Under the pieces are notes generated by a model, which saw only the letters and a program-made list of their open reading frames with translations, ran no database searches and was not told the origin of the DNA. Below, in pieces: positions 1 to 61,612 of a stretch of 61,612 bases of DNA. The stretch comes from a virus. The stretch is from positions 1 to 61,612 of the IMG/VR virus record IMGVR_UViG_3300045972_000408. One strand, written 5' to 3'. A program made the position numbers and the translations under genes. Within the stretch, counting starts at the first letter, position 1. Each line of letters begins with the position of its first letter.

Positions 1-62
1 CCGGTTAGCGCACTAGTCTGGGGGACTAGGGGTCGTGGGTTCGAATCCCGCCACTCCGACCA
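1..62 (+). tRNA. tRNA-Pro(GGG), 3' part; probable prophage attachment site
   Basis: The anticodon arm is CTAGT, loop CTGGGGG, ACTAG, giving anticodon GGG (proline). It is followed by a T arm with GGTTCGAATCC, the acceptor strand CACTCCG, discriminator A59 and an encoded CCA at 60-62. The 5' acceptor strand and most of the D arm lie before the window. A leftward integrase begins less than 1 kb downstream, the usual arrangement when a tyrosine integrase uses a tRNA 3' end as attB, so the crossover is inferred to lie in about 36-62. Confidence 0.93.
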
Positions 63-90
63 TTCATCTTATTGATATTGCTGATAAAAA

Positions 91-117
91 GCCGCGCCCC
101 TTGGGACGCGGTTTTTT
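91..117 (+). terminator. Rho-independent terminator after tRNA-Pro
   Basis: CCGCGCCCC and GGGACGCGG form a GC-rich stem with a short loop, directly followed by a run of six T. It sits 29 nt after the tRNA CCA and would end the tRNA transcript. Confidence 0.8.
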
Positions 118-201
118 GATGAAATGGAACAAAACAGCCCCGAATCACCGAATTTGGCGCAAAAAGTCCCGAAGTTTTCCCGAAGTTTGTTCGCGGGATG
201 T

Positions 202-393
202 TCACGGAGCAGATAGCGCCCATGCGATCTTTTGCGCGACCTCAAGCGCTTCGGGTTCCGTCAGGCGGTTTGTACTGTTCCTGCGCGCCGCTTCGTCCTC
301 GAAATAGACGTAGGCGAGGTTTCGGCCTTCGGCATCAATGATCCCGAAAGATTCTGGATGGTGTATGATTTTGAGGGGCGGTGTGATCGGCAT
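202..393 (-). CDS. small conserved hypothetical protein
   Basis: A 63-residue protein if started at the ATG at 393, which has AGGA eight bases upstream; a TTG at 426 would add 11 residues. It has the look of a small protein repeated across alphaproteobacterial genomes: an N-terminal PxxxxIIHHPESFGIIDAEGR strand pair, the stretch 'LAYVYFEDE', then a helical C-terminus with 'LTEPEALEVAQKIA'. No catalytic motif is seen and the function is unknown. It lies between the tRNA and the integrase, so it is either phage cargo or a remnant of host DNA. Its strand is the same as the integrase operon but 600 bp beyond its end. Confidence 0.6.
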   Translation of the reverse strand: MPITPPLKIIHHPESFGIIDAEGRNLAYVYFEDEAARRNSTNRLTEPEALEVAQKIAWALSAP

Positions 394-539
394 GGACGCA
401 ATCCTACAGCTCCCCCGCCCATGCAAAAAGCGCCGAATTCATCGGATCGCGAGGTGCTTTTGCAAAAATTATGAATATTATAGTTGACACATCACACTCT
501 CAAGGTAGATTCGGCCACAGCCACAGAGGGAGTGAACCC

Positions 540-947
540 ATGATCAATTTTAGGGCGGCTGTTCTAGTTAGCCTCATTTTTTATACTATTGAATCTTATG
601 CCCAAGACGTACTTGTAAACTTGGAAACCAGCTCAGATCACCAGTCGTTAGTAATAAACAGCGCAAAGCCTGTAACCCAGATACAGTTTTCTGGGGAGGC
701 GCTAGATTCGGCGATTTCACAGATTGGGCAAATAAGAGCGCATATTACGCCGCCGATACCACAAGACCCAATGAATACTAAGGTAACTAGCCCAGGGCTA
801 CTCGATGTTACGCCTGATCCTGATCACAAAGGAGTTGTCGTGGCGGTATTTAATCCAGGGTTCGGCTGGATTGGCTCTCATATCACTATTAGTGAGGCAA
901 AGAGCCTAGACGAAAACCTGCAAAAGCTTTTGAGGGCCTTGCAATAA
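540..947 (+). CDS. secreted hypothetical protein (possible lysogenic-conversion cargo)
   Basis: A 135-residue protein started at ATG 540, chosen because GGGAG lies 8 bases upstream and because the sequence then opens with a signal peptide: MINFR, a hydrophobic stretch AAVLVSLIFYTI, and a plausible cleavage after SYAQ. An upstream in-frame start at 471 would bury the signal. The mature part is rich in beta-strand-like segments and has no family I recognise. The gene is clearly more AT-rich in codon use (GTA, TTA, ATA, AAT) than the phage operons, which suggests separate acquisition. It is convergent with the integrase, in the position where temperate phages often carry lysogen-expressed genes. 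Confidence 0.72.
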   Translation: MINFRAAVLVSLIFYTIESYAQDVLVNLETSSDHQSLVINSAKPVTQIQFSGEALDSAISQIGQIRAHITPPIPQDPMNTKVTSPGLLDVTPDPDHKGVVVAVFNPGFGWIGSHITISEAKSLDENLQKLLRALQ

Positions 948-994
948 TCGCATCATAATCGGCAAAGATCGCGGCGGCGCCAGCGTCGCGGCGA

Positions 995-2137
995 TCACGC
1001 AATTTTTGGCTTTTTCGTTTTAGCCTTTTTTCGGCGCCGGGCTCTCGCTTGGGCGGCCGCTTCCATTCCCGCTGCGACCTCGTCGTCCAGCACGTGGGCG
1101 TATTTGGTTGTCGTCTCAATTTTTGAATGGCCGAGGGCTTTCTGGACGAGTTTCAAGTTGCCTGTCGTTCGCAGGAGATTCGTTGCAAAGTCGTGGCGGG
1201 TGTCATGGAAGCGCAAGTCGGCAGGGAGTGCTGCTCCGGATTTGCGCAGGCGGGCGCGCCGCCAAATGGTTTTGAGTCCCGATGTCGTCACTGGGTAGAA
1301 TTGGCCTTTGATTCGGGCTCCTTCGCCGTTCGGTGATTCTTGACGGTTGCGCGCGGCTTTGTATGCAAAGACATAGTCGGTCGGGTTTTTCATCGCGACC
1401 GAGAGGATGGCGCGCATTTCGCTCGTCACGGGCTTGCGAATCGGCTTGTCACCCTTTCCAGTCGTCCAGATCGCTGCGCCAACGAGATCGACCTGCTCTT
1501 TCTTCAGCAGACATTCGGCCATGCGTAGGCCGCTGGCCCGGGCGAAGGCGACGACGGCGCGATATTCTTCCCGAATCGCCGCGTCAATCTGCTCTTCCTC
1601 GTGCGGCCGGACCTCTCTGACGCGTTCGATGGGCTCTTTGAGGATATGGACCTTCCAGTCGGGCTCGCGCACGAACTTCATTCCCCAAGCTCTCTTGGCG
1701 CGGTTGAATAGTTTTTGCAGCGGCTCGATGGTTGAACGATTGACCGTCGCGGGCTCCAGCAGCTTGGCTTTTTTTCTGCCCTTGACCGTCTGGCCGCGCC
1801 GCCATGCCACAAGGGCCGCGACGTCCTGATCCTTGATGTCGTCGAGGCGCCTGGCCGGGCCGAAATAAAGCACCAGGCGCTTCAAGTTCGCCATGGTCGT
1901 TTTTGGGGCGGCGTGGTGCTGGCCGACTTCGATCCAATAGCGATCGGCGGCGAGGTCCATTGTGACGGGATCGGCTTTGCCGGCGGCGACCTCGGCGCGC
2001 GCGCGCGTCTTGGCCTCATCCTCTACCGCCTTGGCCTTTCGTTTGTCTGTGCACTCAGTCGAGCCATGAAACCGACGACCACCGATCCGGAAGTCGAAGT
2101 GGTAGAAAGCCGAGGCTTGGTGCTTGTAGAGGGACAT
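995..2137 (-). CDS. int: tyrosine-family site-specific integrase
   Basis: 380 residues, the normal length for a phage tyrosine recombinase. The N-terminal 60 residues resemble the short DNA-binding start of this group (a basic stretch around GRRFHGSTECTDKRKAKA), followed by a SAM-like core-binding domain (about 60-160) and the catalytic domain (about 175-350). The catalytic set is visible: Arg205 in ASGLRMAE, Lys228, His311-x-x-Arg314 in RFHDTRH, His337 in ALGHS and the nucleophile Tyr346 in TTKYAHV. It should integrate the phage at the tRNA-Pro 3' end located 930 bp away. Its first 115 nt overlap the upstream excisionase-like gene in another frame, implying coupled expression. Confidence 0.95.
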   Translation of the reverse strand: MSLYKHQASAFYHFDFRIGGRRFHGSTECTDKRKAKAVEDEAKTRARAEVAAGKADPVTMDLAADRYWIEVGQHHAAPKTTMANLKRLVLYFGPARRLDDIKDQDVAALVAWRRGQTVKGRKKAKLLEPATVNRSTIEPLQKLFNRAKRAWGMKFVREPDWKVHILKEPIERVREVRPHEEEQIDAAIREEYRAVVAFARASGLRMAECLLKKEQVDLVGAAIWTTGKGDKPIRKPVTSEMRAILSVAMKNPTDYVFAYKAARNRQESPNGEGARIKGQFYPVTTSGLKTIWRRARLRKSGAALPADLRFHDTRHDFATNLLRTTGNLKLVQKALGHSKIETTTKYAHVLDDEVAAGMEAAAQARARRRKKAKTKKPKIA

Positions 2138-2319
2138 ATCGTTTCTTTCCGCCGAAGCTTGAAGTCTTCGAGGTCAGCCCGATCGAAGGCCATGCGGCGA
2201 TATTTCTTGCCGCGACCGATATTAATGAAGGTGATAGTGCCGTCGGCGACATGGCCGCGCAAGGTTTTCACAGAAATGCCGAGTTCTTGCGCCGCCTGGG
2301 CGGGCGAAAGTGTGCTCAT
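2023..2319 (-). CDS. excisionase-like helix-turn-helix protein
   Basis: 98 residues. The first 60 form a MerR/excisionase-type winged helix-turn-helix: 'SPAQAAQELGISVKTLRGHV', a wing with 'INIGRGKKYRRM' and the closing helix 'DRADLEDF'. The last 38 residues, rich in Ser/Thr/Pro, are encoded in the overlap with the integrase gene and look less constrained. Position directly upstream of int and co-orientation fit a recombination directionality factor, though a transcriptional regulator is possible. The ATG overlaps the stop of the upstream nuclease gene by 4 nt (ATGA). Confidence 0.82.
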   Translation of the reverse strand: MSTLSPAQAAQELGISVKTLRGHVADGTITFINIGRGKKYRRMAFDRADLEDFKLRRKETICPSTSTKPRLSTTSTSGSVVVGFMARLSAQTNERPRR

Positions 2320-2960
2320 GGCGCGCCCCAGATGGTCTTGAAATTGGTGTCGAAACGGTCGCAGACGCCCGGTCCGCGCAAAAGGATCAAATCATTGTCC
2401 TGTTGCTTGAGGCCGCTCGCGCTGAAATTCGCCCCGCCGGTGCGAAGGGTCCGTTCGTCGATGCAGTAGGATTTCAGGTGCATCAGCGTGTGGTCATCCG
2501 CCTTGAAGCGAATCTCGACATTGCGGCTTTCGTTCAGCTTCCCGAGCGCCTCCTTCGGGCGTCCAAATGGCTCGGGGCCGCTGGAATCGCGATAGACGCG
2601 GATCTTGACGCCGCGTCCCGCCGCTGCGGTCAGGGCCTCAATGACGGCGACGTCGGTGAGGACATAGGCCGCCATGTCTATTTTTTCGCGCGCGGCCGTG
2701 AGTTGCGCGACGTCGATCTTTTCGAGGTTTTCGGTTGGGGCGTAATGGGTCTCGACTGTCAGCGGATCGGCCTGCGCCGCGCCGGCGGCTGCAAAAGCGA
2801 GGATTGTGGCGATCTGGATAGGCATGCGGGCCTTCATGATCTGTTCGTCCATGTCGAGCAGGGTTTCATAACGAGGGCCCGGCGGCCTGCGATTGGTTTG
2901 GCGCGGCGGGTTGAGGACGATAACGAACCAGCCAAAGACGGCAAAGGCGAGAAGTGGCAT
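2316..2960 (-). CDS. phospholipase-D-superfamily (Nuc-like) nuclease, exported or membrane-anchored
   Basis: 214 residues from ATG 2960, which has GGAG nine bases upstream inside the end of the methyltransferase gene. It carries a single HKD motif, His161-x-Lys163-x4-Asp168, followed by GGANFS (175-180), as in the small bacterial Nuc endonucleases that act as dimers, each giving one HKD. Two hydrophobic stretches precede the domain: residues 2-16 and 47-63 (MPIQIATILAFAAAGAAQA, a good signal peptide if translation starts at Met42 or Met46). The protein is therefore probably periplasmic. A cytoplasmic nuclease or a lipid-cleaving PLD is the alternative. It lies immediately downstream of a cytosine methyltransferase. 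Confidence 0.8.
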   Translation of the reverse strand: MPLLAFAVFGWFVIVLNPPRQTNRRPPGPRYETLLDMDEQIMKARMPIQIATILAFAAAGAAQADPLTVETHYAPTENLEKIDVAQLTAAREKIDMAAYVLTDVAVIEALTAAAGRGVKIRVYRDSSGPEPFGRPKEALGKLNESRNVEIRFKADDHTLMHLKSYCIDERTLRTGGANFSASGLKQQDNDLILLRGPGVCDRFDTNFKTIWGAP

Positions 2961-2966
2961 GGCTGG

Positions 2967-4757
2967 TCACTCCGCTGCGAAAAGGGTTGCGATCGGCTCG
3001 CTCACGGGCTGGCGCTTGCGCGTCGTCGCGCGACACTCGTCCGGGGTGTAGTTCGCGGCGACAAGGGCCTTGGCCATGACGGGGCTGACGCTGTTGCCGC
3101 ACATGCGGACGGAGGCCGTTCCGGTCAGCTTTGTGCCGTCCGGGCGGCGGTCGATGACGTAGGAATCGGGGAAGCCCTGCGCGCGGAAAAGTTCGCGCGG
3201 ACGCAACATTCGCATGCCGATGTCGACGATCTCATAGGGCTCGCCGTGGACCATCACGAGGCCGAAGCGGTCGCGGGTCGGGACGGTATGCATCGGCTCG
3301 GCCGGGCTGACGCCGTCCTTGTCGTTGCCGTAATATTTGACCAGGAAGGCGCGCACCTCGGCGCTATGCGTCCCTTGCGCCGTCACGGTCGGATGCGGCG
3401 TCTCGATATCGCTGGCGCGGCGATCCGAGCCCTTGAGGCTCAAGAGGTGCGCCGAAACGACGCCCTGTTGCGCGCCGGTCGCGGTGACCGTCGAGACCGG
3501 TTCGTCCGCCGGTCGCGAGCCGGGGCATTTGCCGCCATTGTGCTGGGCGAGGAAGGCCGCGACGACGCCATGACGCGGCGCGCCAGCCATGACGGTGTGA
3601 AGGGGTTCGTCCGGCAGGTGGCCGACTGAGTTCTCGCTGAACTTGGTCAGGTGGACGGCGGCGAGGACAGAATCGGCCTTGGCCGTCACTGTCTGCAACG
3701 GCTCGTCCGCCGATCGTGGGCGCGATTGGCCGGCGCGACCGCCGCAACCGGCGATGACAGGAACAATGATCGCGTTCTGATCTTTTTTCGACGCCGTGAC
3801 GGTATGCAGGGGCGCATCGGCGGGGCGCGTCGCGCCGCCCTGCTGAGCATAGGTGACGACCGGGACGACGAGGCCGTGCGCGATCCCGCCGCCCGTAACC
3901 GTGCCGAGCGGCTCTTCCATCGGATACTCGCGGCGGCCGCCGGAAAACCCGTGCGCGACCGAAATAATAAACGGCTCGGCCGCGTCGATGACATAGCGCT
4001 GCACGCCCTTGGCGATGCGGGCCATCGTCGCCTCGGCCAGCGGGCGGTTGACGCCGACGGCGCGGCCTTCCTCTTTGGTCAAAAAGATTGAATGGCAGGG
4101 CAGCGTCCAGTCGATGATTTCTGCCGCGGTGCGCCAAGGCTGGAGCTTGCCGCTCTTGACCTCTTCGGATTTCGGATTGCCGTGCGTCGGCGTCGGCCAG
4201 ACGATGGGGCGGCCGTCGCAGCGGGCGACCAGAAACAGGCGCTTGCGGATGGTGGGCGCGCCATAGTCGCAGGCGCGCAGCTCGCGCCACTCGACCTTGT
4301 AGCCGAGCTTTTTGAACTCGCCGACCCATTTGCGGAAGGTCTCGCCCCGACGCCCAGCTGCGGGCCTATCTGTTTCGTCGAGCGGACACCAGTCCTGAAA
4401 CTCTTCGACGTTTTCGAGCAGGATCACGCGCGGGCGGCGCCGTTGCGCCCATAGTACGACAACCCACGCCAGGTCGCGGATGTTGCGCGACAGCGGCTTG
4501 CCGCCCTTGGCCTTGGAGTGGTGCTTGCAGTCCGGCGAGAACCAGGCGAGGCCGATTTGGCGGCCCGGCATGACCTCGTCGGGATCGATCTGCCAGATGT
4601 TCGAATTCAGGTGCAGGGTATCTGGGTGATTGACCTCGTGCATGGCGATGGCGTCGGCGTCGTGGTTGATCGCGACATCCGGCGAGCGTCCGAGCGCCAT
4701 TTCGATGCCGGTCGAGGCCCCGCCCCCGCCGGCGAAGGAATCGATGATGATTTCCAT
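2967..4757 (-). CDS. C5-cytosine DNA methyltransferase with seven internal repeats
   Basis: 596 residues, long for this family (usually 330-450). Motif I is DSFAGGGGASTGIE (6-19) for AdoMet, the catalytic Cys77 sits in SPDC (the proline-aspartate form of the PC motif), ENV is at 115-117, and the closing motifs are RPRELFRAQGFPD (519-531) and GNSVSPVMAKAL (554-565). The region normally holding the target recognition domain (281-494) contains seven copies of an (A/P)-D-E-P-L-x-T-V-T-A element spaced 32-37 residues. It should methylate phage DNA, most simply against host restriction. Starts one base inside the stop of the upstream gene (TGATG). Confidence 0.93.
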   Translation of the reverse strand: MEIIIDSFAGGGGASTGIEMALGRSPDVAINHDADAIAMHEVNHPDTLHLNSNIWQIDPDEVMPGRQIGLAWFSPDCKHHSKAKGGKPLSRNIRDLAWVVVLWAQRRRPRVILLENVEEFQDWCPLDETDRPAAGRRGETFRKWVGEFKKLGYKVEWRELRACDYGAPTIRKRLFLVARCDGRPIVWPTPTHGNPKSEEVKSGKLQPWRTAAEIIDWTLPCHSIFLTKEEGRAVGVNRPLAEATMARIAKGVQRYVIDAAEPFIISVAHGFSGGRREYPMEEPLGTVTGGGIAHGLVVPVVTYAQQGGATRPADAPLHTVTASKKDQNAIIVPVIAGCGGRAGQSRPRSADEPLQTVTAKADSVLAAVHLTKFSENSVGHLPDEPLHTVMAGAPRHGVVAAFLAQHNGGKCPGSRPADEPVSTVTATGAQQGVVSAHLLSLKGSDRRASDIETPHPTVTAQGTHSAEVRAFLVKYYGNDKDGVSPAEPMHTVPTRDRFGLVMVHGEPYEIVDIGMRMLRPRELFRAQGFPDSYVIDRRPDGTKLTGTASVRMCGNSVSPVMAKALVAANYTPDECRATTRKRQPVSEPIATLFAAE

Positions 4758-5134
4758 CAGCGCGCCTCCGCCAAGAGGTCGGGCATGGGCGGCATCTCAT
4801 CCTTCTTGCGCCAGCTTTTGAAGAGCGTCTCGGTGGGTGTGACGATCGAGAACGACCCCTGGCAGAGCCTGACGCGCAACCGCTCGGCCAGCGTCTCCGC
4901 ATGGCCCATGATCTCGTGCGGCGTTCTTGGAAAGCGCGGATAATTGATCATGCCGACGCGCACGCCGACCTCTTCGCCACCTGTGTAAATGAAAGAGACC
5001 GGCTCGACGGTCACGCAAAACCCGACCTCGGCGCAATATTCGCGACAAACCTGCTTCGCCTGCTCAAGCGATCCGCCGATATAGATTTGCGCCGTAAACG
5101 TGTCGGCGCGCAAAAGCGCGGTTATGGCAGTCAT
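4757..5134 (-). CDS. conserved phage protein of unknown function
   Basis: 125 residues from ATG 5134, which overlaps the stop of the upstream gene as ATGA; a longer in-frame reading to 5503 is a shadow of that gene. The protein has a beta-rich core with 'FTAQIYIGG', two cysteines in 'VCREYCAE', and the segment 'FIYTGGEEVGVRVGMINYPRFP', which I have the impression recurs in alphaproteobacterial phages. No enzyme motif is evident. It sits between a PAPS-reductase-family gene and a DNA methyltransferase, so a DNA-modification accessory role is conceivable but unproven. Confidence 0.75.
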   Translation of the reverse strand: MTAITALLRADTFTAQIYIGGSLEQAKQVCREYCAEVGFCVTVEPVSFIYTGGEEVGVRVGMINYPRFPRTPHEIMGHAETLAERLRVRLCQGSFSIVTPTETLFKSWRKKDEMPPMPDLLAEAR

Positions 5135-6344
5135 GATCCAAGCAACTCCCTGAAAATGATTGGTTGGACGGTGCCGTCCTGATTGACCGTATCGAGCCAC
5201 GATCCCGCGTTCGGCTCGTCTCCGGTCCATTTGTCGGGAAATGTGCGCGCCTCGATCAATTCCCGGATGCGCCGCTCTTCTTCGGCGTTGATGAGGTCGA
5301 CGCTGGCGCGCTCTTGAATATCGAGGATGATTTCCAGCGCCTCGGTTCGCGCCGCCAGGGTCAGCGGGCCCATGCGTTGCGGGTTTTTGGCGATTGTGCC
5401 GTCCTTCAATCGCTCGACGCCGGACTTGCGCAGGCGTTGGCGCGGCTCGCGCATCCAGCGATAAATCGGCTTCAATTCGAGAAGCGGCGCGAGATGCGCC
5501 CATTGCGGCAGGGCAATGACCGCCTTCAGCGCCGTGTCATCGGACGCGAGCGGGCATCCGACGCAACCGGTCCGGGCGTTGATCTCTTCCGCTTCGTCGC
5601 CGCCATAGGCGTCGGCAAGGATGCGCGTCGGCCAGCCGCCGAATTCGGGCTGCGGCGCATAGATTTTGAGCCAGTCCCAGACGATGCAGACGCGCCAATG
5701 GAGGATCGGGGCCAGTGTCGCGATGCGGCCTCTGATGCCTTTCGCGTCGGGAAGAACCTTTTGATACCACCCTGGCCGCATTCGGCGCCGTCCTTCGAAC
5801 AGGACATGGCGATGCGCCCGTCGCGGACCGCGCTTTCGCCTTCGCGGACGCCGGTAATCATCAGCGCTATGCCGGGAAGGTTGGCGATCGCGGATCCGAG
5901 CGCCGCCGACATGGGGTCGACCTTGATCTGGCGCGTACACCAGCGGAGCGTGTTGTTGTTCGGCGGCGGAACGCCTCGGCCAAGGATGTAGACCAGAAAT
6001 CGCTTGTCGAGCGGCGCGCGAACGACCTTCACCTCGATCCATGCGCGCTCGCGCAGTTTCGCCATGATGGCGTTTGCCGCTTCCTGCAGCGGCGGCAGCT
6101 CCAGGCGGGTGTCGGCGTAAAACACATAGAGCCGCTCGGGCTGGGGCAGTTCGCCGGCCTCGATGAGGTGGACGAGAAGGGTCAGCGTGGCCGTGCTGTC
6201 CTTGCCGCCCGACCATGCGATGGCGATGTGATTGTGCTGACCCCAGTAGGCGCGCAGCGACGCCAGCGTGAGTTCGACGGCCTCCTGGTGGACCATGCGC
6301 GCGCCTGCCGCGAAGAGGCTGGTTGTCGCCTGCCGGGCGGCCAT
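5131..6344 (-). pseudogene. PAPS-reductase/ATP-PPase family protein, frameshifted
   Basis: Two frames make one protein. From ATG 6344 (TGATG with the upstream gene) the first frame gives the PP-loop SGGKDSTATL and the motif LRWCTRQIK, up to AECGQG near 5772. The rest (GWYQKVLP onward) continues in another frame and holds RTGCVGCPLASDD, a CxxC iron-sulfur-type motif, and a C-terminus with LTLAARTEALEIIL. The span is 1214 nt, one base short of 405 codons; restoring one G in the GGG run at 5770-5772 rebuilds a single 404-residue protein. The family activates a substrate by adenylation or handles sulfur; phage versions often sit near DNA methyltransferases. This may be a real inactivation, a sequencing error or programmed slippage. 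Confidence 0.85.
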
Positions 6345-6979
6345 CAGCGCGGCTCCGAAGCAGAGGATGCTTTGCGAGCGTCGATCTCGGACGCGCATTG
6401 CATCAGGGCCGCGAGTTTGTCGGGGTTGTTGGCGAGCCAGCGGATGGATTCCGCCGCGCCGGCAAGGACATGGTTGACCAGCGTCTGATCGAGCGGGTTG
6501 CTGCGGTAGCCGACGGCATTGAGCCAGTGGCAATGGTGCGTGTTGTGCTGGATTTTCCGCGCGGCGAAAAAGAGGGCGGCGACGGTCGAACTCTGGTTGG
6601 CCGCCTCGGCTTTTCGCGCGCGGTCGAGCAGTCGATTGTTGCTGGCCTGCAGGTCGCTGTTCTGGCGTTCGAGTTCGACAGTGCGGTGCGCGCTGATGTT
6701 GGCGAGATTGGCGGAAGCGGCGATCGTGCTTTTGTCCGCGTCGGACAGGCGAAGGACGGTGCGAAACTTATCGACGTCACGCAATTTGCCGACGACTGCG
6801 GTTTCGCCTCTTCGCCAGGCAACGAATGCGCGCAGCCTTTCGAGTTCCAGCCGAATCGGCCCAAATTCATAAAGCCATTGACGGTCGCTCTCGATCTCAA
6901 CGAGCAGCGCCTTCAGGGCGTCGGCGTCGCCGGCCATTTGCGGCGCCAATTTCCGGGCAAGCCAGGTGCGGATCGTCAT
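6344..6979 (-). CDS. hypothetical protein with central coiled coil
   Basis: 211 residues, started at ATG 6979 because it overlaps the SSB stop as TGATG (a GTG at 6988 is the alternative). Residues about 70-140 are rich in Glu, Arg, Leu and Asn with a heptad-like run ('ELERQNSDLQASNNRLLDRARKAEAA'-type composition), suggesting a coiled coil. A C-terminal part is rich in His, Asn and Trp ('QHNTHHCHWLN'). I recognise no family. It lies in the replication and modification operon between SSB and the PAPS-reductase-like gene, with translational coupling on both sides. Confidence 0.72.
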   Translation of the reverse strand: MTIRTWLARKLAPQMAGDADALKALLVEIESDRQWLYEFGPIRLELERLRAFVAWRRGETAVVGKLRDVDKFRTVLRLSDADKSTIAASANLANISAHRTVELERQNSDLQASNNRLLDRARKAEAANQSSTVAALFFAARKIQHNTHHCHWLNAVGYRSNPLDQTLVNHVLAGAAESIRWLANNPDKLAALMQCASEIDARKASSASEPR

Positions 6980-7479
6980 CAGCGCCACTCCATCGCGAAG
7001 GGGATGTCGTCGTCGAGGCCGCTCGATCCGGAATAGCCGCCGCCGCTGGGCGGGGCCGGGTCGCGCGCGATTGAATAGTCGCGCGTCGAGGTCGAGCCGT
7101 AACCTTCGGGATCGGGCGCGGGCTTTTGCGACGATTCGAGCAGGGTCAGTTCGCCGCGGAAGGCCTTGAGAACGACCTCGGTCGCCTTGCGCTGGTTGCC
7201 GTCTTTATCGGTGTATTCGCGCGTGCACATCGTGCCTTCGAGGTAGCAGCGCGCGCCTTTCTTCAGATATTGCTCGGCGATCTTGCCGAGGCCTTCGTTG
7301 AAGACGACGATGTTGTGCCATTCGGTGCGCTGCTTGCGCTCGCCGGTGGCCTTGTCGCGCCAGCTTTCGTCCGTCGCGAGGCTGAACGTCACCACGCGAC
7401 CGCCGGTCTGGAGCGATCGGCCTTCGGGATCGCGGCCGAGGCGACCGATCAGGATGACTTTATTGACGCTGCCGCTCAT
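6979..7479 (-). CDS. ssb: single-stranded DNA-binding protein
   Basis: 166 residues with the standard OB-fold of bacterial/phage SSB: 'MSGSVNKVILIGRLGRDPE', then 'VTFSLATDESWRDK', 'TEWHNIVVFNEGLGKIAEQYLKKG' and 'YLEGTMCTREYTDKDGNQR'. A flexible Gly/Pro/Ser tail (about 115-150) leads to the acidic tip DDDIPF, which in most SSBs is the very C-terminus and recruits partner proteins; here six more residues (AMEWR and preceding F-A) follow. It coats phage ssDNA in replication and recombination. ATG 7479 overlaps the upstream stop (ATGA). Confidence 0.97.
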   Translation of the reverse strand: MSGSVNKVILIGRLGRDPEGRSLQTGGRVVTFSLATDESWRDKATGERKQRTEWHNIVVFNEGLGKIAEQYLKKGARCYLEGTMCTREYTDKDGNQRKATEVVLKAFRGELTLLESSQKPAPDPEGYGSTSTRDYSIARDPAPPSGGGYSGSSGLDDDIPFAMEWR

Positions 7480-7847
7480 GCCGCGTTCCTTTCGGGCTCG
7501 GGGGCGGCTTCCTTGTCGCGCTTGCGGAGGAGGATGGCGGCGAGGCCCTCTTCGCTTTCGACCACGCCGGACAGGGTCCAGCCGTTGGGAATTTCGGGGT
7601 TCCAGAGATCGATCGCGATGGCGGTTTCGCCGTCCTGATAGGCCAGCGCGCAGGGCGCGTTTTCCGGCTCGACGTCTTCCATGGCGATCCATCGGATGTC
7701 GAAGCCGTTTTCGCCAGCGATGTGGGTCGGGTTGCAGCCCTCGGTCGCGTAGTGGAACATCATCGGGCCAAAAGTCCCGTCGCCACTCACGACGATGGTG
7801 TCGGGCGCCGGGACATGGGTTGCGATCTTTTCGGAGGGGATTTTCAT
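7476..7847 (-). CDS. hypothetical phage protein
   Basis: 123 residues. Begins 'MKIPSEKIATHVPAPDTIVVSGDG' and has alternating strands ('TAIAIDLWNPEIPNGW', 'LAAILLRKRD') with a charged Glu/Lys/Arg tail. No family recognised. It overlaps the start of ssb by 4 nt, so it is co-translated with the replication genes; an accessory role is only inferred from position. Confidence 0.72.
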   Translation of the reverse strand: MKIPSEKIATHVPAPDTIVVSGDGTFGPMMFHYATEGCNPTHIAGENGFDIRWIAMEDVEPENAPCALAYQDGETAIAIDLWNPEIPNGWTLSGVVESEEGLAAILLRKRDKEAAPEPERNAA

Positions 7848-7859
7848 GCTTCGGCTTCC

Positions 7860-8162
7860 TTATGGCTGGAGGGGTTGAGCGCGGTTGGCCGCGCGGGGCA
7901 GCATCGCAGCGCCGAGCGCGGTGAGGCGGATGGTGCTGGCCTGGGCGTGTTTGGCGATGAAGCCTTTTTTCGCCAGCGCCAGCACGTGGGTGCAAACGCA
8001 TCCTCGCGACGAGACTCCGACGTAAAAGCCGATTTCCTCATAGGAGGGGATAGCGCCGGCGGTTTGCAGATCGTCGATGACGGCGAGGATCTTGCCTTCC
8101 ATCGGCGTCAGGGGCGGAGGCAGCGGCCAATCCTTGCCGCAGTTGGGACAGGGCGCGTTCAT
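7860..8162 (-). CDS. zinc-finger/winged-helix DNA-binding protein
   Basis: 100 residues. The N-terminus has a CPNCG half zinc knuckle. Residues about 20-75 read as a winged helix ('MEGKILAVIDDLQTAGAIPSYEEIGFYVG', 'THVLALAKKGFIAKH'), resembling the LexA-type DNA-binding fold. It probably regulates transcription within the phage. Its ATG overlaps the stop of the Gp37/Gp68 gene (ATGA). Confidence 0.72.
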   Translation of the reverse strand: MNAPCPNCGKDWPLPPPLTPMEGKILAVIDDLQTAGAIPSYEEIGFYVGVSSRGCVCTHVLALAKKGFIAKHAQASTIRLTALGAAMLPRAANRAQPLQP

Positions 8163-9280
8163 GCCGGGAATTCCTTGTGTTGAACGCCATCGAGGAGGGA
8201 GCCCGCGCGGCGCTTGCCGACGCGGTACAGGCTTGCGCCGTTGGAAAATTCAAAAAGCTTGGGGCGAGCGAAGGGAATTTCGCCGTTATCGTCGCCGGTC
8301 CAAAGCCATTCGCCATGCTGCTTGAAGAAAAACGGGACGCCAGCCGCCGCGCATTGGTCGCGCAGCGCGCGCGGCCAGTCGGGGTGCATCGGGCGCGCGT
8401 GCGGGCCGCTTTCGCCGCCAGCTATGACCCAGTCGAGGCGCGTGTGCACATAAGGCTTCTGCGCAAAGCCGCGCCCGGTGTCTTCGAATTCGGTCCATTG
8501 GCCGTCTTCCAAAAACTCCTGCCACCACCATCCTGACAGCGCATTGACCCGCATGCGGTAGGTTGGTGTGTCCCTGAAATCGAGAAAGGCGTTCTCCGCA
8601 GGGTGAATGGCGGCGAGATCGATTTCGCCAAGTTGAGGCTCGACGCTGATGAACCGCTTCGCCGCAGGTATCGCCAGAATATCGGGGATGCGTTCGTCGG
8701 CGCGGGGTTGGTCTTCGACCGTACCGCCGGCCCAGATGCCCGGCGGCGGGTTTTCGGCTGAATAATCGTCGCAGGTCGCGCGGGCGTCGCCCTGGCGCCG
8801 GTTCAGCGGATCGCAGCGGTCAAGAACTTCCTGACCGGCGACGTCGTTGACTTCGTCCCAAAACCCGCCATCGTTCAGGAGCTTGCGGGCGCGCGCGGGG
8901 CGCTTGGTGAGCCATTGAAAGGTATGGCCGCGCAAATGATGTGCGGCGATCATGAGGCCGTAGATTTCGACGATTTTCCAATCTTCGACGGCCTGATGAA
9001 ACAGGTCAGACATGGAATTGACGAAGATGCGGCGCGGCTTTTTCCAGCGCAGCGGCATGTGAAGCGCGTAGTCGGGCGCGTGCGCGATCTTGCCGGTCCA
9101 GACCGGGCCGGCTTTGCTCGGCTGGGTCAGGCCGGCGTAATGGCCGGTCGGCTGCATGCGCTCGATCCGCGCGGCCTGCGCCATCGCGTAACAATTGGTG
9201 CAGGCCGGCGAGACGATGGAGCAGCCCGCGAGCGGGTTCCATGTGGCATCGGTCCATTCGATTCCGGTTTTATCGGCCAT
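8159..9280 (-). CDS. phage Gp37/Gp68 family protein (DUF5131)
   Basis: 373 residues. The opening 'KTGIEWTDATWNPLAGCS' followed by 'PACTNCYA' is the signature of this family: three cysteines in a C-x7-C-x2-C array near the N-terminus, a radical-SAM-like arrangement. Further family features are 'RIFVNSMSDLFHQAVEDW', 'FQWLTKRPARA', 'ENPPPGIWAGGTVED', 'RFISVEPQLGEI' and 'DWVIAGGESGPHARPMHPDW'. The biochemical role is not established as far as I know; the motif suggests iron-sulfur-dependent chemistry. A central insertion of roughly 30-40 residues around 'NALSGWWWQEFLEDGQW' may be extra. Overlaps the end of the upstream HTH gene by 11 nt. Confidence 0.92.
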   Translation of the reverse strand: MADKTGIEWTDATWNPLAGCSIVSPACTNCYAMAQAARIERMQPTGHYAGLTQPSKAGPVWTGKIAHAPDYALHMPLRWKKPRRIFVNSMSDLFHQAVEDWKIVEIYGLMIAAHHLRGHTFQWLTKRPARARKLLNDGGFWDEVNDVAGQEVLDRCDPLNRRQGDARATCDDYSAENPPPGIWAGGTVEDQPRADERIPDILAIPAAKRFISVEPQLGEIDLAAIHPAENAFLDFRDTPTYRMRVNALSGWWWQEFLEDGQWTEFEDTGRGFAQKPYVHTRLDWVIAGGESGPHARPMHPDWPRALRDQCAAAGVPFFFKQHGEWLWTGDDNGEIPFARPKLFEFSNGASLYRVGKRRAGSLLDGVQHKEFPA

Positions 9281-9671
9281 CGGATGCGCCCTCGGCTTTG
9301 TTGGCGAGCATCTTCAGGCGGATGTTGATTGTCGCCGCGCTGCGCTTGCGGCCGAATTGCGCGAGGCTGGCTTCGGCGATCTCGCGGCAGACCGCGCCGG
9401 TGAGGCGCGTCGATTCGAGCATGGCGTCTTCGGCGGCGTCGAACGAGTGGACGACCACGCCGTTCTTGCGAACGCAGGAAAAGGGCTTGATCGGCTTCGG
9501 CGCCTTCAATCCCATGCTGTGCATGGCGAAGTTGATCGTGCCGGGATGGCGGTTCAGCTTCTGCGCGATGCGGCCGGCTTTCCAGCCGCGTTGCGAGAGC
9601 TGCTCGACCGTAGCGAGTTCGTCGGGCGAGAGGCGGCCTTTGACGATGGCGGGGGCGTCTTGCAGGCTCAT
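9270..9671 (-). CDS. helix-turn-helix DNA-binding protein
   Basis: 133 residues from ATG 9671, two bases after the clamp gene's stop; longer in-frame readings are shadows of the clamp. Residues 14-55 look like a helix-turn-helix of the resolvase/GcrA type ('LSPDELATVEQLSQRGWKAGRIAQKLNRHPGTI'). A second basic helical part ('RKRSAATINIRLKMLANKA') repeats the same flavour near the C-terminus. Likely a DNA-binding regulator or replication accessory; function unknown. Confidence 0.75.
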   Translation of the reverse strand: MSLQDAPAIVKGRLSPDELATVEQLSQRGWKAGRIAQKLNRHPGTINFAMHSMGLKAPKPIKPFSCVRKNGVVVHSFDAAEDAMLESTRLTGAVCREIAEASLAQFGRKRSAATINIRLKMLANKAEGASDGR

Positions 9672-9673
9672 GG

Positions 9674-10798
9674 TCAAACCCTCATCGGCATGAGGACGAT
9701 CAGCAGATCGGCGTCGGTGGCGGTGCGGAGGATGGTGGGGCTTTGGCTGTCGTTCAGTTCGATCCGGGCGTTGTCGCCGTCGAGCGCCGACAGGGCGTCG
9801 GCGAGGTAGCGGCTGTTGAAGCCGATCTCGATATGCGCGCCGGAATAGTCGCTCTCGACCTCCTCCGCCGCGCTGCCGACATCCGGATTGGCGACGGAGA
9901 GGGCCAGCGTCGGGCCTTCGAACACCAGCTTGACCGCCTTGCCGCGCTCGCTGGAGACGGTCGAGACGCGCTCGGCCGCGCTGGCGGTTTCTCCGCACGA
10001 GACCAGGGCGATGTTGACGTTCTGGGTCGGGATGACGCGGGTGTAATCGGGGAAGCTGCCATCGATCAGCTTGGAGAGGATGGTGGTTTCGCCCGAGCGG
10101 ACCATGATCTTGGTGTTGCTCAGTTCGATGTCGACGTGCGGCGCGCCGGCCTTGTCGTCTTTGGCGGCGGCCTCGGCGAGGCGCTGGATTTCGACGCAGG
10201 CGAGGCGCGGGACGATCACGCCGAAGCTGGATTCGATGCCGTCAGGCAAGGGCGCCGCTATGCGCGCGAGGCGGTGGCCATCGGTCGCGACCAGGCGCAG
10301 CTCGGTCTCGTCGGCGTGGAAATAAATGCCGTTGAGGTAGTAGCGGGTTTTCTCGGTCGATATGGCGAACGAGGTCTTCTTGATCGCCCGCGCGAGGCCT
10401 TCGGCCGGCAGGGTGAAGCGGTGGGTGATTTCGCCCTTTTCAAGCGTCGGGAAATCGCTGGACGGCAGGGTCGCGAGATGAAACTTGGCGCGGCCGGCGC
10501 GGATGACGAGGCGCGAGGTCACTGCGTCGAATTCGAGCGTGACCGCGTCGGCGGCGAGCTTGCGGACGATCTCGGCGAAGGTCGCGGCCGGGACGGTCAG
10601 GTCGCCGGGTGCGGTGATGTCGGCTTCGAGCGCGGTGTGCGCCTCGAGGTCGAGATCGGTGGCGGCAAGCGTGAGTTTTTCGCCGCTGGCGGTCAGGCGC
10701 AGATTGGCGAGGATCGGGATCGTGGTGCGCTTCTGCGCCACCCGGGAGACGAAATCGAGCGCTTTTCCGAGCGCGGCGCGGGAGAGGGTGAGTTTCAT
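9674..10798 (-). CDS. dnaN: DNA polymerase III beta subunit-like sliding clamp
   Basis: 374 residues, the full length of bacterial DnaN, with all three clamp domains: domain I from 'MKLTLSRAALGKALDFVSRVAQKRTTIPILANL', domain II around 'KTSFAISTEKTRYYLNGIYFH' and 'LVATDGHRLA', domain III around 'LIDGSFPDYTRVIP' and 'IGFNSRYLADAL'. The C-terminal strand 'VLMPMRV' matches the end of the family. A phage-borne clamp would tether polymerase or other clamp-binding proteins; no DNA polymerase is seen in the window, so it probably competes for the host polymerase III. Followed two bases later by an HTH gene and overlapped upstream by ATGA. Confidence 0.97.
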   Translation of the reverse strand: MKLTLSRAALGKALDFVSRVAQKRTTIPILANLRLTASGEKLTLAATDLDLEAHTALEADITAPGDLTVPAATFAEIVRKLAADAVTLEFDAVTSRLVIRAGRAKFHLATLPSSDFPTLEKGEITHRFTLPAEGLARAIKKTSFAISTEKTRYYLNGIYFHADETELRLVATDGHRLARIAAPLPDGIESSFGVIVPRLACVEIQRLAEAAAKDDKAGAPHVDIELSNTKIMVRSGETTILSKLIDGSFPDYTRVIPTQNVNIALVSCGETASAAERVSTVSSERGKAVKLVFEGPTLALSVANPDVGSAAEEVESDYSGAHIEIGFNSRYLADALSALDGDNARIELNDSQSPTILRTATDADLLIVLMPMRV

Positions 10799-11217
10799 TT
10801 TTGGCTCCGTGAAAGAATGGCGAGCGCTTCGCCCTGGAGGTCGTGCGGCAGCGCGCGGTCAAGCACGTGCAGGAATTCGGGAAGGTCGCCCCGGCGAAGC
10901 GCGGTGCGCAGCGCTTCCATTTCGTCCGCGAAGGCGTGATCGATGTCGTCCTCGTCTTCGTCGGGCCATCCGCACGCGCGGCTGGCGACGATGCCCCGGA
11001 TCACCGCGCGCAGATCGCCGCGCGACTTGATCTCTTCGAGCAATTGCTCGGTCGAGATGTCTTCGCCGGTGATGACGATTCTCTTGGTGACGTGGATGGC
11101 GGGCCTGACCTGCTCGCTTGTTGGCGTGGGCCAGATGAATTGAGCGAGGCGCTCGCGGGCCGCGCGAATGATCTGATGCATCTTGGTCTGTTCCGGCGTG
11201 GCGTGGATGGCCGGCAC
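10795..11217 (-). CDS. hypothetical phage protein
   Basis: 140 residues. Mostly helical; an acidic cluster 'WPDEDEDDIDHAFADEMEAL' lies in the middle and a C-terminal 'LRTALRRGDLPEFLHVLDRALPHDLQGEALAILSR' helix pair follows. No family recognised. The stop overlaps the clamp's ATG, so it is in the same transcript; a 67-nt gap separates it from the DUF2303 gene upstream. Confidence 0.7.
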   Translation of the reverse strand: MPAIHATPEQTKMHQIIRAARERLAQFIWPTPTSEQVRPAIHVTKRIVITGEDISTEQLLEEIKSRGDLRAVIRGIVASRACGWPDEDEDDIDHAFADEMEALRTALRRGDLPEFLHVLDRALPHDLQGEALAILSRSQK

Positions 11218-11284
11218 ATAGGGTGTCAGATAGGACGCCCGTCTTTCGACGGTCTATGCCCGGCCATGACGATGCGGCGTGGCG

Positions 11285-12211
11285 TCAGGCGGCCATTTCC
11301 GGCGTGGCCTCGAAGGTCGGCAGCGCGGTTTTTTCGGCGGCGATCGCGAGGTCTGCGCACACGCGGGTCGTCACCGCGAGGTCGGGGCGGTAAATCTGGT
11401 AGAACCAGAGGATCCCGCCGCCCTGGATGCGGTAGCGCAGGCGCACCGGGATGCGCGCCTTTTCGCCCAAGAAGAACGGCGCGATCGACAGCAGGAACAG
11501 GCCGGGCACTTTCAGCACGTTGCCGCCGGCGTCGCGGTGCTCTTCCTCGAACACGATCTGCGCTGCGCCGGTTTGCAGGACGCTGGCGTTTTTCACACGC
11601 GATTCGACATTGACCTGCAGGCCGCGCGACAGCGTCACCAGCTCGGCCGGCGTGGCGATTTTCGTGGCGAAAAGGTCTTCGTAATATTGGGCCTCGTCGG
11701 CGGTCGGCGCGGTCAGTTCGGCGATGCGGTCTTCGATGAATGCGGCAAAGTCGATCTGTTTGAACACTTCGCCATTGGTTTTGACCCAGGCCTTCCATTC
11801 CTCCGACAGCGGGAATTCATAGGCGATACGGTGCTTGCCGTTGTCGGGCTCGCCGGCGGTCTTGGCCTCGTGATAGTCGATCACGGCGGTGAGGCTGGGC
11901 TTGGTCCAGGTCGTGTCGGCGAAAATGGCCGAATGTTCGGTCTGGTGGCGGATGGTCAGGGCGATGAAGCTTTCGAGCGTCAGGGCCTTGGCCACGCCGC
12001 GCTTGGTCGCGGGTTTGGTGCGCCACGCTTCGAACAGGTGGGCGACACTTTCGAGCTTCGGGGTTTTGCCGGCGATGGTGAGCGCGGGAATTTGCGCGGG
12101 AATTCCGGCGGCGCCTATCGGCGCCTCGACATCAATGACTTCGGCGCCGCGCGATTCGGCGGCGAGGTCGATCAATTTTTCAAGGGTTTCTGCGTTGGCG
12201 AGTTCGGTCAT
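11285..12211 (-). CDS. DUF2303 (YfdQ-like) phage protein
   Basis: 308 residues with the outline of the DUF2303 family found in many temperate phages: a central 'ESFIALTIRHQTEHSAIFAD' segment, 'LTAVIDYHEA', 'HRIAYEFPLSEEWKAW', and the C-terminal 'IPVRLRYRIQGGGILWFYQIYRPD' block. Members are often near recombination or replication genes; no biochemical function is known to me. AAAGAGG lies six bases before ATG 12211. Confidence 0.85.
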   Translation of the reverse strand: MTELANAETLEKLIDLAAESRGAEVIDVEAPIGAAGIPAQIPALTIAGKTPKLESVAHLFEAWRTKPATKRGVAKALTLESFIALTIRHQTEHSAIFADTTWTKPSLTAVIDYHEAKTAGEPDNGKHRIAYEFPLSEEWKAWVKTNGEVFKQIDFAAFIEDRIAELTAPTADEAQYYEDLFATKIATPAELVTLSRGLQVNVESRVKNASVLQTGAAQIVFEEEHRDAGGNVLKVPGLFLLSIAPFFLGEKARIPVRLRYRIQGGGILWFYQIYRPDLAVTTRVCADLAIAAEKTALPTFEATPEMAA

Positions 12212-12244
12212 GATTGGCCTCTTTGAAGTGCTGGGGGTGAAGGG

Positions 12245-12589
12245 TCAGGCGTTGGCGCGCGGCGCGACTTCGCGCGGGCCGTTGAACATGTCGGTCTGGC
12301 GCGGGTCTTCGTTGTGCAAGGCGCCCGAGCCGTCGACGAAGAAGAAGCTGCTTTCGCGGACCTTCTTCGGACGTTTGCTGTCGAGTTCGACGTCGATGGT
12401 GGTGCCGCCGCCCTGGCTGGTGAACTTGATTTTGAGGGTCACGCTGCCGGTGACTTTGGCCTTGACGCGGCCGGCGCGGTTTTCCTCCATCGCGGCAAGC
12501 GTTCCGGTGATTTCCTCGGTCAGATCGCTCGGCAATTCGCCGCCGGCGAGAAGGCTCATCAAGGTGTTGGCGTCTCTGATTTTGGCCAT
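12245..12589 (-). CDS. hypothetical phage protein, partner of the DUF2303 gene
   Basis: 114 residues. Helical N-terminus ('DANTLMSLLAGGELPSDLTEEI'), then a beta-rich core 'GSVTLKIKFTSQGGGTTIDVELDSKRPK' and an aromatic strand 'SSFFFVDGSGALHNEDPRQTDMF'. The same kind of small protein is, as I recall, commonly found just upstream of DUF2303 genes, which supports it as real. Function unknown. Confidence 0.78.
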   Translation of the reverse strand: MAKIRDANTLMSLLAGGELPSDLTEEITGTLAAMEENRAGRVKAKVTGSVTLKIKFTSQGGGTTIDVELDSKRPKKVRESSFFFVDGSGALHNEDPRQTDMFNGPREVAPRANA

Positions 12590-12600
12590 GGGGGGCTCTT

Positions 12601-13209
12601 TCAGGCGGCTCGGCGGCGCAGCGCCGGCAGGTGGGTTTTGAAGAGTTTGTAGAGGTCTTCCGCCACCACCGACGCGGGGCGCAGGCGGTAGGTTTTGGGC
12701 AGCGCGGCGTGAGCTTCGACGTCCGCCGCCCAGGGTTTGGGCGTGCGGGCGAGGAAGTCGCGGCGCTCGGTTTGCAGCGCGCGCAGGTCGGCGGTGCGGA
12801 TGCGGCGGCGGGCACGGGCGTCTGGCTGCGGAAGACCGGCAGCTGCATAGATGGCCACGTCGATTTGCAGTTTGAGGGTGACGATGGCGGCTTTGACCGC
12901 GCTTTCCGCCCTCTGTCCCTCGATCGCGCCGGCCATGGTGGCCAGCGCCTGGGCCGTCGGCGTACTGATGTCGCCGATAAAGGCCTCGTGCGCGTCATGG
13001 AGCAGCGCGTGGGCGCGGTCTTCGGGATCGGCGGCGTCGAACACGATGATCGTGTGTTGCGCGACGCTGATCGGCTTTTCGAAGGCGCCGTTGTAGCGGT
13101 TGATATAGGCCAGCGTTTCGGCGATCTCGGCGAAGTCGACCATGTCGGGGTCGGGCGCGAGCAGGTCGAAGGCCTTGCCGGTGCGGGTCTGGGTCCAGAT
13201 GTCAGGCAT
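12601..13209 (-). CDS. HD-domain phosphohydrolase (phage nucleotidase type)
   Basis: 202 residues. Motifs of the phage HD family are complete: 'YINRYNGAFEKPISVAQHT' (first metal-binding His), 'ALLHDAHEAFIGDISTP' (His-Asp pair and the following conserved helix) and a downstream Asp near 'LKLQIDVAIYAAAG'. The N-terminal 'TGKAFDLLAPDPDMVDFAEIAETLAYI' also fits. Relatives dephosphorylate deoxynucleotides, so it probably adjusts the nucleotide pool or removes a competing dNTP. The last 60 residues are a basic extension of unclear role. Confidence 0.9.
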   Translation of the reverse strand: MPDIWTQTRTGKAFDLLAPDPDMVDFAEIAETLAYINRYNGAFEKPISVAQHTIIVFDAADPEDRAHALLHDAHEAFIGDISTPTAQALATMAGAIEGQRAESAVKAAIVTLKLQIDVAIYAAAGLPQPDARARRRIRTADLRALQTERRDFLARTPKPWAADVEAHAALPKTYRLRPASVVAEDLYKLFKTHLPALRRRAA

Positions 13210-13215
13210 GGCGCG

Positions 13216-13317
13216 TCACAATCCGATCAGAGAGCAAAAAAAGGCGAGGGTCAGGCCGAGGGCTGCGCCCGAAAGCGCATTGGCGGCGAAGTCGGCAAGT
13301 GTGGCGGCGCTTTCCAT
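13216..13317 (-). CDS. 33-residue single-span membrane peptide
   Basis: A very short ORF from ATG 13317 that shares TGATG with the stop of the upstream gene and ends 6 nt before the HD phosphohydrolase start. It encodes ESAATLADFAANALSG followed by a hydrophobic helix ending FFCSLIGL. Coupled position in an otherwise gap-free operon is the main support. Function unknown; could be a leader or membrane-active peptide. Confidence 0.5.
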   Translation of the reverse strand: MESAATLADFAANALSGAALGLTLAFFCSLIGL

Positions 13318-13550
13318 CACGGAATTTCCCTTGGCAGGTCGCGGGCGGCGCTGAGGAGATTTTGCGTCATCAGCCGGGTTTCGTTGGCGGCTTGCGCCAG
13401 ACGCTTCGCCGCCTTTTCGAGTTTTTGCGCATCGGGATTTTGGCGCATCAGCAGTCCTGACAGGTCGCTGACAGCGAGCGTCTGCGACACGCTGCATCGC
13501 AGGATGCCGTTCATTTCGGTGCGGATGCTCGACAGGTCAGCATCGGGCAT
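13317..13550 (-). CDS. small helical hypothetical protein
   Basis: 77 residues from ATG 13550, one base after the upstream stop. Composition is helical: 'MNGILRCSVSQTLAVSDLSGLLMRQNPDAQKLEKAAKRLAQAANETRL'. No motif is recognised. It belongs to the compact run of small genes at the head of the leftward operon. Confidence 0.62.
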   Translation of the reverse strand: MPDADLSSIRTEMNGILRCSVSQTLAVSDLSGLLMRQNPDAQKLEKAAKRLAQAANETRLMTQNLLSAARDLPREIP

Positions 13551-13551
13551 T

Positions 13552-13935
13552 TCAGCGGACCATCGCCGGCGAGCGGGTGACGGGAACGCCAAAATCCAGC
13601 GCCACCGCTTTGGCGACGATCTCGTAAAGCTCGGCCACGGTTTCGTCGCGCCGCAGCGCGAAACACGACCGCACGGCGGGCGGGTAGCGCCCTGCCCCGT
13701 CGAACGTCATGCCGCGCATGCGTTCGAGCAGCGCGAGCGCGTCTTCGTGCTGGCCGTCGGACACCGCGAAGCGCACCGTCTCGGCAAGCAGGTCGAGTTC
13801 GCATTCGATATGGGCCATGACGGCGGCGGCGGCGCGGCGGTCGGGCGCGGGCGCCTTGCTCAGCGCGCGGACCTGCGCACCGAGAAACCGGTCGGCCATA
13901 TCGACGATGCGGGCGGCGGGGTGAAGGTTCGTCAT
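13552..13935 (-). CDS. hypothetical phage protein
   Basis: 127 residues from ATG 13935 (ATGA overlap with the upstream stop; a longer in-frame start at 14007 would run into that gene). Largely helical with 'AARIVDMADRFLGAQVRAL', 'AAAAVMAHIECELDLLAETV' and 'EDALALLERMRGMTF'. No family recognised. Confidence 0.68.
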   Translation of the reverse strand: MTNLHPAARIVDMADRFLGAQVRALSKAPAPDRRAAAAVMAHIECELDLLAETVRFAVSDGQHEDALALLERMRGMTFDGAGRYPPAVRSCFALRRDETVAELYEIVAKAVALDFGVPVTRSPAMVR

Positions 13936-14129
13936 GGCCGGGCCTCTTTGAAAGCGAGGCCGCGCGCGGCGGCGGGATGGGCCGCCGGCGATGCGGGGAG
14001 GCCGCAAGACGGCGCCGGCGTCGTGAAGGCGGCGTCAAGCGCGGCGTAAGTCCATGCCAGCATCACCGTGGCGAAAGCCAGGGTGAGAAAGGCGGCAGTG
14101 AAGGTGAGGTTGCCAGATCGACGGAGCAT
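13932..14129 (-). CDS. small membrane protein
   Basis: 65 residues: short basic N-terminus MLRRSGN, one transmembrane helix (about 9-33, TFTAAFLTLAFATVMLAWTYAAL), then a Pro/Ala-rich tail ending in KEARP. Overlaps both neighbours (TGATG upstream, ATGA downstream). Function unknown; could be an early membrane-acting protein. Confidence 0.65.
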   Translation of the reverse strand: MLRRSGNLTFTAAFLTLAFATVMLAWTYAALDAAFTTPAPSCGLPASPAAHPAAARGLAFKEARP

Positions 14130-14896
14130 CAGGCTTCCCCTTCGATGTGGGGCGCATGCCTGTTGCCTTCGAAGCGCGCGAGGTTTTCGCGCATGACGGC
14201 GTCGAAAGCGACGAAGGGCTTGGCTTGCGGGCTTGACCGGTCAAAGACGCCCGTCGCGTCGCCGCGCGGATGGGCGGGATCAATGCCCCACTGGCTGGCG
14301 ACGGTGATCCGCTCGTCATCGGGCGCGCGGGTCTCGGACCAGGCGCGCGCCGCCAGCTCGCGGGCTTCCATCTGAAACTGGGTGATCTGGCGGCGGGACC
14401 AACCGCAATCGACCAGCGCCTCAAAACCGGCAAAGCAGTGTTCGCGCCTGAGATCGTTGAGGTCTTGAGCCATCAACGCAATGATTGCGCGCGGCTCCGT
14501 CAGCCCGCAGCGCGGGCCGGAAATGATGGGACATGGCCTTGCATATTCCAGGCTGGCGCCGGCATTGTCCGCGTTGGAGGAATCGACCCCATGGCCAGCA
14601 TGATCGCCCATTGGATTGTCGCCGACGCTTATCGTCGTCTGGCCGTCGCCGCTGCAGGGGAAGGGGGGCTTGACGATATTGCCATCGCCGCTATCGAGCA
14701 AAGCGCTGTGAACGCCGCTATCGAAGCGGCGCGAAGCGGCGCGCTGCCCGGCGGCAAGGCTGGCGCGCATGAAATTGCCGATGGGGTCAAGGTTGCGGGC
14801 GGGCTGTTCCGCCAGTTGCGTCTCATTCGGGACGGCGTCCACTGACGCGCGCGCATCCATCGGTCCCGCGCAGGGACCGGAAAGGCTCTTTGGCAT
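14129..14896 (-). CDS. hypothetical protein, first gene of the leftward early operon
   Basis: 255 residues from ATG 14896, which has GGAG eight bases upstream. The N-terminal half is low-complexity and Ser/Gly/Asp-rich. The C-terminal half is more protein-like: 'EPRAIIALMAQDLNDLRREHCFAGFEALVDCGWSRRQITQFQMEARELAARAW' reads as a helical domain that may bind DNA. It starts 40 nt downstream of the operator pair, so it is the first product made from the leftward promoter. Confidence 0.65.
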   Translation of the reverse strand: MPKSLSGPCAGPMDARASVDAVPNETQLAEQPARNLDPIGNFMRASLAAGQRAASRRFDSGVHSALLDSGDGNIVKPPFPCSGDGQTTISVGDNPMGDHAGHGVDSSNADNAGASLEYARPCPIISGPRCGLTEPRAIIALMAQDLNDLRREHCFAGFEALVDCGWSRRQITQFQMEARELAARAWSETRAPDDERITVASQWGIDPAHPRGDATGVFDRSSPQAKPFVAFDAVMRENLARFEGNRHAPHIEGEA

Positions 14897-14935
14897 TGGC
14901 AAGGCTCCATCGGTGGGAAGGCCGATGGAGAGAAC

Positions 14936-14961
14936 CTAATACGGTAATTTTACCGCGTCAA
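14936..14961 (-). promoter_or_regulatory. predicted leftward early promoter
   Basis: On the minus strand TTGACG (14961-14956) directly abuts operator 14942-14955, and TATTAG (14941-14936) follows it. The spacing between these two boxes is 14 nt, shorter than ideal; the next candidate -10 begins 2-3 bases further on. The operator lying between the boxes means a bound repressor would block polymerase. Confidence 0.5.
14942..14955. promoter_or_regulatory. repressor operator, leftward promoter, inner
   Basis: CGGTAATTTTACCG: inverted half-sites CGGTAA and TTACCG (one base off perfect symmetry). One of four such 14-mers in the immunity region; likely bound by the repressor at 15906-16523. Confidence 0.75.
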
Positions 14962-14968
14962 TCATAAT

Positions 14969-14982
14969 CGGTAAATTTACCG
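14969..14982. promoter_or_regulatory. repressor operator, leftward promoter, outer
   Basis: CGGTAAATTTACCG, a perfect 14-bp palindrome, 27 bp centre-to-centre from the inner site and just upstream of the leftward -35 box. A lone half-site TTTACCG (15046-15052) also abuts the start codon of the exonuclease gene. Confidence 0.78.
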
Positions 14983-15052
14983 CTTTTCCGCCGCTCGACG
15001 CTGTTTTAGTTATGGGCATTGGCGAAATTGTATTTTTTGGGCGCATTTACCG

Positions 15053-15898
15053 ATGGATTTCATTGCTTTGGACGTCGAGACCGCCAACGAGAATTTCGGA
15101 AGCATCTGCGCTATCGGCATCGCTGGCTTCAAGGACGGCGAACTCGTCAAATCATTAGAGTATCTGATTGATCCGCAAGACCATTTCTCTCAAATCAATA
15201 TCGACATTCACGGCATCACGCCGGCAATGGTTGCCGGCGCGCCCAATTTTGCCGGCATCCTTCCGCTCCTGACAGAGTCATTCGGCGCCATTCCTATCGC
15301 TTATCACACTCATTTTGACAGAGCGGCTGTCAACCGCGCGGCGGAAGCCGCTGGGTTGCCAGCTCCGCTATTCGCCTGGATTGACACTGCGCGCATCGCG
15401 CGTCGGACGTGGCCGAGATTCTCGCAACGCGGCTATGGCCTTAAAAATCTCGCCAAAGAGTTCGGGTTTAATTTCATCCATCACACCGCGCCCGAAGATG
15501 CTCGATGCGCCGGCCTCATTCTATTGAAGGCAATATCGGATAGCGGCCTCGGGCTCGCGGAATGGCAGGCTCTTGCGTCGCGACCTTTAACGCCGCGCCC
15601 GCGGGTCGCATTGGAGGGAAACCCAGACGGAGATTTGGCGGGAGAGGTCATCTGTTTTACCGGTGCGTTGACGCTCCCGCGAGCAACGGCGGCCGCGCTC
15701 GCCGCTGATTTAGGATGCGATGTCCGCGATAGTGTCACTACGGCGACGACCATTCTTGTCGTCGGCGAGCAAGATTTGCATAAGACTGCCGGCCAGCAAA
15801 AAAGTTCGAAACACCGCAAGGCAGAGGATATGATCGCCAAGGGGCAGGCTATCCGCATCGTCGGCGAGCACGATTTTCTTCAACTTGGCGTCAGCTAA
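15053..15898 (+). CDS. DnaQ-like 3'-5' exonuclease fused to a BRCT domain
   Basis: 281 residues. The N-terminal domain (1-175) is a DEDD exonuclease of the polymerase III epsilon type: 'FIALDVETAN' (Asp7, Glu9), 'HGITPAMV', 'IPIAYHTHFDRAAVNRA', and a downstream 'HHTAPEDARCAGLI' with His and Asp. The C-terminal part (about 195-280) is a BRCT domain like that of NAD-dependent ligase: 'GEVICFTGALTLPRATAAALAADLGCDVRDSVTTATTILVVGE' and a final 'KHRKAEDMIAKGQAIRIVGEHDFLQL'. Likely acts in DNA repair or proofreading. It lies alone on the plus strand inside the immunity region, divergent from the leftward operon and convergent with the repressor, so it may be expressed in the lysogen. No clear Shine-Dalgarno is visible. 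Confidence 0.92.
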   Translation: MDFIALDVETANENFGSICAIGIAGFKDGELVKSLEYLIDPQDHFSQINIDIHGITPAMVAGAPNFAGILPLLTESFGAIPIAYHTHFDRAAVNRAAEAAGLPAPLFAWIDTARIARRTWPRFSQRGYGLKNLAKEFGFNFIHHTAPEDARCAGLILLKAISDSGLGLAEWQALASRPLTPRPRVALEGNPDGDLAGEVICFTGALTLPRATAAALAADLGCDVRDSVTTATTILVVGEQDLHKTAGQQKSSKHRKAEDMIAKGQAIRIVGEHDFLQLGVS

Positions 15899-15905
15899 GC
15901 TGAAA

Positions 15906-16523
15906 TCATTTCGGGCAGATCGCCGTGATCGCCGCCACCCATTCGATTTGAGCATCGTAAATCGGCGGCTCGAATTGCGAGAGCAGCGTCCATCGCCCGG
16001 CTCTCTGACCTTTAGCCAAAAGTTTAATCAACACGCGTCCATCAACCAGCCCGACGACACAGACACGGCCTATGAATCGCGGCGACGCTGGCCGGCGCAC
16101 CTGATCGTACAGCGCCAACCACCCATTGAAAAATGGCCCTAGACTTTCGCCTCTGATTTCGACGGCGACCGTCAATAAGCTGATTTCCGGCCCTTTCACA
16201 TCGCCGAATGGGCCTTGTCCTTGATCAAACAAATGCGTCGCCGCGCCCGCTCCGACATGCCCGACCAGCGGGATCGCTAGCGGCTCCGCTTCGCTCGTTT
16301 CCTCAGGCCCTTTCCCCTCCATTAGCCACGTGACAGTTGTTTTCAGCACGGGCGCCAGCGCATTCAATGTTGTGATCGTCGCGCCGCGCCGCCCGGCGGC
16401 GACACCGCGCTTGATGTTGCGAATTCCGTCGGCGCTAAGGCCGGCCTGCTTCGACGCCGCAGTGGCTGAAAGGCCGACCACGTCGAGGCGCTTTTTAATC
16501 CGTTTGAGAATGTCGTCGAGCAT
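15906..16523 (-). CDS. LexA/CI-like phage repressor (HTH plus S24 peptidase)
   Basis: 205 residues from ATG 16523. Residues 1-60 are a Xre-type helix-turn-helix ('IKKRLDVVGLSATAASKQAGLSADGIRNIKRG'). The rest resembles an S24/LexA self-cleaving domain: candidate cleavage region 'LVGHVGAGA', catalytic Ser in 'VEIRGESLGPFF' and Lys in 'GRVLIKLL'. It should bind the four CGGTAA palindromes and be inactivated in the SOS response, inducing the prophage. An AGGAGG lies 24 nt upstream of this ATG, too far to serve it, so translation may be leaderless; a frame with longer N-terminus exists but does not look protein-like. Confidence 0.92.
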   Translation of the reverse strand: MLDDILKRIKKRLDVVGLSATAASKQAGLSADGIRNIKRGVAAGRRGATITTLNALAPVLKTTVTWLMEGKGPEETSEAEPLAIPLVGHVGAGAATHLFDQGQGPFGDVKGPEISLLTVAVEIRGESLGPFFNGWLALYDQVRRPASPRFIGRVCVVGLVDGRVLIKLLAKGQRAGRWTLLSQFEPPIYDAQIEWVAAITAICPK

Positions 16524-16561
16524 CGGGCAGCAAAATGACCGCTCATGCCTCCTTGGGCTAT

Positions 16562-16575
16562 CGGTAATAAAACCG
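16562..16575. promoter_or_regulatory. repressor operator, rightward promoter, outer
   Basis: CGGTAATAAAACCG: half-site CGGTAA and a degenerate AACCG. Immediately precedes the TTGACA box of the rightward promoter. Confidence 0.65.
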
Positions 16576-16604
16576 TTGACAAGCGCGGTAAAATTACCGA
16601 TATT
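16576..16604 (+). promoter_or_regulatory. predicted rightward early promoter
   Basis: A consensus -35 box TTGACA (16576-16581), 17-nt spacer, and GATATT (16599-16604) as -10. Transcription would begin right before the ATG at 16612, so the first gene would have almost no leader. The inner operator fills the spacer. Confidence 0.7.
16586..16599. promoter_or_regulatory. repressor operator, rightward promoter, inner
   Basis: CGGTAAAATTACCG, near-perfect palindrome located between the -35 and -10 boxes of the rightward promoter, 24 bp centre-to-centre from the outer site. Occupancy should shut the rightward operon. Confidence 0.78.
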
Positions 16605-16611
16605 CGGTTCC

Positions 16612-16857
16612 ATGAACAATATTCAACACCTTATTGCAGTGGCAGATGCCTATGCCCGACATCGGGGAATTGGGCTATCGGCTCTCTCGTCGAGAATCTT
16701 TGGTGACTCCAAAAAACTTCCAGCCCTCGTAGAAGGCCGCTGCGACATCTATTCGCGGCGCCTCGAAAGGGCGATTCTCTGGCTTTCCGATCATTGGCCA
16801 GACGGAGCGGATTGGCCGACTGACGTGCCGCGTCCTCAATCGGGAGGCGACGCGTGA
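16612..16857 (+). CDS. Cro-position DNA-binding-like protein
   Basis: 81 residues, the first gene rightward of the repressor. The pattern 'HLIAVADAYARHRGIGLSALSSRIFGDSKKL' then 'RRLERAILWLSDHWPDGADWPTDVPRP' matches a small protein I associate with the cro position of alphaproteobacterial prophages; the first part can form a helix-turn-helix. It probably opposes the repressor. Start at ATG 16612, seven bases after the predicted -10, suggests a leaderless or near-leaderless message. Confidence 0.8.
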   Translation: MNNIQHLIAVADAYARHRGIGLSALSSRIFGDSKKLPALVEGRCDIYSRRLERAILWLSDHWPDGADWPTDVPRPQSGGDA

Positions 16858-17084
16858 TGGCGGGTTTAGAAGCGGCCTTTGCTTTTGGTTCAGTAGCAAC
16901 CATCGCTTTTGTATTTTGGGCGGAAAATTTCCGTTCGGATGTCACCCGCAGACTTAAGAAACTCGAAGAAAATCAGAAATATATTTTTGATTGGCAGGCC
17001 GCCGTCATAGCGCGCGAGTGCGAAAAACGCGGAATTCCATCGCCTCCTTCGAGGAACGGTGGCGGCAGTCTCAGGGGAGGATGA
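16857..17084 (+). CDS. small membrane-anchored coiled-coil protein
   Basis: 75 residues from ATG 16857 (TGATG overlap; GGGAGG lies 10 bases upstream; a GTG at 16854 is the alternative). Residues 3-22 form one membrane helix (LEAAFAFGSVATIAFVFWAE), followed by a charged heptad-like helix ('RSDVTRRLKKLEENQKYIFDWQ'). The topology resembles small phage membrane proteins; function unknown. Confidence 0.68.
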   Translation: MAGLEAAFAFGSVATIAFVFWAENFRSDVTRRLKKLEENQKYIFDWQAAVIARECEKRGIPSPPSRNGGGSLRGG

Positions 17085-17087
17085 GGG

Positions 17088-17261
17088 ATGGCTCAGGGCG
17101 ATCTTCCCTATCTCAAACAATTAGCGCGGTCCGGACTGCGTTTCGTCAAGAAGGGCTCGTCGGCGCAAGACGATTTCGTCGATGCCTTGGAAAAGGTTTT
17201 TGGTCGATCGCAAATCTCCGTTGTGGATGAGCGCGGCAATCCACACCGGAAGAACGTATGA
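17088..17261 (+). CDS. 57-residue hypothetical protein
   Basis: A short gene from ATG 17088, three bases after the previous stop, with GGGGAGG 7-13 bases upstream. It reads MAQGDLPYLKQLARSGLRFVKKG... and ends with DERGNPHRKNV. Its helix with alternating Leu and basic residues looks protein-like and the codon use matches neighbours. No family recognised. Confidence 0.62.
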   Translation: MAQGDLPYLKQLARSGLRFVKKGSSAQDDFVDALEKVFGRSQISVVDERGNPHRKNV

Positions 17262-17271
17262 AGGCGGACGA

Positions 17272-17514
17272 ATGAGAATGACCGATCCGGTGGCCTCGTT
17301 TGCTCATAAATGGAGGATTCCCGACGCAAACGAACTGGAAGCTGATCGCCGTTGGCGCCTGCGGATGATGTTCGCTGGTCGACCCGAAAGCGCCAGCAGG
17401 GGTTGTGCCAATTGGGGGCCTCGTTGGCTTCGGCGCCTGCGGATGATTCCCGGGCGGGGCGACTTCGCGCTGATGACTTCGGCGCAAGCCTATCGTTTGG
17501 GAGGTCGGCGATGA
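17272..17514 (+). CDS. hypothetical protein with an internal 16-bp direct repeat
   Basis: 80 residues from ATG 17272 (or 17278). It starts MRMTDPVASFAHKWRIPDANELEADRRWRLRMM and is strongly basic after that. The gene contains GGCGCCTGCGGATGAT twice (17354-17369 and 17432-17447), both read as an R-R/W-R-L-R-M-M/I element. The C-terminal 25 nt overlap the end of a minus-strand gene. Coding status is moderate. Confidence 0.45.
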   Translation: MRMTDPVASFAHKWRIPDANELEADRRWRLRMMFAGRPESASRGCANWGPRWLRRLRMIPGRGDFALMTSAQAYRLGGRR

Positions 17515-17969
17515 TTGTCGTATCGCGCTTGCCCATAAGTGGGTGGGTTTTTAAGGCGCTCGGCCAATTCGACATTTCCTTCGCTGAGGCGGCGCAGATC
17601 GATCATTTTCGCTTCGATCAGCTCTTTAAAAGGGTGATCCCGCGCCGGACCCATAATCTCTGCGAAAAACGCAGACTCTGCTGCCTGTACGTCTCCTTTG
17701 CGCCCCGCGAGCGCCAAGCGCGCAGCGAGCATCCGCGCCAGCTCGCACAGCGCGATGATCAATTGGCGGTCATTTTCGCTAGCCATTTTCGCCGGTCCTC
17801 GAAATCCGGCGAGCTTAATCGTTGTTTCGCTTTTCGCCAATGCGGCGTTGAGCGCCGCGCGGGCCTTGCCAAGCCGCGCGGATCGCTCTGCCTCGGTTCT
17901 CATTTTTTGTGCGCCTGCGTTGTAAAATCCCTGCCCTTCGACGTGTTCCCGCACGTCTTGGGCTTCCAT
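17490..17969 (-). CDS. hypothetical helical protein, antisense to the early operon
   Basis: 159 residues if started at ATG 17969; ATG 17903 (137 residues) is an alternative with AGG ten bases upstream. The sequence is coherent and helical: 'RSARLGKARAALNAALAKSETTIKLAGFRG', 'ENDRQLIIALCELARMLAARLALAG', 'FFAEIMGPARDHPFKELIEAKMIDLRRL'. The plus-strand reading of the same bases is Cys/His/Arg-rich and looks like a shadow. It is the only leftward gene between the Cro-position gene and the primase, and it is divergent from the gene at 17987 by 17 bp. Confidence 0.58.
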   Translation of the reverse strand: MEAQDVREHVEGQGFYNAGAQKMRTEAERSARLGKARAALNAALAKSETTIKLAGFRGPAKMASENDRQLIIALCELARMLAARLALAGRKGDVQAAESAFFAEIMGPARDHPFKELIEAKMIDLRRLSEGNVELAERLKNPPTYGQARYDNHRRPPKR

Positions 17970-17986
17970 TCCCAGCGGAGCGTGTG

Positions 17987-18412
17987 ATGTCCTCCGCTGC
18001 ATCTTTTCCGCGCTCCTTTGCTGTGGCCGATGAGGCCGCCCTTCTGTCCGACCCACAATCGGACAGGCGCATGGAAAAGTCTAAGCGTTCCCTTACGCAA
18101 GTTTGCGGGTTCGATCCCGCAAAGATGGTGCAGTTCCTGCGGACCAAGTTTCCGCACGACACGGCCAAGCTCGCTGGCGCGGCGCTCAACCGGTCGCCGC
18201 GCACGGTCGAAAACTGGCTGGCCCAGCGGGTGAACCCAGATTTCGTCGCCTGCGGCGACATGATCGATCTTTGGGGGCCTGAATTTCTCTGCGCCGTAAT
18301 GACGTCACCGCCTGAGTGGGCGAACGAGGCCCTGGCGCGCCTCGAGCTCGAAGAACTGGAGCGGCGGTCCGCCGCGCTGAAAGAAAAACTGCGGTCGAGC
18401 AAAAAAGCATGA
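17987..18412 (+). CDS. hypothetical DNA-binding-like protein
   Basis: 141 residues from ATG 17987 (GGAG six bases upstream). A helix-turn-helix-like segment 'HDTAKLAGAALNRSPRTVENWLAQRVNP' lies about 65-95, followed by 'GDMIDLWGPEFLCAVM' and a C-terminal charged coiled coil 'LARLELEELERRSAALKEKL'. It may bind DNA as a dimer. Function unknown. Confidence 0.72.
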   Translation: MSSAASFPRSFAVADEAALLSDPQSDRRMEKSKRSLTQVCGFDPAKMVQFLRTKFPHDTAKLAGAALNRSPRTVENWLAQRVNPDFVACGDMIDLWGPEFLCAVMTSPPEWANEALARLELEELERRSAALKEKLRSSKKA

Positions 18413-18434
18413 TCGCCTTGGTTGGACGCTGTCG

Positions 18435-18635
18435 ATGGGCGGGTTTTTGAGGATTTGGCATCGCTGGAGGGCGTTCGTGCTGCGCCGTCGGTCGCGGCGC
18501 TGTTTCGCGCTCGCTGAATGGGCGCACCGGCGTGGCGACGCGCTCGCGCTCCGCTCGCACGAGGCTTTGGTTTTGTCGCTGCCGGACGATGGCGCGGGCT
18601 GGCCCAAGGCCGCCGATCCGGTGAGGGAGCCGTGA
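18435..18635 (+). CDS. small basic hypothetical protein
   Basis: 66 residues, Trp/Arg/His-rich at the N-terminus ('LRIWHRWRAFVLRRRSRRC'), followed by 'LAEWAHRRGDALALRSHEALVLSLPDD'. No family recognised; support is its coupling to the next ORF (GTGA overlap). Confidence 0.5.
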   Translation: MGGFLRIWHRWRAFVLRRRSRRCFALAEWAHRRGDALALRSHEALVLSLPDDGAGWPKAADPVREP

Positions 18636-18760
18636 TTTTCGTGCGCTGGATTTACCTCAAGGGCGGTCGCCGCGTGGCGGTGTGGTCGCATCGCCGGCGC
18701 CGGCCGGAGGCGGACCGGATCTGGCGGGCCATTGTCGATGAAGTGCGGAGGGCGGCGTGA
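18632..18760 (+). CDS. 42-residue hypothetical protein (GTG start)
   Basis: Starts at GTG 18632 overlapping the previous stop (GTGA), with GAGGGAG just upstream, and ends in a second GTGA shared with the ParB-like gene. It encodes a strand-turn-strand 'FVRWIYLKGGRRVAVWSHRRR' and a final helix 'EADRIWRAIVDEVRRAA'. Overlaps at both ends favour a real gene. Confidence 0.55.
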   Translation: MIFVRWIYLKGGRRVAVWSHRRRRPEADRIWRAIVDEVRRAA

Positions 18761-19578
18761 GCGAAATGTTTTCCCTTTCCATTGACGGGTTTGCCGCCGT
18801 TGCCGCGCCCGAGGCCGGTTCCGCGCCGCAACTCGCGTGGCTGCCTATTGCCGACCTCGTAACCGATCGCAGCTATCAGCGCGATGTCGTCGCATCCGGA
18901 CGCAAGCAGATCCTGCGAATCGCCCGGGCGTTCGACTGGGCTTTCTTCGCGCCGGTGATCATGGCGCCGGTCGAGGGGGGGCGGTTCGCCATCATCGACG
19001 GCCAGCATCGCACGCTGGCGGCGCTGCTGATCGGCAAGGATAAGGTTCCCTGCCAGATCGTGATCGCCGACCCGAAGAAACAGGCGCGCGCGTTTTCCGC
19101 CGTCAACGGACAGGTGACGCGCATGTCGGCGCTATCGACCTTCCGCGCCGCGCTGGCCGGAGGCGACGATCTGGCGGTTTCGCTCGATGCGCTGGCGCGG
19201 CGGGCCGGCATTCGCATCCTCGGCTATCCCATGCAGGCCAATCGCATGCAGCGCGGCGATTGCACCTGCCCGTCCGCGCTCGCGACCCTGCGCGGGCGCT
19301 TCGGCGATCATGTGCTGTTCCTGGCCTTGCTGGCGGTCGCCTCATCGGCTGGCGACATTCGCGGGTTCGTCAACCCGGTGATGCTGCGCGGGCTGTGCAT
19401 GCTCTTTGCGCAAAAACCGCTGTCGGAAGACACGGTGCGCGCCGTGTTCAAGACGATCTCGCTGAAGGACATCGCCGAGCGGGCGCGGCTCGGGGACGGA
19501 TTTACCGACGCCGACAATGTCAAGGAAGCGCTCGTCCATCGGCTGGCGCGGATTGCAGCGGCCGGGAGGGCGGCATGA
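18757..19578 (+). CDS. ParB/sulfiredoxin-fold domain protein
   Basis: 273 residues; GTG 18757 overlaps the previous stop, ATG 18766 is possible. The N-terminal third has the ParB-N/Srx signature: 'LPIADLVTDRSYQRDV', 'FFAPVIMAPVEGGRFAIIDGQHRTLAALLIG' with the DGQHR loop, and 'VPCQIVIADPKKQARAFSAVNGQ'. Related phage proteins can be NTP-using DNA-binding proteins or nucleases; there is no helix-turn-helix partner domain typical of partition ParB, so a partition role is not supported. Directly upstream of the primase. Confidence 0.85.
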   Translation: MSEMFSLSIDGFAAVAAPEAGSAPQLAWLPIADLVTDRSYQRDVVASGRKQILRIARAFDWAFFAPVIMAPVEGGRFAIIDGQHRTLAALLIGKDKVPCQIVIADPKKQARAFSAVNGQVTRMSALSTFRAALAGGDDLAVSLDALARRAGIRILGYPMQANRMQRGDCTCPSALATLRGRFGDHVLFLALLAVASSAGDIRGFVNPVMLRGLCMLFAQKPLSEDTVRAVFKTISLKDIAERARLGDGFTDADNVKEALVHRLARIAAAGRAA

Positions 19579-19934
19579 GCGACGAATTCTCCGTTTTCAT
19601 TCCGCCGGCGCCGGCGTGGCTTTACGACATGGCGCTCGAAAAGCTCGGCGCGCTCCTGGCCGGCATTCCGGCGCATCAGCGCGAAAGCGCGGCGCGGCAA
19701 CTGGTGGAGGCGGTGGCGATGATCGCGGTCGCCGAGGCGCCGGGCAAGGCTGAGGCGTTCTGGCGCGCCGCCGCCGCCGACGTGCGGCTACGCCCGCATG
19801 AGGATCGCACCCCCCCGCCCGCGTCCGTTCCGCAGCCCGATCCGTCGATGGGATACCTGGCGTTCTTGTACGCAGTGCTGGGCGGCGCCGTGATTGGCGC
19901 GGCGGCGATGGTCTTTTTCCGGGGGGCGGTCTGA
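19575..19934 (+). CDS. hypothetical protein with C-terminal membrane helix
   Basis: 119 residues, ATG 19575 overlapping the ParB-like stop (ATGA). Helical N-terminus ('APAWLYDMALEKLGALLAGIPAHQRESAARQLVEAVAMI'), a Pro-rich linker, then one transmembrane helix at the end ('MGYLAFLYAVLGGAVIGAAAMVFF'). A tail-anchored cytoplasmic domain is the inferred topology. Function unknown. Confidence 0.68.
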   Translation: MSDEFSVFIPPAPAWLYDMALEKLGALLAGIPAHQRESAARQLVEAVAMIAVAEAPGKAEAFWRAAAADVRLRPHEDRTPPPASVPQPDPSMGYLAFLYAVLGGAVIGAAAMVFFRGAV

Positions 19935-21118
19935 TGCGGCTGTCCGAGGCGCAAATCGAGGATCTCAAGTCGCGGGTCGATCTCGTCAAGCTGGCGACGT
20001 CGATGGGCGCCGAGTTGCGGCGGCATGGCCGGACCACGATGGGGACTTGCCCGCTGTGCGGCGGGTCGAAGAAGACCACGCGGTTCGAAATCAAGGATCA
20101 GAGCTGGATGTGCGCGGCCTGTTCCGAGGGCGGCGATGCGCTGGCTTTAGTGCAGAAGGTCAAGGGTCTGGATTTTCGCGCGGCGGTCGAGTTTCTCGGC
20201 GGCGCGCAAAAGATCGATCCCGAGGAAGAGGCGCGGCTGGAGCGCGAGCGGGAAGAGCGCAAGCGCCAGCAGGCCGAAGTCGCGGCGAAGATGCGCGCGA
20301 GCGCCATCGCGGGCGCGTGGCGGCTGTGGGAACAGTCCGAACAGTTTTCGCGTAGCGAGGTTGAGGCTTATTTGCGCGCGCGCGGGTGTTTGCTGCCGGC
20401 CTCGGCGGAAATTCGCGGCGCGCGGGCCGTCCCCTATTTTCATGGCGAGACGGTCGACGAGATGGGGCGAAAGTCGCCGCGCGTGTTGCGCCGGGGACCG
20501 GCCATGGTTTCCGCCGTGCGCGACAATGCCGGCGCATTCGTCGCCGTCCATCTGACCCATCTGAACGCCGAATGCTCGGGCAAGGCGAAGATCGAAAACC
20601 TGGATTTCAAGCCGGAAACCGATGACGAAAAGCTCCGTTTTCTTCCGGCCAAAAAGCAGCGCGGCGCGAAAAAGGGCGGGCATATCGTGTTGCGCTCGCC
20701 GACTGTCCCGACCCGCCTGTTCATGGGCGAGGGGATCGAGACGGTGCTTTCGGTCGCCACCGCCTTTTTGCGGGCGAAAAAGCTGCTGCCGAGCGACGCC
20801 TTCTGGTCTTCCTGCGACCTCGGCAATCTCGGCGGCGATTGTGTCGAGAGCGTGAAGCATCCGACGCTGAAATTGCGCAATGGAGCCGCGCAAAAGGTGC
20901 CGGGGCCGGTTCCCGACTTGTCCGCGCCGGGCATCGCGATTCCGTCCAGCGTGACGCGGCTGGTGCTGCTGGCGGATGGCGACAGCGACCCTTTCACGAC
21001 CGAGATGGCGATGCAGCGGGCGCAGGCGCGGTTTGCGCGCGACGGGCTGGAGATCGTGGTGGTTTGGCCGCCGCGCGACATGGATTTCAACGATGTGTTG
21101 ATGGAAGGGGCCGCGTGA
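19934..21118 (+). CDS. DNA primase, CHC2-type zinc finger plus Toprim
   Basis: 394 residues. N-terminal zinc-binding site 'TCPLCGG...WMCAACSEGGDAL' (two Cys-x2-Cys pairs) is the CHC2/DnaG type, preceded by 'IEDLKSRVDLVKLATSMG'. A charged linker (about 95-125) leads to a Toprim domain with 'MGEGIETVLSVA' (acidic residue) and 'LLADGDSDP' (DxD), and ends 'PRDMDFNDVLM'. It should lay primers for phage DNA replication with the helicase at 24626. First base overlaps the preceding stop. Confidence 0.93.
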   Translation: MRLSEAQIEDLKSRVDLVKLATSMGAELRRHGRTTMGTCPLCGGSKKTTRFEIKDQSWMCAACSEGGDALALVQKVKGLDFRAAVEFLGGAQKIDPEEEARLEREREERKRQQAEVAAKMRASAIAGAWRLWEQSEQFSRSEVEAYLRARGCLLPASAEIRGARAVPYFHGETVDEMGRKSPRVLRRGPAMVSAVRDNAGAFVAVHLTHLNAECSGKAKIENLDFKPETDDEKLRFLPAKKQRGAKKGGHIVLRSPTVPTRLFMGEGIETVLSVATAFLRAKKLLPSDAFWSSCDLGNLGGDCVESVKHPTLKLRNGAAQKVPGPVPDLSAPGIAIPSSVTRLVLLADGDSDPFTTEMAMQRAQARFARDGLEIVVVWPPRDMDFNDVLMEGAA

Positions 21119-21486
21119 TGGCGAAGCCTGGACCGCGGTGGACGGACGCCGAAATCGCGCTGCTGCGCGAAAAGGTCGGGATTGGCCTGACCTATGGCGA
21201 GATCGCCGAATATTTCCCCGGGCGCAAGCCGAAGGCGCTCGAAAGCAAAGCGTCGAAGATGAAACTGTCGAACGAGTGCGACGGCGAGGAAATGTCGTTC
21301 GACCGGCTGCTGCACGCCAACGCATGGCATCGCGCCGATCTGGCGCGCGGCTATCCCGATGGACCGCCGCCCGATGTGGTTTTGCCGGCGAGCGGGCACG
21401 CGCCGCGCCCGTTGCGCCCTGCCCTGCCGCATTCGGGCTATGGCTCGCCGGGCGCTCTCTGCGCCGAGTTGGGGGGAGCCCGATGA
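21118..21486 (+). CDS. SANT/Myb-like helix-turn-helix protein
   Basis: 122 residues from ATG 21118 (TGATG with the primase stop). Residues 7-50 ('RWTDAEIALLREKVGIGLTYGEIAEYFPGRKPKALESKASKMKL') form a Myb/SANT-like or GcrA-like tri-helical DNA-binding unit. The rest is Pro-rich. Likely a sequence-specific DNA-binding protein of the replication operon. Confidence 0.75.
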   Translation: MAKPGPRWTDAEIALLREKVGIGLTYGEIAEYFPGRKPKALESKASKMKLSNECDGEEMSFDRLLHANAWHRADLARGYPDGPPPDVVLPASGHAPRPLRPALPHSGYGSPGALCAELGGAR

Positions 21487-21752
21487 GCCAGGAAACGAGC
21501 GGCGGCGTGACGTTTTTCGAGGGGTTCGACGGCGCGTTGCGGCGGCTAATCTCAGGGGCCTGCGACCTGGCGGGGCGCAAAGGCATCGCGCCGGATGATT
21601 TCACCGCCGCGCTGGTGACCAGCCTTGTCGGGCGCGCGTTCGACGTCGCCGAGACGCTCGTCGGCGCCGACAAGGCGGTCGAGATGATCTCGGCGCATGC
21701 GCGCGGCGCGCGCAGCGATCTGCAATTCGGCGAGCATGTGGGGGAAGTATGA
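21483..21752 (+). CDS. hypothetical phage protein
   Basis: 89 residues, ATGA overlap with the previous gene. Helical; 'FEGFDGALRRLISGACDLAGRKGIAPDDFTAALVTSLVGRAFDVAETLVGADKAVEMISAHAR'. Its general plan resembles the next gene (both helical, similar length, ending in an ATGA overlap), so the two may be related. Function unknown. Confidence 0.68.
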   Translation: MSQETSGGVTFFEGFDGALRRLISGACDLAGRKGIAPDDFTAALVTSLVGRAFDVAETLVGADKAVEMISAHARGARSDLQFGEHVGEV

Positions 21753-22039
21753 ACGAGATCGTATTGAACGAGCGCGAACAGAAGTTCTACGCTGATCTGT
21801 TTGACGATCTTTGCGAAGTCGTCGCGCGCGCCGCTGGCAGAGCGGATCGCGAGGGTTTGCCGGTCCCGGATTTTTGCGGATCGATCTGCGCTGCCTTCAC
21901 CCAGTTGAGCTTTGAGGTGTTGGTCGAGGCGATGACCCCGGACCAGTCGCGCGCCGCCATCGTCAAGGCGGCCGACCACATGTTCGCCACCGCCGCTCTC
22001 GGCGAGACGAGGGGACCGCATGAACGCGCTGTCCTATGA
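21749..22039 (+). CDS. hypothetical phage protein
   Basis: 96 residues. Opens 'MNEIVLNEREQKFYADLFDDLCEVVARAAG' and has 'FCGSICAAFTQLSFEVLVEAMTPDQSRAAIVKAADHMF'. Helical, Cys-containing, no family recognised. Its last 20 nt overlap the helicase-methyltransferase gene. Confidence 0.68.
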   Translation: MNEIVLNEREQKFYADLFDDLCEVVARAAGRADREGLPVPDFCGSICAAFTQLSFEVLVEAMTPDQSRAAIVKAADHMFATAALGETRGPHERAVL

Positions 22040-24629
22040 CGAGTTCCTGCGCGCCAAGGTGCCGATTGCCCGGCCGGGGGATGTTTCGGTCGCGGCGATC
22101 GAGACGCATTTTTCCGCAAAACCGCATCAGGCCGCTTGCGCGCGGTGGATGATCGCGGGCGGGCGCCGGGCGCTGTTCGCCTCGTTCGGGCTCGGCAAGA
22201 CGCGCATCCAGCTCGACGTCATCCGCTGCCTGATCGCGATGCATGGCGGGCGGGGGCTGATCGTCATTCCGCTCGGGGTTCGTCAGGAATTTGTGCGCGA
22301 TGCGCTGGCCATGGGCGTCGAAGTCACATTCGTGCGGCGGATCGAGGAGTGCGGCGAGAGCGGCATTTATTTGACCAATTACGAGACCATCCGCGACGGC
22401 AAGATGGACCCGGCCGATTTCACCGCCGCGAGCCTGGACGAGGCGAGCGTGTTGCGCGGGTTTGGCGGCACCAAGACCTTTCGCGAGTTCATGCGGGCGT
22501 TCGAGCCGGTGCGCTTTCGCTTTGTGGCGACCGCGACGCCTTCGCCCAACGATTATATCGAGTTGCTGGCCTATGCCGCGTTCCTCGGGATCATGGATGT
22601 CGGGCAGGCCAAGACGCGGTTCTTCAAGCGCGATTCGACCAATGCCGACAAGCTGACCCTGCATCCGCACAAGGCGGAAGAGTTCTGGCTTTGGGTCTCG
22701 TCCTGGGCGCTGTTCGTGCAGCGGCCGAGCGATCTGGGTTTTGACGACGCCGGCTATTCCTTGCCTCCGATGGAGGTGCATTATCATTCGGTCCAGACCG
22801 ATCTGATCGGCAAGGACGCCGATCGCGGCGGGCAGATGATGCTGATCCGCGATCATGCCGTCGGCGTGCAGAACGCCGCGCGCGAAAAGCGCGAGACGCT
22901 GCCGGCGCGCATCGAGGCGATGAAGGCCATTCTCGCCGCCGATCCGGACAGCCATTTTCTGATCTGGCACGATCTGGAGGCCGAGCGTCACGCGATTGAA
23001 AAGGCGCTGCCGGGCGTCGTGTCGGTGTTCGGGTCGCAGGATCTTGAGGTTCGCGAACAGCGCATCGTCGATTTCTCGGATGGCAAGTTCAAATATCTGG
23101 CGGCGAAGCCGGTCATCGCCGGTTCGGGCTGCAATTTCCAGCGCCATTGCCACAAGGCGATTTTTCTCGGCATCGGCTTCAAGTTCAACGATTTCATTCA
23201 GGCGATCCATCGCATCCAGCGGTTTTTGCAGAGCGAGACCGTCGAGATTCACATCATCCACGCCGAGAGCGAAGAGGCCATTTTGCGCACGTTGCTGCGC
23301 AAGTGGGAACAGCACAAGATCATGGTGGCCAAGATGTCGCAAATCATTCGGGATTATGGGCTTTCTCACGCAAGCATGGCCGCCGCGCTCGAGCGTTCGA
23401 TGGGCTGCAACCGGATCGAGGTCGCGGGCGATAAATATAAGCTGGTCAATGCCGATTGCGTAGAAGAGACGCGGCGCCTGCCGTCCGACAGCGTTGGGTT
23501 GATCGTGACGTCCATTCCGTTCTCGACGCAGTATGAATATTCGCCGAGCTATAATGACTTCGGCCACACCGACGATGATGCGCATTTCTGGGCGCAGATG
23601 GATTATCTGATCCCGGAATTGTTTCGGGTGATGATGCCCGGGCGCGATGCGGCGATCCATGTCAAGGACCGGATCATTCCCGGCGGCGTGTCGGGCCTCG
23701 GTTTCCAAACGCTTTCGACCTTTTCCTATGACTGCATTTCCGCTTTCAGGCGGGCTGGTTTTGCCTTTCTGGGCGAAAAAACCATCACGACCGATGTGGT
23801 GCGCGAGAATAACCAGACCTATCGCCTCGGCTGGACCGAGCAATGCAAGGATGGCTCGCGCATGGGTTTTGGCGTGCCGGAAAAGCTGTTGCTGTTTCGC
23901 AAGCCGCCGTCGAGCCGGGATAATGGCTATGCCGATGTTCCCGTGGTCAAGGACAAGAAATGGCGCATGGACGCGGTTGGCGAGACGCGCGACGGCGGCG
24001 GCGAGATCGTCCAGGCGGCGACGCCGGGCTATTGGCGCAACGAGGGCGGTTATTCGCGGGCCCGGTGGCAATTGGATGCGCATGCCTATACGCGCTCAAG
24101 CGGCGACCGGCTGATCGACGCCGACGAGCTGCTGGGCTTTTCGGCCTCGGACGTGTTCAAGGTCTGGAAAAAGTTCTCTTTGGAGACGGTCTATAATTTC
24201 GAGCATCATGTGCGGATCGGCGAGGCGTTCGAAGAGCGGGGCCAGCTTCCCGCCGATTTCATGCTGATGCCGCCGCATTCGCGCCATCCCGACGTGTGGA
24301 CCGATATTACCCGCATGTTGAGCGTCAACACGCTGCAATCTGCCAAGGGGCGGGAAATGCACCTGTGCCCGCTCCAGTTCGACATTGTCGATCGCGCGAT
24401 CAACCAGTGGTCCAACCCTGGCGATGTGGTGTTCGACCCGTTCGGCGGCATGATGACCGTGCCGATGCGGGCGGTGAAATTCGGGCGCGTCGGCTGGGGC
24501 TGCGAGTTGAACCATCGCTATTTTCTCGACGGGGTCAAATATGTCGAGGCCGAGGCGCGGGCGCTGGACGCGCCGACGCTGTTCGACGCGCTTGAGGCGG
24601 AACAGGCGAGCAAGGTGGCTGCGGAATGA
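22020..24629 (+). CDS. SF2 helicase fused to a DNA N-methyltransferase
   Basis: 869 residues with two modules. Residues 30-450 are a SWI2/SNF2-like SF2 ATPase: Walker A 'FGLGKT' (56-61), 'GLIVIPLGVRQEF', motif II 'LDEAS' (about 139-143), 'FVATATPSPNDYIELL' (motif III), 'VIAGSGCNFQRHC' and motif VI-like 'AIHRIQRF'. Residues about 470-840 are a beta-class amino-methyltransferase: catalytic 'VTSIPFSTQYEYSPSYNDFGH' (an S-I-P-F variant of the S/D-P-P-Y/F motif) and AdoMet motif 'VFDPFGGMMTVP'. It should methylate A-N6 or C-N4 in phage DNA; the ATPase may translocate. It is a second methyltransferase beside the one at 2967-4757. Confidence 0.92.
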   Translation: MNALSYDEFLRAKVPIARPGDVSVAAIETHFSAKPHQAACARWMIAGGRRALFASFGLGKTRIQLDVIRCLIAMHGGRGLIVIPLGVRQEFVRDALAMGVEVTFVRRIEECGESGIYLTNYETIRDGKMDPADFTAASLDEASVLRGFGGTKTFREFMRAFEPVRFRFVATATPSPNDYIELLAYAAFLGIMDVGQAKTRFFKRDSTNADKLTLHPHKAEEFWLWVSSWALFVQRPSDLGFDDAGYSLPPMEVHYHSVQTDLIGKDADRGGQMMLIRDHAVGVQNAAREKRETLPARIEAMKAILAADPDSHFLIWHDLEAERHAIEKALPGVVSVFGSQDLEVREQRIVDFSDGKFKYLAAKPVIAGSGCNFQRHCHKAIFLGIGFKFNDFIQAIHRIQRFLQSETVEIHIIHAESEEAILRTLLRKWEQHKIMVAKMSQIIRDYGLSHASMAAALERSMGCNRIEVAGDKYKLVNADCVEETRRLPSDSVGLIVTSIPFSTQYEYSPSYNDFGHTDDDAHFWAQMDYLIPELFRVMMPGRDAAIHVKDRIIPGGVSGLGFQTLSTFSYDCISAFRRAGFAFLGEKTITTDVVRENNQTYRLGWTEQCKDGSRMGFGVPEKLLLFRKPPSSRDNGYADVPVVKDKKWRMDAVGETRDGGGEIVQAATPGYWRNEGGYSRARWQLDAHAYTRSSGDRLIDADELLGFSASDVFKVWKKFSLETVYNFEHHVRIGEAFEERGQLPADFMLMPPHSRHPDVWTDITRMLSVNTLQSAKGREMHLCPLQFDIVDRAINQWSNPGDVVFDPFGGMMTVPMRAVKFGRVGWGCELNHRYFLDGVKYVEAEARALDAPTLFDALEAEQASKVAAE

Positions 24630-26380
24630 GTTCGGGTTCCGATCCATATCAGCGCATTGTCGCGATGGTGGAAGCGGCGTCTCCCGCGACCCCCGTGGAG
24701 GCTCTTGCCGGGGACCAACCGTCGCAGGAGGCGGGCGCCGATGCTTGCGCCGATCTGGGGCCTTCCGATGCGGAGGTTTCGGGCGGCGATCCGAAGATTA
24801 TCGCGGCCTGCGCCGGGCTGGATCATTCCGACACCGACAATGGGACTCGGCTAATAAAGCATTTCGGGCGCGATCTGATCGTGATGGCGCAGGGCGGCGT
24901 CGCCGGCGGCGACTGGCTCGCCTGGGACGGGCGGCATTGGGATTTGGACAATGGTCCGGCCTCGGCCGCGCTGCTGGCGCAAAAAGTTGGCGGGCGGATC
25001 GCGCTGGAGGCGGCGTTTCTCGATTTCACGCCCGCCGAGCGCGAGGCGGTCAAGGCGGAAGAGGCGTTTTCGGCGGATGACAAGAGCGCGCCGGCGGTGG
25101 CGGCTCGCGCCGCGGCCGAGGGCGCGCGGAAGACTTTGCAGGCGCGAAAAACGTCGCGCTGGCGGTTTGGCGTGTCGTCGAAAAATTCGGCGCGGATCAA
25201 GAACATGCTGGAGACGGCGGCACCGCATTTGCGCCGGGATGTGTCGCTGTTCAACACCGATCCATTGTTGGTGGTGACGCAGACGCATACGCTGATTTTT
25301 TCGCGCGAAATCGATCTGGAATGTCCCGATCCCGATGTGACGCGCTATGCCGGGCGCGTCGAGGCGCTGGCGGTGTTTCGGCGCGAGGATCTGGCGACCG
25401 GGCTGGTTCCGTGCGGTTACGATCCGCAGGCGGTTTCGGCCAAGTGGACGGCGTTTCTCGACCGATGCATGCCGGACCTCGAATTGCGGCGCACGGTGCA
25501 GCAATATTCGGGCATGGGCTTGCTGGGCGTTCTGGCGCAAAAGCTGATGTTTCATCATGGTTTTGGCGCGAACGGCAAATCGGTTTTTCTCGCGGTTCTG
25601 ACGCGGGTTTTGGGCAAATCCTATGCGGTGGGCCTGCCGGCGGAAAGCATCACCGGCGGGGCCGAGCGCGGGGCTGGCCAGGCGTCGCCCGATATCGTGC
25701 GGCTGCTCGGCAAACGCATGCTGCGCGTCGACGAGCTGCCGGAGGGGCAGAAGCTACATGAAGACCTGGTGAAGCGTTTGACGGGCGGCGACGAAGTCAC
25801 CGTGCGCAACCTGTTCAAGGGTTATTTCGATTTTCGCAATGTCGCGACGCCGCATATGAGCGGAAACGGCTTTCCGAAAATCGAGGGGACCGACAATGGA
25901 ATCTGGCGGCGCATGCTGGTGGTGCATTGGTCTGTGACCATTCCGCCGGAAGAGCGGCGCGAGTTCGATGAGTTCGTCGACGATCTGCTGACCGAGGCTT
26001 CGGGCATTTTGAACTGGCTGATCGACGGGGCGCTGGATTTTCTGGCGCACGGGTTGGTGGTCGCGCCGGCCATCGCCAATGCGACCGAGGCCTATCGCGA
26101 GGACATGGACCCGATCGGGCGGTTTGTCGCGGCCTGCGTCGAGGTCGCGCCGGGGCACAGCGAGGCGGCTGCGGCGCTTTATGACGCCTATCTGGCCTGG
26201 TGCCCGGGGAACAACGTCACGCCCTGCCAGCAGACGCGATTCGGGCGGGAAATGGCCAAGCGGTTCGTCAAGGCCAAGAAGCAGACCGTGAGCTATCTCG
26301 ACATTCGCCTGCATGACGTGCCGCCGCGGCCGGATGATGGGCGAAGCGGGTCGTCCTGGCCTGAGGGGTATGGGGGATGA
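24626..26380 (+). CDS. P4/D5-family replicative helicase (phage/plasmid primase C-terminal type)
   Basis: 584 residues. The central part is the D5_N/P4 type: 'QQYSGMGLLGVLAQKLMFHHGFGANGKSVFL' with Walker A GANGKS, Walker B 'KRMLRVDELPE', then 'LVKRLTGGDEVTVRNLFKGYFDF' and 'HMSGNGFPKIEGTDNGIWRRMLVVHW' with the sensor arginines of superfamily 3 helicases. The N-terminal 110 residues are Ala/Asp-rich and less conserved. It should unwind the phage origin together with the separately encoded CHC2/Toprim primase. Overlaps the previous stop by 4 nt. Confidence 0.95.
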   Translation: MSSGSDPYQRIVAMVEAASPATPVEALAGDQPSQEAGADACADLGPSDAEVSGGDPKIIAACAGLDHSDTDNGTRLIKHFGRDLIVMAQGGVAGGDWLAWDGRHWDLDNGPASAALLAQKVGGRIALEAAFLDFTPAEREAVKAEEAFSADDKSAPAVAARAAAEGARKTLQARKTSRWRFGVSSKNSARIKNMLETAAPHLRRDVSLFNTDPLLVVTQTHTLIFSREIDLECPDPDVTRYAGRVEALAVFRREDLATGLVPCGYDPQAVSAKWTAFLDRCMPDLELRRTVQQYSGMGLLGVLAQKLMFHHGFGANGKSVFLAVLTRVLGKSYAVGLPAESITGGAERGAGQASPDIVRLLGKRMLRVDELPEGQKLHEDLVKRLTGGDEVTVRNLFKGYFDFRNVATPHMSGNGFPKIEGTDNGIWRRMLVVHWSVTIPPEERREFDEFVDDLLTEASGILNWLIDGALDFLAHGLVVAPAIANATEAYREDMDPIGRFVAACVEVAPGHSEAAAALYDAYLAWCPGNNVTPCQQTRFGREMAKRFVKAKKQTVSYLDIRLHDVPPRPDDGRSGSSWPEGYGG

Positions 26381-26383
26381 GCG

Positions 26384-26770
26384 ATGACTGTTTTTGTTGA
26401 CGACGTTCGCCACGCTTTCGGTCGCATGGTGATGTGTCACATGTGGGCCGATAATCTCGAAGAATTGCTAGCGATGGCCGATAAGATCGGCGTTCAGCGC
26501 AAGTGGATTCAAGGCCATCCGACGCTTTCATTCGGCAAGCATCGTGAAGCGTCGTGGGTGCATTTCGACGTGAGCCTGGGCGCAAAAGCAAGAGCCATCG
26601 ATGCTGGCGCAGTCCTGACAGACCGCTTTGGTCCGGTTGAACATGCCGCCAAGCAAGATATCGCATCCGGCGACCCCGTTCTCATCCAAATCGGAGAGCG
26701 CCGCCTCGCGATGGTTGCCAAAGCCCGCGCTTATCGGTCTGACCGCCCGCAACCCGTTTTGGCGCGCTGA
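26384..26770 (+). CDS. DUF4031 domain protein
   Basis: 128 residues starting 'MTVFVDDVRHAFGRMVMCHMWADNLEELLAMADKIGVQRKWIQG', which is the DUF4031 pattern ('VYVDDxRxPxGRMxMCHMxAD'), followed by 'HFDVSLGAKARAIDAGAVLTD'. Family function is unknown. The last 30 residues (after LTDRFGPVEH) extend beyond the usual domain. It closes the rightward early operon just before the iteron block. Confidence 0.85.
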   Translation: MTVFVDDVRHAFGRMVMCHMWADNLEELLAMADKIGVQRKWIQGHPTLSFGKHREASWVHFDVSLGAKARAIDAGAVLTDRFGPVEHAAKQDIASGDPVLIQIGERRLAMVAKARAYRSDRPQPVLAR

Positions 26771-26775
26771 TTTTG

Positions 26776-27049
26776 CCCGAACCGTCTCGTTTTTTAGACA
26801 GTTGAGACGGTTCGGGACAGTTGCCGAAAAACTGTCTAGGCGAGAACCGGCTTTGCGATCATGGGCTTGCTTGGCGAGTTAGACAGTTAGACAGTTTTTC
26901 GCGCGTATATGTAAGCAAATGGGGTTCGGGGTTTTTGCGATCTTTTACATACATATAGGCGTCAAAAACTGTCTAACTGTCTACAATGCCTCATAAGTGT
27001 TTGTTTTTTAATCGGCTTATGCCTTAGACGGTTTACAATGAACTGTCTA
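26776..27049. repeat. iteron cluster and nested inverted repeats; candidate replication origin
   Basis: No gene fits in 26771-27088. The block is AT-rich against a GC-rich background and holds seven exact copies of TAGACAGTT or its complement: plus at 26795, 26880 and 26888; minus at 26830, 26967, 26975 and 27041, with near-matches at 26780, 26804, 26814 and 27025. Pairs in tandem at 26880-26896 and 26967-26983 face each other as a large inverted repeat that also includes TATATGTAA (26906) against TTACATACATATA (26945). CCCGAACCGTCTC (26776-26788) and its complement (26804-26816) form a 13-bp perfect stem. Location just after helicase and primase genes supports an origin; an operator array is the alternative. 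Confidence 0.7.
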
Positions 27050-27088
27050 TAACCTTCTAAACCCTCTCACCTTGGCAAGAGGCTGGAA

Positions 27089-28048
27089 ATGAGCGGCGAA
27101 AATGTGCGGCGGCAGGCGGTGATCAATATGGCTCTGGCCTGGACCGGATCGATGCGGGTTGTGGCTGCGCCGCCGGCGCGGCGACGCATCGCCATCGAGG
27201 ATTTGCTCGCATGGGCCTATCTGAAGGAACTCCCCAAGACGCCGCGCATCAATGCGCCAGACGGGTTCAAGGGCGCGTGGGACAAGGTGGCGGAATGGGC
27301 GGCTGAATTGTCGCTTGCCGGTCTGGCGGATAATCGGTTTGGGGTTGTGCCCGATCTGCTATCGCAGGCTCTGCCGCACGCCGATGCGCTGATCGTGCAC
27401 GAGGCGGTGTGCGCGCTCGACGAACTGGAGGTCGATGGTCTGGCGGAGTTCTCGCCGTTCGATACGCGCGACGATGTCGATCCGGCGCTGATCGCGCGCT
27501 ATGAGGGCGCTGTGCGCTCGCGGGTTGTGACGATCGGCAAGGATGGGCGCGCGCGGTTGCGCAAGCCGCTGCGCAATCTGGTGTTCAACGCGGCGATTTT
27601 AGGCCGCGCGCCGGAATGGCGGATAGATGCTTTTGGCCAGGACGTCGAGCGCTGGCCGAACGGGATGGTCAAATATTTCCGCAAATCGGGACAATGGGAA
27701 ACGAGCTTGAGCGGCGATATCTGGGTCGAGTTCGAGACGGCGGTATCGGCGGACCCGGACACCAAGCGACTGCCGGAAGGGGCGGAGCCTCACCCTGTCC
27801 TCGAACCCGACCCGACCGATGACGCGGTGTCGCGCATCCATCATGAGTTGTGGCGGCTGGCGCTCGATGTTCTGGCGGCGGACTTGCACGGTCGGCTGGA
27901 AAAGTGGGATGTGCAGCCTTGCGCTTTGCCGTTGCGGCCATGGATCGAGGGTGAACCGCCGCGTGGTCGCGTGTTGCGAGACCTGTCGCGCCCCGTGGCG
28001 GCGATTGAGGTGCGCGGCCGGCGAAAAAAGAGTGCAGGTAAAGCTTGA
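27089..28048 (+). CDS. hypothetical phage protein
   Basis: 319 residues. N-terminus 'VRRQAVINMALAWTGSMRVV', then a basic stretch 'PARRRIAIEDLLAWAYLKELPK', two helical regions, 'LRNLVFNAAILGRAPEW' and a C-terminal acidic/basic part ending KKSAGKA. I recall similar proteins between replication genes and HNH/terminase in alphaproteobacterial phages. Not assigned to an enzyme. It directly follows the iteron block, so an origin-binding role is a possibility to test, but no clear DNA-binding motif is seen. Confidence 0.72.
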   Translation: MSGENVRRQAVINMALAWTGSMRVVAAPPARRRIAIEDLLAWAYLKELPKTPRINAPDGFKGAWDKVAEWAAELSLAGLADNRFGVVPDLLSQALPHADALIVHEAVCALDELEVDGLAEFSPFDTRDDVDPALIARYEGAVRSRVVTIGKDGRARLRKPLRNLVFNAAILGRAPEWRIDAFGQDVERWPNGMVKYFRKSGQWETSLSGDIWVEFETAVSADPDTKRLPEGAEPHPVLEPDPTDDAVSRIHHELWRLALDVLAADLHGRLEKWDVQPCALPLRPWIEGEPPRGRVLRDLSRPVAAIEVRGRRKKSAGKA

Positions 28049-28076
28049 CATGCGGAGTAGGCTTGGTGCAGTATCT
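28045..28076 (+). promoter_or_regulatory. possible late promoter overlapping a gene end
   Basis: A consensus -35 TTGACA (28045-28050) overlaps the stop of the preceding gene. The best -10-like box, GTATCT (28071-28076), is 20 nt away, longer than ideal. A half-operator CGGTAA (28081-28086) follows. Weak evidence alone, but it sits 20 nt before a strong terminator hairpin. Confidence 0.35.
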
Positions 28077-28095
28077 GTCACGGTAAATCAGATTG

Positions 28096-28126
28096 AAAAG
28101 CCCGCTCGGAAACGACGCGGGCTTTT
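28096..28126. terminator. Rho-independent terminator before the HNH/packaging genes
   Basis: AAAAGCCCGC and GCGGGCTTTT form a 10-bp stem with an 11-nt loop; four T close the stem and A-runs make it work on both strands. It separates the early rightward region from the late region. Confidence 0.82.
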
Positions 28127-28137
28127 GCTTTGGGGGA

Positions 28138-28451
28138 TGTGGGTGGGGCGGCTGAAGCAGCTCTCTCCGGCGGTTCGGGACGCGAATGTCTCGGTCGCGC
28201 GGGTCGCGCCCAAGGTGGCGGACGATTTCTATCTCTCCTCCGACTTCAAGGCATGGTCGCGGGCAGTCAAGGATCGAGCCGGCTGGAAATGCCAGGCCCC
28301 TGGGTGTAGCCGCGCTGGCGTCCGGATGTTCGCGGATCATATTGTCGAGGTGAAGGACGGTGGGGCGCGGCTCGACGTGAAGAACGGGCAATGCCTATGC
28401 GGGTCATGCCATTCGCTCAAGACAGCAGCGGAGCGAGCCTCAAGGCGGTAG
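28138..28451 (+). CDS. HNH endonuclease (packaging-associated)
   Basis: 104 residues from ATG 28138, chosen because phage HNH proteins of this type begin with a short 'GRLKQLSP' element, here residues 4-11; an in-frame start at 28051 would read through the terminator. The HNH core is complete: 'WKCQAPGCSRAGVR', 'FADHIVEVKDGG', 'LDVKNGQCLCGSCHSLKTAAE' (Cys-x4-Cys... Asp-His... Asn... Cys-x2-Cys-His). HNH proteins next to terminase genes assist DNA cleavage in packaging in several phages. Confidence 0.9.
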
Positions 28452-28588
28452 TGGTCGAGAGGGGGTGGGGGTTTAAATCCTCACCAATTTCCGTCTCTGC
28501 AACCGCACCCATCCTCATGCGCGCAAAAAATTTTGGCTGGCTAGAGGTTTGATTAGGCGGCTTTGAAAAGCGGAAATCAAACATCGCC
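28452..28588 (+). other. non-coding gap before terminase; candidate cos/packaging site
   Basis: 137 nt without a gene. A G-rich tract GAGGGGGTGGGGG is followed by TTTAAATCC (28459-28480), a pattern I have seen between HNH and small-terminase genes of other phages, where cos is often located. The rest is AT-richer with no further structure. Confidence 0.35.
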
Positions 28589-29206
28589 ATGACCGAGCCC
28601 GAAAACAAATCGCGGCGTGGCGGCAAACGCCCCGGCGCCGGGCGCAAGCCGAAAGGCTACGTCAAGCCCTCCGCCCTGTCCGATCTCAACCGCGCGGCGG
28701 CCATCGACACCGCGCCGCCCGACGAGATCGACGGCCTGGCGCAAGGCCATGCCCGCGACGTCATGTCCGCGCTGGTCAAGGTGCTGACCCACGGACGGAG
28801 CGAAGCGGCCAAGATTTCGGCGGCCAAGGAAATTCTCGACCGCGGCTACGGCAAGCCGACGGTGGATATCGGCGGCGACGCGGCCATGCTGCCCTTCATG
28901 ATGGCCCCGCAACCTTCCGCCGCGCCCTCGGTCCATTCGGAAATCCGCACCGAGGCGCGCAAATACGCCACGCTCGCCATCGAGGTGCTGCGCAAGATCG
29001 CCATTGACGGCGCATCCGAAAGCGCCATCGCATCGGCCGCCAAAGCCTTGCTCGATCGCGGCCTGGGCACGGTCGGCAAGGCCCGCATGCCGGAAGAGCA
29101 GCGCGACCGTCCGCTCGGCAAGAAGGAAGAACTGGCCAAGGCGGCGGAGATCGCGGCCAGCGGCCCCTTCGCTACGCCGACGCCGCCCCGACAAAGGTTT
29201 TCGTAA
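28589..29206 (+). CDS. terS: terminase small subunit
   Basis: 205 residues. The basic N-terminus 'RRGGKRPGAGRKPKGY' is the hallmark of this group. Two similar helical units follow: 'ARDVMSALVKVLTHGRSEAAKISAAKEILDRGYGKPTVDIG' (about 56-96) and 'ARKYATLAIEVLRKIAIDGASESAIASAAKALLDRGLGTVGKA' (about 120-165), an internal duplication. It recognises the packaging site and recruits the large subunit, encoded immediately after. Confidence 0.88.
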   Translation: MTEPENKSRRGGKRPGAGRKPKGYVKPSALSDLNRAAAIDTAPPDEIDGLAQGHARDVMSALVKVLTHGRSEAAKISAAKEILDRGYGKPTVDIGGDAAMLPFMMAPQPSAAPSVHSEIRTEARKYATLAIEVLRKIAIDGASESAIASAAKALLDRGLGTVGKARMPEEQRDRPLGKKEELAKAAEIAASGPFATPTPPRQRFS

Positions 29207-30982
29207 ATGCCGCCAGTCTGGACCACGGCGATCCCGGACTGGCGCGAACGCCTGATCGAGCGCCGCCCGATCATCCCCTTCGCCCCGCTCTTTCCGCAAG
29301 AGGCGGACGCGGCGAGCGAAATCTTCAACGATCTTCCGGTCGTGGACGTCGCCGGCAAGCCGCGCTTCGGCGACATCGGCCGCCCCTGGGTGTTCGACTT
29401 CGTCCGCGCCGTCTTCGGCTCCTATGACGCCGAGGCCGGGCGCCGCCTGATCCAGTATTATTTCCTGCTGATCGCCAAGAAAAACGGCAAGTCCACGCTC
29501 GCCGCCGACATCATGGTGACGGCGCTGATCCGCAATTGGCGCGAGTCGGGCGAATTCTACATCCTCGCCCCGACCAAGGAAGTCGCCGACAACAGCTACA
29601 CGCCGGCCGCCGACACGGTGCGCGAGCATCCCGTCCTGCGCAGCATTTTAAAACCCTGCGCCGGGCGCGTGATCGAACACCGCAACACTGGCGCGACGCT
29701 CAAAGTGGTCGCGGCGGACAGCGAAACGGTCGGCGGCAAAAAGACCATCGGCCTGCTGGTCGACGAGCTGTGGCTGTTCGGCAAACGCGCCAATGCTGCG
29801 AACATGCTGCTCGAGGCCGAAGGCGGCCTGGCGTCGCGCCCCGAAGGTTTTTCGATCTACCTGTCCACCCATTCGGACGGCCCGCCGCAAGGCGTCTTCA
29901 AGGATAAGCTCGAAGAATTCCGCGCCATCCGCGACGGAAAGATCGACGATCCGAAAAAGCTTCCGGTCCTCTACGAATTCCCGGAGCCGCTGCTGAAGGA
30001 CGACGCCTTCGGCGAGCGCAAGCACTGGTATATCACCAACCCCAACCTGGGCGCCTCGGTCGATCCGGAATACATCGCCGGCAAGATCGCCGAGGCCCAG
30101 CGCGCCGGCAAAGCCCAGCTCGCGGGCGTCTACGCCAAGCATCTGAACGTCCAGATCGGCAACGGCCTGCGCGCCGATGGCTGGGCTGGCGCCGAGCTCT
30201 GGCCGCGCCGCGCCGAAAAGCTGACGCTCGAAGACATTCTCGACCGCTGCGAACTGGTGACGGTCGGCCTCGATGGCGGCGGCCTCGACGATCTGCTCGG
30301 CCTCGCCGTCATCGGCCGCGAGCGCGGAACCAAGCGCTGGCTCGCCTGGGGCAAGGGCCTCATCTCGACCATCGGCGTCGGGCGGCGCAAAGGCAACGCC
30401 GTCGATTATCTTGAGTTCAAGAAGGCCGGCGAACTCACGGTTTTCCGCTTCGACCTCGACATCGCCGACCTGTCCGCCGGCGATGACGATCTGCGCGAGC
30501 TGATCGACGACGCCCTGCCCCCGCAAAAAACGCCGGAAGGCTGGACGCCGGACGTCGCCGAGATCGTCGGCGTCATCAAGAATATTCACGAGCGCGGCCT
30601 GCTGGCGAAAGTCGGCGTGGACGCCATGGGCATCGGCACCATAGTCGATGCGCTCGCCAGCGTCGGCATCACGCAGGACGAAGAGCTGCTGTTCGGCGTC
30701 CGCCAGGGCATCGGCCTCATGGGCGCCTTCAAGACCGTCGAGCGCAAGCTCGCCGACGGCTCTTTCGCCCACGGTGGCGGCCCGCTGCTGTCATGGAGCG
30801 TCGGCAATCTGAAGCTGATCCAGACGCCCACGGCGGTCCGCGTCGCGCGCGAGGAAAGCGGCTTTGGGAAAGTCGACGTGGCCATGGCTTTGTTCAACGC
30901 CGCCGCACTGATGACCGCCAACCCAGAACTGCCGGACGCCTCAGTCTATACCGCCGATCGCGGGCTGGTCGTGTTCGGCTGA
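29207..30982 (+). CDS. terL: terminase large subunit
   Basis: 591 residues, HK97/Terminase_1 type. ATPase: Walker A 'AKKNGKST' (90-97) and Walker B 'IGLLVDELWLF' (181-191, Asp186-Glu187). Nuclease: 'VTVGLDGGGLDDL', 'VGVDAMGIG' and 'FGKVDVAMALFNAAALM' supply the acidic residues. It cuts concatemers and pumps DNA into the prohead. Starts one base after the small subunit's stop. Confidence 0.97.
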   Translation: MPPVWTTAIPDWRERLIERRPIIPFAPLFPQEADAASEIFNDLPVVDVAGKPRFGDIGRPWVFDFVRAVFGSYDAEAGRRLIQYYFLLIAKKNGKSTLAADIMVTALIRNWRESGEFYILAPTKEVADNSYTPAADTVREHPVLRSILKPCAGRVIEHRNTGATLKVVAADSETVGGKKTIGLLVDELWLFGKRANAANMLLEAEGGLASRPEGFSIYLSTHSDGPPQGVFKDKLEEFRAIRDGKIDDPKKLPVLYEFPEPLLKDDAFGERKHWYITNPNLGASVDPEYIAGKIAEAQRAGKAQLAGVYAKHLNVQIGNGLRADGWAGAELWPRRAEKLTLEDILDRCELVTVGLDGGGLDDLLGLAVIGRERGTKRWLAWGKGLISTIGVGRRKGNAVDYLEFKKAGELTVFRFDLDIADLSAGDDDLRELIDDALPPQKTPEGWTPDVAEIVGVIKNIHERGLLAKVGVDAMGIGTIVDALASVGITQDEELLFGVRQGIGLMGAFKTVERKLADGSFAHGGGPLLSWSVGNLKLIQTPTAVRVAREESGFGKVDVAMALFNAAALMTANPELPDASVYTADRGLVVFG

Positions 30983-31004
30983 ACTACAAAAGAGAGATTT
31001 GTTC

Positions 31005-31478
31005 ATGACGACGACGATTACGGTGCAGTCGCACAATTACCCCGCCCGCGTGCGGACCGTCGATAGATGGGAAGGCAACGTTCGCGCCGACGATCTTGTG
31101 CTTCGTCCCGAGGACGGGGTCCGGACGTTCCATTGCACCACGACCCGCACCATCGAAGTCGTCGATCTCGAATATGGCGAAAAGATCGCCGAACACGAAA
31201 AGCGCCTGGCCTTTGGCGCCGCCGTCGAAGCCCTGAAAGCTGGCCAGCGGGTCGCTCGCGCTGGCTGGAATGGCAAGGGCATGTTCCTGTTTCTGGTCAA
31301 CGGCTCGCGCTTCAAGGTGAACCGCGAGCCTTTGCTTTCCATTCTCGGCGAAGGAACCGAGGTCGATTATCACGCGCACATCGATTTGAAGACGGCGCAA
31401 GGCTATGTCGTTCCATGGCAGCCGTCGCAGGCCGATGTTCTCTCGAATGACTGGCAGATTGTTTCTGCCGTAGGATAA
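31005..31478 (+). CDS. DUF2829 (Tad2-like) domain protein with N-terminal extension
   Basis: 157 residues from ATG 31005 (AGAGAG ten bases upstream). Residues about 70-155 match DUF2829: 'FGAAVEALKAGQRVARAGWNGKGMFLFLV', 'VDYHAHIDLKTAQGYVVPWQPSQADVLSNDWQIV'. DUF2829 is the fold of Tad2, a phage protein known to sequester the cyclic-ADP-ribose signal of the Thoeris defence system; conserved 'GWNGKGM' and 'PWxPSxxDxLxxDW' stretches are present. The first 68 residues ('TVQSHNYPARVRTVDRWEGNVRADDLVL...') are an extra beta-rich part not in plain Tad2. It is inserted between the terminase and portal genes. Anti-Thoeris activity is inferred. Confidence 0.85.
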   Translation: MTTTITVQSHNYPARVRTVDRWEGNVRADDLVLRPEDGVRTFHCTTTRTIEVVDLEYGEKIAEHEKRLAFGAAVEALKAGQRVARAGWNGKGMFLFLVNGSRFKVNREPLLSILGEGTEVDYHAHIDLKTAQGYVVPWQPSQADVLSNDWQIVSAVG

Positions 31479-31663
31479 CCCGCTCTCGAAAAGGGCCGTC
31501 GACCACGGATGAACTGGCGACGCCCAGCAGGTCAAGTTTCGAGCGGCGGAAGCTGTGAACCCCGCGGCGTCACGTTGGGGAGAGCGCGGAAGTCATCACG
31601 ACGCTGGAATGACACCTACACGCCCGGCCCGCTCGAATTCACACCATCCCCCAGCGAGGCGCG

Positions 31664-32938
31664 ATGTCCAAGCATAAGCGCCAGTCCAAATCGGGCCAGC
31701 CGAAAAAGAAAAGCTGCGACGTCTCCGGCGTCGCCAGCCACGCCTTTTCCGCCCATTCGATCAGCGGAATCGACGTCAACCCCGCCACCGCGCTCAGCGC
31801 CACGGCGGTGCTCGCCTGCTTCCAGATGCTATGCGAGGATTTCGCCAAACTTACGCCAGTCCTTTACCGCAAGGACAAGGACGGAGGCCGCATCCCGGCG
31901 GTCGATCACGAACTTTACGACCTGCTCTACAGGCCCAATTCGTACCAGAATTATTTCGAATGGGCGGAGATGAAGCAGTTTTGGTTGCTCGCCCGCGGCA
32001 ACGCCTATTCGGTTAAAATCCGCAACGCACGCGGCAAGATCATCGCCCTCATTCCCGTCTCTTCCGATTGGGTGGCGATGTGGGAGGCCCCGGACGGCGC
32101 CCTGTTCTACCGCGTCACGCCCAACGGCCTGCACATGCGGGCGATGCTCGCCGACGAGCCCTTCCTGATCCCAGCCGAAGACATGCTGCATATCAAGGGC
32201 TTCAGCATGAACGGCCTGCTCGGCGCGTCGCGCCTCGTGCTGGCGAAGGAAGCCATCGGCCTGTCGCTGGCCTATGAGCGCCAGGCGGCGCAATGGATGG
32301 GCCAGGGCGCGAGCGTCAACGGCGTGTTGACGACCGACAAGAGCCTGACGCCCGAAGCCGCCAAGCGCATGGCGCAAGACTGGCGCGATACGAAAAGCGG
32401 CCTGCAAAACGCCGGCAAGGTGTTGGTGCTCGAACAAGGCCTGAAATGGCAGAACACGGCGATGACGGCGGTGGACGCCGAATTCCTCGCCTCGCGCGGC
32501 TTTGGGGTTACGGAAATCGCGCGTGTCTGGCGCGTCCCCGCGCACATGATCGGCGACCTGTCGAAATCGACCAACAACAACATCACCCAGCAGGCGCAGG
32601 AATATATCAACCTGACGCTGTCGAGCTACACACAGCGCTGGGGCTGGAAACTCGACGTGGACTTCGGCCTTCGCGCGCAGGGCATTTTCCTCGAATACGA
32701 CCTGTCGATCCTGACCCGCGCCGACGTCACCCAGCGCTACGCCAATTACGCGCGAGGCATCGCGGGCGGGTTCCTGACCCCCAACGAAGCGCGCGTCGAC
32801 GATGGCAAGAACCCTGTCGCGGGTGGCGACAAACTCCTCCAGCCGTCCAACCTCGCCGCCGCTGGCTCGCAATCGACCGGCGGCGCGGCGGACGGCGGCG
32901 GCAGGCCGGAAGACGGCAGCGCTGAACAGAAACTCTGA
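31664..32938 (+). CDS. phage portal protein (HK97 family)
   Basis: 424 residues. Typical HK97-type portal elements: 'NPATALSATAVLACFQMLCEDFAKLTPVLYRK', 'LYRPNSYQNYFEWAEMKQFWLLARGNAYSVKIRN', 'PAEDMLHIKGFSMNGLLGASRL', 'FGVTEIARVWRVPAHMIGDLSKSTNNNITQQ' and 'ILTRADVTQRYANYARGIAGGFLTPNEAR'. Forms the dodecameric DNA gate. A Gly/Ala tail is at the end. About 185 nt of non-coding sequence separates it from the Tad2-like gene. Confidence 0.96.
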   Translation: MSKHKRQSKSGQPKKKSCDVSGVASHAFSAHSISGIDVNPATALSATAVLACFQMLCEDFAKLTPVLYRKDKDGGRIPAVDHELYDLLYRPNSYQNYFEWAEMKQFWLLARGNAYSVKIRNARGKIIALIPVSSDWVAMWEAPDGALFYRVTPNGLHMRAMLADEPFLIPAEDMLHIKGFSMNGLLGASRLVLAKEAIGLSLAYERQAAQWMGQGASVNGVLTTDKSLTPEAAKRMAQDWRDTKSGLQNAGKVLVLEQGLKWQNTAMTAVDAEFLASRGFGVTEIARVWRVPAHMIGDLSKSTNNNITQQAQEYINLTLSSYTQRWGWKLDVDFGLRAQGIFLEYDLSILTRADVTQRYANYARGIAGGFLTPNEARVDDGKNPVAGGDKLLQPSNLAAAGSQSTGGAADGGGRPEDGSAEQKL

Positions 32939-32945
32939 GGCCCCT

Positions 32946-34064
32946 ATGCCCAAAATGATGATCGACATCGGCGATTTCCGCCCCGCCCATTTCCCCGACA
33001 AAACGAAGGCCCCCGCCGTCCGCGCCGCCACTGTCGGCGACGTCGTCGCCACGGCCGAAGACCGCACCTTCACCTTCGTCTTTTCGGACGAATCGGTGGA
33101 CCGCTACGGCGACGTGATTTTCGCGCGCGGCTGGGACCTGGCCAACTTCAACGCCAACCCCATCGCGCTCGCCGTCCACGATTCGAGCGCCATCGGCAGC
33201 GTCGTCGGAAAGGCCAAGAACGTCCGCGTCGAAGGGTCGCGCCTGATCGGCGACATCGAATTCATGAGCGGCGAGATCAACCCGCTCGCCGAAACCGTCT
33301 ATCAGATGGTCAAGGGCGGTTTTCTCAAGACCGTCAGCGTCGGCTTCCAGCCGATCGAATGGGAACTGGCGAAAGACAAGGCCAGACCGCAAGGCGTCAA
33401 TTTCAAGAAGCAGGAGCTTCTCGAAATCAGCATCGTGCCGATCCCGGCCAACGCCAACGCGCTGGTGCAGGCCAAGGCCGCGGGCATCGCCATCGAGCGT
33501 CTGGGCCTCAAGATCGAAGCGACCGAGGCCCCTGCCCCGGCGGCCGTCAATTATCGCGCGCTCGCGAAGTCCTATCGCAAGCGCGGCCTGTACGAACTCG
33601 CCAGCCTCTGCGACCTGCTCAACTACGCCGATTATGTCTGCCGCTGCGTCGAGCAGGAAGCCATCGACGAGGGAGACAACTCGCCGGTTCCGGCCCGCAT
33701 GCGCGCCTGGATCGACGAAGGCAACAAGATTATCGCCGTCATGGCGGCGGAAGAAACCTCGGAAAACATTCAGGGCGCGCAAGACCCCGCCGCGACCGAA
33801 GACCAGATGGAGCGCGCGGTCAGTCGCGCCCTCGAGGCCGCCGGCCTGATCAAGTCCGGCAAGGCGATCAGCGCGGCCAACGAAAAGCGGCTGCGCGCCG
33901 CGCACGAACACCTGACCGCCGCGACTGAATGCGTGATGGCGGTCGTGGAGCCCGCCGACGACGGTCACGATCCAGAGCCCGACGACGACGAAGCCCGCGC
34001 CCTGCGCGCTCGCAAAGCCGCCGCCCGCGCCCGCCAGCAGGTGTTTATCAACGAAGCCATGTAA
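32946..34064 (+). CDS. prohead protease (S78) with long C-terminal extension
   Basis: 372 residues from ATG 32946. Protease domain (about 30-180): 'FSDESVDRYGDVIFARGWDL', the catalytic His in 'LAVHDSSAIG', Ser in 'TVSVGFQPIEW', and 'QELLEISIVPIPANANAL'. The C-terminal 190 residues are helical and charged and could act as scaffold that is later cleaved, since no separate scaffold gene is seen. It matures the capsid protein during head assembly. Confidence 0.93.
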   Translation: MPKMMIDIGDFRPAHFPDKTKAPAVRAATVGDVVATAEDRTFTFVFSDESVDRYGDVIFARGWDLANFNANPIALAVHDSSAIGSVVGKAKNVRVEGSRLIGDIEFMSGEINPLAETVYQMVKGGFLKTVSVGFQPIEWELAKDKARPQGVNFKKQELLEISIVPIPANANALVQAKAAGIAIERLGLKIEATEAPAPAAVNYRALAKSYRKRGLYELASLCDLLNYADYVCRCVEQEAIDEGDNSPVPARMRAWIDEGNKIIAVMAAEETSENIQGAQDPAATEDQMERAVSRALEAAGLIKSGKAISAANEKRLRAAHEHLTAATECVMAVVEPADDGHDPEPDDDEARALRARKAAARARQQVFINEAM

Positions 34065-34073
34065 TGCGCGCCA

Positions 34074-34103
34074 GACCATTTTCCCGACAATGGCAAAATG
34101 GTC
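34074..34103. other. RNA hairpin between protease and capsid genes
   Basis: GACCATTTT and AAAATGGTC form a 9-bp perfect stem with a 12-nt loop, no T-run. Lies in the 170-nt gap before the capsid gene; could be a processing or stability element that raises capsid expression. No gene or other signal is visible in 34065-34234. Confidence 0.45.
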
Positions 34104-34234
34104 GGCCTGAACCCCTTTCCGCCCACGGCGGATCGCCCACACAAATTGAGGCTTTGGGCAAGCCGCAACCGCAGCGTCGCGAGACGCCGCATCCCGGAAC
34201 GCCGTGAGGCGCCCCATCAGATGGAGCCTATTTC

Positions 34235-35635
34235 ATGTCTCTGAACGCGCTGCGTAAAAAGCTCGGCGAACTGACCGACAAGTTGAACACCCCCGCCGTC
34301 ATCGCCGACGCCAAAGCCTTCGATGCCGTCGAAGCCGAAATCACCACGCTCGAAGGCGAAATCGCCCGGGGCGAACGCGCCCAGTCGCGCAGCGCCGCCC
34401 TCGCCCGCCCTGTCGCGCCGGGCAATGGCGATCCGGCCTCGGCCGAAGCAGCCCTCGCCGGCCTGCGCACGGCCCCAACCGTCAGCTCGATGGCGCGCGA
34501 GCTGCGCGCCCATACCCGCCGCGAAGGCGAAAAGGCCGATTTCTCCGACGCGCTCAGCATCGCGCGCAAAAGCCTCGGCTTCACGCCCGACGCCTCGACC
34601 CAGTTCCGCACGCTGGGCGAGCAGCTTCAGTCGATCCAGCAGCATTACGCCAGCAAGGGAACGACCACGGACTCCCGCCTCGTCCGCGCCCCCACCGGCG
34701 CCGGCGATGTGGACCCCACCGGCGGCGGCTTCCTCGTCCAGGTCGATTTCGCGGCCTCCATTTTCATGCTCTCGCATGACATGGGCGAAATCATCCAGCG
34801 CGTGAACAAGATCCCGATCAGCGCCACCTCGAATGGCCTGAAAATTCCCGGCGTCGATGAAACCAGCCGCGCCAATGGCTCGCGCTGGGGCGGTGTTTCT
34901 TCCAAGTGGGCGGCGGAAGGCACCTCGGGCGACGAGTCCAAGCCGAAGTTCCGCCTGATCGAATTCGATCTGAAAAAGCTCATCTCCAAGATGACGATCA
35001 CGGACGAATTGCTGGCAGATTCGACCGCGCTGACGAGCATCGCCGCGCTGGCGTTCTCGGAAGAAATCACCTTTATGACCGAGGATGCGATCTGGGAAGG
35101 CACCGGCGCCGGCCAGCCGCTCGGCGTCATCAATTCCCCGGCGACGATCCAGGTCGCCAAGCAGAACGGGCAGGCGACCGGCACCATCGTCAAGGAAAAC
35201 ATCGACGCGATCTGGGCGCGCACTTGGGCGCGCTCGCGCAAGAACGCGATCTGGCTCTACAACCAGGACGCCGACCCGCAGCTCAACCAGCTCAATCAGG
35301 CGGTCGGCGCCGGCGGCCAGCTGGTCTATCTACCGCCCGGCGGCGTCGCCAATGCGCCCAATGCGACGCTCTACGGCCGCCCGATCATCGCGACCGAATA
35401 TAACGCCGCAGTCGGTTCGCCCGGCGATCTCGCGCTGGTCGACCTCAGCCAGTACACCATCGTCGACAAGGGCGGCGTCCAGATGGCGACCTCGATCCAC
35501 GTCGCCTTCGACACCGACGAGATGCGCTTCCGCATCACCTATCGCGTCGATGGCAAGCCGATGTGGTCGAAGCCGCTGACGCCGTTCAAGGGCGGCCTGA
35601 CCAAGAGCCCCTTCGTCACGCTGGCGCAGCGCTGA
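34235..35635 (+). CDS. major capsid protein (HK97 fold)
   Basis: 466 residues. The N-terminal 110 form the coiled-coil delta/scaffold domain ('LRKKLGELTDKLNTPAVIADAKAFDAVEAEITTLEGEI'), usually removed by the prohead protease. The core follows: 'GGFLVQVDFAASIFMLSHDMGEIIQRVNKIPIS', 'ITDELLADSTALTSIAALAFSEEITFMTEDAIWEGTGAGQPLGVIN', 'ARSRKNAIWLYNQDADPQLNQL', 'YGRPIIATEYNA' and 'GDLALVDLSQYTIVDKGGVQMATSIHVAFDTDEMRFRITYRVDGKP'. It makes the icosahedral shell. Confidence 0.96.
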   Translation: MSLNALRKKLGELTDKLNTPAVIADAKAFDAVEAEITTLEGEIARGERAQSRSAALARPVAPGNGDPASAEAALAGLRTAPTVSSMARELRAHTRREGEKADFSDALSIARKSLGFTPDASTQFRTLGEQLQSIQQHYASKGTTTDSRLVRAPTGAGDVDPTGGGFLVQVDFAASIFMLSHDMGEIIQRVNKIPISATSNGLKIPGVDETSRANGSRWGGVSSKWAAEGTSGDESKPKFRLIEFDLKKLISKMTITDELLADSTALTSIAALAFSEEITFMTEDAIWEGTGAGQPLGVINSPATIQVAKQNGQATGTIVKENIDAIWARTWARSRKNAIWLYNQDADPQLNQLNQAVGAGGQLVYLPPGGVANAPNATLYGRPIIATEYNAAVGSPGDLALVDLSQYTIVDKGGVQMATSIHVAFDTDEMRFRITYRVDGKPMWSKPLTPFKGGLTKSPFVTLAQR

Positions 35636-35640
35636 TGAGC

Positions 35641-35705
35641 AAGCCCCTCTCCCCGCATAGACCGTCGTAAGGCGCCCTATGCGGGGAAAGGCAGGGTGAG
35701 GGCTG
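35641..35705. repeat. REP-like palindromic element after the capsid gene
   Basis: TCCCCGCATA (35650-35659) and TATGCGGGGA (35678-35687) form a 10-bp perfect stem with an 18-nt loop, flanked by 'AAGCCCCTC' and 'GGCAGGGTGAGGG'. The flanks resemble the short palindromes common between genes of alphaproteobacterial chromosomes. Confidence 0.5.
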
Positions 35706-35771
35706 GATCAAAAAACCGCGCCCGCGCAGATTTCCCACCATTCGGCCGCGCACCGGCCCGGAGACTTTTCC

Positions 35772-36257
35772 ATGGCTAAACAGTATTCGCTTGTTCAATC
35801 TTTCCCGCCCATCGCGCTTCTGGCTCCCGCCGCCGACGCCGCCGGCCGCACCTCGCCCTATCGCAGCCTCATCAATGCCGAGAAGGCTTATGTCATCGCT
35901 CGCGTCAACCAGGGCAACGCCGCGACCGTCGCGTTTTCGATCAAGCAGGCGCAGGACGTTTCCGGCACGGGCGCCAAGGCCATTGCGGCTTCGGCGCCGA
36001 TCTGGCTCCAGGCCGACACCAGCGTCTCCGATGCCAATGTGGCGCAGACCGCCGGCGCGAGCTTCACGACGGACGCGACCACCAAGGACAAGATCGTCAT
36101 TTTCGAGATTTTGCCCGAACAGGTGCTGGACATCGCCAATGGCTACAAAACCATCGCCATCACCACGGGCGCGTCGAACGTCGCCAATATCACGGCGGCC
36201 GAGCTGATCGTGCTGCGCAATTATCAGGGCGATTCCTCCCCCACCACCTACGCCTGA
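35772..36257 (+). CDS. virion structural protein (possible head decoration)
   Basis: 161 residues, beta-rich: 'YVIARVNQGNAATVAFSIKQAQDVSGTGAKAIA', 'ASFTTDATTKDKIVIFEILPEQVLDIANGYKTIAITTGASNVANITAAELIVLRNYQG'. Proteins of this pattern follow the capsid gene in other alphaproteobacterial phages. Decoration of the capsid is inferred from place only. Confidence 0.75.
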   Translation: MAKQYSLVQSFPPIALLAPAADAAGRTSPYRSLINAEKAYVIARVNQGNAATVAFSIKQAQDVSGTGAKAIAASAPIWLQADTSVSDANVAQTAGASFTTDATTKDKIVIFEILPEQVLDIANGYKTIAITTGASNVANITAAELIVLRNYQGDSSPTTYA

Positions 36258-36276
36258 TCCTTTCGCAGATCCGGCC

Positions 36277-36307
36277 TTCCCGCGCGCGTTCGGAACGCGC
36301 TGCGGGA
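36277..36307. other. GC-rich hairpin between structural genes
   Basis: The palindrome GCGCGTTCGGAACGCGC is nested in CCCGC...GCGGG; no T-run. Located in a 131-nt gap; likely an mRNA stability or attenuation element. The rest of 36258-36388 shows nothing clear. Confidence 0.4.
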
Positions 36308-36388
36308 GGGTTTGGCCGGCGCGCCGGGCTGCTGCCCCGGCGCTTTCGCCAAGCTCTGTCGCCAGCCCCATCCGCTTAGGAGAATTCC

Positions 36389-37153
36389 ATGCCCGTAACC
36401 AACATCAAATCCGAATGGCGCGGTGGCGTCCTGCATCATTTCGACGTGGCTACGCAGGAAACGACCGTGTCCGCGTCCGCCTTTCAGTTTTCCGATGATT
36501 TCATTGACGCCGGGGCCGGCATTCCGGCCGCTGGTTCCCCCGCGACCGGATACGCCTGGGTCAAGAAAATCACCGGCGCGGCGCCGCCGACCTTGGGTCA
36601 GGTCGCCAACGCCGCCGCCGGCGCTCTCGCGGCCGCGCTCACCGCGACGTCGGAGGCGCAGGAATCCTCGCTTTATTTCAATGACTCGCTTGGCGTCGAT
36701 GTCTCCAAGATCGGCCAGGCCGAATGGCGCGCCGCGCTTTCGGTCGCGCCCTCGGCGGCCGGCGTTCAGGCGTTCCTCGGAATCGGGTCGGCATGGGTCG
36801 TCGGTCCGCAGAACCTCGCGCGCTACGCAGGTTTCGGCTGGACCGCCAACGGCAATCTTCTGATCTGGTCGAAGGATGGAACCAACACCTATTCCATCGC
36901 CGCCGCGCAGATCGGCGGCGCGGCCATCGTCTCGGACACGAACCAGCACATCTTCAGGATCGACTGGACCAATACGCCGACAGACCTTGCTTTTTATTAT
37001 GACGGCAACCGCGTCAATACGGTCGGCTCGATTACCTGGGCGGGCGTCGGAGCCAACGCGATCCTTCAGCCATTCGCAACGGTCTACAAGCCGAGCGGCA
37101 CGGGCGTCGCCACGCTGACGATCGACAAGATCGACATTTTCAACACCCGGTGA
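36389..37153 (+). CDS. virion structural protein, lectin-like beta-sandwich
   Basis: 254 residues from ATG 36389 (AGGAG upstream). A first part is a strand-rich 'FQFSDDFIDAGAGIPAAGSPATGYAWVKKITGAAPP', then 'GWTANGNLLIWSKDGTNTYSIAAAQIGGAAIVSDTNQHIFRIDWTNTPTDLAFYYDGNRVNTVGSITWAG', which has the look of a concanavalin-type jelly roll with an outer 'DGNRVNTVG' strand. It may be a capsid-surface or head-fibre protein that binds sugars; inference only. Confidence 0.7.
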   Translation: MPVTNIKSEWRGGVLHHFDVATQETTVSASAFQFSDDFIDAGAGIPAAGSPATGYAWVKKITGAAPPTLGQVANAAAGALAAALTATSEAQESSLYFNDSLGVDVSKIGQAEWRAALSVAPSAAGVQAFLGIGSAWVVGPQNLARYAGFGWTANGNLLIWSKDGTNTYSIAAAQIGGAAIVSDTNQHIFRIDWTNTPTDLAFYYDGNRVNTVGSITWAGVGANAILQPFATVYKPSGTGVATLTIDKIDIFNTR

Positions 37154-37163
37154 GGATCGGCAA

Positions 37164-37364
37164 ATGAGCAATATCCCGAACGTCGGCGACACGGTCGCCA
37201 CAAGCGACGGCGCCGTCGGCGCGGTCTGGGGCGTCCTCCAGAATGAGAGCGGCGTCTTTGTCCAGTTCGCGGCCGGTGGAGCCTGGCGCGCCGTCGCTCC
37301 CGTGCCCGCTGCCGAGCCCGCTCCTGCTCCCGCCGAGCCGCCGACTGCCGAGCCGGTTCAATGA
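37164..37364 (+). CDS. small hypothetical protein with Pro/Ala-rich tail
   Basis: 66 residues: SH3-like beta stretch 'NVGDTVATSDGAVGAVWGVLQNESGVFVQFAAGGAWRAV' and a tail of Pro-Ala-Glu repeats. Possibly a minor virion component; no family recognised. Confidence 0.62.
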   Translation: MSNIPNVGDTVATSDGAVGAVWGVLQNESGVFVQFAAGGAWRAVAPVPAAEPAPAPAEPPTAEPVQ

Positions 37365-37424
37365 TGAACGCATACCACCATAGGGCGATGGACGCCCGCG
37401 ACCCTCGCCCGAAGGAACTGAACC

Positions 37425-37778
37425 ATGGCCTCGCAAATGGGCGTGACGACGCTTCCGGTCACGATCGCGTCGGGACAATCGCTGTCCGGGCAAGTGGACA
37501 TCGGCCCCAACACGCTGGTGGGGATCGTGATTCCTGCGAGTTGGACCGCCGCCGGCCTGACGTTTCAGGCCAGTCCTGACGGCGGAACGACCTGGGCGGA
37601 ACTGACCACGTCCGCCGGGGCGGCTGTTTCCTTCACCGTCGCCGGCAGCCAGTTCATCGCCGTCGATCCGACCACCCTGCGCGGCGTCCTCAGCCTCAAG
37701 ATTCGCTCCGGTACACCGGGCGCTCCGGTCGTGCAAACCCCGGCCGCGGTGCTGACGCTCGTTCTCAAGGCGCTCTGA
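37425..37778 (+). CDS. virion structural protein
   Basis: 117 residues from ATG 37425 (GAAGGA eight bases upstream). Beta-sandwich-like: 'TIASGQSLSGQVDIGPNTLVGIVIPASWTAAGLTFQASPDGGTTWAEL'. The phrase 'LTFQASPDGGTTW' recurs in phage decoration or fibre domains. Function inferred only as structural. Confidence 0.7.
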   Translation: MASQMGVTTLPVTIASGQSLSGQVDIGPNTLVGIVIPASWTAAGLTFQASPDGGTTWAELTTSAGAAVSFTVAGSQFIAVDPTTLRGVLSLKIRSGTPGAPVVQTPAAVLTLVLKAL

Positions 37779-37779
37779 C

Positions 37780-38451
37780 ATGCCGCGCAACATCGTCACC
37801 ACCATCGTCACGGCGGCGACGGTGCGCGGCCTGACCGATCTTGCGACCGTGCAAGACGATTGGGGCATTTCCGGCACCGCTGACGACGGGTTTCTCTCAC
37901 GCGCGATCACCCGCTGCAGCCGAGCGGCCGAGCAATTCTGCAACCGCGTTTTTGCATTGGAAACCGTGCAGGACATGATTTCGCTTCGCCGCGACCCATG
38001 GCCCGGCGCCATCGTCGAGCGGCCAGACTTGCTCCAGCTCACGCGCTGGCCCATCGTCACGATCGCCAGCGTCACGGTCGATGGAACGGTCCTGACCGAA
38101 GGCGCCGATTTCGTCACCGATCAGGCCGCCGGCCAGTTGCAGCGCCTCGACGCGAACGGCAACGCGCGCGCCTGGACTGGCGTGACCATAGTCGCGATCT
38201 ATACCTCTGGCTATAACCTGCCTGGCGCGCCGGCCAACGCCGCCGCCGATCCTTTGCCAGACGACATCAATGACGCCGTCTCGCGCATGGTCTACACGCG
38301 CTACGCCGAGCGCCAGCGCGACCCGCTGATCAAAAACGAATTCGTCGATGGGGTCGGACGCATCGAATATCTGACGCCCAATACCGATGGTAATCTGAGC
38401 GCCGATATCGCCGATCTCCTCGAAAATTACCGCGTCCCGGTTGTGGTTTGA
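37780..38451 (+). CDS. head-tail connector protein (gp6-like adaptor)
   Basis: 223 residues. N-terminal helix bundle 'VQDDWGISGTADDGFLSRAITRCSRAAEQFCNRVF' is the pattern of the gp6/gp15-type adaptor; a beta insertion 'TRWPIVTIASVTVDGTVLTEGADFVTDQAAGQLQRLDANG' and the last helices 'INDAVSRMVYTRYAERQRDPLIKNEF' follow. It joins the portal to the tail. It is long for the family (about 100 residues) because of the insertion. Confidence 0.88.
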   Translation: MPRNIVTTIVTAATVRGLTDLATVQDDWGISGTADDGFLSRAITRCSRAAEQFCNRVFALETVQDMISLRRDPWPGAIVERPDLLQLTRWPIVTIASVTVDGTVLTEGADFVTDQAAGQLQRLDANGNARAWTGVTIVAIYTSGYNLPGAPANAAADPLPDDINDAVSRMVYTRYAERQRDPLIKNEFVDGVGRIEYLTPNTDGNLSADIADLLENYRVPVVV

Positions 38452-38453
38452 CG

Positions 38454-39188
38454 ATGGCGACCGTCGACATGCGTCTCCAGACGATGACGCGGCGCATGAT
38501 CGCCAAGGCCTCCGGCGGCGCGCAGGTCACGTTCCAGCGCTCCGTGGGCCTCGCGCCGAACATCACGATCGTGTCCGCGACCGTGACGGCGCTGGTCAAA
38601 AGCGCCCAACCCGGCGGCGACGCCCAAAAGGAAGCTGGCTACGCGGGGCGGGGCGCGCCCATCACGACCGCCCGCGAAATCCTTGTCATGGCGGACGATC
38701 TCGCCACGCAGGGCTTTTCTCTGCCGTTGGAAATGAACGATAGCGCCCTGATCATCGACACAGGCGAACGGCTCAAGATCATCCGCGTCGACATGAGCAA
38801 GCGCGCCATCGCGGGCTGTATCGAGGCCATGGGAGTGATCGACCATATTGGCGTCTTGCGTGACATGGTGCGGATCGACGCGCAATCGCAAAACATCGAC
38901 GATGCGCGCAATATCGTCACAACGTGGACGACTGTTTGCACGACCATGGCGCGGATGGCGCGCAAATCGGCGGAAACCGTCGAGCGCGCGGGCCGCGACG
39001 AAGGCCTGCGCCATTTCGAATGCGTTATCCCCTGGCGCGCCGACGTCGGCGCCAATAACCGGCTGCATTGGCTGGGCCGAAATTTTGACGTTCAAGGCGC
39101 GATCAACCTGGACGGTTTGCGTCAATACCTGACGCTTGACCTACTCGAGCGCGCCGCCGATAGCGACGCCGGCGCCTTGGATGTCTGA
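38454..39188 (+). CDS. head closure/head-tail joining protein, two-domain
   Basis: 244 residues from ATG 38454 (a TTG two codons earlier is in frame). The N-terminal half (1-125) resembles the alphaproteobacterial closure protein type ('AKASGGAQVTFQRSVG', 'ILVMADDLATQGFSLPLEMNDSALIIDTGERLKIIRVD'). The C-terminal part ends in 'RHFECVIPWRADVGANNRLHWLGRNFDVQGAINLDGLRQYLTLDLLER', the SPP1 gp16/HK97 gp7 type head-tail joining fold. The protein appears to be two closure-type domains joined. Confidence 0.8.
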   Translation: MATVDMRLQTMTRRMIAKASGGAQVTFQRSVGLAPNITIVSATVTALVKSAQPGGDAQKEAGYAGRGAPITTAREILVMADDLATQGFSLPLEMNDSALIIDTGERLKIIRVDMSKRAIAGCIEAMGVIDHIGVLRDMVRIDAQSQNIDDARNIVTTWTTVCTTMARMARKSAETVERAGRDEGLRHFECVIPWRADVGANNRLHWLGRNFDVQGAINLDGLRQYLTLDLLERAADSDAGALDV

Positions 39189-39202
39189 CGAAAGGGTGTG
39201 GC

Positions 39203-39631
39203 ATGACCGCGCTTGACGCCACCGCAGCGCTGCTCAAGGGCGTGAGCGCGGTCCTTCTTGACGATGCGACGCTCAACCCGCTTTTGGCCGGCAATAAAAT
39301 CATGGTGCGCGCGCCGTCGAACGCGCTGACGCCTTATCTTGAGCTCGATATTCGCGCGACCGATTGGTCCACTGCGACCGAAGACGGACAAGACTTTTCC
39401 ATCACGGTCCATGTCTGGCACCAGCCACCGTCGCAAACGCCCGAAACCGGAACCGCAATGGCCTTGATGGGCCATGTTCGCAGGATCCTCCATTGCGCGG
39501 CGCTCGCGCTCGATGCGCCTTTTAATTTGGTTCTCTGCCGCGTTCAGATGCAGCGCGGGCCGTACAACGACCCTGACGGGTCCACGCTTCATGGCGTCGT
39601 CATGGTGCGCGCCGTCGTCGATCACGCCTGA
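39203..39631 (+). CDS. tail terminator/completion protein (DUF3168)
   Basis: 142 residues. Pattern 'LDATAALLKGVSAVLLDDATLNPLLAGNKIMVR', 'LTPYLELDIRATDWSTATEDGQDFSITVHVWHQ', 'GHVRRILHCAALALD' is the DUF3168 family, which caps the tail tube at the head side. Position before the tube gene agrees. Confidence 0.9.
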   Translation: MTALDATAALLKGVSAVLLDDATLNPLLAGNKIMVRAPSNALTPYLELDIRATDWSTATEDGQDFSITVHVWHQPPSQTPETGTAMALMGHVRRILHCAALALDAPFNLVLCRVQMQRGPYNDPDGSTLHGVVMVRAVVDHA

Positions 39632-39658
39632 AACCCTTGAAATCCAGGAGAAAACAAG

Positions 39659-40063
39659 ATGGTCGCAACCGCAGGGCGCACATGGGCGCTTTCCATTTAC
39701 ATCGGCAATGCCTATGTGGCCATCGGCGGCCTGAAAACCCGATCGTTCACGGCGAATAACACCAACATCGACGTGACCACGGCGGACAGCGCAGGCCGCT
39801 GGCGCGAACTCCTTGGCGGCGCGGGCATCCAGTCGCTCGACATCGATTTTGCCGGCGCCTGTCAAACGGATGCGGCTTACAAGACGCTATTCACCGCCGT
39901 CACGACAAGCGCGCTGCAAACCATTCGCCTTGCCACCAACGGGATTCAGATCGACGGGACGTTCCTGGTCGATAACCTCAAGGCTGACGGCCCGTTCAAT
40001 GAGGCTGTGACCTTCGAGGGCAAGCTTTTGTCGTCCGGTCAGCCCACCTTCACCTATTCCTGA
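39659..40063 (+). CDS. major tail tube protein
   Basis: 134 residues, the TP901-1 type: 'YVAIGGLKTRSFTANNTNIDVTTADSAGRWRELLGGAGIQSLDIDFAGACQTD', 'TNGIQIDGTFLVDNLKADGPFNEAVTFEGKLLSSGQPTFTYS'. AGGAG precedes the start. It polymerises into the tail tube around the tape measure. Confidence 0.93.
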   Translation: MVATAGRTWALSIYIGNAYVAIGGLKTRSFTANNTNIDVTTADSAGRWRELLGGAGIQSLDIDFAGACQTDAAYKTLFTAVTTSALQTIRLATNGIQIDGTFLVDNLKADGPFNEAVTFEGKLLSSGQPTFTYS

Positions 40064-40088
40064 TCCTGACGCCTAAGGAGCCATCCCA

Positions 40089-40460
40089 ATGTCCGCAATC
40101 GCCATCCAAACCCTTTCCGTTGCCGGCGTCACACCGACCTATCAGGCCGCGACCAATTCCGACACGATCCCCGGCGCCACAAACGACGAACGGCTGTATA
40201 TTCATGCCAAAAACAGCAACGCCGCAACCGCGACCATCACCATCCAGCCAGTTTCTCCTCTGACGGCCAAGGTTCCCGGCGTCGGCGTCGTCTCCGTCCC
40301 CCCCATCGCCGTGACGGTTCCGGCCACGACGGGAGACAAGTTGATCGGCCCGATCCCCGCCGCCTATATCGACGCGACCGGGACCATCACGCTGGCCAAT
40401 TCGGGCACCATCACCAACCTGACGGTGGCGGCCTTCCGCCTGCCGCCGCAATCGTACTGA
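40089..40460 (+). CDS. beta-rich virion protein
   Basis: 123 residues: 'QTLSVAGVTPTYQAATNSDTIPGATNDERLYIHAKNSNAATATITIQPVSP' and 'VPPIAVTVPATTGDKLIGPIPAAYIDATGTITL'. The plan 'IHVKNGNASAxTVTI' is common in capsid or tail decoration proteins. Function not assignable. Confidence 0.7.
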   Translation: MSAIAIQTLSVAGVTPTYQAATNSDTIPGATNDERLYIHAKNSNAATATITIQPVSPLTAKVPGVGVVSVPPIAVTVPATTGDKLIGPIPAAYIDATGTITLANSGTITNLTVAAFRLPPQSY

Positions 40461-40470
40461 GGGCGCACGC

Positions 40471-40836
40471 ATGGTCAACAGGGCGCGTGGCGAGGCCAAG
40501 ATCACGCTTGGCGGCAAGGAATTTGGCGTCGCGCTCGGCATTGGCGCGCTTGCCGAGTTGGAAGATTCTTTCGGCGTCGAGAATTTTGAAGAGGCGCTGA
40601 ATTTCGAAAAGCTATCGGCCAAGCGGCTGAGGCTTTTCTTGCAGGCTATTTTGAAGGGAAACGATATTCCTTTGACGGAGGAAATAGGATTCTCCATCAA
40701 CCGCTTTTCGGTTCCCGACTTCATGGCGTTCGTCACAGACCTCATGGCCGCGTCGGGCCTGTCCGAGCGCGCTGAAAGCGAACCGGAGGTCGACGGCGCC
40801 CCTTTAGCGGCAGAGCGCGATGGCGAGCATGGATGA
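40471..40836 (+). CDS. tail assembly chaperone, gene-transfer-agent family
   Basis: 121 residues: 'NRARGEAKITLGGKEFGVALGIGALAELEDSFGVENFEEALNFEKLSAKRLRLFLQAIL' is the GTA gp10-like tail chaperone family (Phage_TAC_11). It precedes a second small chaperone by 4-nt overlap, the usual G/GT-like arrangement without a frameshift here. Confidence 0.88.
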   Translation: MVNRARGEAKITLGGKEFGVALGIGALAELEDSFGVENFEEALNFEKLSAKRLRLFLQAILKGNDIPLTEEIGFSINRFSVPDFMAFVTDLMAASGLSERAESEPEVDGAPLAAERDGEHG

Positions 40837-41030
40837 GGCTTGGCCTCGGCGCGCTGCGCTATCCGCCTGATGTGTTCTGGCGGCTCACGCTGCCCGAATT
40901 TTTCGCCGCAGTCGACGGCTTGCTTGAGAGCAAGGGCGTCAAGCGCGGCCGCGTGCGAGACGCCCCGACCCGGGAAGAAGTTGACGCGCTGTTTGCTCAA
41001 TTGGACAGTGAAGGGAGATTGAAGCCATGA
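40833..41030 (+). CDS. tail assembly chaperone, second subunit
   Basis: 65 residues: 'LGALRYPPDVFWRLTLPEFFAAVDGLLESKG' is the TAC_6 family found after GTA gp10 ('MRxxLGxLRxPPxxFWRxTPREL'). Overlaps gp10-like by ATGA and the following gene by 4 nt. Confidence 0.85.
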   Translation: MRLGLGALRYPPDVFWRLTLPEFFAAVDGLLESKGVKRGRVRDAPTREEVDALFAQLDSEGRLKP

Positions 41031-41428
41031 GCGCATTCATGCAATCGACTGGCTTCGATCAGGTCACGAAAGACCTTGAAGCCGCCATTTCGAGACTTGA
41101 CGCCGCCACGACCGCGGCGGCCCTCGAAGTGGCGGAAATGATGATCGATCGCGCCAAGGAGCTCGTCTCTGCGCAGGGAGAAAGCCAACCCGGCGCGCCG
41201 CCGAAAAATCTGACCGGTGAATTGCTCGCGTCGATGACTGCGAAGCCTGGCGACGTTCCTGGATCGGCCTCCGCCGTTGCGGGCGCATTTTACGCCAAGC
41301 ATCTTGAATACGGCACGCGCAAAATGCAGCCTCACCCCTTCATGCAGCCCGCCTCGCAAGACATTTTCAAGGATGGCCGCAAGGTGATGAAATCCGCCGC
41401 TGATAAAGCGCTCGGCGCAAGTTCATAA
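41027..41428 (+). CDS. HK97 gp10-like tail completion protein
   Basis: 133 residues: 'FDQVTKDLEAAISRLDAATTAAALEVAEMMIDRAKELVSAQ', 'TGELLASMTAK', 'AFYAKHLEYGTRKMQPHPFMQPASQ' is the HK97-gp10 family. In most phages it lies before the DUF3168 gene; here it has moved to between the chaperones and the tape measure. Confidence 0.88.
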   Translation: MSAFMQSTGFDQVTKDLEAAISRLDAATTAAALEVAEMMIDRAKELVSAQGESQPGAPPKNLTGELLASMTAKPGDVPGSASAVAGAFYAKHLEYGTRKMQPHPFMQPASQDIFKDGRKVMKSAADKALGASS

Positions 41429-41452
41429 TTGGGTTTGACTTAGGGGCGGCAA

Positions 41453-43750
41453 ATGTCGAGCACTGACGGGGCCATTGTCTATCGGTTTTCTGCGAACTCC
41501 AGTGATCTGAAAGCCGGTCTCGCCGACATAAAGGCGCAGTTTGCGCAATTGTCGGATACGGGGAAGGCCAAGAGCGCGGAAATCGTGCAGGCGATGGGGG
41601 GCATGGGCGCCGCCTTTTCCAAACTGACGCCTGAGGTCAAGGATCTTGTGGCGCAGTTCAAGAACGTCGGAGCCACCGCTGTCCTGAAGTCCGAACTTGC
41701 GGCGCTGCAAGAAGAGCTCAAGAAAACCGCCAAAGAATTCCGCTCGACCGGATCGACTTACGATTCCGAGTTGGGAAAAAAGCTGAAAGACCTTTCGAGC
41801 AAGGTCCAGGAGGCCAAAAAACAGCTTCGATATTTGCAGACTCCACCGGAAGCCGCAAACACAAATCTCAATACGCCCGCGCTCAAAACCCATACGGAAG
41901 CCGTCGCCAATCTCGGGACCAAGGCTGAGCAGACCGCGGCGAAAATCCGCGCGTATGGAGAGTCTATCGGCAATGCGGCCTATGAATATGGGCCGTGGAC
42001 AGGCGCGCATGTGCAGGCGGCGCAGGTCATCGGGACGACGCTTGTGGAGGCGATGGCGAAGGCCAATCTCGCCGCCAAGGCGCTCTCGCTCGGCTTAACG
42101 GGAATCGGCGTTGCATTGGGCGCATCCCTGCTCGTGGTCGCGGTCGCGGGCGGCCGCCTGCGCGACCTGCAGGACACGGCCAGCGCGCTCAGCGTCAGCA
42201 TTCAATCGCTGAAGGACCTGGGAACAGCAGGCGCAGGCCTTGGCATCGACGCCAAGACGATGAACACGGAGATGACCGGCTTCGCCAAGAAGGTGCGCGA
42301 AGCGGCGGTCGCCGGCGGCGATCTCGCGGACTTCCTCGAGAAGAACAATATCAAGATCAAGGACTCGCAAGGCAATCTTCGCCCAGTTCAACAGATTTTC
42401 GGAGACATTGGGAGCCTTATCAAGGCCGATGGAAACGAACTCGACAAACTTGCCGCGCTGGATAAACTCGGGTTTGGCGCGGACATGCTGCGGATGTTCG
42501 AGCGTGGCTCGGACGCTGTGAAGCAATTTGCCGATACCGCCGTTACGACGCAAGACGACACGAATAACAAGCTGGCGCGCTATTACGAGGAGCTTTCCCA
42601 AGTGTGGCATTCCACTATGGAAAGCCTTGGGAATGCAGCAATCAGCATGTCCTATTCCGTCCTCTCGACGGTTGGCGACATGATGCACAAGATCGAAGCG
42701 TTTTTCACGCAAGCCATCGCTCAAGTTCGGTCGCAAATCGCTTCCCTGACGGGCGACATGAGCGCGGCGCAGAAATTCGCCAATGACGCGACGGCGGCGG
42801 CCAATGCCGAGCGTCAACGCCAGATGGCGCAAGACGTGAAGGACGGCAACGCCAACTATCTCGGCAAGCTGTACGACCCGAAGACCGGCGACGAGGTCAA
42901 GGGAACGCCGCAAATGACCGTGCGCGGTTCCGGCGCCCCGTCGATCAAGGGGCTTTACGACAAGGACAGCGGCGCGGGCTCCAAAGCCAAATCGCCAACC
43001 GACGATGCGAAGGACAGTATCGAACGCTATATCGACAGCCTGAAAAAGGCCAATGAAACGGCCAAGGCCGAAGCCGAGACGTGGAACCTGTCCAACGTCG
43101 AGCGCGCAAAGGCTGTTGCTCTAGCCCAAGCCACGGCGGCGGCGGATCGCGACGGCCTTACGCTGTCCGCCAAGCAAAAAGAGCAAGTCGCCGCGCTCGC
43201 GGTGCAGACACAAAACCTCAAAGACAAGACGGACGGCCTCAAGGCGTCGTCGCAGGCCCTTGGGGAGGCGTTTACGAGCGCGCTCGATCAGTTGATCGTC
43301 AAGGGCGGCAAGTTGAACGACGTGATGAAAAGCCTTCTGCAAAACATGGCGTCCGCGATCCTCAAGGGCGCGCTGATGGGCGAAGGCTCGTTCGGCTCGA
43401 TCTTCGGCGGCGCGGCGGGTTCGGGCGGCATTATCGGCGGCGCCCTGAAAAGCGTCTTCTCAGGCTTCAAGGCTGAGGGCGGCCCAGTTATGGGCGGCAA
43501 GGCTTATGTCGTGGGTGAGAATGGCCCGGAACTGTTTGCGCCGAACGGCGGCGGCTCGATCATCCCGAACGGCGGCAATGGCTCAGGCGGGAATTCGGGC
43601 GGCAACCATATCAACATCAACCTAGCTGGCGCGAACGGCGACGCGACGATTGCAAAAATCGTGACGCAGGCCGTGCAGGCGGGGCTTGGGCAGTTCTCCT
43701 CGCAGGTCCTGCCGGGACGCATCAATGAAATTCAGATGCGGGGCGCGTGA
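41453..43750 (+). CDS. tail tape measure protein
   Basis: 765 residues. Helical and Ala/Lys-rich over its length, with an N-terminal 'VYRFSANSSDLKAGLADIKAQFAQ', hydrophobic segments near 200-230 ('LTGIGVALGASLLVVAVAGG'), and the tape-measure C-terminal 'FKAEGGPVMGGKAYVVGENGPELFAPNGGGSIIP' element. At about 0.15 nm per residue it predicts a tail near 115 nm. The only large helical gene of the tail block. Confidence 0.93.
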   Translation: MSSTDGAIVYRFSANSSDLKAGLADIKAQFAQLSDTGKAKSAEIVQAMGGMGAAFSKLTPEVKDLVAQFKNVGATAVLKSELAALQEELKKTAKEFRSTGSTYDSELGKKLKDLSSKVQEAKKQLRYLQTPPEAANTNLNTPALKTHTEAVANLGTKAEQTAAKIRAYGESIGNAAYEYGPWTGAHVQAAQVIGTTLVEAMAKANLAAKALSLGLTGIGVALGASLLVVAVAGGRLRDLQDTASALSVSIQSLKDLGTAGAGLGIDAKTMNTEMTGFAKKVREAAVAGGDLADFLEKNNIKIKDSQGNLRPVQQIFGDIGSLIKADGNELDKLAALDKLGFGADMLRMFERGSDAVKQFADTAVTTQDDTNNKLARYYEELSQVWHSTMESLGNAAISMSYSVLSTVGDMMHKIEAFFTQAIAQVRSQIASLTGDMSAAQKFANDATAAANAERQRQMAQDVKDGNANYLGKLYDPKTGDEVKGTPQMTVRGSGAPSIKGLYDKDSGAGSKAKSPTDDAKDSIERYIDSLKKANETAKAEAETWNLSNVERAKAVALAQATAAADRDGLTLSAKQKEQVAALAVQTQNLKDKTDGLKASSQALGEAFTSALDQLIVKGGKLNDVMKSLLQNMASAILKGALMGEGSFGSIFGGAAGSGGIIGGALKSVFSGFKAEGGPVMGGKAYVVGENGPELFAPNGGGSIIPNGGNGSGGNSGGNHININLAGANGDATIAKIVTQAVQAGLGQFSSQVLPGRINEIQMRGA

Positions 43751-44325
43751 TGGGGCTGTTTTCCGACGCCATCAACGCCAAAATGGCCGGGCGGGCGATT
43801 GGCGCGGTCCCGCTGGTCTTCTTCGACTTTGCGGGCGATCCGAAACGCATGTGGCCCGGCTTCGGGCCTCTGACAGTCGGCGGCTATACCTGGGACGGCT
43901 CGGGCGACTTCGGCTCTATCGAGGGGCTTGCGCTCGCCACGACGGATGCGGCGCAGGCGGTGACTTTCACCTTGTCGGGCGTCACGGCGGAAATGCAATC
44001 TCTGGCGCGCCGGTCCGAAACGCTTGTGCGCGGGCGCGGCGTCACCGTCTATTGCCAGTTCTTCGACGTGACGGGGGACGTCCCCATGAATCCTCTTGGC
44101 GACATGCTGGCGATCTGGTCAGGTGTGATGGACGTGATGACGTTCAAAGCGAACGGGCCAAGCTCGCGCGTCATCACCCTGACAGCGGAAGGCGAGAACG
44201 CAGACCGGCGCCGCGCTCCCTTTGGCCTTCTGACCGACGCAGATCAACAAGCCCGGTACAGCGGCGACACGTCGATGCGGTTTCGCCCATCGATGAAATT
44301 CAAGACGCTGCGCCAGCCGTGGTGA
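43750..44325 (+). CDS. tail tip protein
   Basis: 191 residues from ATG 43750 (TGATG with the tape measure stop). Contains 'VFFDFAGDPKRMWPGFGPLTVGGYTWDGSGDFGSIEGLALATTDAAQAVTFTLSGV' and 'VYCQFFDV...PLGDMLAIWSGVMDVMTF', a plan of tail-tip proteins in siphophages that come right after the tape measure. No exact family is recalled. Confidence 0.75.
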   Translation: MGLFSDAINAKMAGRAIGAVPLVFFDFAGDPKRMWPGFGPLTVGGYTWDGSGDFGSIEGLALATTDAAQAVTFTLSGVTAEMQSLARRSETLVRGRGVTVYCQFFDVTGDVPMNPLGDMLAIWSGVMDVMTFKANGPSSRVITLTAEGENADRRRAPFGLLTDADQQARYSGDTSMRFRPSMKFKTLRQPW

Positions 44326-44658
44326 TTACGAGCATTTTTTAACCGCTGCGGCATCCCGCAAAGCCCGGTCTTCGCCCTTGGCATCCGAAAGCGCAGCCTC
44401 GCTCGCGCCATTGTTTGTCATGCTGGCGACTGGAAGGCCCAACAGTAAAACGCCTACAGAATCATTGGCGCGCTTCTGCTCTTGCTCGGCGGTCGCGTTG
44501 ACGAGCGACGACGACACGCGGGCCTGTTCCGCCGCGATCTGGCCGCAGGAAAGCGCGGCATATTTAGAGGGCTGGATAGGCGCGGGCTGGATTTCGGAAG
44601 CGTGAGACGCACACCCAGCGACGGCGGCGGCAAGCAACAAAGCGGCGATCCTCTGCAC
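44326..44658 (-). CDS. small lipoprotein on the opposite strand of the tail genes (moron)
   Basis: About 110 residues. Start chosen at GTG 44658, with AGGAG seven bases upstream (a TTG two codons earlier is too close to it). Sequence opens with a lipoprotein signal: a Leu/Ala-rich core and lipobox VAGC, then Cys as the lipidation site (mature CASHAS...). The mature part is polar ('YAALSCGQIAAEQARVSSSLVNATAEQEQKRAND') with a short hydrophobic stretch 'VGVLLLGLP'. It stops one base from the tail-tip gene's end and is the only minus-strand gene among the tail genes. That position suggests lysogen expression, for example superinfection exclusion. Confidence 0.82.
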   Translation of the reverse strand: MQRIAALLLAAAVAGCASHASEIQPAPIQPSKYAALSCGQIAAEQARVSSSLVNATAEQEQKRANDSVGVLLLGLPVASMTNNGASEAALSDAKGEDRALRDAAAVKKCS

Positions 44659-44698
44659 AAGCAATCTCCTAGAGAAAACGGCGAAAGCTTAAGCGTGA

Positions 44699-45058
44699 AT
44701 GGACGACCTGACAACATACCTTCGTGACGCAGCCGGGGCCGCTTTCGACTGGAATGGGCGCAATTGCATGATCTGGGTTGCGGATTGGGTCAAAGCCCGA
44801 ACGGGGATCGATCCTGCGGCGGGTTGGCGAAGCGGCGAATTCGATCCCGCGCGGGTCGATGTTCTGGCCTTGGCGACGGAAACCATGATGATTTTTGACG
44901 AAACGCAAGCCCCGAAGCGCGGCGACGTTGGCGTAGTGCTGACCGGCGCGCACGGCGCGGTGACGGCGGCCATCTGCACCGGGCGGAAATGGGCCGCGCT
45001 GGCTCCGCAAGGGCTTGCGGTCGCAGCGTGGCCCTGCGTTAAGGCGTGGTCGATCTGA
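44699..45058 (+). CDS. NlpC/P60-like tail protein (DUF6950 type)
   Basis: 119 residues: 'FDWNGRNCMIWVADWVKARTGIDPAAGW' has the Cys nucleophile position (Cys23), and 'APKRGDVGVVLTGAHGAVTAAICTGRKWA' the His region. The family sits between tape measure and central fibre and likely opens the peptidoglycan during DNA entry. The protein is shorter than full NlpC proteins. Confidence 0.8.
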   Translation: MDDLTTYLRDAAGAAFDWNGRNCMIWVADWVKARTGIDPAAGWRSGEFDPARVDVLALATETMMIFDETQAPKRGDVGVVLTGAHGAVTAAICTGRKWAALAPQGLAVAAWPCVKAWSI

Positions 45059-46875
45059 TGCCCGAAGCGATTGCGATTGTTCCCCTGCTTGTTGGCGGCC
45101 CGCTCGAACTGACGGGCGCGACGCTTGGCGGGATCGGTGTTTTTGGCAGCCTTGGCCCTGCCGTGTTCGCCCTTGGCGGGATTCCGCTCCTGTCGTCCGT
45201 ATCCGGTCTCGCGCTATCTGTTGGCCTGTCCTACGCCGCGTCGCTGCTGGCCTCTAAGCCGGCGACGAAGAACCAGGACACACAGACGACGGCCAACGAG
45301 TCCGCAACGCCGCGCGTCCGAGGCTATGGCCGCGCGATGCTGGGCGGCGCGCGCATTTATTGGGATAACATCTACAACGGCGCGTCTTACCGCGCGGTCA
45401 TCATCGCGCATTGCCAAGGGCCAATTGACGCAATCGAAACCTATTATTTCAATGATGACATTGGTGTTTTTTCTACCACCGCATCCCTCGGCGCGTCTCT
45501 GACCGTCATCTATCCGATATCGGGCGGCCTCGCCACCATCCAGACGATGCAGGGGACCGGGACGCAAAGCGCGCCGATCTTGGCAACAGCCTTTATCCCC
45601 GGCTGGACGAGCGCGGATGCAATCAAGGGGATTTGCTGCACAGTCGCGCTTTATCGCGCGGTGGCGCAAAAGGACTTTTTGACCAATTACAAAAACGGCG
45701 AGCCGCTTATCCGCATTGTCGCGCGCATGTCAAAAGTGTGGGACCCGCGCAACGGTTCGCAGAACCCGGATGATACATGGGACAACCCTTCCACATGGTC
45801 ATGGTCCGACAACCCGGCGCTCTGCATCCTCGATTATCTTCGTCACCCTGACGGCAGGAACAAGGATCGCTCGCGCATCGACGTCTCGACCTTCATCGCC
45901 TTCGCCAACCTTTGCGACGAGTCTGTGCCGCTGGCGGCTGGCGGGACGGAGCCTCGATACCGTCTAAGCGGGACCTACACATTTTCCGACGAGCCGGCAG
46001 GCGTCATGCAGCGGATGCTCGCAACATGCGACGGAGAAATCTACCGCACGGCGGCGGGCCTGATCGGCATTCGCGGCGGCGAGTGGATCGACCCGACGTT
46101 GACCTTTTACGGAGATTCCATCCTTGCGTTTTCATTGACGCAGGGCTCTGGAAAAATGGTCACGTTCAACAGAACGACGGTCACTTTCACATCGCCCGAC
46201 CACGAATATCAGCTGATCGAAACCGAACCGTGGGTTGACCCTGTCTCGGAGGCATTTCTCGGAACGCTCTCGACCACGGTTCAGATGGACATGGTCTCAA
46301 GCCCAACGCAGGCGCGGCGGCTGGCGAAAATCAACGCGGCCAAGTCCAACCCGGATTGGAAAGGCCAAATCAGCCTCGATATTTCGGGGCTTAACGCGAT
46401 TGTCGAGCGCGTCATAACGGGTGTGATCCCTGACGACGATTTGGGCATCACGGAGACGTTTTTAATCACGAAGGCCAGCATCGCGGCGGATTATACGCGC
46501 GTCGATCTGGACGTGGTCTCGCTGTCGTCGGCAGCCTATGCGTGGACCACGGCAGAGGAAGGGGCAAACATTTCGACCCTTCCGGCTGGGTCGTCCACGC
46601 CGACAATCCCGGTTCCGTCGATCACGCTCGCCAACACCACGAACTCTTTCAGCATCACCGCAACCGCGCCCTCAGACACGAGCCTGCGCATGGTTGTCCA
46701 ATGGCGCCTTTCCGGGGCGGGAAGCTGGACCAATACGCTTTCCCCCGATCCTGGCATTTGGGCCGTTTCGTCAGGCTATGTCGCGACCGGCCACACCTAT
46801 GATGTTCAAGCGGAATTCGTCGCGACGAACTCGCTTAACGGCGGCTGGTGCTCTGTCCACAGCATCACAATTTAA
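45058..46875 (+). CDS. tail tip/central fibre hub protein (J-like)
   Basis: 605 residues from ATG 45058 (TGATG overlap; a GTG at 45046 is the alternative). Hydrophobic N-terminus 'GSLGPAVFALGGIPLLSSVSGLALSVGLSYAASLLA' then 'NESATPRVRGYGRAMLGGARIYWDNIYNGASYRAVIIAHCQGPIDAIETYYFND', 'KVWDPRNGSQNPDDTWDNPSTWSWSDNPALCILDYLRHPDG' and a fibronectin-like end 'SFSITATAPSDTSLRMVVQWRLSGAGSW'. Matches the J-like hub that carries receptor-binding proteins. Confidence 0.88.
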   Translation: MPEAIAIVPLLVGGPLELTGATLGGIGVFGSLGPAVFALGGIPLLSSVSGLALSVGLSYAASLLASKPATKNQDTQTTANESATPRVRGYGRAMLGGARIYWDNIYNGASYRAVIIAHCQGPIDAIETYYFNDDIGVFSTTASLGASLTVIYPISGGLATIQTMQGTGTQSAPILATAFIPGWTSADAIKGICCTVALYRAVAQKDFLTNYKNGEPLIRIVARMSKVWDPRNGSQNPDDTWDNPSTWSWSDNPALCILDYLRHPDGRNKDRSRIDVSTFIAFANLCDESVPLAAGGTEPRYRLSGTYTFSDEPAGVMQRMLATCDGEIYRTAAGLIGIRGGEWIDPTLTFYGDSILAFSLTQGSGKMVTFNRTTVTFTSPDHEYQLIETEPWVDPVSEAFLGTLSTTVQMDMVSSPTQARRLAKINAAKSNPDWKGQISLDISGLNAIVERVITGVIPDDDLGITETFLITKASIAADYTRVDLDVVSLSSAAYAWTTAEEGANISTLPAGSSTPTIPVPSITLANTTNSFSITATAPSDTSLRMVVQWRLSGAGSWTNTLSPDPGIWAVSSGYVATGHTYDVQAEFVATNSLNGGWCSVHSITI

Positions 46876-46884
46876 GGGCCGGAA

Positions 46885-47703
46885 ATGACGACTCTCCAAT
46901 GGCCCGACAACGTCGTCCCGAACAGCATTGATTTCTGGCTGGACACGCCGACGCGATCGGGTGGCCCGTCGATCCTCGGCTCTGAGCGCATTGTTGGAAC
47001 GCCCGCCGCCCGCTGGCGCTGCACGCTGAATTTTCGGGTCTGGGGAAGGGGCGGAGACCCTTCGCGGCTGCTGTGGTGGCGGACCTTCGCCAGCATCATG
47101 GCGGGCCGGGCCGGCTCCGTCGCCATCGGGCCTTTCGACGCTCTGACGCCTTCGCGCATTGTCGCGGCGTCGGAACAAGCCGCTGTGGTGGCGATGGCTC
47201 AAGCGCAATGGGCGAGCACCAGCGTCTCGTCTGTCTTTGGCTCGACGACGCCGTTTGACGACATGGCGGCGGTCTCATCCAAGGCGCTTCCCATTGTCCT
47301 GCCGGCATCCGGGCAAATCGGGGAGTTCGTGATTGGCGAAAGCCCTATCGGCGGCGTGCTGGACCTTACGACAAGCGGGCTCGGCTCTGTCATGGAGGCG
47401 GCCTTGGCTGGGGCGAGAACGGTCACGATTGCTTATTCAGGCGCAGGCACACCGCTGGCGGGCATGTATTTCGGCATCGGCGGCGCGGCGCTCTATCTCG
47501 CCAACGCGATCACGGACAACGGCAACGGCACGCTGACTATTGGCTTTTCGCCGGGCCTGCGCTTTGCCGCGGCCATCGGGACTGTGGTGGATTTTGAAAA
47601 GCCCAAGTGCGTCATGCGACTCATGGCTGACGACGGCGCGCGTGCAAAGACCGGCGTCGATTGGACCGCAGATACCACGCTTGATCTAGTCGAGGTCTTC
47701 TGA
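46885..47703 (+). CDS. tail protein
   Basis: 272 residues: 'LQWPDNVVPNSIDFWLDTPTRSGGPSILGSERIVGTPAARWRCTLNFRVWGRGGDPSRLLWWRTFASIMAGRAG' and a beta-rich second half ending 'VDWTADTTLDLVEVF'. Its general plan is found downstream of J-like proteins in phages with gene-transfer-agent-like tails. Function unknown. Confidence 0.75.
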   Translation: MTTLQWPDNVVPNSIDFWLDTPTRSGGPSILGSERIVGTPAARWRCTLNFRVWGRGGDPSRLLWWRTFASIMAGRAGSVAIGPFDALTPSRIVAASEQAAVVAMAQAQWASTSVSSVFGSTTPFDDMAAVSSKALPIVLPASGQIGEFVIGESPIGGVLDLTTSGLGSVMEAALAGARTVTIAYSGAGTPLAGMYFGIGGAALYLANAITDNGNGTLTIGFSPGLRFAAAIGTVVDFEKPKCVMRLMADDGARAKTGVDWTADTTLDLVEVF

Positions 47704-48380
47704 TGCAGCAACTTAATTTGGTCGCGCTCAATAATTCGAGCTTCGTCCTGACGCTCGATTTTAGCCAGATCGCGGCGATTTACGGCAACCTCTCGGCTAT
47801 CGCCGTGCGGATGCAGATCAAGTCCGCCACAAGCGGCCTCATCCCCAAGGCGGATTTCACCGTTGGCGGCGCGGCGTTCTCGGCTGTGGTCGATGCAGGC
47901 GGGAACACGGTGCGGTTCCTGGCGCCCCAATCGGCCATTGCCGCGCTTTCGGGCGACTATGTCTTCGACGTCAGGATTGAAATAACCGGCGTTGGCGAAC
48001 GGGTCGTCGCGTTCGGCGTGGTCGAGTTCTTCCCCGGCGTGACGCAAACGACGCTCGGGACAAATCTTGTCGTCGGCGCGGGGCTTGGCGATACGGTTTT
48101 CGTGGTCTTTTCCAAGGTCGTCAACACGCCAGCGGTGTTCCCGTTCTCGATTGCGCAGATGCAAGATGCGGCGACGCGCGCGGCCGCCTCTGCGGCGGCT
48201 GCGGCTGCGTCCTATACCGCAACCGCCTCGGCAGGGACAACGGCGCTGGCGGCGGTCGCGTCAGCCGGTGCGGGCTATTCCAACACCGTCCTGACCACAT
48301 GGCTTGCGGGGCTCCCGACCACGCTCCCCGCCACGGCGGGCCTCTGGTGGGTCAATAACGGCGTCCTCTCGCAAAGCTGA
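47703..48380 (+). CDS. tail protein with Ala-rich linker and WW-type C-terminus
   Basis: 225 residues from ATG 47703 (TGATG). Beta N-terminus 'NLVALNNSSFVLTLDFSQIAAIYGNLSAIAVRMQIKSA', a long Ala/Ser-rich helix ('AQMQDAATRAAASAAAAAASYTATASAGTTALAAVASAGAG') and a C-terminal 'LAGLPTTLPATAGLWWVNNGVLSQS'. The end closely resembles that of the next gene. Probable baseplate or fibre base protein. Confidence 0.75.
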   Translation: MQQLNLVALNNSSFVLTLDFSQIAAIYGNLSAIAVRMQIKSATSGLIPKADFTVGGAAFSAVVDAGGNTVRFLAPQSAIAALSGDYVFDVRIEITGVGERVVAFGVVEFFPGVTQTTLGTNLVVGAGLGDTVFVVFSKVVNTPAVFPFSIAQMQDAATRAAASAAAAAASYTATASAGTTALAAVASAGAGYSNTVLTTWLAGLPTTLPATAGLWWVNNGVLSQS

Positions 48381-48389
48381 GCGCATCCC

Positions 48390-48668
48390 ATGCTGATTGA
48401 CCAGAACACGGCGGCGCTCGCGGGCGTCCCGCAAGTCTTCGTGCTTTTCCAGCAAGCGGCGTCAATCTATGGGGTTGGCGCCATCAATAGCGCGGGCTCC
48501 GCTGCGTCGTCTGCGCTGGCGGCTGCGGCCTATAATTATGAAATTACCATTGCTCTGAACTATACCGCAGCAAATCCCGGCGCGGCATGGTTTGCAAATC
48601 TTCCGAAGACGCTGCCCGGTTCTTCCGGTGTGTGGTGGCTTAACGGCGGTATCGTTTCCAAATCCTGA
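48390..48668 (+). CDS. small tail protein sharing the WW C-terminus
   Basis: 92 residues: Ala/Ser-rich middle ('NSAGSAASSALAAAAYNYEITIALNY') and end 'FANLPKTLPGSSGVWWLNGGIVSKS', nearly the same pattern as the preceding protein. Likely arisen by partial duplication. Function unknown. Confidence 0.7.
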   Translation: MLIDQNTAALAGVPQVFVLFQQAASIYGVGAINSAGSAASSALAAAAYNYEITIALNYTAANPGAAWFANLPKTLPGSSGVWWLNGGIVSKS

Positions 48669-48683
48669 AAGGGACTTCATAAA

Positions 48684-49955
48684 ATGAAAATGACCTTTAA
48701 GGCGGCGCTTTCCGCATTGACGGCGCTTGCCCTTCCGGCTGGCGCATTGGCCGCCGGGAGCTACCCTTCTCCGACCTTCCAAAATTTGACGGTGAACGGG
48801 ACGCCGATTTTCCCGTCTGCATCTATCATGGAGTCGATGGTCTCTCATGCAACAATCAGCAAATCGTCGGCTTATACCGTGGCGTCTTCTGACGTTTGGG
48901 CGACCCTTATTCTGGGGGGAGCGACGTTTTACGCGGTGACATTCGGCGACCCGAGCGGGTACGCGGCGGGAAATTACAGGCTTCAAAATAACGACACCCG
49001 CGCGAAAAAGATCATCCTTTTTGGCGGCGCGACGTATATGCTTTGGCCGGGCCAAAGCGAAGTTATTTCTAATTTGAGCGGCGCATGGGTTCCGCTCAAC
49101 GGTCCGCGCCGCTACGTCAAGAACCCGCAAACTTGCTACGTTGATAATGTGCTTGGGCAGATAATCGGGAATACCGATGGGCTTGTCGCGGGCGCCGGCG
49201 CGTTCAGCACGTTCCAGGGCTGCTATCAAAACGCGTTGTCTTATTTCGATACGGCAGGCGGCCCGTTCAACGTCTATCTGACCGCCGGCCAAACCTATAC
49301 CCGCGTGGACGATTTCGCCTTTAATGGGCTCGTTTCGGGCTCCTATGGCACGACCGTCTACGGCAACGGCGCGTCCATCATCGTCGGCGGATCGACGACG
49401 CCGAGCGGACAGGCGGCAGTTTCCTATATCGGGGCAAGCGGGCAGGTCTCGGTTGGCAATCTGTCCACCGTGAGCTGCACGGCCCCGAACTGCTCCAGTT
49501 TCTCGATCTCCTATCCCGGCGAGTTGAATGTCTATGCCCCAGTGACTTACGGCACGACGACGCAGGCGCATAACCAGGCCAGCGGCCCCGGATCGGTGCT
49601 TTACATCACCGGGTTCAATTTTGCCGGGGCATCGACAGCAAACACGATTGCAGGCAACGCGCCCTATCACAATCAGGCAGCACAAGGCGGGTTTCTGATC
49701 GACTATAGTTCGAGCAATGTACTTTCCGCCAACGTGTCGTTCAGCGGACAGTTCGCGCTCGCTACCGTTGGCGGCATTCTTCAGGGTCCTAGCGGCTCAT
49801 CTTATCCTTTGACGCTCGGGGGGCATACTGTCACCGGGCAGCGCTGGTACTCAAACATGAACGGCATCATCAACAATACGTCTGGATGCCCGACGAATTA
49901 CTGGCCCGGATCGGTCAGCGGCGGCCCTTCCGCGACCGGCGGTCAATGCAATTAG
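48684..49955 (+). CDS. tail-fibre-like protein with Sec-type signal peptide
   Basis: 423 residues. The start MKMTFKAALSALTALALPAGALAAG is a textbook signal peptide (basic start, hydrophobic core, Ala-x-Ala). It is followed by 'SYPSPTFQNLTVNGT', the typical opening of phage tail-fibre proteins, and beta-rich repeats. A domain such as this is normally assembled in the cytoplasm, so the signal is puzzling. The C-terminus ends 'INNTSGCPTNYWPGSVSGGPSATGGQCN' with paired cysteines. Confidence 0.78.
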   Translation: MKMTFKAALSALTALALPAGALAAGSYPSPTFQNLTVNGTPIFPSASIMESMVSHATISKSSAYTVASSDVWATLILGGATFYAVTFGDPSGYAAGNYRLQNNDTRAKKIILFGGATYMLWPGQSEVISNLSGAWVPLNGPRRYVKNPQTCYVDNVLGQIIGNTDGLVAGAGAFSTFQGCYQNALSYFDTAGGPFNVYLTAGQTYTRVDDFAFNGLVSGSYGTTVYGNGASIIVGGSTTPSGQAAVSYIGASGQVSVGNLSTVSCTAPNCSSFSISYPGELNVYAPVTYGTTTQAHNQASGPGSVLYITGFNFAGASTANTIAGNAPYHNQAAQGGFLIDYSSSNVLSANVSFSGQFALATVGGILQGPSGSSYPLTLGGHTVTGQRWYSNMNGIINNTSGCPTNYWPGSVSGGPSATGGQCN

Positions 49956-49992
49956 CCCGCTCTGAGCGGCCCTTAATCCAAAAGGAAATCCC

Positions 49993-51462
49993 ATGCTGAA
50001 GAAACTCGCGCTCGCGGGCGCCCTTTGCTGCGCTCTGGCGATCTCCGCTTGGGCGCAATCCGTCCCTGCGCAGGATGCTAACCCGGCTGCGTCGATCTTT
50101 GCTCACGGGCATATTACGACCGGCACGGAATGGCTGGAGTTTGCGAAGTCCAAGCAGGATTACGGTGGCGACGGTTCGGCGCTGACTGTGGGCGGCTTCC
50201 CGCTTGCCGTGATGCTGGCCAACGGCGGACTTTCGACAAATCAAACGCTGACCGGTTCGGGCTGGACAAACGCCTGCCCAACGATTTCGGCTAATTGCAT
50301 TTACATTGGCTCTGACAATTCCAGTTCTTCCGGCGGCGCGGGGCAGGTCGAAGCGCTTTCGATCTTTCATAATTACGGCGGAACAGGCACGGCAGGCGGT
50401 CGCAACTCACTGTCAATTTGGTCCCTTCTCACAGCGGCGACCGACTCCAGCAACACCAACCGCAATTATGTAGCGGGTCAATTCTACGCTAGAGCAATGG
50501 CCAGCGATGGCGGTACGGACACCGGATCCGGCGCAAAAGGCGCTATTTTTGGAATTAACCCCTATGGTATTCTCGATGGAACCGCGACCAATTTTGTAAA
50601 TGTCACGGGCGGCGAGGTCAACGTTGCGATTAAATCGGGCGGCTCATCAAGAATAAAAAGCGGCTGGTCGATTTCCGCGCTCCCTGTCGATGCAGTGCAA
50701 GGCACAAGCTACGACGCGGCGTTAATGGTCAGCAATCAAACGGGCGCTGTTGGCTGGAAAAACGGGATTTATTTTTCGGCGTCAAATGGTGTTTTCCCGC
50801 TTGATTCGACAGCTACGGTTTTAAAAACAAGCGGCGCTTCGTTTACCAATGGCATCGATTTCAGCAGCAATACTATCACCGGGTACGCTTGGCAATCGCC
50901 CGGCTTTACAGTGACTGGTATTGGTGTTGTCTACATTGGACAGCAATTACAGATGGGTTCCAATATTGGGATAGACTGGCAAGGCCGTTCCCTTCTGTCT
51001 TCGCCTGCCGATGGTAAGTTACTGATGACTAATCAGGCGTCGACCGGGTTCACTGGCTTGCAGCTTGGCGGGACAACCTCGTCTTTCCCGGGCCTGTTCG
51101 TCAATGGCTCCAAACTCGAAACGAAAGTGGCGGACGGAAGCGCCGACACCGGGCTTATCGTTGCATCGTTGTCCACAGCCATCGCGACCAAGACCGCCAG
51201 CTACACGGCGACGGCGACCGACAGCAGCCTGATTTTCAACTGCGCCGCGAGCTGCACGCTGACGCTGCCGAGCGCGTCGGCCAACACCGGCCTGATCCTG
51301 CGCGTCCGCACCATCGCCGCTTTCACAGTGGTGAGCGCGTCGGCCAATGTCGTCCCGCTCGCGGGCGGGTCGGCGTCGACCGCGATCCTCGCCGCGACCG
51401 CCGGCAAATGGGCGCTCCTGCAAAGCGATGGGACAAGCTGGCTGATCATGGAGGCGAACTGA
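49993..51462 (+). CDS. tail-fibre/spike-like protein with signal peptide
   Basis: 489 residues. MLKKLALAGALCCALAISAWAQS is again a signal peptide with Ala-x-Ala-type cleavage (AWAQ). The remainder is Gly/Ser/Thr/Asn-rich and reads as beta-structured fibre: 'GFPLAVMLANGGLSTNQTLTGSGW', 'GIDWQGRSLLSSPADGKLLMTNQASTGFTGLQLGG', and a C-terminal adhesin-like 'TKTASYTATATDSSLIFNCAASCTLTLPSASANTGLILRVRTIAAFTVV' domain. Host recognition is likely. Confidence 0.78.
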   Translation: MLKKLALAGALCCALAISAWAQSVPAQDANPAASIFAHGHITTGTEWLEFAKSKQDYGGDGSALTVGGFPLAVMLANGGLSTNQTLTGSGWTNACPTISANCIYIGSDNSSSSGGAGQVEALSIFHNYGGTGTAGGRNSLSIWSLLTAATDSSNTNRNYVAGQFYARAMASDGGTDTGSGAKGAIFGINPYGILDGTATNFVNVTGGEVNVAIKSGGSSRIKSGWSISALPVDAVQGTSYDAALMVSNQTGAVGWKNGIYFSASNGVFPLDSTATVLKTSGASFTNGIDFSSNTITGYAWQSPGFTVTGIGVVYIGQQLQMGSNIGIDWQGRSLLSSPADGKLLMTNQASTGFTGLQLGGTTSSFPGLFVNGSKLETKVADGSADTGLIVASLSTAIATKTASYTATATDSSLIFNCAASCTLTLPSASANTGLILRVRTIAAFTVVSASANVVPLAGGSASTAILAATAGKWALLQSDGTSWLIMEAN

Positions 51463-51546
51463 TGGCCGATCTACGCGCACATCGTCGGAGTCCTCGCCTT
51501 CCACAACTCATAGCGCGCCAATGCGCTCGCAAAAGGAGCTTGACCC

Positions 51547-52089
51547 ATGGCTGATTTTGACTGGAAGCAGATTGCCGGCCCGCTTGCCACGGCGGGCGGA
51601 ACGATCCTCGGCGGCGTGCTCGGCGGCCCTGCCGGAGCCATGCTTGGCCCGATGGTCGGGCATATCGTCGGGCAGGCGCTTGGCGTGGACCCGACGCCGG
51701 ACGCCATCGGTCCCGCGCTGCAACAGCCAGGCGCGGCGGAAAAGGTCGCGACCGCGCAGGCGCAAACGCAGGCCGCCGTTCTGTCGGCGCAGGACGCGTA
51801 TCTTGCCGATATTCAAAGCGCGCGACAGATGACCGTCGAACTGGTGCGCGAAAACTCGTCAATTGCATGGGGCGCCCCGGTCATTTCATTGGTCGTCGTC
51901 GTCGGGTTCTTCGCAATCCTCGGGCTGCTGATTTTTCATGGCGTACCGGACTCTCAAGCCGTTCTGATTTCGGTCGGGGCGCTCGGAGCCGCGTTTACGA
52001 CCGTGTTGGGTTTCTGGGTCGGCTCGTCCAAGGGGAGCGCCGACAAAACCGACGCGCTCACGACACTTGCGCGGCGCGCCGCCAAATAA
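51547..52089 (+). CDS. holin-like membrane protein (three-span type)
   Basis: 180 residues. Gly-rich N-terminal hydrophobic part ('AGPLATAGGTILGGVLGGPAGAMLGPMVGHIVG'), a helical middle and two C-terminal membrane spans ('APVISLVVVVGFFAILGLLIF', 'AVLISVGALGAAFTTVLGFWVGSSKG'). The end 'VLGFWVGSSKGSADK' is the pattern of the 3TM holin family of phages and gene transfer agents. A second, related gene is at 57079. Confidence 0.82.
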   Translation: MADFDWKQIAGPLATAGGTILGGVLGGPAGAMLGPMVGHIVGQALGVDPTPDAIGPALQQPGAAEKVATAQAQTQAAVLSAQDAYLADIQSARQMTVELVRENSSIAWGAPVISLVVVVGFFAILGLLIFHGVPDSQAVLISVGALGAAFTTVLGFWVGSSKGSADKTDALTTLARRAAK

Positions 52090-52180
52090 GCGACCGCGCG
52101 GACGATCGTAACGCCCGCGCTGCTCATCATGGGCATCACTCCGACGTCCTGATCCTCGCGCGAAAAAAAGGCAAAACCGC

Positions 52181-52594
52181 ATGTCCGTCGCCTACAATAC
52201 CGCTGCAAAAAACGCGCGGCTCGCCGCTGGCCTGATCGCCGCTGTTTCCGGGCAGTCCGTTGACGGCGGCGCCGGCGCCGGCAAGCTCGTCATCGGCACG
52301 GCTAGCATGGCCGCCGTACTGGCGACCATTCCGCTCAACAAGCCCTCTTTTACGATCAGCGCCGGGGCGGCGACGCTGATCGTGTCTCCCGCGCTTTCGG
52401 CGACCGCCGCCGCCTCCGGAACCGCCGCTGCGGCGCAAATTCAGGACAGCGCTGGAAATATCATCATTTCCGGCCTGACGGTCGGCGGCACGGCCGAGGG
52501 GACCGCAACCGGCAAAGATATCGTGCTCGCCGCGTCGACGATCGCGGCGGGAACGACCGTCAATCTCACCGGCGGCACGATTGCTCATTCTTGA
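52181..52594 (+). CDS. small beta-rich virion protein
   Basis: 137 residues with Ala/Gly/Thr-rich strands: 'GAGAGKLVIGTASMAAVLATIPLNKPSFTISAGAATLIVSPALSATAAASGTAAAAQIQDSAGN'. The pattern recalls phage fibre or decoration domains. Function not assignable. Confidence 0.65.
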   Translation: MSVAYNTAAKNARLAAGLIAAVSGQSVDGGAGAGKLVIGTASMAAVLATIPLNKPSFTISAGAATLIVSPALSATAAASGTAAAAQIQDSAGNIIISGLTVGGTAEGTATGKDIVLAASTIAAGTTVNLTGGTIAHS

Positions 52595-52605
52595 GGCGCT
52601 GACAG

Positions 52606-54174
52606 ATGGCTGACAATACCCAACTCAATCCCGGCGCGCTCGGCGACACGATCCGCACCATTGCGAAAACCGAGAACGGCTCGGCCAAGACGCAGGTATT
52701 CGTTCCTGATGTCGGCGGTGGCGGCGACGCCAGTCCCGAAATCGCTTGGCAGACCGTCCAGGGCGACGCACAACCGGCCTCGGCAGGCATCCCGCCCGAC
52801 GCGCCCATGCTCTGGAACGGGACGACCTTCGACCGCTTGCGCGAGGGCGCGGCCATTGGCGCGGCGCTGGTTTCGCCCGTCGATAACGTCACTGGCATCG
52901 CGACCATCACGGCCATCGGCGTCGTTCTGGGCTTTCCGATCTCGACGGCGGGGCTTTCCAAGCTTTACGTCAATTTCACGGCTGCGACGTCATTCTTGGG
53001 AACCGTCAACTGGCAGGGCTCCAATGACGGCACGACTTGGACGCCGATTTACGCAGGGAATCTCACGGCGAGCCAGCTTGCTTATGGGCCAGCCCAAAGC
53101 ACGAACAATCCCGTGGCGGGGCTGGTTTTTGAAGTTCCGCTTACGCACATATTCGTCCGGCTGTACTGCTCGGCCTACACGTCGGGCTCGGTCACTGTGG
53201 AATGGGCCGGGAAGGCGGCTGGGACTTACAAAACGGTCGCCGACCAGGGTGCGCCAGGCGCGCTAAATGGCGGTTGGTATCAGCGCATCACGGATGGCGC
53301 CGGAGCCGCCGTTGCCGCCGTCAAGGCGGCCTCGACGGCCGCCACCGCGACCGACCCCGCGCTGGTCGTGGCGCTGTCACCGAATTCACCGCTCCCGGAC
53401 AATGTGCAGGGCGCGAGTGGGACGAATAGCGGCGGCGCCGCGCCCGGCGTGGTCGGAAACATCATCGGACCGCTTTCGACCACCGGCTTCGGAACCCTTT
53501 ACGTTCTTTGCTCGACCACTGGCGGCGGCTCGCTGACGTTCTACGGATCGAACGACAATTGGGCGACGCAATGGCCGATCTTCGCGTCGCGGCGCGACTC
53601 GAATGGCATTTGGTCGGCCTCGACGGCAGCATCTCCGGCGGCGGGCCAGATTTGGGAAGTCCCTCTCGTCACCGCGCAAATCAAGGTGGTCGGTACGGTC
53701 GCGACGGGCAATTTCCAATGGGTGCTCAAGGCCAACGGCCCGTCGCGCCTCATCGTTGAGCAAGGCGTGTCGAATTCCGCTTCTGTGGCGTGGCTTACCG
53801 CGGGCGTCGTCAATAGCGTCTCGACAACGAATGGTCTGACCCAGTTGGCGTCGGCCATCGCGCCGGCTACGCCCGCAGCCACGCCGATCAAGGGCGGCGC
53901 GGGGCGGCTCTATATGCTCGATGTCGGCAACTCTGGCGCCTCTGACGTATGGGTAAAATTGTTCAATGTCGTGTCCGGTTCGGTCACGCTCGGGACGACT
54001 TCGGCGACGACGAACCTTTATGTTCCAAAGGGCACGCGCCAGACGTTCGGCATTGCCGACATCGGCGATTATTTCTCCACCGCGATCACTTATGCCGTGA
54101 CCGGCGGCATTTCGCTGACGGACAACACGGCCATCACCGCCGGCGCCGTCTCGGTGAATGCTCGCTACGTCTAA
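52606..54174 (+). CDS. fibre/structural protein with repeated beta-sandwich units
   Basis: 522 residues. Two similar units occur: 'ISTAGLSKLYVNFTAATSFLGTVNWQGSNDGTTWTPIY...' (about 108-185) and 'LSTTGFGTLYVLCSTTGGGSLTFYGSNDNWATQWPIFA...' (about 280-370), each ending 'VFEVPL/IWEVPL'. The tail ends 'GISLTDNTAITAGAVSVNARYV'. The N-terminal 30 residues look like an attachment part. Probably a tail fibre or head decoration. Confidence 0.72.
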   Translation: MADNTQLNPGALGDTIRTIAKTENGSAKTQVFVPDVGGGGDASPEIAWQTVQGDAQPASAGIPPDAPMLWNGTTFDRLREGAAIGAALVSPVDNVTGIATITAIGVVLGFPISTAGLSKLYVNFTAATSFLGTVNWQGSNDGTTWTPIYAGNLTASQLAYGPAQSTNNPVAGLVFEVPLTHIFVRLYCSAYTSGSVTVEWAGKAAGTYKTVADQGAPGALNGGWYQRITDGAGAAVAAVKAASTAATATDPALVVALSPNSPLPDNVQGASGTNSGGAAPGVVGNIIGPLSTTGFGTLYVLCSTTGGGSLTFYGSNDNWATQWPIFASRRDSNGIWSASTAASPAAGQIWEVPLVTAQIKVVGTVATGNFQWVLKANGPSRLIVEQGVSNSASVAWLTAGVVNSVSTTNGLTQLASAIAPATPAATPIKGGAGRLYMLDVGNSGASDVWVKLFNVVSGSVTLGTTSATTNLYVPKGTRQTFGIADIGDYFSTAITYAVTGGISLTDNTAITAGAVSVNARYV

Positions 54175-54191
54175 TTTGAAGGAGCGGGCGG

Positions 54192-56102
54192 ATGCTGCTC
54201 GTTTTTAGCTCGCTTCTGCAATCGTCGGGGGGCGATTTCGGCGCGATTGCCGCGACAGAGGCCCAGGACACGGCCGCCTTTGCCGGCTCGACAATAAACC
54301 CGGTCGCCGCTGTGGCCCGCGCCACGCTGGTCGTTGAGCCCGAGATTCGCGTGCTCCAGGTCGCGCCGGAAATTCGTTCGTTGAGGGCATCAGACATGGC
54401 ATTCGCGGGAGATTTCAAGCCTAAATTCGTGGCGGGCACGTCCGAGGTGTTTTCGCTCGACTTTGCGAAGGTTCTCGACACCGGCGACGCTATTTCGAGC
54501 GTGACGTCAAGTATTTCCGTGCACTACGGCGCCGATCCCGACGCGGCTTCGTGGTTGAGTGGCAGCGCCTACTTTTCTGGGACCGTTGTCAGCCAGAGGC
54601 TCAGCGGCTTGGTCGGGGGCGTGGTCTACGACCTCATTTTCACCGTCTCGACCGCGAACGGCAACACGATCATTAAATTCGGGCGCGTGACATGCGTCGC
54701 GGTCTCCGGTGTCACAGCCGCCGAGAGTGCGGCGCTCAACGCGGTTGTGAATCTGGAATCTCTCGTCGCGACCCTGGGGCAACTGCCGACGCCGCAACTG
54801 GTCGCGTTCGCGCAGGCTGTGACCGTCGCCAAGGAAAACAGCTCCAAAACGACCATTGTCGTTTTTTGTTCCTCGGGCGGCCTGGCGGGCAGCGGAGCGA
54901 CGCCGTCCGCCGCCAACAACTGGGCGCCGCCGACCGGGAACTGGTCTGGCCTGCTCGCTGCCGCGCTCGCGCCGTCCGGCTGGACGGTCTACAATCGGTC
55001 GATTTCCGGCACGAGCACAGCCCAGAGCATCGCGCGGTTCTGGACCGATGTCGCGCCGCATATGCCGTCTCATGTGATTCTGGCAACGGGGATCGCAAAT
55101 GACGGGTATAATATCCATGGCTATTTTTCGGGCGTGCTGGAGATTATCCGGCTGTGCAAACTGATCGGCGCCGTGCCGGTCATTAGGAGCGTTTATCCGC
55201 ATAACGCCATGACCGCGTCGCAATACGCCGCTGTGCTTGGCCTCAACAGGCAACTGGCGGGCCTCGGCTATCCGTTCATTGACCAGATGAGCATTTTTGA
55301 CGACGGAGCCGGCCATTTTATCGGAGGGACGACCTACACCAGCGACGGTCAGCACCTTGGTGATCCCGGCAACGCCGCGATGTTCTCGCAGATCGACCTC
55401 GGTATTTTCACTTCGTTCACAGGCGGCCAGTGGATCACGCCGAAAAAGGCCGGCGCGTGGCAAATGTCGATTTCCGATTTGAGCGAAGTCGGCATCTGGG
55501 CGCGGCCGACGACGGAGGGGCTGGGCGCGAACATCAGGTCTTTCACGCTGCGCGCGAGGGTCAAATCGCAGTCCGGCGTTCCGGGCACGCGTGGAGTCAT
55601 GGGCGTCACGTTCCCGGCCTACAACCTGCGACTGCGGCACACGGGGCCTTATAATCTGGCGGACAGCGTCGGATCGCTCGTGACCTCGTCGATTTCGCCG
55701 CAGAGTGATTTCTCGGTGCATGACCTCGCGATGACCTACAATCACATCACCGATACCGCGGCGCTGTACGCCGATGGCGCCCTGATAGGGTCTGGAACCG
55801 CGAACGGGGTGGAGGACGTCATAACCGCCCTGTCGTTCGGGTCTCCGGTCGGCGCGGGCCTCTGCGCGTCCGGGCTGACATTTGCGGACATCGGCGCGTG
55901 GCAGACGCCGCTTTCCGCGCGCGAGATCGCGGCGATGTATCTGAGCGGCTATCTCCCGCGCAGCAGCATGATCCTCGACGCGGACCTCAGCACGCCGCCG
56001 AATGGAACGCTCGACGCCTACACCGGCGTCTGCCCGAACGCAATCTGCAACGGGATGCTCCCTGTCATCGGCGGATCGTGGCTGCCAGTCGCTGCGATTT
56101 AA
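54192..56102 (+). CDS. tail protein with SGNH-hydrolase-like and LamG-like domains
   Basis: 636 residues. A central region (about 215-410) has an SGNH/GDSL layout: 'TIVVFCSSGGLAG' in place of block I, 'VYNRSISGTSTAQSIARFW', 'HVILATGIANDGYN' (a GxxND block III) and 'YTSDGQHLGDPGNAAM' with Asp-x-x-His (block V). The usual GDS is not seen, so the nucleophile assignment is uncertain. The C-terminal part (about 425-600) is a LamG-like beta sandwich ('SFTLRARVK', 'LAMTYNHITDTAALYADGALIGSGTA', 'FADIGAWQTPLSAREIAAMY'). It may remove acyl groups from surface polysaccharide during adsorption. Confidence 0.78.
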   Translation: MLLVFSSLLQSSGGDFGAIAATEAQDTAAFAGSTINPVAAVARATLVVEPEIRVLQVAPEIRSLRASDMAFAGDFKPKFVAGTSEVFSLDFAKVLDTGDAISSVTSSISVHYGADPDAASWLSGSAYFSGTVVSQRLSGLVGGVVYDLIFTVSTANGNTIIKFGRVTCVAVSGVTAAESAALNAVVNLESLVATLGQLPTPQLVAFAQAVTVAKENSSKTTIVVFCSSGGLAGSGATPSAANNWAPPTGNWSGLLAAALAPSGWTVYNRSISGTSTAQSIARFWTDVAPHMPSHVILATGIANDGYNIHGYFSGVLEIIRLCKLIGAVPVIRSVYPHNAMTASQYAAVLGLNRQLAGLGYPFIDQMSIFDDGAGHFIGGTTYTSDGQHLGDPGNAAMFSQIDLGIFTSFTGGQWITPKKAGAWQMSISDLSEVGIWARPTTEGLGANIRSFTLRARVKSQSGVPGTRGVMGVTFPAYNLRLRHTGPYNLADSVGSLVTSSISPQSDFSVHDLAMTYNHITDTAALYADGALIGSGTANGVEDVITALSFGSPVGAGLCASGLTFADIGAWQTPLSAREIAAMYLSGYLPRSSMILDADLSTPPNGTLDAYTGVCPNAICNGMLPVIGGSWLPVAAI

Positions 56103-56256
56103 TTCACATCAACTTTGGCTGTATTGCCGCCGCGCTCGCCATTTCCTGAGCCCTGAGCGCTCTTTTCCTCACCCCGATCTAACCAGCCCCCAATCCGAAC
56201 GCCCCCCTGCGACCGATCTGTCGCAGCGGTGACGCTTGCGCACGAAAGGTTTTGAC

Positions 56257-57075
56257 ATGACCGATTGGAACAAGGTTCTCCTGGCCATTGCGCCGCACGG
56301 TAAAAAGGCGATCCGCGATGGCTTCGCCGCCTCGCTGGACGCCTCCGTCGCGCGAGCCGGTCTGTCGTCCAAGCTGCGGCTGGCGCATTTTCTGGCGCAA
56401 TGCGCGCATGAAAGCGATGGCTTCCGGACAACGACTGAATATGCCAGCGGCGCGGCTTACGAAGGGCGCCCCGACCTCGGCAACACTAGACCGGGCGACG
56501 GCCGGCGCTGCAAAGGGCGCGGCCTGATCCAGAACACGGGCGCGGCAGCTTATCGTTTGCTGTCCAAGGTTTTCGGGGTCGATTTTTACGCCAACCCTGA
56601 GAAGCTGGCGGAATTCCCGTGGGCTGCGCTCGCCGCCGCCCACTATTGGGCAACGCATGTTTGCCACGACAAAAAGCGCCTCAATGACCTGGCGGACGCG
56701 AACGACATCGTCGGCGTGACGCATGGCGTCAACGGTGGCGTCAACGGCTTGGCGTCGCGCAAGGTCTATTTCGCCAGGGCCATGCACGCCCTGTCCGATC
56801 TCAAGGGCGCGCTCGTCGCGCGGGCCGCCGAGGAAACCCATGCCGCGTCCGCGAAAGCGGCTTCCGCGACCGCCGTCGTTACCAGCGGCGCGGTGTCCGC
56901 CGTGCCCGTCATCGTACCAAATGAAGCGACCCACGCCGCGCTCGGCAGCGGCGGCCAATGGGCGCTGATCGCGCTCGCCGTCGCGCTCGCCGCCGCCGGC
57001 GTCGCGCTTTTCGTGTCCATCCGCAAACACAATAACGCCGCCGCCACGCTGACGGCCGCCGCGCAAGGAGCCTGA
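56257..57075 (+). CDS. endolysin, GH19 (chitinase-like) with C-terminal membrane helix
   Basis: 272 residues from ATG 56257 (AAAGG eight bases upstream; a TTG at 56236 is in frame). Catalytic domain: 'HFLAQCAHESDGFRTTTEYASGAAYEGRPDLGN', 'GRRCKGRGLIQNTGAAAYRLL', 'FPWAALAAAHYWATHV' and 'NDIVGVTHGVNGGVNGL', the GH19 phage lysin plan with Glu in AHES. After an Ala/Val-rich linker there is a membrane helix 'WALIALAVALAAAGVALFVSI'. It cleaves peptidoglycan sugar strands at lysis; the C-terminal membrane anchor is unusual. Confidence 0.92.
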   Translation: MTDWNKVLLAIAPHGKKAIRDGFAASLDASVARAGLSSKLRLAHFLAQCAHESDGFRTTTEYASGAAYEGRPDLGNTRPGDGRRCKGRGLIQNTGAAAYRLLSKVFGVDFYANPEKLAEFPWAALAAAHYWATHVCHDKKRLNDLADANDIVGVTHGVNGGVNGLASRKVYFARAMHALSDLKGALVARAAEETHAASAKAASATAVVTSGAVSAVPVIVPNEATHAALGSGGQWALIALAVALAAAGVALFVSIRKHNNAAATLTAAAQGA

Positions 57076-57078
57076 CCC

Positions 57079-57651
57079 ATGGCCTTCGATCTTTCCACAC
57101 TCGAACCGCTGGCCGCGCAGCTCGCCAGGGCTGGCGCGCCGATCCTCGCGAACACGCTCGGGACGGTGCTTCCCTTCCCCGCCAACCTCATCGCAAAAAC
57201 GGTCATCGGCTCGCTTGCCGCGGCTTTCGGCGCCAACGCGGACGACCCGCAAGACCTGGCGAACAAGATCGCGGCCGATCCGGATGCCGCGGCCAAGTTG
57301 CAATCCGTCACGGATGAGCACGCGACCGACATCGCGTCGGCGCTTGATTTTGCCCGGTTGCAAACCGACGCCACCGATCGCGCGCTGGCGCTCGAGCCGA
57401 GCTTCTGGGGGCGGCTCTATGTCGGCGGCGCTCGCCCGGGAATGATGTGGGTGGGCGTGTTCGTCGCGATTTACCAAATCGTCGCCGCCGCGCGCGGGGG
57501 GACCCTTATCCCGTTCGACGTCTATGCGGCGACGCTCGCAACATTTGGAGCCCTTGCCGGCGTTCGGGGCTACGAAATGGTCAAGGGCGTCGCGCGCACC
57601 TCGCTGGTCGCGCCCGCCGCCAAGCTGGCCCCGCCCGTTCGCGGCAAGTGA
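57079..57651 (+). CDS. 3TM holin (gene-transfer-agent type)
   Basis: 190 residues. N-terminal amphipathic region 'LEPLAAQLARAGAPILANTLGTVLPFPANLIAKTVIGSLAAAFGA', then 'FWGRLYVGGARPGMMWVGVFVAIYQIVAAARGGTLIPFDVYAATLATFGALAGVRGYEMVKG', the conserved 'RPGxMW...' signature of Holin_3TM. Four bases after the lysin. It sets lysis timing. Confidence 0.87.
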   Translation: MAFDLSTLEPLAAQLARAGAPILANTLGTVLPFPANLIAKTVIGSLAAAFGANADDPQDLANKIAADPDAAAKLQSVTDEHATDIASALDFARLQTDATDRALALEPSFWGRLYVGGARPGMMWVGVFVAIYQIVAAARGGTLIPFDVYAATLATFGALAGVRGYEMVKGVARTSLVAPAAKLAPPVRGK

Positions 57652-57661
57652 GGATCGAGCC

Positions 57662-58057
57662 ATGGGTTTCGATATCGATTCCGCATCGAAAATCATCGCG
57701 ATCATCACCGGCATCTTCGTCATCGCCGGAACGATTTTCGGCGTCATCATAGCGCTGCGGCTCTCGGCGCAAAGCGCGGCGACAAAAGCGAGCACGGCCG
57801 AGGCGACGGCAAAAGACGCCAAATTGATCGCGCTCGCCGCCGAGAAGTCGGTGATCGAGGTCGCCAAGGACCTTGCAAAATTCCGCGAGGAGGCCGCCAG
57901 GGAATTCGTCACCGGCGAGGCCATTCGCAGCATCGAAGGCAGAATCGAGGCGGTCGGGCGCGAGATGCGCGACGGGCTCGACGACATCCGCAAGTCGATG
58001 ATCGAATTTTTCAGCCGGCGCACGACGCCGGCGTCCCGCTCGCGCTCCGATACCTGA
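57662..58057 (+). CDS. single-span membrane protein with coiled coil (lysis accessory?)
   Basis: 131 residues from ATG 57662. One membrane helix near the start ('KIIAIITGIFVIAGTIFGVIIALRL') then a long Ala/Lys/Glu helix ('TKASTAEATAKDAKLIALAAEKSVIEVAKDLAKFREEAAREF') and a second part 'IRSIEGRIEAVGREMRDGLDDIRKSMIEFF'. The architecture resembles inner-membrane spanins; partner outer-membrane lipoprotein is not seen nearby. Confidence 0.7.
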   Translation: MGFDIDSASKIIAIITGIFVIAGTIFGVIIALRLSAQSAATKASTAEATAKDAKLIALAAEKSVIEVAKDLAKFREEAAREFVTGEAIRSIEGRIEAVGREMRDGLDDIRKSMIEFFSRRTTPASRSRSDT

Positions 58058-58070
58058 CCCAGGATTTTCC

Positions 58071-59411
58071 ATGCCGATTTCAAAGAAGGACGCCCGCCTC
58101 CGCATCGCGGCGGTGGAAAAAGCCCTGCGCGCCGGTCACCGGCCGCCGGGCGTCGACCTGGGCCTGCGCGCGCCCGGCGCCATCGCCGTGGCGGCGGCGG
58201 CGCTGAAGGTCACCGCATCCAGCCTGCGCGCGTCGCTGGTAACGGCGGAGACGCTGTATGGCCTCAAACCCAACTGGAAACTCTACAAGCCGGTCCCTTC
58301 TGATCCGAATGGACCAACGAAAGCTGCGGCCAAACCCGAAGAGCCGCCGGTCGAGCCCCTGACCCTGCGTCGCATTGCCGACCAGCTCGCGCGCGAGCGG
58401 ACGTTGCGCGCCTCGGCCGAGCGCGCGGCCGTGACGGCGCAGGGCCTGCGCGAGGGCGTTTTCCGGCTGGCCGCGACGCCGCCGGAGCCCGAAAGCTGGC
58501 AAGCGCAAAGCGCCGAGGATGGGCGCCATCGCGAAGTGATCGTGCTGCCGATCAGCGACGTCCACATGGGCGAAGTAATCGATTTCGACCAGATGGGCGG
58601 GCGCAACGCCTATAACAAAACCATCGCCGCGCGGCGGCTGGAGCGGCTGTTTCAATCGGTGGTGAAACTCGGAACGACGCATTGGCGCGGCCCCGCGCCG
58701 GCGGCGATCTATGTCGTGCTGCTTGGCGACCTCATCACCGGCGAAATCCATGAAGAGCTGGCGAAAACCAACGATCTCTTGTCAATCCCCGCCGTGCGCG
58801 AGCTTTCGGGCCATCTGATCGCCGGCATGAACCTGCTGCTGGCGTCGTTCGAATGCGAAATCCGCGTCGTGAGCCTGCCGGGCAATCATGGCCGCACCAC
58901 GCGCAAGCCGGAAGCCAAAGGCTCCATCGTCAACAGCTATGACACGCTCGTCGCCTGGAGCGTCGAGAGCTGGTTTCGCGCGCGCGAGACGCCGAGGATC
59001 ACGTTCACCGCGCCGGCCAGCGGCGACGCGCTGATCGACATCAACGGCTGGAAAATCCTGTTCACCCACGGCAACAATATCGGCTCGCGCGGCGGCATGG
59101 GCTTCATCGGCCCGGCGGCGACCATCGCGCGCGGCATGCAGCGCGTGATCCAGGACTATGCCGCGGTCGGACAGATCGTCGACTTTGTCGTGACCGGCCA
59201 TTTTCACACGCCGATCGAGCTGGAGCAGGGATTCTGCAACGGATCCGTGCCGGGACCGTCCGAATATTCGATGCAGGGCCGCATGCGGTCGCATCCGGCG
59301 AGCCAATGGTTCCTGTCGATCCATCCCGAAATCGGCGTCGCGCGCCGCTGGAAACTGTTTCTGGGCCATCCGGACGAAGGCTCGATCTATCGAGGAAGGA
59401 CCGCGCCATGA
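58071..59411 (+). CDS. metallophosphoesterase with N-terminal HTH-like region
   Basis: 446 residues. Calcineurin-type motifs in order: 'ISDVHMGE' (Asp-x-His), 'LLGDLITGEIHEE' (Gly-Asp), 'SLPGNHGRT' (Gly-Asn-His), 'LFTHGNNIG' (His) and 'VVTGHFHTP' (Gly-His-x-His), about residues 160-390. The N-terminal 60 residues are a helix-turn-helix-like unit ('KDARLRIAAVEKALRAGHRPPGVDLGLRAPGAIAVAAAALKVTASSLRASL'). Phage relatives are nucleases or phosphatases that work on DNA; the substrate is unknown. Confidence 0.9.
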   Translation: MPISKKDARLRIAAVEKALRAGHRPPGVDLGLRAPGAIAVAAAALKVTASSLRASLVTAETLYGLKPNWKLYKPVPSDPNGPTKAAAKPEEPPVEPLTLRRIADQLARERTLRASAERAAVTAQGLREGVFRLAATPPEPESWQAQSAEDGRHREVIVLPISDVHMGEVIDFDQMGGRNAYNKTIAARRLERLFQSVVKLGTTHWRGPAPAAIYVVLLGDLITGEIHEELAKTNDLLSIPAVRELSGHLIAGMNLLLASFECEIRVVSLPGNHGRTTRKPEAKGSIVNSYDTLVAWSVESWFRARETPRITFTAPASGDALIDINGWKILFTHGNNIGSRGGMGFIGPAATIARGMQRVIQDYAAVGQIVDFVVTGHFHTPIELEQGFCNGSVPGPSEYSMQGRMRSHPASQWFLSIHPEIGVARRWKLFLGHPDEGSIYRGRTAP

Positions 59412-59632
59412 TCGACCATAACAGGCTTGTCGGCGAAGCCGTGGCGCATGACGCCGCCTTGAAACTTGAAAAATCGGCGTGCGACCTTGCCCGCGTCGCT
59501 GGCCAGCTTGCGCCCGATCAGGACAACGAGCTGCGCCACATCGTGGCCAGGGTTCGCGCCATCGCGGCGGCGGCGAAGCCGCGCCCCGTCCCGCAACGGG
59601 TCGAGGTTCCCGGCGATGTGAGGGATTTCTGA
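59408..59632 (+). CDS. small hypothetical protein
   Basis: 74 residues, ATGA overlap with the phosphoesterase and TGATG with the next gene. Helical: 'NRLVGEAVAHDAALKLEKSACDLARVAGQLAPDQDNELRHIVARVRAIAAAAKPR'. No family recognised. Confidence 0.65.
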   Translation: MIDHNRLVGEAVAHDAALKLEKSACDLARVAGQLAPDQDNELRHIVARVRAIAAAAKPRPVPQRVEVPGDVRDF

Positions 59633-60015
59633 TGAAAATTTGCGATCTGTCATGGACCGGCGGCTTTTGGTATCTCGGCTCGCCCTATTCCAAATATCCA
59701 TCCGGGCCGGAAGCGGCGTTCTTGTGCGCCGCCGCTATCGCGGCAGAGCTGTTGAAACAGGGGGTGCCGATCTTCTGCCCGATCGCACATTCCCACCCGC
59801 TTGCGCAATACGGTCAGATCGACCCGCTCGACCATAAGATATGGCTTCCAGCGGATCGCCCGATGATGGATGCGGCAACGGGTTTGATCGTCGCTCAGAT
59901 GGAAGGGTGGCGCGAAAGCTATGGCCTGACGCATGAAATCGAGGTTTTCACAGCGGCTGGAAAGCCGGTGCTTTATCTCGACATGCGCGAATACACCCTG
60001 TCGGAGCGGCCGTAA
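59632..60015 (+). CDS. DUF1937 protein (deoxyribosyltransferase-like)
   Basis: 127 residues: 'GGFWYLGSPYSKYPSGPEAAFLCAAAIAAELLKQGVPIFCPIAHSHPLAQYG' and 'MMDAATGLIVAQMEGWRESYGLTHEIEVFTAAGKPVLYLD' match DUF1937, a Rossmann-type family related to nucleoside deoxyribosyltransferases. It probably acts on nucleotides. Paired with a dNTP diphosphohydrolase-like gene. Confidence 0.88.
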   Translation: MKICDLSWTGGFWYLGSPYSKYPSGPEAAFLCAAAIAAELLKQGVPIFCPIAHSHPLAQYGQIDPLDHKIWLPADRPMMDAATGLIVAQMEGWRESYGLTHEIEVFTAAGKPVLYLDMREYTLSERP

Positions 60016-60452
60016 TGAGTGAGAGCAAGCCGACCAATCCCAAAGACCAGATCGCGGTGGCGAAACTGCCGCTGCACCTGGTCCCCTCGACGCTGCCGAT
60101 CTATGCCGCGCTGGCCTTCGCCGAGGGCGCGTCGAAATACGGCGCCTATAACTGGCGAGCGGCCGGCGTGCGCGCGAGCGTCTACAGGAGCGCGCTCGAC
60201 CGGCATCTGGCCAAATGGTGGAACGGCGAGGACGCCGACCCAGCCACCAACGTCCCGCATCTGGCCTCGGCGCTGGCCTGCATCGGCATCATTCTCGACG
60301 CCCAGCTTTGCGGCAAACTGACGGACGACCGGCCTCCGCCGGCGCCGATGGGCGAGCTGATCGACGACGCCGAACCGATCATCGCCGAACTTTTCCGCAT
60401 GTTCGCGGATCGGAAACCGAAGCACTGGACCACAGCCGACAAGATCGACTGA
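60015..60452 (+). CDS. dATP/dGTP diphosphohydrolase-type protein (DUF5664)
   Basis: 145 residues: 'KPTNPKDQIAVAKLPLHLVPSTLPIYAALAFAEGASKYGAYNWRAAGVRASVYRSALDRHLAKWWNGEDADPATNVPHLASALACIGIILDAQL' is the phage family annotated as dATP/dGTP diphosphohydrolase N-terminal domain (DUF5664, MazG-like fold, metal-binding His/Glu/Asp). It may lower particular purine dNTPs. Follows DUF1937 in an overlapping pair (last late-operon gene). Confidence 0.85.
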   Translation: MSESKPTNPKDQIAVAKLPLHLVPSTLPIYAALAFAEGASKYGAYNWRAAGVRASVYRSALDRHLAKWWNGEDADPATNVPHLASALACIGIILDAQLCGKLTDDRPPPAPMGELIDDAEPIIAELFRMFADRKPKHWTTADKID

Positions 60453-60454
60453 CA

Positions 60455-60489
60455 AAAGCCCCGCCGGAGCAATCCGAGCGGGGTGCTTT
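60455..60489 (+). terminator. terminator of the late operon
   Basis: GCCCCGC (60458-60464) pairs with GCGGGG (60478-60483), flanked by AAA and by GTGCTTTAT. It follows the last rightward gene by three bases. Short T tract, so moderate strength. Confidence 0.65.
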
Positions 60490-60571
60490 ATGCGTTTTAG
60501 GCTCTAACAGTGCGGGAAGCGCGCAAAAAACCGTTAGCGTTCAAAGCCGCTCCGCCGAGCGTTGAAGACAA

Positions 60572-60597
60572 GTGGCGCGCGCCGGAACGCGCGCCAC
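60572..60597. terminator. perfect 10-bp hairpin between convergent genes
   Basis: GTGGCGCGCG and CGCGCGCCAC are separated by the six-base loop CCGGAA. It lies five bases from the stop of the KilA-N gene and may end that transcript; no T-run, so a structure-only terminator is inferred. Confidence 0.5.
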
Positions 60598-60601
60598 CAT
60601 G

Positions 60602-61378
60602 TTAGACAAGACGTTTTTTGCGGTCCGATTTATCAGCCTCAATTGCTTGGCGGATAAAACTGGCGCTGCGGCTTGTCGCCGCCGTACACTCTCGGTTCCC
60701 TTGGCTTTTTTCTTCCCGGATCCTGCCGGAGGCTAAAACTTCGGCCGCCATGGTTAGAACCAGTTCGTCAGTAGGCATATGTTCGCGAAGATTTTCATTC
60801 GCGGGTAAGTTGCGGCTAAGCTTCAGAGCCTTTGCGGTCCCTCCAAATAGCTGCCTGTAGGTCGCGTCAGTACATTGCGCATACCCAAAACCGCTCACGC
60901 CGTGATCGCGAAGGGTATCGGTGTATTGGTTTCTCTTGGCTCGCCCCAGCGCCCTTATTGCGGCGCGCTCATTGGCTTCCGGCGACGCGCGCTGGAGGAC
61001 GTCGTCCGCAAGGGAAGCGTCGCCAGACTTGAAGCGGAGGAAAACCTCGTTGACTTCGTAATGGAGCGCGTCAGAAAGGTATTTTGCGTAAGACAGCGCA
61101 ATAATCGGGTCCGCCCAGACGCCGCCACCCCGACCGTTGCGAACACAATATACTGATAATACGGCGTCTTTTGACAAAGGTCCGGATTTTCCGGACCTTT
61201 TTTCGGCGACAGTCGCGACAAATCGAACCGTATTTCCAAGCGCGCCCCAATCCTTTGGCTGCTGGTTGCTAGAGAATCCGCCCGCTTTGTGGATATCGTT
61301 CAGGCGAACGCGTCCCTTGTCATCAACCCCGATGTTGCGCCCGCGCAACTTCAGAAATGTCATTGCATTTTCGGTCAT
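60602..61378 (-). CDS. KilA-N domain protein (antirepressor-like)
   Basis: 258 residues from ATG 61378 (ATG 61363 is also in frame; neither has a clear ribosome site). KilA-N features: 'LKLRGRNIGVDDKGRVRLNDIHKAGGFSSNQQPKDWGAL', 'GGGVWADPIIALSYAKYLSDALHYEVNEVFLRFKSGDASL'. The C-terminal half ('ANERAAIRALGRAKRNQYTDTLRDHGVSGFGYAQCTDATYRQLFGG') resembles the DNA-binding or oligomer part of phage antirepressors. Opposite strand to the late genes and more AT-rich in places, so likely expressed independently, possibly in the lysogen. Confidence 0.88.
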   Translation of the reverse strand: MTENAMTFLKLRGRNIGVDDKGRVRLNDIHKAGGFSSNQQPKDWGALGNTVRFVATVAEKRSGKSGPLSKDAVLSVYCVRNGRGGGVWADPIIALSYAKYLSDALHYEVNEVFLRFKSGDASLADDVLQRASPEANERAAIRALGRAKRNQYTDTLRDHGVSGFGYAQCTDATYRQLFGGTAKALKLSRNLPANENLREHMPTDELVLTMAAEVLASGRIREEKSQGNRECTAATSRSASFIRQAIEADKSDRKKRLV

Positions 61379-61385
61379 TTTATAT

Positions 61386-61412
61386 CCAGTTTATGCGACC
61401 AAATAACACTGG
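61386..61412. promoter_or_regulatory. imperfect palindrome upstream of the KilA-N gene
   Basis: CCAGT (61386) and ACTGG (61408-61412) bracket inner TTAT/AATAA half-sites; together a 27-bp imperfect inverted repeat eight bases upstream of the KilA-N ATG. A regulator operator is a reasonable guess. Confidence 0.4.
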
Positions 61413-61612
61413 ACGTCCCGCGCACATTCGGCATAGTGTGCAATTGCGAAATAGGACAAGCCAAGTGCTTGATCATAGGTTTAAGAGGGTCGTCGATTGG
61501 GGAATCGGCGGCCCTTTTGATTCTGCCGAACCGCTCAAATCTAACACGTTAGTCCATCTGAGTCTCGGCTACTGATCACGAAAATTTGTAGTTTATCAAA
61601 GTAATCATTATT
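61413..61612. other. right edge, no supported gene
   Basis: About 200 nt, AT-rich at the end. No tRNA 3' segment, no repeat of the left attachment sequence and no protein-like ORF is seen; short readings here have no family likeness or ribosome site. Confidence 0.5.

Follow-up and report, generated by a model that had tools for sequence, protein, structure and literature searches.

The window analysed here is the whole 61,612-bp stretch of the IMG/VR virus record IMGVR_UViG_3300045972_000408. It encodes an integrase, an SSB, a beta clamp, an epsilon-like exonuclease, a ParB-like protein, a DnaG-type primase, a helicase-methyltransferase fusion and a D5-like helicase, after which come a DUF4031 gene, an array of short repeats, a phrog_9306 protein, TerS (at 28589), TerL (at 29207), and portal, head and tail genes. 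Judged by this gene content, the source of the record is a temperate tailed phage. The structural set comprises portal, major head, head-tail adaptor, tail and tape measure genes as well as both terminase genes, and the element was therefore classed as a phage rather than as a PICI satellite. When named phages were searched for DNA similarity, all of the matches listed fell on the terminase gene. The beta clamp is a full three-domain DNA polymerase III clamp (9674-10798, -), with the SSB (6979-8001) and the epsilon-like exonuclease (15053-15898) encoded near it. A C5 cytosine methyltransferase (2967-4757, -) matched PF00145 in two separate stretches, which suggests an insertion in the gene. 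In the product of 22020-24629 (+), a helicase is joined to an N6/N4 DNA methyltransferase domain (phrog_16, PF01555), and various related loci carry relatives of this protein close to the D5 helicase. The features of the locus are as follows.

19934..21118, + strand: DnaG-type primase (zinc ribbon and Toprim), probable primase of the module
24626..26380, + strand: D5/P4-family (TIGR01613) AAA+ primase-helicase, 584 aa, predicted initiator; matches TIGR01613, phrog_1156, D5_N and Pox_D5
26384..26770, + strand: small DUF4031 protein, encoded between the helicase gene and the array (PF13223, 64.8 bits)
26780..27059, no strand: iteron array, predicted replication origin, 12 sites in a near-dyad
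26780..26838, no strand: left outer cluster, GAGACGGTT (-), TAGACAGTT (+), GAGACGGTT (+), GGGACAGTT (+), TAGACAGTT (-)
26880..26896, + strand: left inner tandem pair, 8-bp period
26897..26966, no strand: centre, candidate melting site, 58.6% AT, with CGCGTATATGTA...GGGGTTCGGGG...TACATACATATA
26967..26983, - strand: right inner tandem pair, facing the left pair, 8-bp period
27025..27059, no strand: right outer cluster, TAGACGGTT (+), TAGACAGTT (-), TAGAAGGTT (-)
27089..28048, + strand: phrog_9306 protein, next gene after the array (AlphaFold2 pLDDT 82.8)

The array is built on the 9-mer TAGACAGTT, for which the seven exact copies counted in the initial annotation were all recovered, spanning 26795-27049, at 26795(+), 26830(-), 26880(+), 26888(+), 26967(-), 26975(-) and 27041(-). 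No exact copy was found elsewhere in the 61,612-bp record. Near copies were located at 26780(-) and 26804(+) (GAGACGGTT), 26814(+) (GGGACAGTT), 27025(+) (TAGACGGTT) and 27051(-) (TAGAAGGTT), and with up to two mismatches the total came to 12 sites between 26780 and 27059, slightly above the 11 first reported. With one mismatch allowed, 11 matches were present in the record against 1.9 expected; with up to two, the 12 sites of the block compare with 0.32 per 325 bp expected or observed elsewhere. Markov-3 sequences of 61.6 kb were simulated 30 times; the best 9-mer of each had only 3-4 copies in 300 bp and never more than 4, a result that upholds the earlier claim of a density beyond chance. 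The block is non-coding and AT-rich, as had been described (55.8% AT versus 37.5% for the window).

Sites are ordered -+++-++ and then --+--, giving a near-dyad around the AT-richer centre, in which the tandem pair at 26880/26888 (+) faces that at 26967/26975 (-), as noted previously; a weaker third reverse site lies at about 27060, beside the right outer cluster. The 13-bp stem reported at 26776-26816 exists, but its arms are inverted GAGACGGTT variants around an exact iteron; it is therefore part of the array and was rejected as an independent hairpin. The block had also been placed directly after the helicase gene. The helicase does lie upstream, but the DUF4031 gene intervenes.

The helicase scored 190.8 bits against TIGR01613 (cut-off 108.7), the phage/plasmid P4-type primase C-terminal family, and matched phrog_1156 (E 3e-121), D5_N and Pox_D5. 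Its AlphaFold2 model is confident (pLDDT 88.3) and predicts a C-terminal winged helix at residues 505-562, after the AAA+ core, consisting of a strand (505-514), two helices (515-528 and 536-546) and a second strand (556-562). By E-value, the top Foldseek match was the primase-polymerase of African swine fever virus. Upon realignment, the SaPI5 Rep primase-helicase came out on top (7ola, Z 29.0; 7om0, Z 28.9, with residues 53-571 covered), tied within 1 with the African swine fever virus protein 9ivf (Z 28.2), and the poxvirus D5/E5 helicases came next.

Origins of PICI/SaPI elements lie immediately 3' of the initiator gene and carry two iteron sets flanking an AT-rich region, and the initiator helicase has a C-terminal origin-binding domain (PMC6092414, PMC7581432). 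The window resembles them in the position of the array, which starts 400 bp past the stop of an initiator-type helicase gene with DUF4031 in between, in its convergent iteron arms around an AT-richer centre (58.6% versus 37.5% for the window), and in having SaPI5 Rep as the best structural match of its helicase. It differs in that the array belongs to a full temperate phage, which has terminase, capsid and tail genes of its own, and in that a DnaG-type primase is encoded separately. The C-terminal domain of the SCCmec helicase Cch2, also of the TIGR01613 family, binds to repeats that lie immediately downstream of the Cch2 gene, and the same is described for SaPI Rep (PMC7581432). Cch2 shares with the window a D5/Primase_Cterm helicase with repeats downstream of the gene, but has only three AAGTG repeats, and replication in vivo was not demonstrated for it.

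A further parallel was found in Streptococcus thermophilus phage Sfi21, whose record annotates, directly after a TIGR01613 gene, an 'origin of replication, 302 bp non-coding region, phage inhibitory sequence'. Within this annotated origin, TTAGTTACT arrays face each other across an AT-rich centre. The window array likewise lies downstream of a TIGR01613 helicase, with facing tandem repeats and an AT-richer centre, whereas Sfi21 uses a different word (TTAGTTACT), has a Firmicutes host and shows no annotated DnaG-type primase in the stretch examined. By analogy with SaPI/PICI elements, SCCmec Cch2 and Sfi21, the window block is probably an origin of an already known kind.

For comparison with relatives, helicase loci were taken from the matches listed among viral contigs and GTDB genomes, leaving 176 loci including the window after removal of duplicates; those named by organism were mainly from Alphaproteobacteria, among the matches listed. 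Whole loci were scanned de novo for repeats, and the array threshold was set at a score of 7, equal to the maximum of the Markov controls (7.0). Among the matches listed, 144 of the 175 relatives had the strongest array of their locus 0-600 bp past the stop of the helicase gene, 11 had it 600-2500 bp past that stop and 1 elsewhere; in 19 no array scored above 7. Coding DNA just upstream in the same loci scored 4.6 or less. Where the array is displaced, genes can separate it from the helicase, as in Rhizobium phage RR1-A. Of the named phages tested, AmM-1, Pan4, Mae-JY02, Milly, Keshu and the archaeal virus Blf4 have an array after the homologous gene; Pthi1 scored 5.9, below the threshold of 7. 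Annotated small genes overlie the arrays of Mycobacterium phage Milly (5440-5904 of locus L241) and Methanoculleus virus Blf4 (5328-5657 of L240) and may be spurious. In locus L180 a second, stronger array (AATGGTCG, score 21.8) lies elsewhere, some 3 kb before the stop of the helicase gene.

Layout was examined in 108 representatives at 85% identity, which were selected for having an array, so that the fractions describe arrays and not how frequent arrays are. Convergent arms were found in 99 of the 108, the inner left pair had a period of 9 bp in 74, and the median arm-to-arm distance was 86 bp. Motifs like those of the window centre (CGCGTATATGTA, GGGGTTCGGGG, TACATACATATA) were found again in the centres of relatives' arrays.

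In locus L011 a helicase of another family (phrog_21086/35358), with no TIGR01613 or Pfam match, is followed by a TTAGACAG array and then by a TerS-like gene; arrays similar to it occur also in L010, L012, L016 and L018. A second family of initiators may therefore use a nearly identical word.

While the layout is kept among the relatives, the word varies (TTGCGAGGGTT, GATAGTT, TGGAGGGT, GGGAGGAT and others) and falls into 23 classes. The repeat had been considered specific to this element, a claim that was rejected: tandem TAGACAGTTAGACAGTT is present in 11 other viral contigs. Among the matches listed, the window's nearest relatives by helicase core, L095 (69% identity) and L019 (64%), use another word, GCGAGGGTT. 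Between the window and L020, helicase identity is 80-86% over residues 421-510, 40% at 511-540 and 63% at 541-570, and the drop at 511-540 thus falls in the winged helix.

In partial Mantel tests that held the remainder of the helicase constant, winged-helix distance (residues 505-562) correlated with iteron distance (r 0.31; 0 of 500 permutations), and helicase residues 130-240 also correlated with the repeat word (r 0.24), whereas the AAA+ parts gave r -0.17 and -0.11. Because these permutations ignore phylogeny, two further tests were run, using parsimony on trees and independent pairs. The tree of the winged helix (58 columns) required 36 changes of iteron class, the possible minimum being 22; other 58-column blocks required 39 (477-534, which half overlaps it) or 42-47 (the rest), random core columns 41-45 and the core tree 42. 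The 53 independent pairs pointed weakly in the same direction, with p of about 0.03 for the recognition helix and, for the whole winged helix, 0.05 in one test and 0.22 in another. On this comparative evidence, the repeat word and the helicase winged helix change together. A similar co-change is described in geminiviruses, in which iterons change fast and residues of the iteron-related domain of Rep co-vary with them (PMC12548392), although their initiator is unrelated and acts by rolling-circle replication in ssDNA plant viruses.

Among the proteins proposed at the outset as binders of the repeat, the helicase at 24626 is favoured, since its winged helix tracks the word. DnaG does not do so (r -0.10, versus 0.25 for the winged helix in the same loci). 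The 27089 protein is only weakly associated (r 0.14, versus 0.43 for the winged helix in the same loci); by tblastn it was not found beside many relatives that retain the array, its fold had no PDB match at E<=0.001, and it was set aside as the binder. A code of one residue (ET with GCGAGGGTT, QQT with GACAGTT) was suggestive but is broken by L124, which combines a QQT recognition helix like that of the window with a GCGAGGGTT repeat.

The block is very probably the replication origin of the phage, at which the helicase would load itself as two facing hexamers. Such an origin had been proposed in the initial annotation, and the reading is supported by arrays 3' of the same helicase family in relatives, by the Sfi21 annotation and by the PICI/SaPI layout. 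We infer that the D5/P4-family helicase, encoded upstream, uses its C-terminal winged helix to bind the iterons and assembles as a double hexamer, one ring per arm. The two hexamers would melt the AT-richer centre, load themselves and each unwind outwards, so that the origin would fire in both directions, with priming probably carried out by the phage's DnaG-type primase. Points that weigh against this reading are the polarity of the GC skew described below, the correlation of helicase residues 130-240 with the word, the weak signal in the 53 independent pairs, locus L124 and the 19 relatives in which no array exceeded the threshold.

An alternative, which we regard as unlikely, is that the array is not a replication start but a transcriptional operator, bound by the helicase, the 27089 protein or another regulator. 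In favour of this, the array stops some 30 bp short of the 27089 gene, at an early/late boundary; however, no sigma-70-like promoter was found in 26300-27200 (in this host group such a test is weak), the array is retained in many relatives in which no 27089 homologue was found, and its Sfi21 counterpart is annotated as an origin. Origin function and autoregulation are not mutually exclusive.

Less probable still is a role in packaging, with the small terminase binding the array as a cosB- or pac-like site. TerS and TerL do follow the array, and cumulative GC skew reaches its maximum at 28,471, 1.4 kb from the array, at the early/late border by TerS. Against this, the array goes with the helicase and not with the terminase: those of mycobacteriophages Milly and Keshu lie after a primase-helicase gene, with no terminase annotated in the stretch, and in Sfi21 the annotated cos is 6 kb away from the annotated origin. 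The skew turn, which had been suggested as a check on the origin, is not counted as support for it, because a textbook bidirectional origin has a polarity opposite to that of a maximum. Near TerS, GC and AT skew both switch sign at about 28471 though the flanking genes share direction. A parS-like partition site is the most improbable reading: the ParB-like protein at 18757, itself an early candidate binder, is encoded 7 kb upstream, but among the first 70-odd loci (flanks limited to 6 kb) a ParB-like relative was found beside only two, L012 and L018, in neither of which a D5-like helicase relative was found.

With a predicted replication origin as the preferred reading, a concrete origin and initiator can be proposed for this phage, and searching for facing iterons 3' of a TIGR01613 helicase would serve as a simple rule by which likely origins can be located in many phages and prophages that lack annotation. 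The published view of this layout as confined to PICIs is questioned by the present arrays and by Sfi21. A limited literature search found no account of how widely the frame occurs in whole phages, or of the word being swapped time and again along with the winged helix. Tentatively, phages with a D5 helicase may possess one conserved origin frame in which the word is repeatedly swapped together with the winged helix, making the origins of close relatives foreign to each other; PICI origins might then be one branch of the phage frame, the driver may be origin titration or superinfection interference among phages, prophages and satellites, and the helicase-iteron pairs could constitute a natural recognition code. 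With this set of pairs two questions can be put to the test, namely by what means a winged helix selects its repeat and what makes phage origins switch specificity so often; if such a code holds, origin specificity would become predictable from it.
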